In this document: positions 1-27,713 of the stretch, one piece after another
Layout: each line of letters starts with the position of its first letter
How positions within the stretch are numbered: position 1 is the stretch's first letter
NCBI GenBank assembly: GCA_943704525.1
Contig: CALSCQ010001992.1
Location: forward strand, 1 to 27,713
Direction: 5' to 3'
Source: Pigoraptor vietnamica
Taxonomy: Eukaryota > Opisthokonta > Filasterea
Length of the DNA: 27,713 nucleotides
Notes under the pieces: generated by a model
The model's input: the letters and a program-made list of their open reading frames with translations, nothing else
Told to the model about the DNA's origin: nothing
The model's database searches: none
Translations under genes and position numbers: made by a program

Positions 1-120
1 CAGCCATGCCTCTCAGTGAGAGCTGCCAGCTGTCGCGAAGAAGAATGATGATGTCAAAACAAAAGGCCGCCATATGTGTGATATTCACGTGACCTTAATT
101 GTGCTAGAATTGTGGACCAC
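1..120. other. Left flank, no gene seen
   Basis: No coding segment is supportable in this short stretch. It holds one TCACGTGAC E-box-like site at about 85-93, like those in the two divergent promoters of the window, so it could be the edge of another promoter. Positions 93-118 resemble 4290-4316 on the other side of the transposon. Otherwise nothing is visible. Confidence 0.5.
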
Positions 121-144
121 AATAGACCATATCTGCATTATTTT
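121..144 (+). repeat. Left terminal inverted repeat
   Basis: The 24 bases starting AATAGACCATATCTGC are the exact reverse complement of 4133-4156. Similarity drops off immediately inside the element, which sets the inner boundary. The outer flanking bases differ between the two sides, which sets the outer boundary to within the 2-bp target-site ambiguity. Confidence 0.9.
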
Positions 145-247
145 TTGTGCCTATTTTTAGTAAAATTTGACCCAGCCGCAACGTGGTTCCCGCGCAAAAA
201 CTTCAACAGAACACAAGAACCCACTTCGAAACTCTTTTGTGTCGGAA

Positions 248-2141
248 ATGCCGAGGTGCGTCGTTTCTGGTTGCGGTAACACCTCCGCTGAGGGGCGCTA
301 TTTTGTGGTGCCTCACAGGGAGTCCGCCGAGCTGCGTGTGTGGCTAGACACCCTCGCGCTGACAGAAGATGGCCTTTTAAAAGACTACGGCGAAAATCGG
401 CGACAATGGACGATTTGTTGGAAGCATTTCGAGCCTGACGACCTACGCTCCTACGAAAACAAGCACACACGAAGCGCGTTGCTGCTGCGTCCGTCGCCTC
501 GACTGGCGCGGTCTTTCTTCCGTGCTTCGCGCCAACAGCGCCGCACCGGCTCGGCGGGTGAGGCACTCGCCGGCGCAGACGCCGACGCCGCGGCTATTGG
601 TGCAGCTGAAGCCACTCCGGCGGCAACGAGTACCATAGCACTCGCATCAAATGAAACGCTGTCTTTGAGTGAGCGACGACCCACTGCGCCAACGATGCGA
701 CGTCGCATTGCGACGTTACAGGACGAAGTTCAGCGGACGAACGAGGCTCTCGCTACATCATCCGTCGATGTCCTCAACGCGCAATCGGAAGTCCATCGTC
801 TCAACGTGGAGGTGCAAGTGTTGCAAGGACACGTGCAAGCACTGCAACAAGCGCTCGCTGCTGCACAGGCCGGTGCATTGGCGGCCGCCAATCTTCCGTC
901 ATCGTCGTCTGACGCCGTCGCACGCTCACCAATGCGTTTCGCAACTCTATCGGACGATGAGGTCGCGTTTTACACGTCATTTCCGTCGCGTACTGCCTTC
1001 CTTGCCTTTCTGGCACTCATGGGACCGGGCGTCAGCGACCTCAACTACGTGGACGCCGATTGCCGGAAGCGTGCGGGGGGGCATACGATTGAGGATATGT
1101 GGGCGCGCCGAACGGCCAGCGGGACAGTGCCCAAGAAGCGGGGGCCTAAGCGACAGCTGACCCCTGAGGACGAGCTTCTTCTTACGCTTGCACGGCTACG
1201 TCTTGGGCTTCTGGAAGAAGATATTGCCTTTCGGTTTGACATCTCGCAGGTATGCTGTGCTCGGGCCTGTTTAAGTTTCACTGAGAGTGTCAATGCTGAA
1301 ATGCTGAATTTGCCGCCATGGGCTTGTATTGTCTGCCATGTTCTTATTCACTGAATTCATAATTGCACTGCAGAGCCGTGCATCGGCAACAATCTTCCGA
1401 ACGTGGGTCCAGGCACTGCGTACGTTTCTTGAGACGTTCACGTGGTGGCCATCGCGTCGACGAATTGAGCAACATATGCCCGCTACATTTCGAGAGCAGT
1501 ATCCACGTACTCGGGTGATCGTCGACGCAACAGAGATCTTTGTACAGCGCGCATCAAGTCCTTCAGTTCAAGCAGCAACATTCTCGTCATACAAGCACCA
1601 CAACACGATGAAGGCGCTCATTGGACTATCGCCCTTCGGGACTGTTTCGTTCGTCTCTCGCTTGTACCCGGGTGCAGCGTCGGATCGCGTGCTTTTCAAC
1701 CTGTGTGGGATCAAGGCACTTCTCGAGCGTGGCGATGATGTGATGGCAGATCGTGGTTTCAACGTGGGTGCTGACCTTGCCGAGATCGGGTGCTCACTGA
1801 ACATGCCTCCTTTTCTTGGACGACGCCAGCAACTCGATCCTCACGAGGTGTCTATGACCAGGAAGATTGCGCGTTTGCGTGTGCATGTAGAGCGTGCTAT
1901 GGGGCGCATCAAATCGTGGCGTATCTTGCAGGGTGTAATGCCCATCTCTTCGTATGGTCTTGCGGATTCAATTCTTTATGTCTGTGCATATTTGTGTAAT
2001 TTTGCGACGCCGCTTATGCTGCCATGTGTGTTTGACCCTTATGCACCGCTGCCAGCCCTGACGGCAGATGAGATTGCATTTCTTGAGGCGGAGGGCTATG
2101 GTCATGCGCCTGAAGATGCTGAAGACAATACTGATGAATAA
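248..2141 (+). CDS. THAP-domain DDE transposase (two exons)
   Basis: The transposase cuts and joins the element's ends. Exons are 248-1249 and 1374-2141, giving 589 aa; the 124-bp intron has a CAG/GTATGC donor and a TGCAG acceptor. I chose the ATG at 248 because THAP domains characteristically begin Met-Pro-x-Cys; an in-frame ATG at 167 would add 27 residues. Seen in order: a THAP C2CH zinc finger (residues 1-90, CVVSGC then CWKHF); an Ala-rich linker; a coiled coil (about 178-245); a helix-turn-helix (about 300-350, GLLEEDIAFRFDISQ joined across the intron to SRASATIFRTWV); and a DDE_Tnp_4-like core. Likely catalytic residues are D385 (VIVDATEIF), D460 (MADRGF) and E507 (HVERAMGRIK). All three are present, so the enzyme looks functional. 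An AATAAA at 2137-2142 overlaps the stop and could be the polyadenylation signal. Confidence 0.88.
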
Positions 2142-2183
2142 ACTTAGACACTGAGCTCAGTCGTCGGTGTGTCACATTTTCAT

Positions 2184-3828
2184 TCATACACAGTGTGAGC
2201 TTGACACCACACGCATTGTTGCTGCACGCACGAGTTTTTTAGATTGCGGCGCACGCTTTGGAATGGGCATCAGCCCATCGCCTTCCATTGTTGGCGATGG
2301 CTGCGGCTTGAAGTAGTCCGTGATTTGCGGCACAAGCGGTCGAAACAGAAGTTCAATGCCAGACTTCTCGCCCTTCCGTGCACGTCGAAGTTCCATGAAG
2401 AGCGCTTGCAAGTCCGCCTTGTTCGCCTTGGGTGCCTCGCCAGATCGCCACGGCGAGTACGAGATGATTTGACCGGGATGAACCTCCGAATACTGTCGAC
2501 CGGGCATCCTGTCGGAGGGCCTGTACTGCGGCTTCTTGATATGTAGCTGAGAGATCGGCTTCTCCACGAAATGCGCCGACGGGTGGACACGCGGAACATT
2601 CCACCGACATGGCAACGACGTAACCGATGGGCGCCCACCCGTGTCTTGTGTCTCAACAGCCACGTGCACTTGGGTCGTCAACATGACAAGCTTGTGGTAC
2701 ACTGCAGCTATGTGCTTGCAGGCCCCTCCTTTTCTGCGTTGGCAACAATGAAGCAAATAAGTGGAACCAGCCAAAGAATACCAAAAAACAACTCTACATA
2801 CCCTGCTGCGCACTCGCAGCGAGCCTCTTTCACTCGCGCATGTCGGTACCAGTGCTTGTTGCAACAACGATCGAGCTGCAACTCAACGACGTACATCGTG
2901 TCCTTCTTCATCGTCGCAAAAATACGACTACGAATATAGACAAAGGGAGGCGCCTTCTCGTCACGTGGCTGGCCAGCCGGGAGGTTGTCGTGGTACTCGA
3001 GCTCGTAAACGAAGTTGTTCTCCGAGAGCCCAACACCTTTTACGAGGGCAGGAAATGCGCCTTGCCCCTCTTCGCAACGCTTCCCATTCGATCGCCGTGA
3101 TTGAAGAGTGCGTGCGTTGTGCCCGAAGTACGCAAAAAGGAGCGACTCGGGCATTTGCCCAACGAAACGAGCGATCTCAAATGGGTCCACGACCCACCCA
3201 TATTTGGGGAGCTCCGGAGGCATTGGCGGCCGCAGAGCCTCGACAGTTCGCTGGTCAGAAGCACTCAGACGGACGCCCTTCTCATGTAGGTCGAGAATCT
3301 TCGCCTTCAATATAGTGGTCTCGGTCATGTTGGCGCGAGTGCCAGGCTCATAAATCCGCGGCTGGAATTCAACGGGTAGCTGAAGAATATTTCGGACCCT
3401 GCACCAACGGAGAGACAGAACAGGTGGCTCAGAACTGAGTGCTGCCAAAGAAACCGAAGTACTGAGACTGATCAGTGATCATGCTGCTGCTGAGCATATG
3501 TCACCTTCGCAGTATGGCCACGGCAACAATCCAGTTGAAAAACAACAGTGAACTGAGCGGCCAAACCCAGCACGTACTTCTCACAAAGCTCCTTCTTTGT
3601 CAACTTGGAGAGACCGCCCCCGATGCTTCGGCATTGAAGCCAGCGGATGAGCACCTCCTTGTTGTTGGCCTCGACGACCGGATTTGCGAGCTTGGCGCCA
3701 GGGACATCATCTTCCGTCAGCGTCACATCGGGCACCACGTCGGAGGGCCCAGCCCATGAGGACATTTTTTCTATATCATGACAAGCGCGAGTGCCCACAA
3801 CAGAACGAGAAACGCGACAACTTGTCAA
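2184..3828 (-). CDS. SAP-like/SWIM zinc-finger accessory protein of the transposon
   Basis: Exons on the minus strand are 3828-3578, 3398-2802 and 2733-2184, with introns GTACGT...GCAG and GTATGT...GCAG, giving 465 aa. A later in-frame Met at 3765 is an alternative start. Near the N-terminus is a SAP-like motif, LIRWLQCRSIGGGLSKLTKK, which continues into ELCEKVRNIL only after splicing; this supports the intron. A SWIM zinc finger, CxC-x7-CxH (CECAAGKGGACKH), is likewise built only across intron 2. The C-terminal part (RWNVPRVHPS, KPISQLHIKKP, LLFRPLVP) resembles the segment that in related invertebrate proteins, as I recall them, precedes a YqaJ nuclease domain. No YqaJ core follows, and the gene ends 42 bp from the transposase stop. 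Its role in transposition is inferred from its place inside the element. Confidence 0.75.
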
Positions 3829-4132
3829 AAGTTGGAATGCGTGCAGAAATCAGCCATGTGCCAACTGATCACGACTATGGATTAAGTATGGGCCAATACA
3901 TTGCCATAATGAATTCGGTGTATCTTTGGTCATTTTGGACCATTATGCCCCATTTTTGGACCATTGGGGTCTTCAACTTATGCGGAAGTTATCTCCCAAC
4001 AGATCTCCGTTAATGGTCTTCCTGTTTTTTTTTTTTATGAGTGCGAAGAAATGCTGTTTTTTGTATGGCATTAACTATGAAATAATCTGGCGGGAGTGCG
4101 CTGTCTATTTTAGGTATCAATTTGCCGGGGGC
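3829..4132. other. Right subterminal noncoding part of the transposon
   Basis: No coding frame can be supported here. It is AT-rich and should carry the promoter of the leftward SWIM gene. It contains two close copies of TTTTGGACCATT (3933-3944 and 3954-3965) that share the GACCAT core with the terminal repeats, so they may be internal transposase sites. A T-run lies at 4024-4036. Confidence 0.5.
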
Positions 4133-4156
4133 AAAATAATGCAGATATGGTCTATT
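4133..4156 (-). repeat. Right terminal inverted repeat
   Basis: Exact 24-base reverse complement of 121-144, ending ATGCAGATATGGTCTATT. It lies only 8 bp from the first AAATTGCAATTT palindrome of the host flank. Confidence 0.9.
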
Positions 4157-4164
4157 CTATTTTC

Positions 4165-4305
4165 GCCTCTAAATTGCAATTTAGAGGCCCAAATTGCAAT
4201 TTGAATACCACTGCCGAACAGCACGAAAAATGACAAATTGCAATTTCAGATAAATTGCAATTTAGAAGACTAAATTGCAATTTAGGGGCCCTTAATTGCG
4301 ATTAA
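4165..4305. repeat. Cluster of AAATTGCAATTT palindromes
   Basis: Five exact copies of the self-complementary 12-mer AAATTGCAATTT lie at 4171-4182, 4191-4202, 4235-4246, 4252-4263 and 4272-4283, plus a degenerate one at 4292-4305. The first is embedded in a perfect 24-bp palindrome (4165-4188, arms GCCTCTAAATTG). Spacing is irregular (about 20, 44, 17 and 20 bp start to start), so this is not a simple tandem repeat. It lies just outside the transposon and just downstream of the Tuba-like stop codon, so it is probably within or next to that gene's 3' UTR. Possible meanings are protein-binding sites, hairpins in the 3' UTR, or remains of a small inverted-repeat element. No function is assigned. 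Confidence 0.85.
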
Positions 4306-4358
4306 ATTGTGCAGCCGAACGGGGCCTTACGCGCACCGCATTCGCCAATGGCCGAGGC

Positions 4359-7300
4359 TCAGCAATTCGTTTCGCCCGCGACTTCCGTCGACGCCACACA
4401 CGGCTCGAGGTAGTTGCTGGGCACATATCCTTCCGTGCCGTCCGTCCTCTGCGCAAGCCACCAGTCCAGATTGCCCTCCTGATCGACCCTCTGCAGCACG
4501 TAGAGCGTCTCCCCGGCCGAGAAGCTTAGCTCGGTGGCGTCCTTTCCAACGTAGTCATACAGTGCGTAGAAATGCTCGCCGCGCGGCGGCTGCTGCGCCG
4601 GGGTATCCGCGGCCGCCGCGGGCGCAGCAGTGACAGCTGGCGCGACACTTGCAGCAGTCGTAGTGGTCGACACGGACGACGGCGTTGACACACGGGCAGG
4701 AGAGGACGTGGAGGAAGTCACACCCGCGCGCGAGGTCGGCGGTGTGTCGCGGTTCGGCGTGCCAGCGAGGTCCGCGTCGCTGTACTCGTCGGTGAATTCG
4801 TCCTCGTCAAAGCTGACAGTGCCGGGAATGGGGCCGCGGGCGATAATCGACTGGCGGCGCGACTCGTGGACGGATTCGAGCTTCACTGCAACCGAGGAGT
4901 AGCGCATAAGGAGCAACTCAGTTTGACAAATGCAGCCGCTCCCATGCAAAGTTCAGACTCATGCGTTCAAACGCACACGCACGCATGCGCTGCGCACTTA
5001 GCACCACACACACACACAGGACCACTCACGTCGGTACTTCTCGACGTCGCGTGCGAGACGGCTGATGCGACTGTCGCACGCCGAGAGCTTCCCCTTGAGC
5101 TCGGCGATCGCCTTGTCGTCGCCAAAGCCCGGCTGAGACTCGTACGTGCGGAGCAGGCCCTCCATGCCGTTCTTCGCACGGTGCTCGCTCTGCAGCGACG
5201 ACCACAAGGAGACAGCGCCCAAAGTCAGCTTTTTGTGAGGAAACGATGAAAAGCTTTTCCGCACGCCAAGTGCTACGAAGTGTGAAAATGCGTTGCACGA
5301 GTGCGCTTTGAGAGCCGCACCTGCAACTCCTTGCTGAGGTCGGCCAATTTGCGCTCGACATCCTCGATTGTCTGGACGCGGTCCTTCTCCCTGCGAGTCC
5401 GCTGCGCCTCCTCACTCGCCACGCTCACCGGCGTCGCGCCAATCGACGAACTGCAAACGGACACGCGGACGAAAAAGTTACAAGCCGGACTCCGGGTGCT
5501 GCCGACTCTGACGGGCTGCCCCATGCTCGCAGATAAACACGTCCCGTGTGTTGGCATTCCCAGTGTGCGAATCATCACATGAAGTGCATAAAGGGGACAG
5601 ACTAAATGGATGCATCTGTGCGCAGCGTGGCCCAAATCACTCACTTGAACGCCGCCTCAAACACGCGGTCAAAGTATTGCGGCATGATGGTGAGGCGCGT
5701 GAGCTTGCGCACGGCGTCCAGCTCGCGCTCGTAAAAGCGGTCCATTATGGGCACATTGCGCGCGACAAAGTCCGACTCCTGCGAAGAAGAAGAACGTCAG
5801 GAGGCACGGGTTAACAACCAGATTGTTGCTGTGTGTGTGTGCAGTGCACGTGCGTGTGCGTGTGCGTGTGCGTGTGCGTGTGCGTGTGCGTGCATGATGC
5901 GAATCAACTTACCACGAGCTGCGTGAGCTGCCCAACGGCGTCCCCGTAGTAAATCCCAATCGCCTTCAGGAAGTTCCGCAGGCAGTCTGCCACAAGCGAC
6001 TCGCCAAGCTTGACGAACCGCGGGAGGTCCTCCAACAGCTGCTCGTTCAGCGCGTTGTAGTCGTTCTGGGCGGCCGCGAGGGCATCCTGCGTGTGCGAGG
6101 CCATTCGTCAGCAAACAAGGACACAGTTAAAGATATGCGCGTGCTGGGATGTCAGGCGATCCCCATCCGTGTGCATGTGAGAAACTTTAACGCGCGACAG
6201 AGTTTGCAGAGTTCGAGTCGATCTATTCGAACGCAGGCCACCACACGCACATTCGAACAACGGGCCACCACACGCACCAGCTGCATCTTAGGGGCGTCCT
6301 TTGTGCCCTGGACCTTGTTCGCCCACTTGTCAAAGTCGAGGAGCTTGTCGTTGCGCTTGCGAATGAGATACGTCGGGTTGGGGAACTGGTCCAGCAGCGC
6401 GTAGAGGGGCCGGATGACACGTGACTTGACCATCGATAGCTGTGGGGTGGGCGCCAGCGTCAGACCGAAATGAAAAGAAGCAAGGACATCACAGGAGAGC
6501 CATCCCACATCGCTGACAACCCAACGACAGTGCAGAGGAGACATACAGAAGGGCCTCCAGCGACACGAAACAAAAGTAGGGCCAACTCCGAGAGACGACC
6601 CAAACACGGTCCATGCAACACGCAATCCGCGCACTCAAGCACTCACGTGATCGTTGAGGGCCTGTTGGGAGAGCAGGAGGTGCGCCATCTGGTACATGTT
6701 GATCTCCTGCCGCTGAAAGGCGTCGCCGTAAAACAGCTTGACGGCCTCTGCCAGCGACTGCTCCTTCGCACTCACATCGCCGATGCACGCAGAGTACGCC
6801 TCCGCGTCGTGGAGCACGGCCTGTAACGAGGGATGAGGATGAGCACCACACGCATGCCCACACTAACAGACGCACAGACGTACGGACTCAAATACACACA
6901 CTCGGTTCTTTACAAACGTGGACAACAAGATGCACCACACACCCGCGCAAGTCGCTCGAGCGCCCTGAAGCGCAGGTCGCACTCTTCGAAGAACGGGTCG
7001 ATGGTCCGCGACGCCTTTCCCGTGGCCTGGAGCGTGAGCTGCTTGATGCGGCCCGTCTTCTTCTTCAGCGAGTGGAGATTGATCTGCGCGGGGCGATTGT
7101 TCGACGGTGAGCGCACATGCATCAAGTATCGGAGAGAAGAAGAGCGAGCTACAAAGAACAACGATGGCCCGACAGTCCCTCTCCGCGAACTGACGGTATG
7201 GGGGATACAAAGAGCCGCACACACGACGCACGCACCTTGGCGACGTTTACGGCAAGGCCGTCGTCCACAGGCGCCGTGTACTTTTGCACAATGTCCTTGC

Positions 7301-10300
7301 GACGCTTGATCTCGTTGATGCTCGCGGCCACCGCGCGTATCTTCTCAAGGGCCTCCGTGAGCCACACGTAGTCGACGTGCGTCTCGAGCGTGCACTCGAG
7401 GAGCTGGTGAAGCAGCAGCGGGTACTTGAGCACGCGCTGCACGGGCTTGATGAGGAAGGACGAGAGGTCCCACGCGCCGCTCTGGCCGCGAATCGAGTCC
7501 TGAATAGAAAACGCAGAGTGAGCAAATGCGTGTGCATGCGTCGTGTACGTGCAAGACACTAAATGAGGAAAGGATCGCACACGTCCGAAGAGTGAAGTTC
7601 GACATTAACCGGGGGAGTAGGCACTGTTCAGAAGACAGGTTTTGGGCACACGGGCACTTCACACAAAGCGCACCTGGCGTTCCTTGAGGAGGGCGACCTT
7701 GGCAGGGTCGCTCTCCCACTTCTGGACCAAAGCCACCGCGTCGTCGTGGTTGCGACAGTACGCTGCGTACACGCGGCGTATGTCCTCGGCAGAGGCCAGG
7801 AAACAGGCGCCAATCTGGGAAGAAAGGAGGGAGGGAAGGGGCGCAAGTCAATGTCGCAGGAGACGGCAATTGAGAAAAAAAGGTAATAGAATACAAAGTA
7901 ACAAACAACGTCACAGACCAAACAGCCGCACACACACCTGCTGCTCCGGCGGCGGCTGCGCAATCGTGAGCTGCAGCGATTCCAACAACCGCTGCGACAC
8001 GCCGATGACCTCGTGGATGTTCCCAAACAGCACCGAGCACTCCTCCAGCGACACGCCGGCCTCCGCAAGCGGCGCCGCATACCCCTCGACGAGGAGAGAG
8101 AGGTCCCGCAGGAAGTCGGCCTCCGTCTTGACAATCTCGTCCACGACGCGCACGCGGTTCTCCGCCTTACGCAGCTTGCGTGCGAGCGCGGCTTGCTCGG
8201 GGTCGAGTGGCACCGCGGGCGCTTCCGCCGCAGGCAGCTGTTCGGCCGAAGTCGTCGCCGACGCCGCTGCAGAAACGGCCGTGGATGTAACGGCCGACGT
8301 GGCGTTGTTGGCAGGCTCGGGTGCGAGCGCGGCAGAGCGATTTGCGTCCGTCTAATAGTGAAGGGATGCAGACGCAGTTAGGATGGGCGGCGTGCAATAC
8401 GACACGCGAGAACAGTGGCATTAGCAGCAGCGCACAGGTGCCGCCGCCAGACAGATGCGCTCGCACAACCCACCGCTTCCTCATCGTCCCATTCCTTTTC
8501 TTCTCCGCGCGCGCTGTCAATGTCCTCATAGAGCGGTTCCTCCGCCGTCGCAGGGGGCTCCACCTTGGCCGGCTGCGGCGGTGCCACGGCCACCTGCGGA
8601 GTCGACGTGGGCCTTGGGGGAGGTCCGCTTGCGCTGGGCCGCCGCGCGGGCGTGGATGCGGGCTTGGGCGGAGGGCCAGCCGAGGGTGCTGACGAGGGGG
8701 CGGAAGCAGGAGCAGAAGGGGACGGCGCGGACATGCGAGCGGGCGTCGAAGGCACTGGCGGAGGTGCGCGCGATTGACCTGAAGCGTTTTGCGCCTCGCC
8801 AAGCGTGGGGAGCGACGGCTGCGAGCGCGAGTTCCCAATCACCATGGAAGAAACGCGGGGTCCCACGGCCGGTTTCGGCGGCGGCGTTCGTCCCGGCGCA
8901 GGATTGCTGTTGCCTGTTTGTATCTTCGCAATCGCCGCAGCCACGGAGGGGCCGTCGTCCGGCATGTCGGAAGGCGCAATGCCACCGCTCGACAAGCGGC
9001 GTCCACTTGGGGCGGGCGTGGTGGGCGCGCTCAACACGGCAGACATAGGGCGACCCACGGGGCCCACCGCCGGTTTGGGAGGGGGCTCCCTCTTCCCAGC
9101 CGCAGATGTCGACGAATCCGGGGTGGCATTGAGCGACCGCGATATCATTGGCTTGGACGCGGGCGGCGGCGGCTTCGACTTGGCCGCAAACGGCGCAGGC
9201 ACGGCGGGCGGCTCCCCGGTGGAAGGCGGTGGGCTCGGGCCGACGGTAGCAGGCGACGAGGAAGAAGACACGCCGTTGGGTCTCGACACTGATCCGACAG
9301 GCACGCTCTGCGGCTTTGGAGGAGGCGCACGTGGCTGGCCCTGCGGCACCGACTTAGGTGGCTCGGGACGCGAGGACGGCACGGCGGGCTTGCCGGTGAG
9401 AGAGGGCTGGCGCTGGAGTGTGGCTGCGGGGGCACTCTGCTGCGACGCGGAGATCGTTACGCTCCCGACGGACGTCATGGATCCCGTTGACATGAGCGAC
9501 GTCCGCGAAGGCGTCGACGCGAGCGGCGCTTGCGGCTGCGACTGTGGCACTGGCGGCTTCGCATCAGAAGTCCTACGGTACGGCGAGACGCTCGGTTTCG
9601 GCGGCGGAGCGCCTCCCGCCTCCGATATGGACGCACGGGGACTGTCCGTCCGAGGAAGTTCGGATATCGACGAACCCGAGATGGAGGCGCGCGCAGAATA
9701 GGGCGCGGGGACCTGAGGGGCCGCATTGCCGGGCGACGAGGACGGCCCGGACGACGTCTTACGAGGCGGCGTCTGCGCGAGCGCGCTCGCTCCCGCCGCA
9801 GGCGCCGACGCAGGCGCAGGTTGTTGGGCATAGGCCGGTGTGCGCGTGGGGGGTGGCGGCCGCCCGGGAGGTGGCGGACGTGGCGGAGGCACCTTCTGCG
9901 GGGTCCCCTTCGAAGGACTCGCGTCGAAAGACGACGACAGACCACCCGTTGCACCGCTGGGGGGCGGTGGGCGGGCGGGTGCCGAGGCGGTGTCCCTCCA
10001 CACGTCGAGAAAGCAGAGAGGCACGAGGCCCTGCTTCCCGTCGGCGCGTCGCACCTTGGCCCAGTCGGCGTCCACTCGCTCCACGAGGGCAACAACGTCG
10101 TTCGTCTCCACAGCCACTTCCCCGTCCACGGCGCCGTCGAACGACGCCGACACGCGCGCGCACGGCTTGTCAAACGCCACAAAGCTGCGCGGGAAGATGC
10201 CCTCCTCCACGCCGTTGCAGCCTCGCACCCAATTCGAATCCACTGACCCCGTCACGTATATCCGCTCGCCGGCCTCAAACGCAAGGTCTCCCGACGACTC

Positions 10301-11687
10301 GGCATGAAACGCCGTCATGCCGGTCGCAGTCACGGCGTGCTGCGGTGTTGCCGGCTCCGGCGCACGCGCGGGCGCGGCCGCGGGCGTGTACTTGGGCGGG
10401 TCATTCACCACACCCGCAATGGAAGCGCGCGCATCGTCCGAAAGGCGACGCGAAGAGCCCGAGCTGCTGCTGGCGATGTCCATCGGCTTTGGCGCGGACG
10501 AATGCGACGCTTTGTCGGCATCCGACCCACGCCGCTCCCACATTTTGGCCGCCGCGAGTACCGACGGGGCCCCCGAGGGCGTTTCGCTCGACGCGGCACT
10601 TGAAGCGGGTGCCGAAGCTGCGGCTGTCCCCAATGAGATGGCCGAAGCGGTGGATGACGTGGACGAGGGCTCGGGGAACGTGACGAAGATTGTCGGGAAT
10701 ATGCCCTTGCGTCCGTTGGCTTCGCCCTCGGACCAGTCGACGTCCAACTGCGGGACAGGAGAACCGCAAAGAGGCCTCAGTTGCATGCGCGAGTGCCAAG
10801 CGCATGTTATAGGCTCAAAATTCACAGGACACCCCACAGATATACCACCGGCCAACACACACGGCACACTACACACGCTGACGGTCCGCGACACACGCAC
10901 AGAAGAGAAGAGACTACCACACGCTCACAAATAACCACAGCGGACGGTAGGAAACACTTCGCACCTCGCGCAGAACCAATATCTTGTCGCCGGCCTTGAA
11001 GGGCAGGTCCGAATCTTCCGCCGCGTCGAAATCGCAGTTCGCAACCGCAATTCGCCCCTTTGCGACAGGTTCGGTCGCTTTGGGCGTTGGCTCCTCCTTC
11101 TTCGGCGTGGACGAAGGGGCGGCGTCCTTCTTTGCATCCGATGTCTTCGCGCCCGCGCTCTCTTTCGCCTTCGCCTTTTCCCGCTCCTTCTCCTTCTCCT
11201 TCTCAGCCTCCAGGAAGTCGTCCGTGATGTGGTCGGGCAGCGGCACGGTGACGTCCACGCACATCTTCGGAAAAATGCCCGTCTTGCCGCACAGCGTCCC
11301 GCGAAACCAGTTCTCGTCCACGTGGCTCACGAGCGCCACGACATCCCCCTTGAGCAGCGTCAACTCCTTGTCGTCCTCAGCAAAGAAATCGAGGTTTGCG
11401 ACGCCGGACGGCGCGGGGCCCGGACCGCCCGCCGGGGTACTCGACGCAGGCGCACTCGATGCGACCGTCGGCGCTTCCTCTTCCCCCTCGTATGGCGGCG
11501 GCGCGTCGTACGCGACCAGATTGGACGGGAAGATGCCCTCGTAACGGTCCTGCTTGCCCCGACACCAGTCGTCGTCGATGCGGTAAATGTCCGTGATAAC
11601 CTGGTCCTTGAAGAACACGAGGTCGCCGGCCGCCTCGCCCAGAAAGTCGAACAGCGCGCGGCCAGTCACACCCTTGCGAGGTCCCAT
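4359..11687 (-). CDS. Tuba/DNMBP-like Cdc42-type RhoGEF scaffold (SH3x5-DH-BAR-HR1-SH3)
   Basis: Thirteen exons: 11687-10965, 10747-8474, 8351-7938, 7814-7674, 7499-7236, 7083-6943, 6820-6647, 6439-6278, 6086-5913, 5778-5645, 5450-5321, 5189-5030, 4885-4359. They give 1805 aa, and all phases agree. An in-frame TAA 12 nt upstream fixes the start. Domains: SH3 at about 8-62, 95-149, 211-268 (split by intron 1), 379-434 and 437-492; Pro/Ser-rich linker 497-985 with PPPRPPPPGRPPPP-type stretches; DH about 1050-1270 with TEADFLRDL and the hallmark FLIKPVQRVLKYPLLLHQL, so exchange activity is likely; BAR about 1330-1535 (YLIRKRNDKLLDFD); HR1-like coil about 1554-1632; acidic/Ser-Thr linker; final SH3 1735-1793 (ALYDY, WW, VPSNYLEP). 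Human Tuba has SH3x4-DH-BAR-SH3x2. Family role: a membrane-curving scaffold that activates Cdc42 and links endocytosis to actin. It shares a promoter with CYFIP. Confidence 0.9.
5831..5893. repeat. (GT)n and (GTGTGC)n microsatellite in Tuba-like intron 9
   Basis: A short GT run is followed by about seven GTGTGC hexamers, ending 17 bp from the 5' splice site of exon 9 (the intron spans 5779-5912). In the transcript it reads as a CA/CACGCA-rich tract. Alternating purine-pyrimidine sequence of this kind can adopt Z-form. No coding role. Confidence 0.9.
6225..6277 (-). repeat. 26/27-bp tandem duplication abutting the exon 8 splice donor
   Basis: Copies 6225-6250 and 6251-6277 share ATTCGAAC and GGCCACCACACGCAC. 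The copy next to the exon contains the real 5' splice site (GTGCGTGTGG at 6277 reading leftward). The second copy therefore presents an identical GTGCGTGTGG donor-like sequence 27 nt into the intron. Use of that site would insert nine codons' worth of sequence. Confidence 0.85.
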
Positions 11688-12077
11688 CTTCGCTGTTTAA
11701 GGCGGGGGCGGACGAAACAAATCGCCTTCAACCCCCTTCGCGGCGCGCGCGCCGCCCGTGCACTCACGTCGCCATAACACGCGAAGTGCAGCCAACAAAC
11801 AGAGATGGGGACGACTCGGGCCGACGCAGCGGCCGAGGAGGAGGAATGCGAACCGGAGGGAAAATGGATGGGGATGCAACCCACAAAACCAATTACTCGC
11901 ACTTGGGGTTACGCGTGTCAGTGAGTGTACATGAAAGCGTGCATGCGTGTGAGTACTCCCGTGCGCGTGCAAACGAATGCGCTGTGTGCGACGAGAAAGC
12001 GCTTCCACTGTCTCGCCCAAACGCACCGTCATCCTTCAGTTCAAGAGCGCGGCCACACAAAACCGGCTTTCCACAAT

Positions 12078-12093
12078 CACGTGATATCACGTG
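12078..12093. promoter_or_regulatory. Palindromic double E-box, copy 1
   Basis: CACGTGATATCACGTG is a perfect 16-bp palindrome made of two CACGTG boxes 10 bp apart centre to centre, about one helical turn. CACGTG is the core site of bHLH and bHLH-zip factors (Myc/Max, USF, MITF/TFE, Cbf1). The factor used in this organism is unknown. Confidence 0.7.
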
Positions 12094-12140
12094 CACTGAT
12101 ACCTTCGTAACGCACGCAGAGAGTGAGGGTTATGGTCTGG

Positions 12141-12160
12141 TCACGTGATATATCACGTGA
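12141..12160. promoter_or_regulatory. Palindromic double E-box, copy 2
   Basis: TCACGTGATATATCACGTGA is a perfect 20-bp palindrome holding two CACGTG boxes 12 bp apart centre to centre. It lies 64 bp from copy 1 and differs from it by two extra bases in the AT spacer. It sits about 280 bp upstream of the CYFIP start codon. Confidence 0.7.
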
Positions 12161-12441
12161 GGTGTGTTGTTGATGCTTTTTTCGTGTTTTGCCTCGCACG
12201 GTGCACGCAGGCGATTCTCCTCTTTCGCATCTACGGCTTACAACCGTCAGCGCACGCGTTCGTGCGCATCGGTTCGCAGCAGTGTTTTTGTTTTCTTCTT
12301 TCGTACTTTTTTTTTTTGGATTGCTTTCAAAGAAGGCGCGCTTCTGTGGGCGCACCTTTGGGCTGTTTTGCGCAGCCCGCGCGTGCGGCGGTTCTCTTTC
12401 CTCGCATTGCGGCGTGACGCGCGCACGCACACGCGGCGAAA

Positions 12442-20539
<8,098 letters not shown>

Positions 20540-20884
20540 GACCACTACTAGCCATCTGATCGAGTGTTGCTGAGACCGTTGTTGTTTGCCAGCAGTTCTT
20601 GGTGGTTTACAGCTGGACTGAAGATTTGCGTGCGCGTGCATACATGAAGATTGAATGAAACTTGCTGAGAGTCTCTGCTGTTGTCCACATTTATCTAATA
20701 TGCTGCACGTCTGTCTGTTGGCCTCTGGGGCAAACTTTTGTTTACTGTGAGTCTGGAGTACTCCGTGTGAGTACGCCGTGAGTCTGCATGACCAGTACCA
20801 CACACTCTCCTCTCGGCCGCTGCTGGGGGAAGTTTTTTATGGCCTTCTAGGACCCAATATATTCATTGACACATTGCATTGCAT
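20540..20884. other. Convergent intergenic region, CYFIP and VPS33 3' ends
   Basis: The 345 bp lie between two stop codons facing each other, so they hold both 3' UTRs and terminators. No AATAAA was seen on either strand; ATTGAATGAAA at 20651-20661 is the closest candidate for CYFIP. GTGAGT occurs three times within 20758-20785, including TGTGAGTC and CGTGAGTC. No gene is visible. Confidence 0.7.
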
Positions 20885-21124
20885 TCACACAAGCAGCTCA
20901 CTGCGAAGTGAGCCTGTCAGTCGGTCCACACAAGTCTCAAGCAGCGACGCTCCATTGCATATCCTTGTCGTGGCAATAATGTAGTCGCGCCCTGGACAAT
21001 AGAATAGAAGAGAATTTTGCTTGAATAGGCACAACAGCCCGCAGCAAACGTACACACAGCGACTGCACACTCACACACACACACACACACGCACACACAC
21101 AGAGGCGCGCGCACACACACAGAG

Positions 21125-21183
<59 letters not shown>

Positions 21184-22065
21184 CACACACACACACACAC
21201 ACCCAACTCACGTCTAACAAAGCCCCCACCTTCATCTTGTTGTGCGAGGAAGCGAATCGCGGCGATTTCCGCAAATGTACAGCCACCAAGGAAGAACACG
21301 AGTGTTACTTTTGGCCCTGCATCCTGTCCGCGAGCGTCGGCGCCGGTGCCTGAGAATGCACAATAACCATCGTTAAAACGTTTGACTCGTCCACACTCAG
21401 TTAACAATCACAAAACGGCGAGTTGGCGTAGCTAAAGTGACAATTCGTGTGCTGAGAGTGTACAACATATGGCACTCACGCTTTGGCTGCACCCCAGGCG
21501 GAAGGGGCTGCAACTCCTCGAACGTGGGCCCCGGCAAAAGTTTTAGCACATCGTCCATTCCTCGCCACGCCGTGCGGTTGAGATTCTCGAGCAGGCGCAC
21601 CGACAAGGGCGCGTAACCAGAGTAAACATATGATATGTCGGTGGGGGCGCGCTCGTCGACGTCGTCGACCACAAGGCGGAATGACTTGCGGATCTGGAAT
21701 GGGCACAACACACCATAATTGTCAATTTTACACCCCGTGAACTCCCACATTGTACGGCACCCATCCTCCAGTGTGACAAAAACTCGACACCACAAATGCT
21801 GTACATAGGACACGAGTGCATTCACAGTTGCCAAACCTGAGCAAACGTGGACCGTCCGTCCTGTCGTCGGAGCATGCCAAGTCGCTCGAGGTTGTTGAGC
21901 GCGGGAAGGTACTCAAAGCCGTACGTCTGGAGAATTTCCTGGCGGAGATAGTCAAGGTTCTTTGGCTTGAGGCCGTTTCCAGCGAGCGACATGAGACAGA
22001 CGAGGCGCAGGACCTGTGTGTGCAACGCGGATTCAGATTTGAGTGTAAATTCAGTCAAAATCAAT

Positions 22066-22123
<58 letters not shown>

Positions 22124-22514
22124 TCGCACGCACGCATGTACGCACGCACTATCACACACAGAACGAGCTGCACAGACGCAAGCCCAACGGCCAAACAGAG
22201 CCAGACGACGTACCTTGAGGATGGGCTCCTGTCGGCCGATGCAGTCCTCGATGTACTCGCTGACGCGGTCGCTGTCCATGCCGCAAATGATCGACTGCTC
22301 GGACTCGAGGAGGCGGTGGAAGACGGGCTCCTTTGTGTGCCGCATGATCACTTCGGCGACGTTCGTGTGGATGCGAAGCGCCTGGTGCTCTTGCTGGATG
22401 CCCCCGAGCTTCTGGATAAAATCCTGCAATTGAAAGGGGCGCCGTGAGATGCAAGGTCAAGCATTGCGAGAAAAATTGAAGGAATGTACGAATCAATAGA
22501 GTATGCGCTGCGTA

Positions 22515-22609
<95 letters not shown>

Positions 22610-24886
22610 GAGAAGAAATGTGTGTGTGTGTGCCTGCGTGCGTTTGTGTGTGTTTGTATGTCTGCATACGTGCGTGACGTAGACTGACGGCATACCTTCA
22701 TTTGGCCGACAGTCTTGACGCCGTGTCGCTCGTCGTACTGCTGCGAAATGTTCTTCGCCTTTTGCGCGAGAAGGGGTCCGACGAGCGTGAAGTTGAGGTC
22801 GCGGATCTCAGAGTACACCTTGTCGCCGGAATTGAGGGCGACCTGAAGGACATACCCAGGAATAGCAACATTAGTGAGGTTAAAATGCTAACAAAAACGG
22901 TGAAACCATCATCACATGGCACTCTGGTGCGTGACGGCCAGTTTAAAAACGATACGGGGACCCTCTGGCACGCACAGACGAATGCACAGACGCCGCAGAC
23001 GAATTCGATTGCAACGCAAAACGAGCCGCTGTGACTCCCACCTTGACCTTCTTGTTGTCCTTAGGGGGGTCCTTCGGCTCGAGCATTTCCGGCGGGAGTG
23101 CCACAAAGCCGTGCTCGATCCCAAACACCTCGTCGATAAGCCCCTCGTACGTCAGCTGTGAGCACAGCGGCGTGATGAGGTCCACCTCGCGGTCCAGTAG
23201 GACCTGAGAGAACAAAGAATGGTCAGAAGAGTTGCCAGAAACACGGAAGAGGGCGTTGTGTGTATGTATGTCTGTGTGGTTAGGAAGGGGGGGGGGGGGG
23301 GGAGTATAGGAGTGAGAGTAGCATGAAGGCTGGCACCAAAAGAATGTAACTCTGCACAACACGAAAGGGTCTTTGCACACACCAGCGTGTCGATTTCAGG
23401 CGCCACTGCGTCCGTCATGGGCGCCTCCCGCCGCATTCGCACGAGCATCTCTGCAACTGCCTTGGCACACGAGCCCTGGACGAAGAACCGTTTCAGAAAT
23501 GAGTGAGGAAAAAAGCGCACGCACACCAAAGTGCAGCTCGTTCAAGCACAACCGATAATTTTCTGCACACACCGCATACGTGCTTGAGATGAAAGAAGAG
23601 TGAAGTAAATACACACAGGCACGTACAAGCACGCACACCTTTCCAAATATCTGCGGTATTGTGCCGTACAGCGCCTGCAGCTTCATGATGGCACGCGCGA
23701 CGTAGAACAGACTCGTGCGGTCGCCGTCGAGCGCACACTCCCTGAACGACCCCTCGAGGTCCATAGAGAGGAGGTCGTAATCGTAGGGAAGCAGATCGAG
23801 CTGCATCTCGCCAATCTTGACCTCCCCGAACACCTTCTGCTCCTTGAGGACGGTCTCGCACATCATGGTGCGTCGCGGGACAAAGTAGACGCAGTACTCC
23901 TTCACCTGGCCTTCCTCGCTGTGCGTGCTGCGCGCGCGCGAAGCAGCGTGTCGCAATGGTCAGATGCATTCGAGAATGTGTGCGTAGGACTCGCCAGTTC
24001 GTGACCACGCACGAGCATACGCTTAGCGATTGTGAGCGTGTACGCGTGCATGTGCGAAATCAACGCAAAACACCAGAGAGATCCAACTTCTCCGCGTCTC
24101 CGCGCGCACACCCACCGAATGTGTTCCGCAATGTGCAGCATGAGGTCTGCCTTGGGTCGCGTGACATATATGATAGTTCGCTGGTCGGCGTCGAGACGTC
24201 CAGGGACCAAATAGCACAGCTTCTCTACGCCGTGTTCCTGCGTGCGGGGGCACGCAACAAATTCTCAAGGTGAGTGCCTCCTTCCGAACACATGTATAGT
24301 ATGCCATACGAATATCGGGAACGAGCACTAAGCCCACTTTCGTCAGTTGCGAGGGACGGAGATGTACAGGTGACGACAATGCAGCATGGCAGCTTCCGCG
24401 AACGCACACCTTGAGAAGGCTGTACTCTGCGACGAGGCCGAGTGCGCCCACAAGGCCCTCGTCCAGCACAAGCACCTGCACGATAAGATGCAAGACTGTT
24501 ACGCAATGTGGTGATGAACGTGGATGACCCAACGTAGAAACACCGCACACTAGCACAGCAGCTCACGCACGCATGCAAAAAGTTTACGAGTCCGCAATGT
24601 TACATCGCAAGCACCTTGTCGCCCGACAACACGCACAGCACACCACATCAGCTTACACACGCATGCAAAGGTTCATGAGATTATGTCACATCGCACGCAC
24701 TTTGCCGCCCGACCCAGCCTCGTCAACGCATCGCAGCACATCGCGACGTGCGACTTCGCGCACAGTCGAGAGATTGACCGTGCCATTGCCCAGATACGCA
24801 TACGAGGGCGGCTTGGGCGCCTGCGAAGCGGCTGGAGCTTGAGGGCCCAACGCGCGGCCCGCTGCCGGGCCCGCACCGGCGCTCAT
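20885..24886 (-). CDS. VPS33A: VPS33 (VPS33A-type) Sec1/Munc18 subunit of HOPS/CORVET
   Basis: Twelve exons: 24886-24701, 24475-24410, 24237-24116, 23927-23639, 23475-23383, 23203-23042, 22842-22696, 22423-22214, 22013-21837, 21693-21480, 21316-21212, 20991-20885. They give 625 aa (human VPS33A about 596); the excess is mainly a 33-residue Ala/Gly/Pro-rich N-terminal extension. VPS33 is the SM protein that templates SNARE pairing for endosome-lysosome fusion. Diagnostic stretches: [130 protein letters not shown]. The [17 protein letters not shown] block favours VPS33A over VPS33B from memory; an alignment with both paralogues would decide. It shares a divergent promoter with the ABCB10-like gene. 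Confidence 0.94.
21072..21203. repeat. (CA)n microsatellite in VPS33 intron 11
   Basis: About 130 bp of nearly pure CA, interrupted by two GAGGCGC-type units near 21101 and 21122 that are themselves a local duplication. It fills the 5' half of the intron (20992-21211), starting only a few bases from the exon 11 donor in transcript sense, where it reads (UG)n. Confidence 0.95.
22066..22122. repeat. (CA)n microsatellite in VPS33 intron 8
   Basis: About 28 pure CA units inside the intron 22014-22213. The transcript reads (UG)n, about 50 nt from the acceptor of exon 9. Confidence 0.95.
22523..22606. repeat. (GA)n microsatellite in VPS33 intron 7
   Basis: About 40 GA units with one AATG interruption near 22547. 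In the transcript this is a long CU tract, so it could act as an extended polypyrimidine tract, although it lies about 100 nt from the acceptor at 22424. Confidence 0.95.
23287..23302. repeat. 16-base G run in VPS33 intron 5
   Basis: An uninterrupted run of 16 G on the + strand, C16 in the transcript. Such a run is unstable in replication and sequencing, so its exact length should be treated as uncertain. Confidence 0.85.
24539..24713 (-). repeat. Tandem duplication across the VPS33 exon 1/intron 1 junction
   Basis: Two adjoining diverged copies, 24539-24627 and 24628-24713, share CACGCATGCAAA, TTACATCGCA/GTCACATCGCA and GCCCGAC. The right copy contains the last 13 nt of exon 1 and its 5' splice site (GGCAAA/GTGCGT on the minus strand). 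The left copy lies wholly in intron 1 and carries the matching pseudo-junction (GACAAG/GTGCTT) 86 nt further on. Use of the second site would shift the reading frame. Confidence 0.8.
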
Positions 24887-25077
24887 CGTCTAAGGATGTT
24901 GTGCGTCGCTCCCAGCAACAATGAACTCTTGTGACGAAGCCAAGTTCCAATGCAAGCACGGTATTTCTCTAGATGTGGAGACAGACGTGCCACGCACGCC
25001 TGTAGGGACGAAGAAGAGTGCCTTGCCTGGGGAGCGCAGTTCAGTCAAGTTGATCTGTGTGTTTTGCACTCGCTGGT

Positions 25078-25099
25078 CACGTGATCCGTCGCGCACGTG
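25078..25099. promoter_or_regulatory. Paired CACGTG boxes
   Basis: Two E-boxes 16 bp apart centre to centre, arranged as an inverted pair at their outer flanks (GGTCACGTG ... CACGTGACC). They sit near the middle of the VPS33/ABCB10-like promoter. They echo the two pairs in the Tuba/CYFIP promoter, but here the spacer is GC-rich rather than ATAT. Confidence 0.65.
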
Positions 25100-25232
25100 A
25101 CCGCGCAGGATGACACACAGAACAATGACGAGGGACTGTTTTAAGCCGTCTTTTCGCGTGTGTTTGTTACTCGTTGGCCTTTCTCCCTCTCTCACTCCGT
25201 ACTAGTGTGTGCGTGCGAGCGGTGTAGCGGCG

Positions 25233-25244
25233 ATGTTTTCGTGA
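25233..25244 (+). other. Possible four-codon uORF
   Basis: ATG-TTT-TCG-TGA encodes Met-Phe-Ser and stops 29 nt before the ABCB10-like start codon. If transcription begins upstream of it, it could lower translation of the main frame. No transcript start is known, so this is only a candidate. Confidence 0.3.
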
Positions 25245-25273
25245 ACAGCGCGCGTATATCCCATCGATCGAAG

Positions 25274-27628
25274 ATGCGGTTGCTTGCACAGCTGTTCGCA
25301 CGTGCTCAGCCCCTGGTGTCCGTGGGGCGCGCGGGGGGGTTCGCCGGAGGACGTTGGGGCGCGTGCACGCTGCTTGGGCATGCGTGGGAAGTGCCGGCGG
25401 GGTCTGCGCAGGTGTGTCTGGACGGCATCACTACACGCGCGGTGTCTTTCTTACTGAGAACATTGCGTATGGCTTTGTGCCTGTAATTGCTGTGTGCATG
25501 TTGTATCTGTTGTATGTGTGTGCACGTTGCATATGTGTGTGCATGTTGCATATGTATGTTGTATATGTGTGTGCATGTTGTATATGTGCATGTGCGCGAA
25601 ATTGTGCGAGACGGTGCATTGTACGCTGCGCGTGTGCCCATGACCCCAATGTTTGCATCATGACCACCGCACAGTGGCGCCTCGCCAAGATCTCTGTGGG
25701 CAATCTGCACACGGGGAGGCCCCTGAGTGCGTTTTCGAGCGGCGCATCATTCTCCTTTCACAATGGGACGTTGCGTGCTGTGAGGATGTCGAATTCGCCG
25801 ACGGTGCTTGGCGTGCGCATCGTGCCCTTCAGGGGCGTGTCCGGTGCGTCCTTATGGGCTGTGCCACTCCTGCCCTTCTCCGTGCCATGGGACACACTCT
25901 CGCTCACCGACTCGCATGCCCCTCTTCTGTGCGGACACCACTCTACTTGCGCCGATATCTATGTGCATTTGCGACGTATGTGTGTGGGCCCATACATCCC
26001 GTCTGATACTGTGCCAGCAACTGATCCCCCCCCCCCTTTTCCCTTTTTGAATCACACCACAGCAAAAGCACCAAAGCCGGAGGTGAAAATGGCTCCGCCG
26101 AAAGCGTCCGAGTTGCGGCGACTGTTTGCGATGGCGCGCAACGAGCGCGGCCAACTAATCGGTGGGTCCTGCGTTCACACAAGTATACGCGACAAACGTG
26201 AAGGACGGGATGTTGGCGCACGCTCACATGTGTGCTCATATCACCTGTGTGTGGACGCACAGTGGCCGTGGGTCTTCTCCTCGTCTCGTCCGGTGTGACC
26301 ATGGCGGTTCCCTTTGCGATCGGCAAGATGATCGACGTGATATTCGGCGCTGAACACAAGGAAGCCATGCGCGAGCGCCTCATCAACCTCTCCACGATGC
26401 TCGTCGCGGTGTTTGTCGTCGGCGCCGTCGCAAACTACGGGCGAATCGTGCTCATTCAGATGTCCGGTGCGTTGCAATGGACGGCAGCGTGTTCTTTGTG
26501 CCGATGTGGCGTGTGTGCATGGGCGTCAGGTTGTTTTTGTAGTTTTGTGCGAATGTGTCCGTGTTACAAATTCGCGCCGATTGGTTGAGTTGAAGTATAA
26601 TCGCCTTGCTTGTGTGTCTTGCCATGTGTTGTGTCTCTATGTCTCTGTGTGCGTTGCGTGTCTTTGTGACCTTCTACACCCAATTCCTCACATTCGTCTG
26701 ACGGCCACAGGCGAGAAGATTGTGCGGCGTCTGCGACAGACGCTCTATGGCAACGTGCTGCGTCAGGAAATGGCGTTCTTCGACAAGAACCAAAGCGGAG
26801 AGCTCATTAACAGGTGGGGCATTGAAATGCAGCGTCGCGTCGTCCAAAACACATGCGTGGTGTCGCACGTATGTACGTGCGCGCGGTCGAATTCTTGCTG
26901 TATTTCCTTGTACGCACGCGCACTCCCTCGTTTACTCAATGCTCCCCAAATCAAAATGACGCTGTGCTGCGCAGGCTGTCCTCGGACACGGTCGTCGTAG
27001 CCAAGGCGCTGACGGATCACGTGAGCGACGGCCTTCGCAGCATCGCGCATGCGTCTGTGGGCATCGCGATGATGGTGAACATGTCGGGCGAACTCACGCG
27101 TGTCGTCCTCGAGATCGTGCTGCCGACGGTCACGGTGGCGGCGCTCGTTTACGGAAAGTGAGTCGCCACTCGTGCCACTGGATGCAACACCCCGCATTCG
27201 TACCCGTTTGTGACTCCTATGCCCATGCATTCTGCGTGCACAGGTACGTCAAGCAAATATCGCGGCAGGTGCAGGCCGCACTCGCGGACTCGACGCGCGT
27301 GGCTTCCGAGCGGATTACGAACGTCCGCACCGTGCGTGCCTTTGGCCAAGAGGAGCCCGAGAGCAAACGGTACGTGCGTTTCTCCACGGGACAGCCGCCG
27401 CTGTATAATCGTGCGGTCCTGCACTTTTTGTGCCCTGCGTGGGACTGGCGAAGATGTCGGTCACGTGCTTGGTCTTACGTGCCTGCCTCTTCTTCCCTCA
27501 AGTTACAATGCGGCGACAGATGTTGTTTTTGGGCTGGCGCGCAAGGAGGCGCATGCACGGGGCGCATTCCACGGGGCGGTGCGTTCTGTTCTCCGTCGCT
27601 GGTGCATGTTGTATGCACACACACACAT

Positions 27629-27710
<82 letters not shown>

Positions 27711-27713
27711 CGC
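25274..27713 (+). CDS. ABCB10-like mitochondrial ABC half-transporter, 5' part
   Basis: Eight exons are in the window: 25274-25411, 25675-25843, 26063-26161, 26263-26466, 26711-26813, 26975-27157, 27244-27369, 27503-27578. They give 366 residues, and the gene continues past the right edge through intron 8. The first 90 or so residues are Arg-rich and acid-poor (MRLLAQLFARAQPLVSVGR), as in a mitochondrial presequence. Then follows an ABC transmembrane domain: VAVGLLLVSSGVTMAVPF (TM1), GKMIDVIF, a second helix ending GRIVLIQM, then VRRLRQTLYGNVLRQEMAFF, SGELINRLSSDT, SDGLRSIAHASVGIAMM, ERITNVRTVRAFGQEEPESK and ARKEAHARGAF. These match ABCB10/Mdl1 of the inner mitochondrial membrane (ABCB10 is linked to haem and iron metabolism; Mdl1 to peptide export). 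Walker A, signature and Walker B motifs would lie downstream. ABCB8 is the main alternative. Confidence 0.88.
25496..25590. repeat. TGTGTGCATGTTGTATA-type minisatellite in ABCB10-like intron 1
   Basis: About five imperfect units of roughly 18 bp built from TGTATGTGTGTGCATGTTG and its variants. It lies within intron 1 (25412-25674) and has no coding role. Confidence 0.7.
27616..27709. repeat. (CA)n microsatellite at the window end, ABCB10-like intron 8
   Basis: More than 40 CA units with one CATG interruption, ending 4 bp before the edge of the window. It starts 37 bp after the exon 8 donor. The total length may be underestimated if the sequence was broken here by the repeat. Confidence 0.9.

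Follow-up and report, generated by a model that had tools for sequence, protein, structure and literature searches.

The C-terminal SH3 domain of mammalian Tuba (DNMBP) was reportedly found, in a paper of 2003, to bind N-WASP, WAVE1, NAP1 and PIR121; NAP1 is a direct partner of CYFIP. According to the accessible text of PMC4021885, Tuba consists of four N-terminal SH3 domains, a DH domain, a BAR domain and two C-terminal SH3 domains, with HR1 absent from that description, and N-WASP and Ena/VASP are named as partners of the C-terminal SH3 domains. The accessible portion of PMC6399408 holds no Tuba domain content. In TOCA1, a loop of the HR1 domain lies within the G-protein-binding surface, and the mutant in which MGD is replaced by IST is deficient in Cdc42 binding (PMC4919469, in the part available).

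The 27,713 nucleotides of Pigoraptor vietnamica DNA analysed here (contig CALSCQ010001992.1), hereafter the window, contain a Tuba-like gene and a CYFIP gene in head-to-head orientation. Their features are collected in Table 1.

The Tuba-like protein, CYFIP and their arrangement

The Tuba-like protein is composed of five SH3 domains, a proline-rich stretch, RhoGEF, BAR and HR1_TOCA domains and a last SH3 domain, in this order (Pfam). It has in common with mammalian Tuba the N-terminal SH3 array, a DH domain followed by BAR without an intervening PH domain, and a C-terminal SH3 domain; a Pfam scan of the spliced protein gave no PH family after the RhoGEF domain. Compared with the Tuba of the accessible PMC4021885 text, it contains five rather than four N-terminal SH3 domains, one rather than two C-terminal SH3 domains, and a TOCA-type HR1 domain between BAR and the last SH3 domain. 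Because a single C-terminal SH3 domain was found and not two, the protein is named Tuba-like and not Tuba.

A preliminary description of this DNA had identified the two genes as a Tuba-like exchange factor ending in an SH3 domain and CYFIP, and both identities are supported by Pfam and by alignments to PDB structures. The C-terminal SH3 domain is present in exon 13. Structures of dynamin-binding protein (4cc2, 4cc3, 4cc4 and 4cc7) are among its best PDB matches, 4cc2_A being the second-best row (Table 1) and the SH3 domain of c-Src (4rtw_A, E 2.6e-12) equally good. In the alignment the domain shares a GN-x-(D/E)-WWLA stretch with 4cc2_A, which favours, without proving, a putative descent from a Tuba SH3 domain. 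The CYFIP protein carries FragX_IP (1046 bits) and the CYRIA/CYRIB Rac1-binding family CYRIA-B_Rac1-bd (44.1 bits) and aligns with human CYFIP1 (3p8c_A) over residues 2-1232. It resembles CYFIP1/PIR121 of the WAVE regulatory complex over nearly its full length and is an ordinary member with no unusual feature. Both genes are single in the genome by these searches: no match beyond the window covers the BAR region of the Tuba-like gene, and all 12 FragX_IP matches lie on the contig of the window.

Table 1 Features of the Tuba-like/CYFIP locus (window positions)
Feature	Position	Strand	Description	Evidence
Tuba-like gene	4359..11687	-	13 exons, 1805 aa	spliced model, Pfam
Tuba-like exons 1-2	8474..11687	-	five SH3 and proline-rich stretch	Pfam SH3_1, five stretches, 175.2 bits
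Tuba-like exons 3-5	7236..8351	-	RhoGEF (DH)	Pfam RhoGEF 142.5 bits; PDB matches to Rho GEFs
Tuba-like exons 6-10	5645..7083	-	BAR	Pfam BAR (PF03114) 110.6 bits; amphiphysin structures
Tuba-like exons 11-12	5030..5450	-	TOCA-type HR1	Pfam HR1_TOCA 47.7 bits; TOCA1/CIP4 structures
Tuba-like exon 13	4359..4885	-	last SH3	resembles Tuba SH3 structure 4cc2_A, E 3.3e-12
Gap between start codons	11688..12441		754 bp, candidate bidirectional promoter	
Double E-box 1, TCACGTGATATCACGTG	12077..12093		E-boxes spaced by 10 bp; centre at 21 bp from the ATG-to-ATG midpoint	
Double E-box 2, TCACGTGATATATCACGTGA	12141..12160		perfect palindrome; E-boxes 12 bp apart	
CYFIP (PIR121/Sra1) gene	12442..20539	+	27 exons, 1247 aa	spliced model, Pfam, PDB 3p8c_A

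Exons were joined manually at GT-AG sites, apart from a single GC-AG intron in CYFIP, and in both spliced models the frames join and no internal stops occur. The models place the ATG of the Tuba-like gene at 11687-11685 (-) and that of CYFIP at 12442-12444 (+), so that the distance between diverging start codons given earlier, 754 bp, is exact. It is an ATG-to-ATG spacing between start codons inferred from sequence, and lies below the 1 kb between divergent starts that marks a bidirectional promoter. Head-to-head placement is not rare: elsewhere in the window a Sec1-family gene (-) also diverges from an ABC-transporter-like gene (+), the latter called from two pieces at 19 bits, under the cut-off of 28. 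The gap of this second pair contains two CACGTG sites 16 bp apart (25078-25099). In addition, a THAP domain with HTH_Tnp_4 and DDE_Tnp_4 transposase frames marks a THAP-type transposon gene, whether intact or decayed (242-2141, +), and the palindrome AAATTGCAATTT is repeated five times directly 3' of the Tuba-like gene (4171-4283). In the literature searched, none of the papers among the matches listed mentioned 'head-to-head' or 'bidirectional promoter'.

Double E-boxes in the gap and across the genome

The gap holds two double E-boxes, both palindromic (CACGTGATATCACGTG and CACGTGATATATCACGTG), located 283-364 bp from the ATG of CYFIP and 391-472 bp from that of the Tuba-like gene. Single CACGTG sites are only mildly enriched in the window, which has 29 of them; 100 shuffles averaged 18.8, and two reached 29. 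Across the genome it is the paired site that is conspicuous. The 16-mer CACGTGATATCACGTG has 23 exact copies in the 32.5-Mb genome, with none for the reversed control and 0.014 expected under a first-order Markov model of eight arbitrarily chosen loci. The looser pattern CACGTGATAT-N(0-2)-CACGTG gave 27 forward matches, 23 of them the exact 16-mer, and no control match. CACGTG-N4-CACGTG (hereafter the N4 pair) occurs 233 times against 11 for its reversed control and about 31 expected from the density of single E-boxes in the eight loci. Pairs of TCACGTGA within 30 bp number 95 against one in the control, and 12 of 50 among the matches listed are spaced by exactly 10 bp. For the most part the 150-bp flanks to the left and right of the 27 copies are unrelated, with two weak matches, one of them between the window and locus L003; an origin of the double E-box from a dispersed repeat was rejected on this ground. 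No pair lies inside a called coding segment at any of 39 loci (27 of the 16-mer class and 12 with the N4 pair); of single CACGTG sites in the eight arbitrarily chosen loci, 21 of 47 are coding. The 48 kb of those eight loci contain no N4 pair, a result of little weight as the genome rate predicts about 0.3.

The 27 loci of the 16-mer class, the window included, were classed by codon-usage segments. Seventeen proved divergent, three tandem and none was shown to be convergent, while seven had no call on at least one side. Outside the window, 20 places with the 16-mer or a close variant could be judged, and 16 of them are divergent (binomial p 0.006 under a theoretical null of one half; one '+/?' place counted as non-divergent). 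A sample of the first 12 non-ATAT sites, among about 50 listed of the 233 N4 pairs, comprised six divergent, two tandem and four without a full call, which corresponds to 6 of 11 divergent when three '+/?' places are counted as non-divergent (p 0.5). The two samples combined yield 22 of 31 (p 0.015). The independent N4 sample and the counting of '+/?' places as non-divergent weaken the idea of a strong bidirectional-promoter mark, and the link of the element to divergent promoters is modest.

Forty of at least 64 flanking segments were scanned, and 25 contained a Pfam family at E 0.01 or better. These families include Hsp70, BRO1, argininosuccinate synthase, thiolase, PALP, aconitase, GST_C, an EF-Tu-type GTPase, TmcA_N, cyclin, DM10, CFAP65, Armc9, FCH (F-BAR), reprolysin and kinase; a myosin head was also seen, below its cut-off. 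Only the FCH piece and the sub-cut-off myosin-head piece are plainly linked to actin. In the sample examined the element thus looks generic, a general promoter element and not an actin-specific one. The ciliary-type families DM10, CFAP65 and Armc9 (loci L029, L033 and L027) adjoin the element, and their presence suggests that the organism may have a flagellum.

A CACGTG-binding factor family is probably encoded in the genome, in which the HLH profile has 26 matches. One bHLH gene, on contig C378 (L023 5882-6531, +), has its bHLH region after an N-terminal MSIASVLLEAAELLE stretch, which we take to resemble the Sin3-interaction domain of Mad/Mnt. This gene is divergent from an exchange factor bearing an HR1 domain (see below).

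The likeliest reading of the gap is a shared promoter. We put at about even odds the view that the gap is one of the compact bidirectional promoters common in this genome, and that chance gene order, more probably than an ancient Cdc42-Rac pair, made partners of the Tuba-like gene and CYFIP. Dimeric CACGTG-binding bHLH factors would occupy the two palindromic double E-boxes, whose E-boxes are spaced in one case by 10 bp, close to a turn of the helix, and in the other by 12 bp. A palindromic element has no direction and could activate the Tuba-like gene to its left as well as CYFIP to its right, and the two genes would then likely be co-expressed. Alternatively, and somewhat unlikely in our estimate, two separate back-to-back promoters came to lie close together by chance, with the double E-boxes serving one gene and no regulation in common. 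Room is ample, 754 bp being enough for two promoters; the unrelated Sec1-family and ABC-transporter-like genes are likewise head-to-head, and the independent N4 sample is just 6 of 11 divergent. Against separate promoters speak the palindromic form and duplication of the elements, the position of the first near the midpoint of the gap, and the tendency of the 16-mer class towards divergent gaps (16 of 20). The shared promoter proposed earlier is supported in so far as a symmetric cis-element in the gap could serve both genes; this element looks generic and is found genome-wide. A phased double E-box of this kind represents a concrete promoter grammar for a unicellular eukaryote.

Partner genes and the WAVE complex

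The preliminary description regarded the Tuba-like gene and CYFIP as an old or selected pair of a Cdc42 exchange factor and a Rac effector, retained together so that the Cdc42 and Rac branches are co-expressed. In its favour, both genes encode actin regulators and are single-copy by these searches, the last SH3 domain resembles that of Tuba, and NAP1 also has an N4 element upstream. Pieces of NAP1 were found by genome search on contigs C1338 and C589. CACGTG occurs upstream at L040 positions 1614, 1624 and 1638 (1614-1643), 10 and 14 bp apart, and the N4 element lies 312-342 bp before an ATG chosen by eye at L040 1956. Against it, ABI (27.0 bits, at its cut-off) is located on contig C564, a SCAR-like exon on C1305 (108248-108433, -), and both, like NAP1, are on contigs other than that of CYFIP; a cluster of WAVE genes is thereby ruled out. 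The stretch upstream of ABI (L039 785-1851) contains no CACGTG. In human, DNMBP, CYFIP1 and CYFIP2 each lie on a separate chromosome, which likewise counts against a selected pair. Of the 25 family-bearing segments among the 40 flanks scanned, actin-linked genes are as scarce as reported above. A 242-aa piece of CYFIP was compared with prokaryote and viral contigs in search of close relatives and had no match, and no relative bearing the pair was found in that set.

The proposal of an old or selected actin pair is therefore not borne out: the element is genome-wide and in the sample stands before unrelated genes, and ABI is without it. We regard such a selected pair as unlikely, and the case for selection on Cdc42-Rac coupling as its cause is thin, coming from one genome and a generic element. 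Accident is the more probable origin of the partner choice, because the genome holds 233 such element pairs and the sampled ones lie beside unrelated genes. Taken by itself, the linkage of the two genes carries little weight unless relatives prove to share it.

The double E-box is present in two of three WAVE-complex promoters examined (CYFIP and NAP1, not ABI), a suggestive count noticed after the motif had been chosen. It could denote a small growth/actin regulon with CYFIP and NAP1, in which the Tuba-like gene is included by position. The element does stand at similar distances before CYFIP and NAP1 (283-364 and 312-342 bp). Nevertheless, the post hoc count, the ABI negative, the lack of an N4 pair at the HR1 loci L022-L026 and the mixed genes flanking other copies make such a regulon very improbable, and a WAVE-specific regulon is ruled out by the mixed flanking genes and the ABI negative. 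A generic shared promoter with an accidental partner is the reading we favour.

TOCA-type HR1 domains in exchange factors and comparison with described systems

The exchange factor bearing an HR1 domain is a more interesting part of the locus than the gene pair. HR1_TOCA, at about residues 1540-1640, scored 43.9 bits in the whole Tuba-like protein and more when scanned alone (Table 1; cut-off 27), and the best structure matches were FNBP1L (TOCA1, E 0.0012) and CIP4 (E 0.0036). The loop SQPGFGDD aligns to KNPQMGDP of TOCA1. Tyr377, Pro381, Gly384 and Asp385 of the TOCA1 loop are identical in the Tuba-like protein and Met383 is replaced by Phe (residue numbers from PMC4919469 where stated there, otherwise counted here). 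Compared with the MGD motif in the accessible text of that paper, Gly-Asp is kept and the motif reads FGD. As the HR1 domain is of the type that binds Cdc42-GTP in TOCA1, its presence suggests that the exchange factor may read its own product.

With TOCA1, CIP4 and FBP17 (F-BAR-HR1-SH3) the Tuba-like protein shares HR1_TOCA followed by SH3; in contrast to them it has BAR (PF03114) instead of F-BAR, together with DH and the SH3 array. Because BAR replaces F-BAR, it is not a TOCA protein. The HR1_TOCA profile has seven matches in this genome, four of them over cut-off. A gene on contig C571 combines HR1 and SH3 (Pfam scan) after helices that appear F-BAR-like by eye. A second exchange factor, on contig C378, reads SH3-HR1-SH3-DH-PH, its SH3 domains recognised by eye. 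Its HR1_TOCA (L023 4363-4548, -) scored 30.2 bits, over cut-off, and is 45% identical to that of the Tuba-like protein; the start of its RhoGEF domain (17.1 bits) and its PH-type matches (22.1 and 20.5 bits) all lie under their Pfam cut-offs. Two distinct Rho exchange factors of this genome thus carry an HR1 domain of TOCA type.

These features can be joined in a single reading, which as a whole we consider quite doubtful. The Tuba-like protein would be a Cdc42 exchange factor with a built-in reader of its product. Where BAR bends the membrane, its HR1 domain would bind Cdc42-GTP, keep the DH domain at that site and amplify Cdc42 in the vicinity; the last SH3 domain would recruit WASP/WAVE factors. 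A palindromic double E-box, which in its N4 form precedes NAP1 too, would drive the joint transcription of the gene and CYFIP, and the C378 factor would be a parallel fusion of HR1 and an exchange factor. Yeast polarity uses a feedback of exchange factor, scaffold and effector; should the HR1 domain bind Cdc42-GTP, source and sensor of Cdc42 activity would be united in one protein, as a single-chain form of that feedback.

The promoter element likewise has known counterparts. In animal clock and CLEAR promoters, tandem CACGTG-type sites are read by bHLH dimers; the clustered sites of the present element are alike, and their spacing and flanks differ. The holozoan ribosome-biogenesis regulon of CG-core E-boxes (Myc), as given in the accessible part of PMC2570694, is similar in its CACGTG promoter elements and in the occurrence here of a bHLH gene that we would call Mad/Mnt-like. 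The extended consensus stated there for Drosophila is MAACACGTGYG, which none of the four E-boxes in the double E-boxes of the gap fits, each following T. The two head-to-head genes are actin regulators, not ribosome-biogenesis genes; among the sampled flanks, which are mixed in content, one TmcA_N piece may belong to a gene of ribosome biogenesis. Unlike that of the Myc regulon in the same accessible text, the element here is paired, with a peak at 10-bp spacing and mixed gene content.
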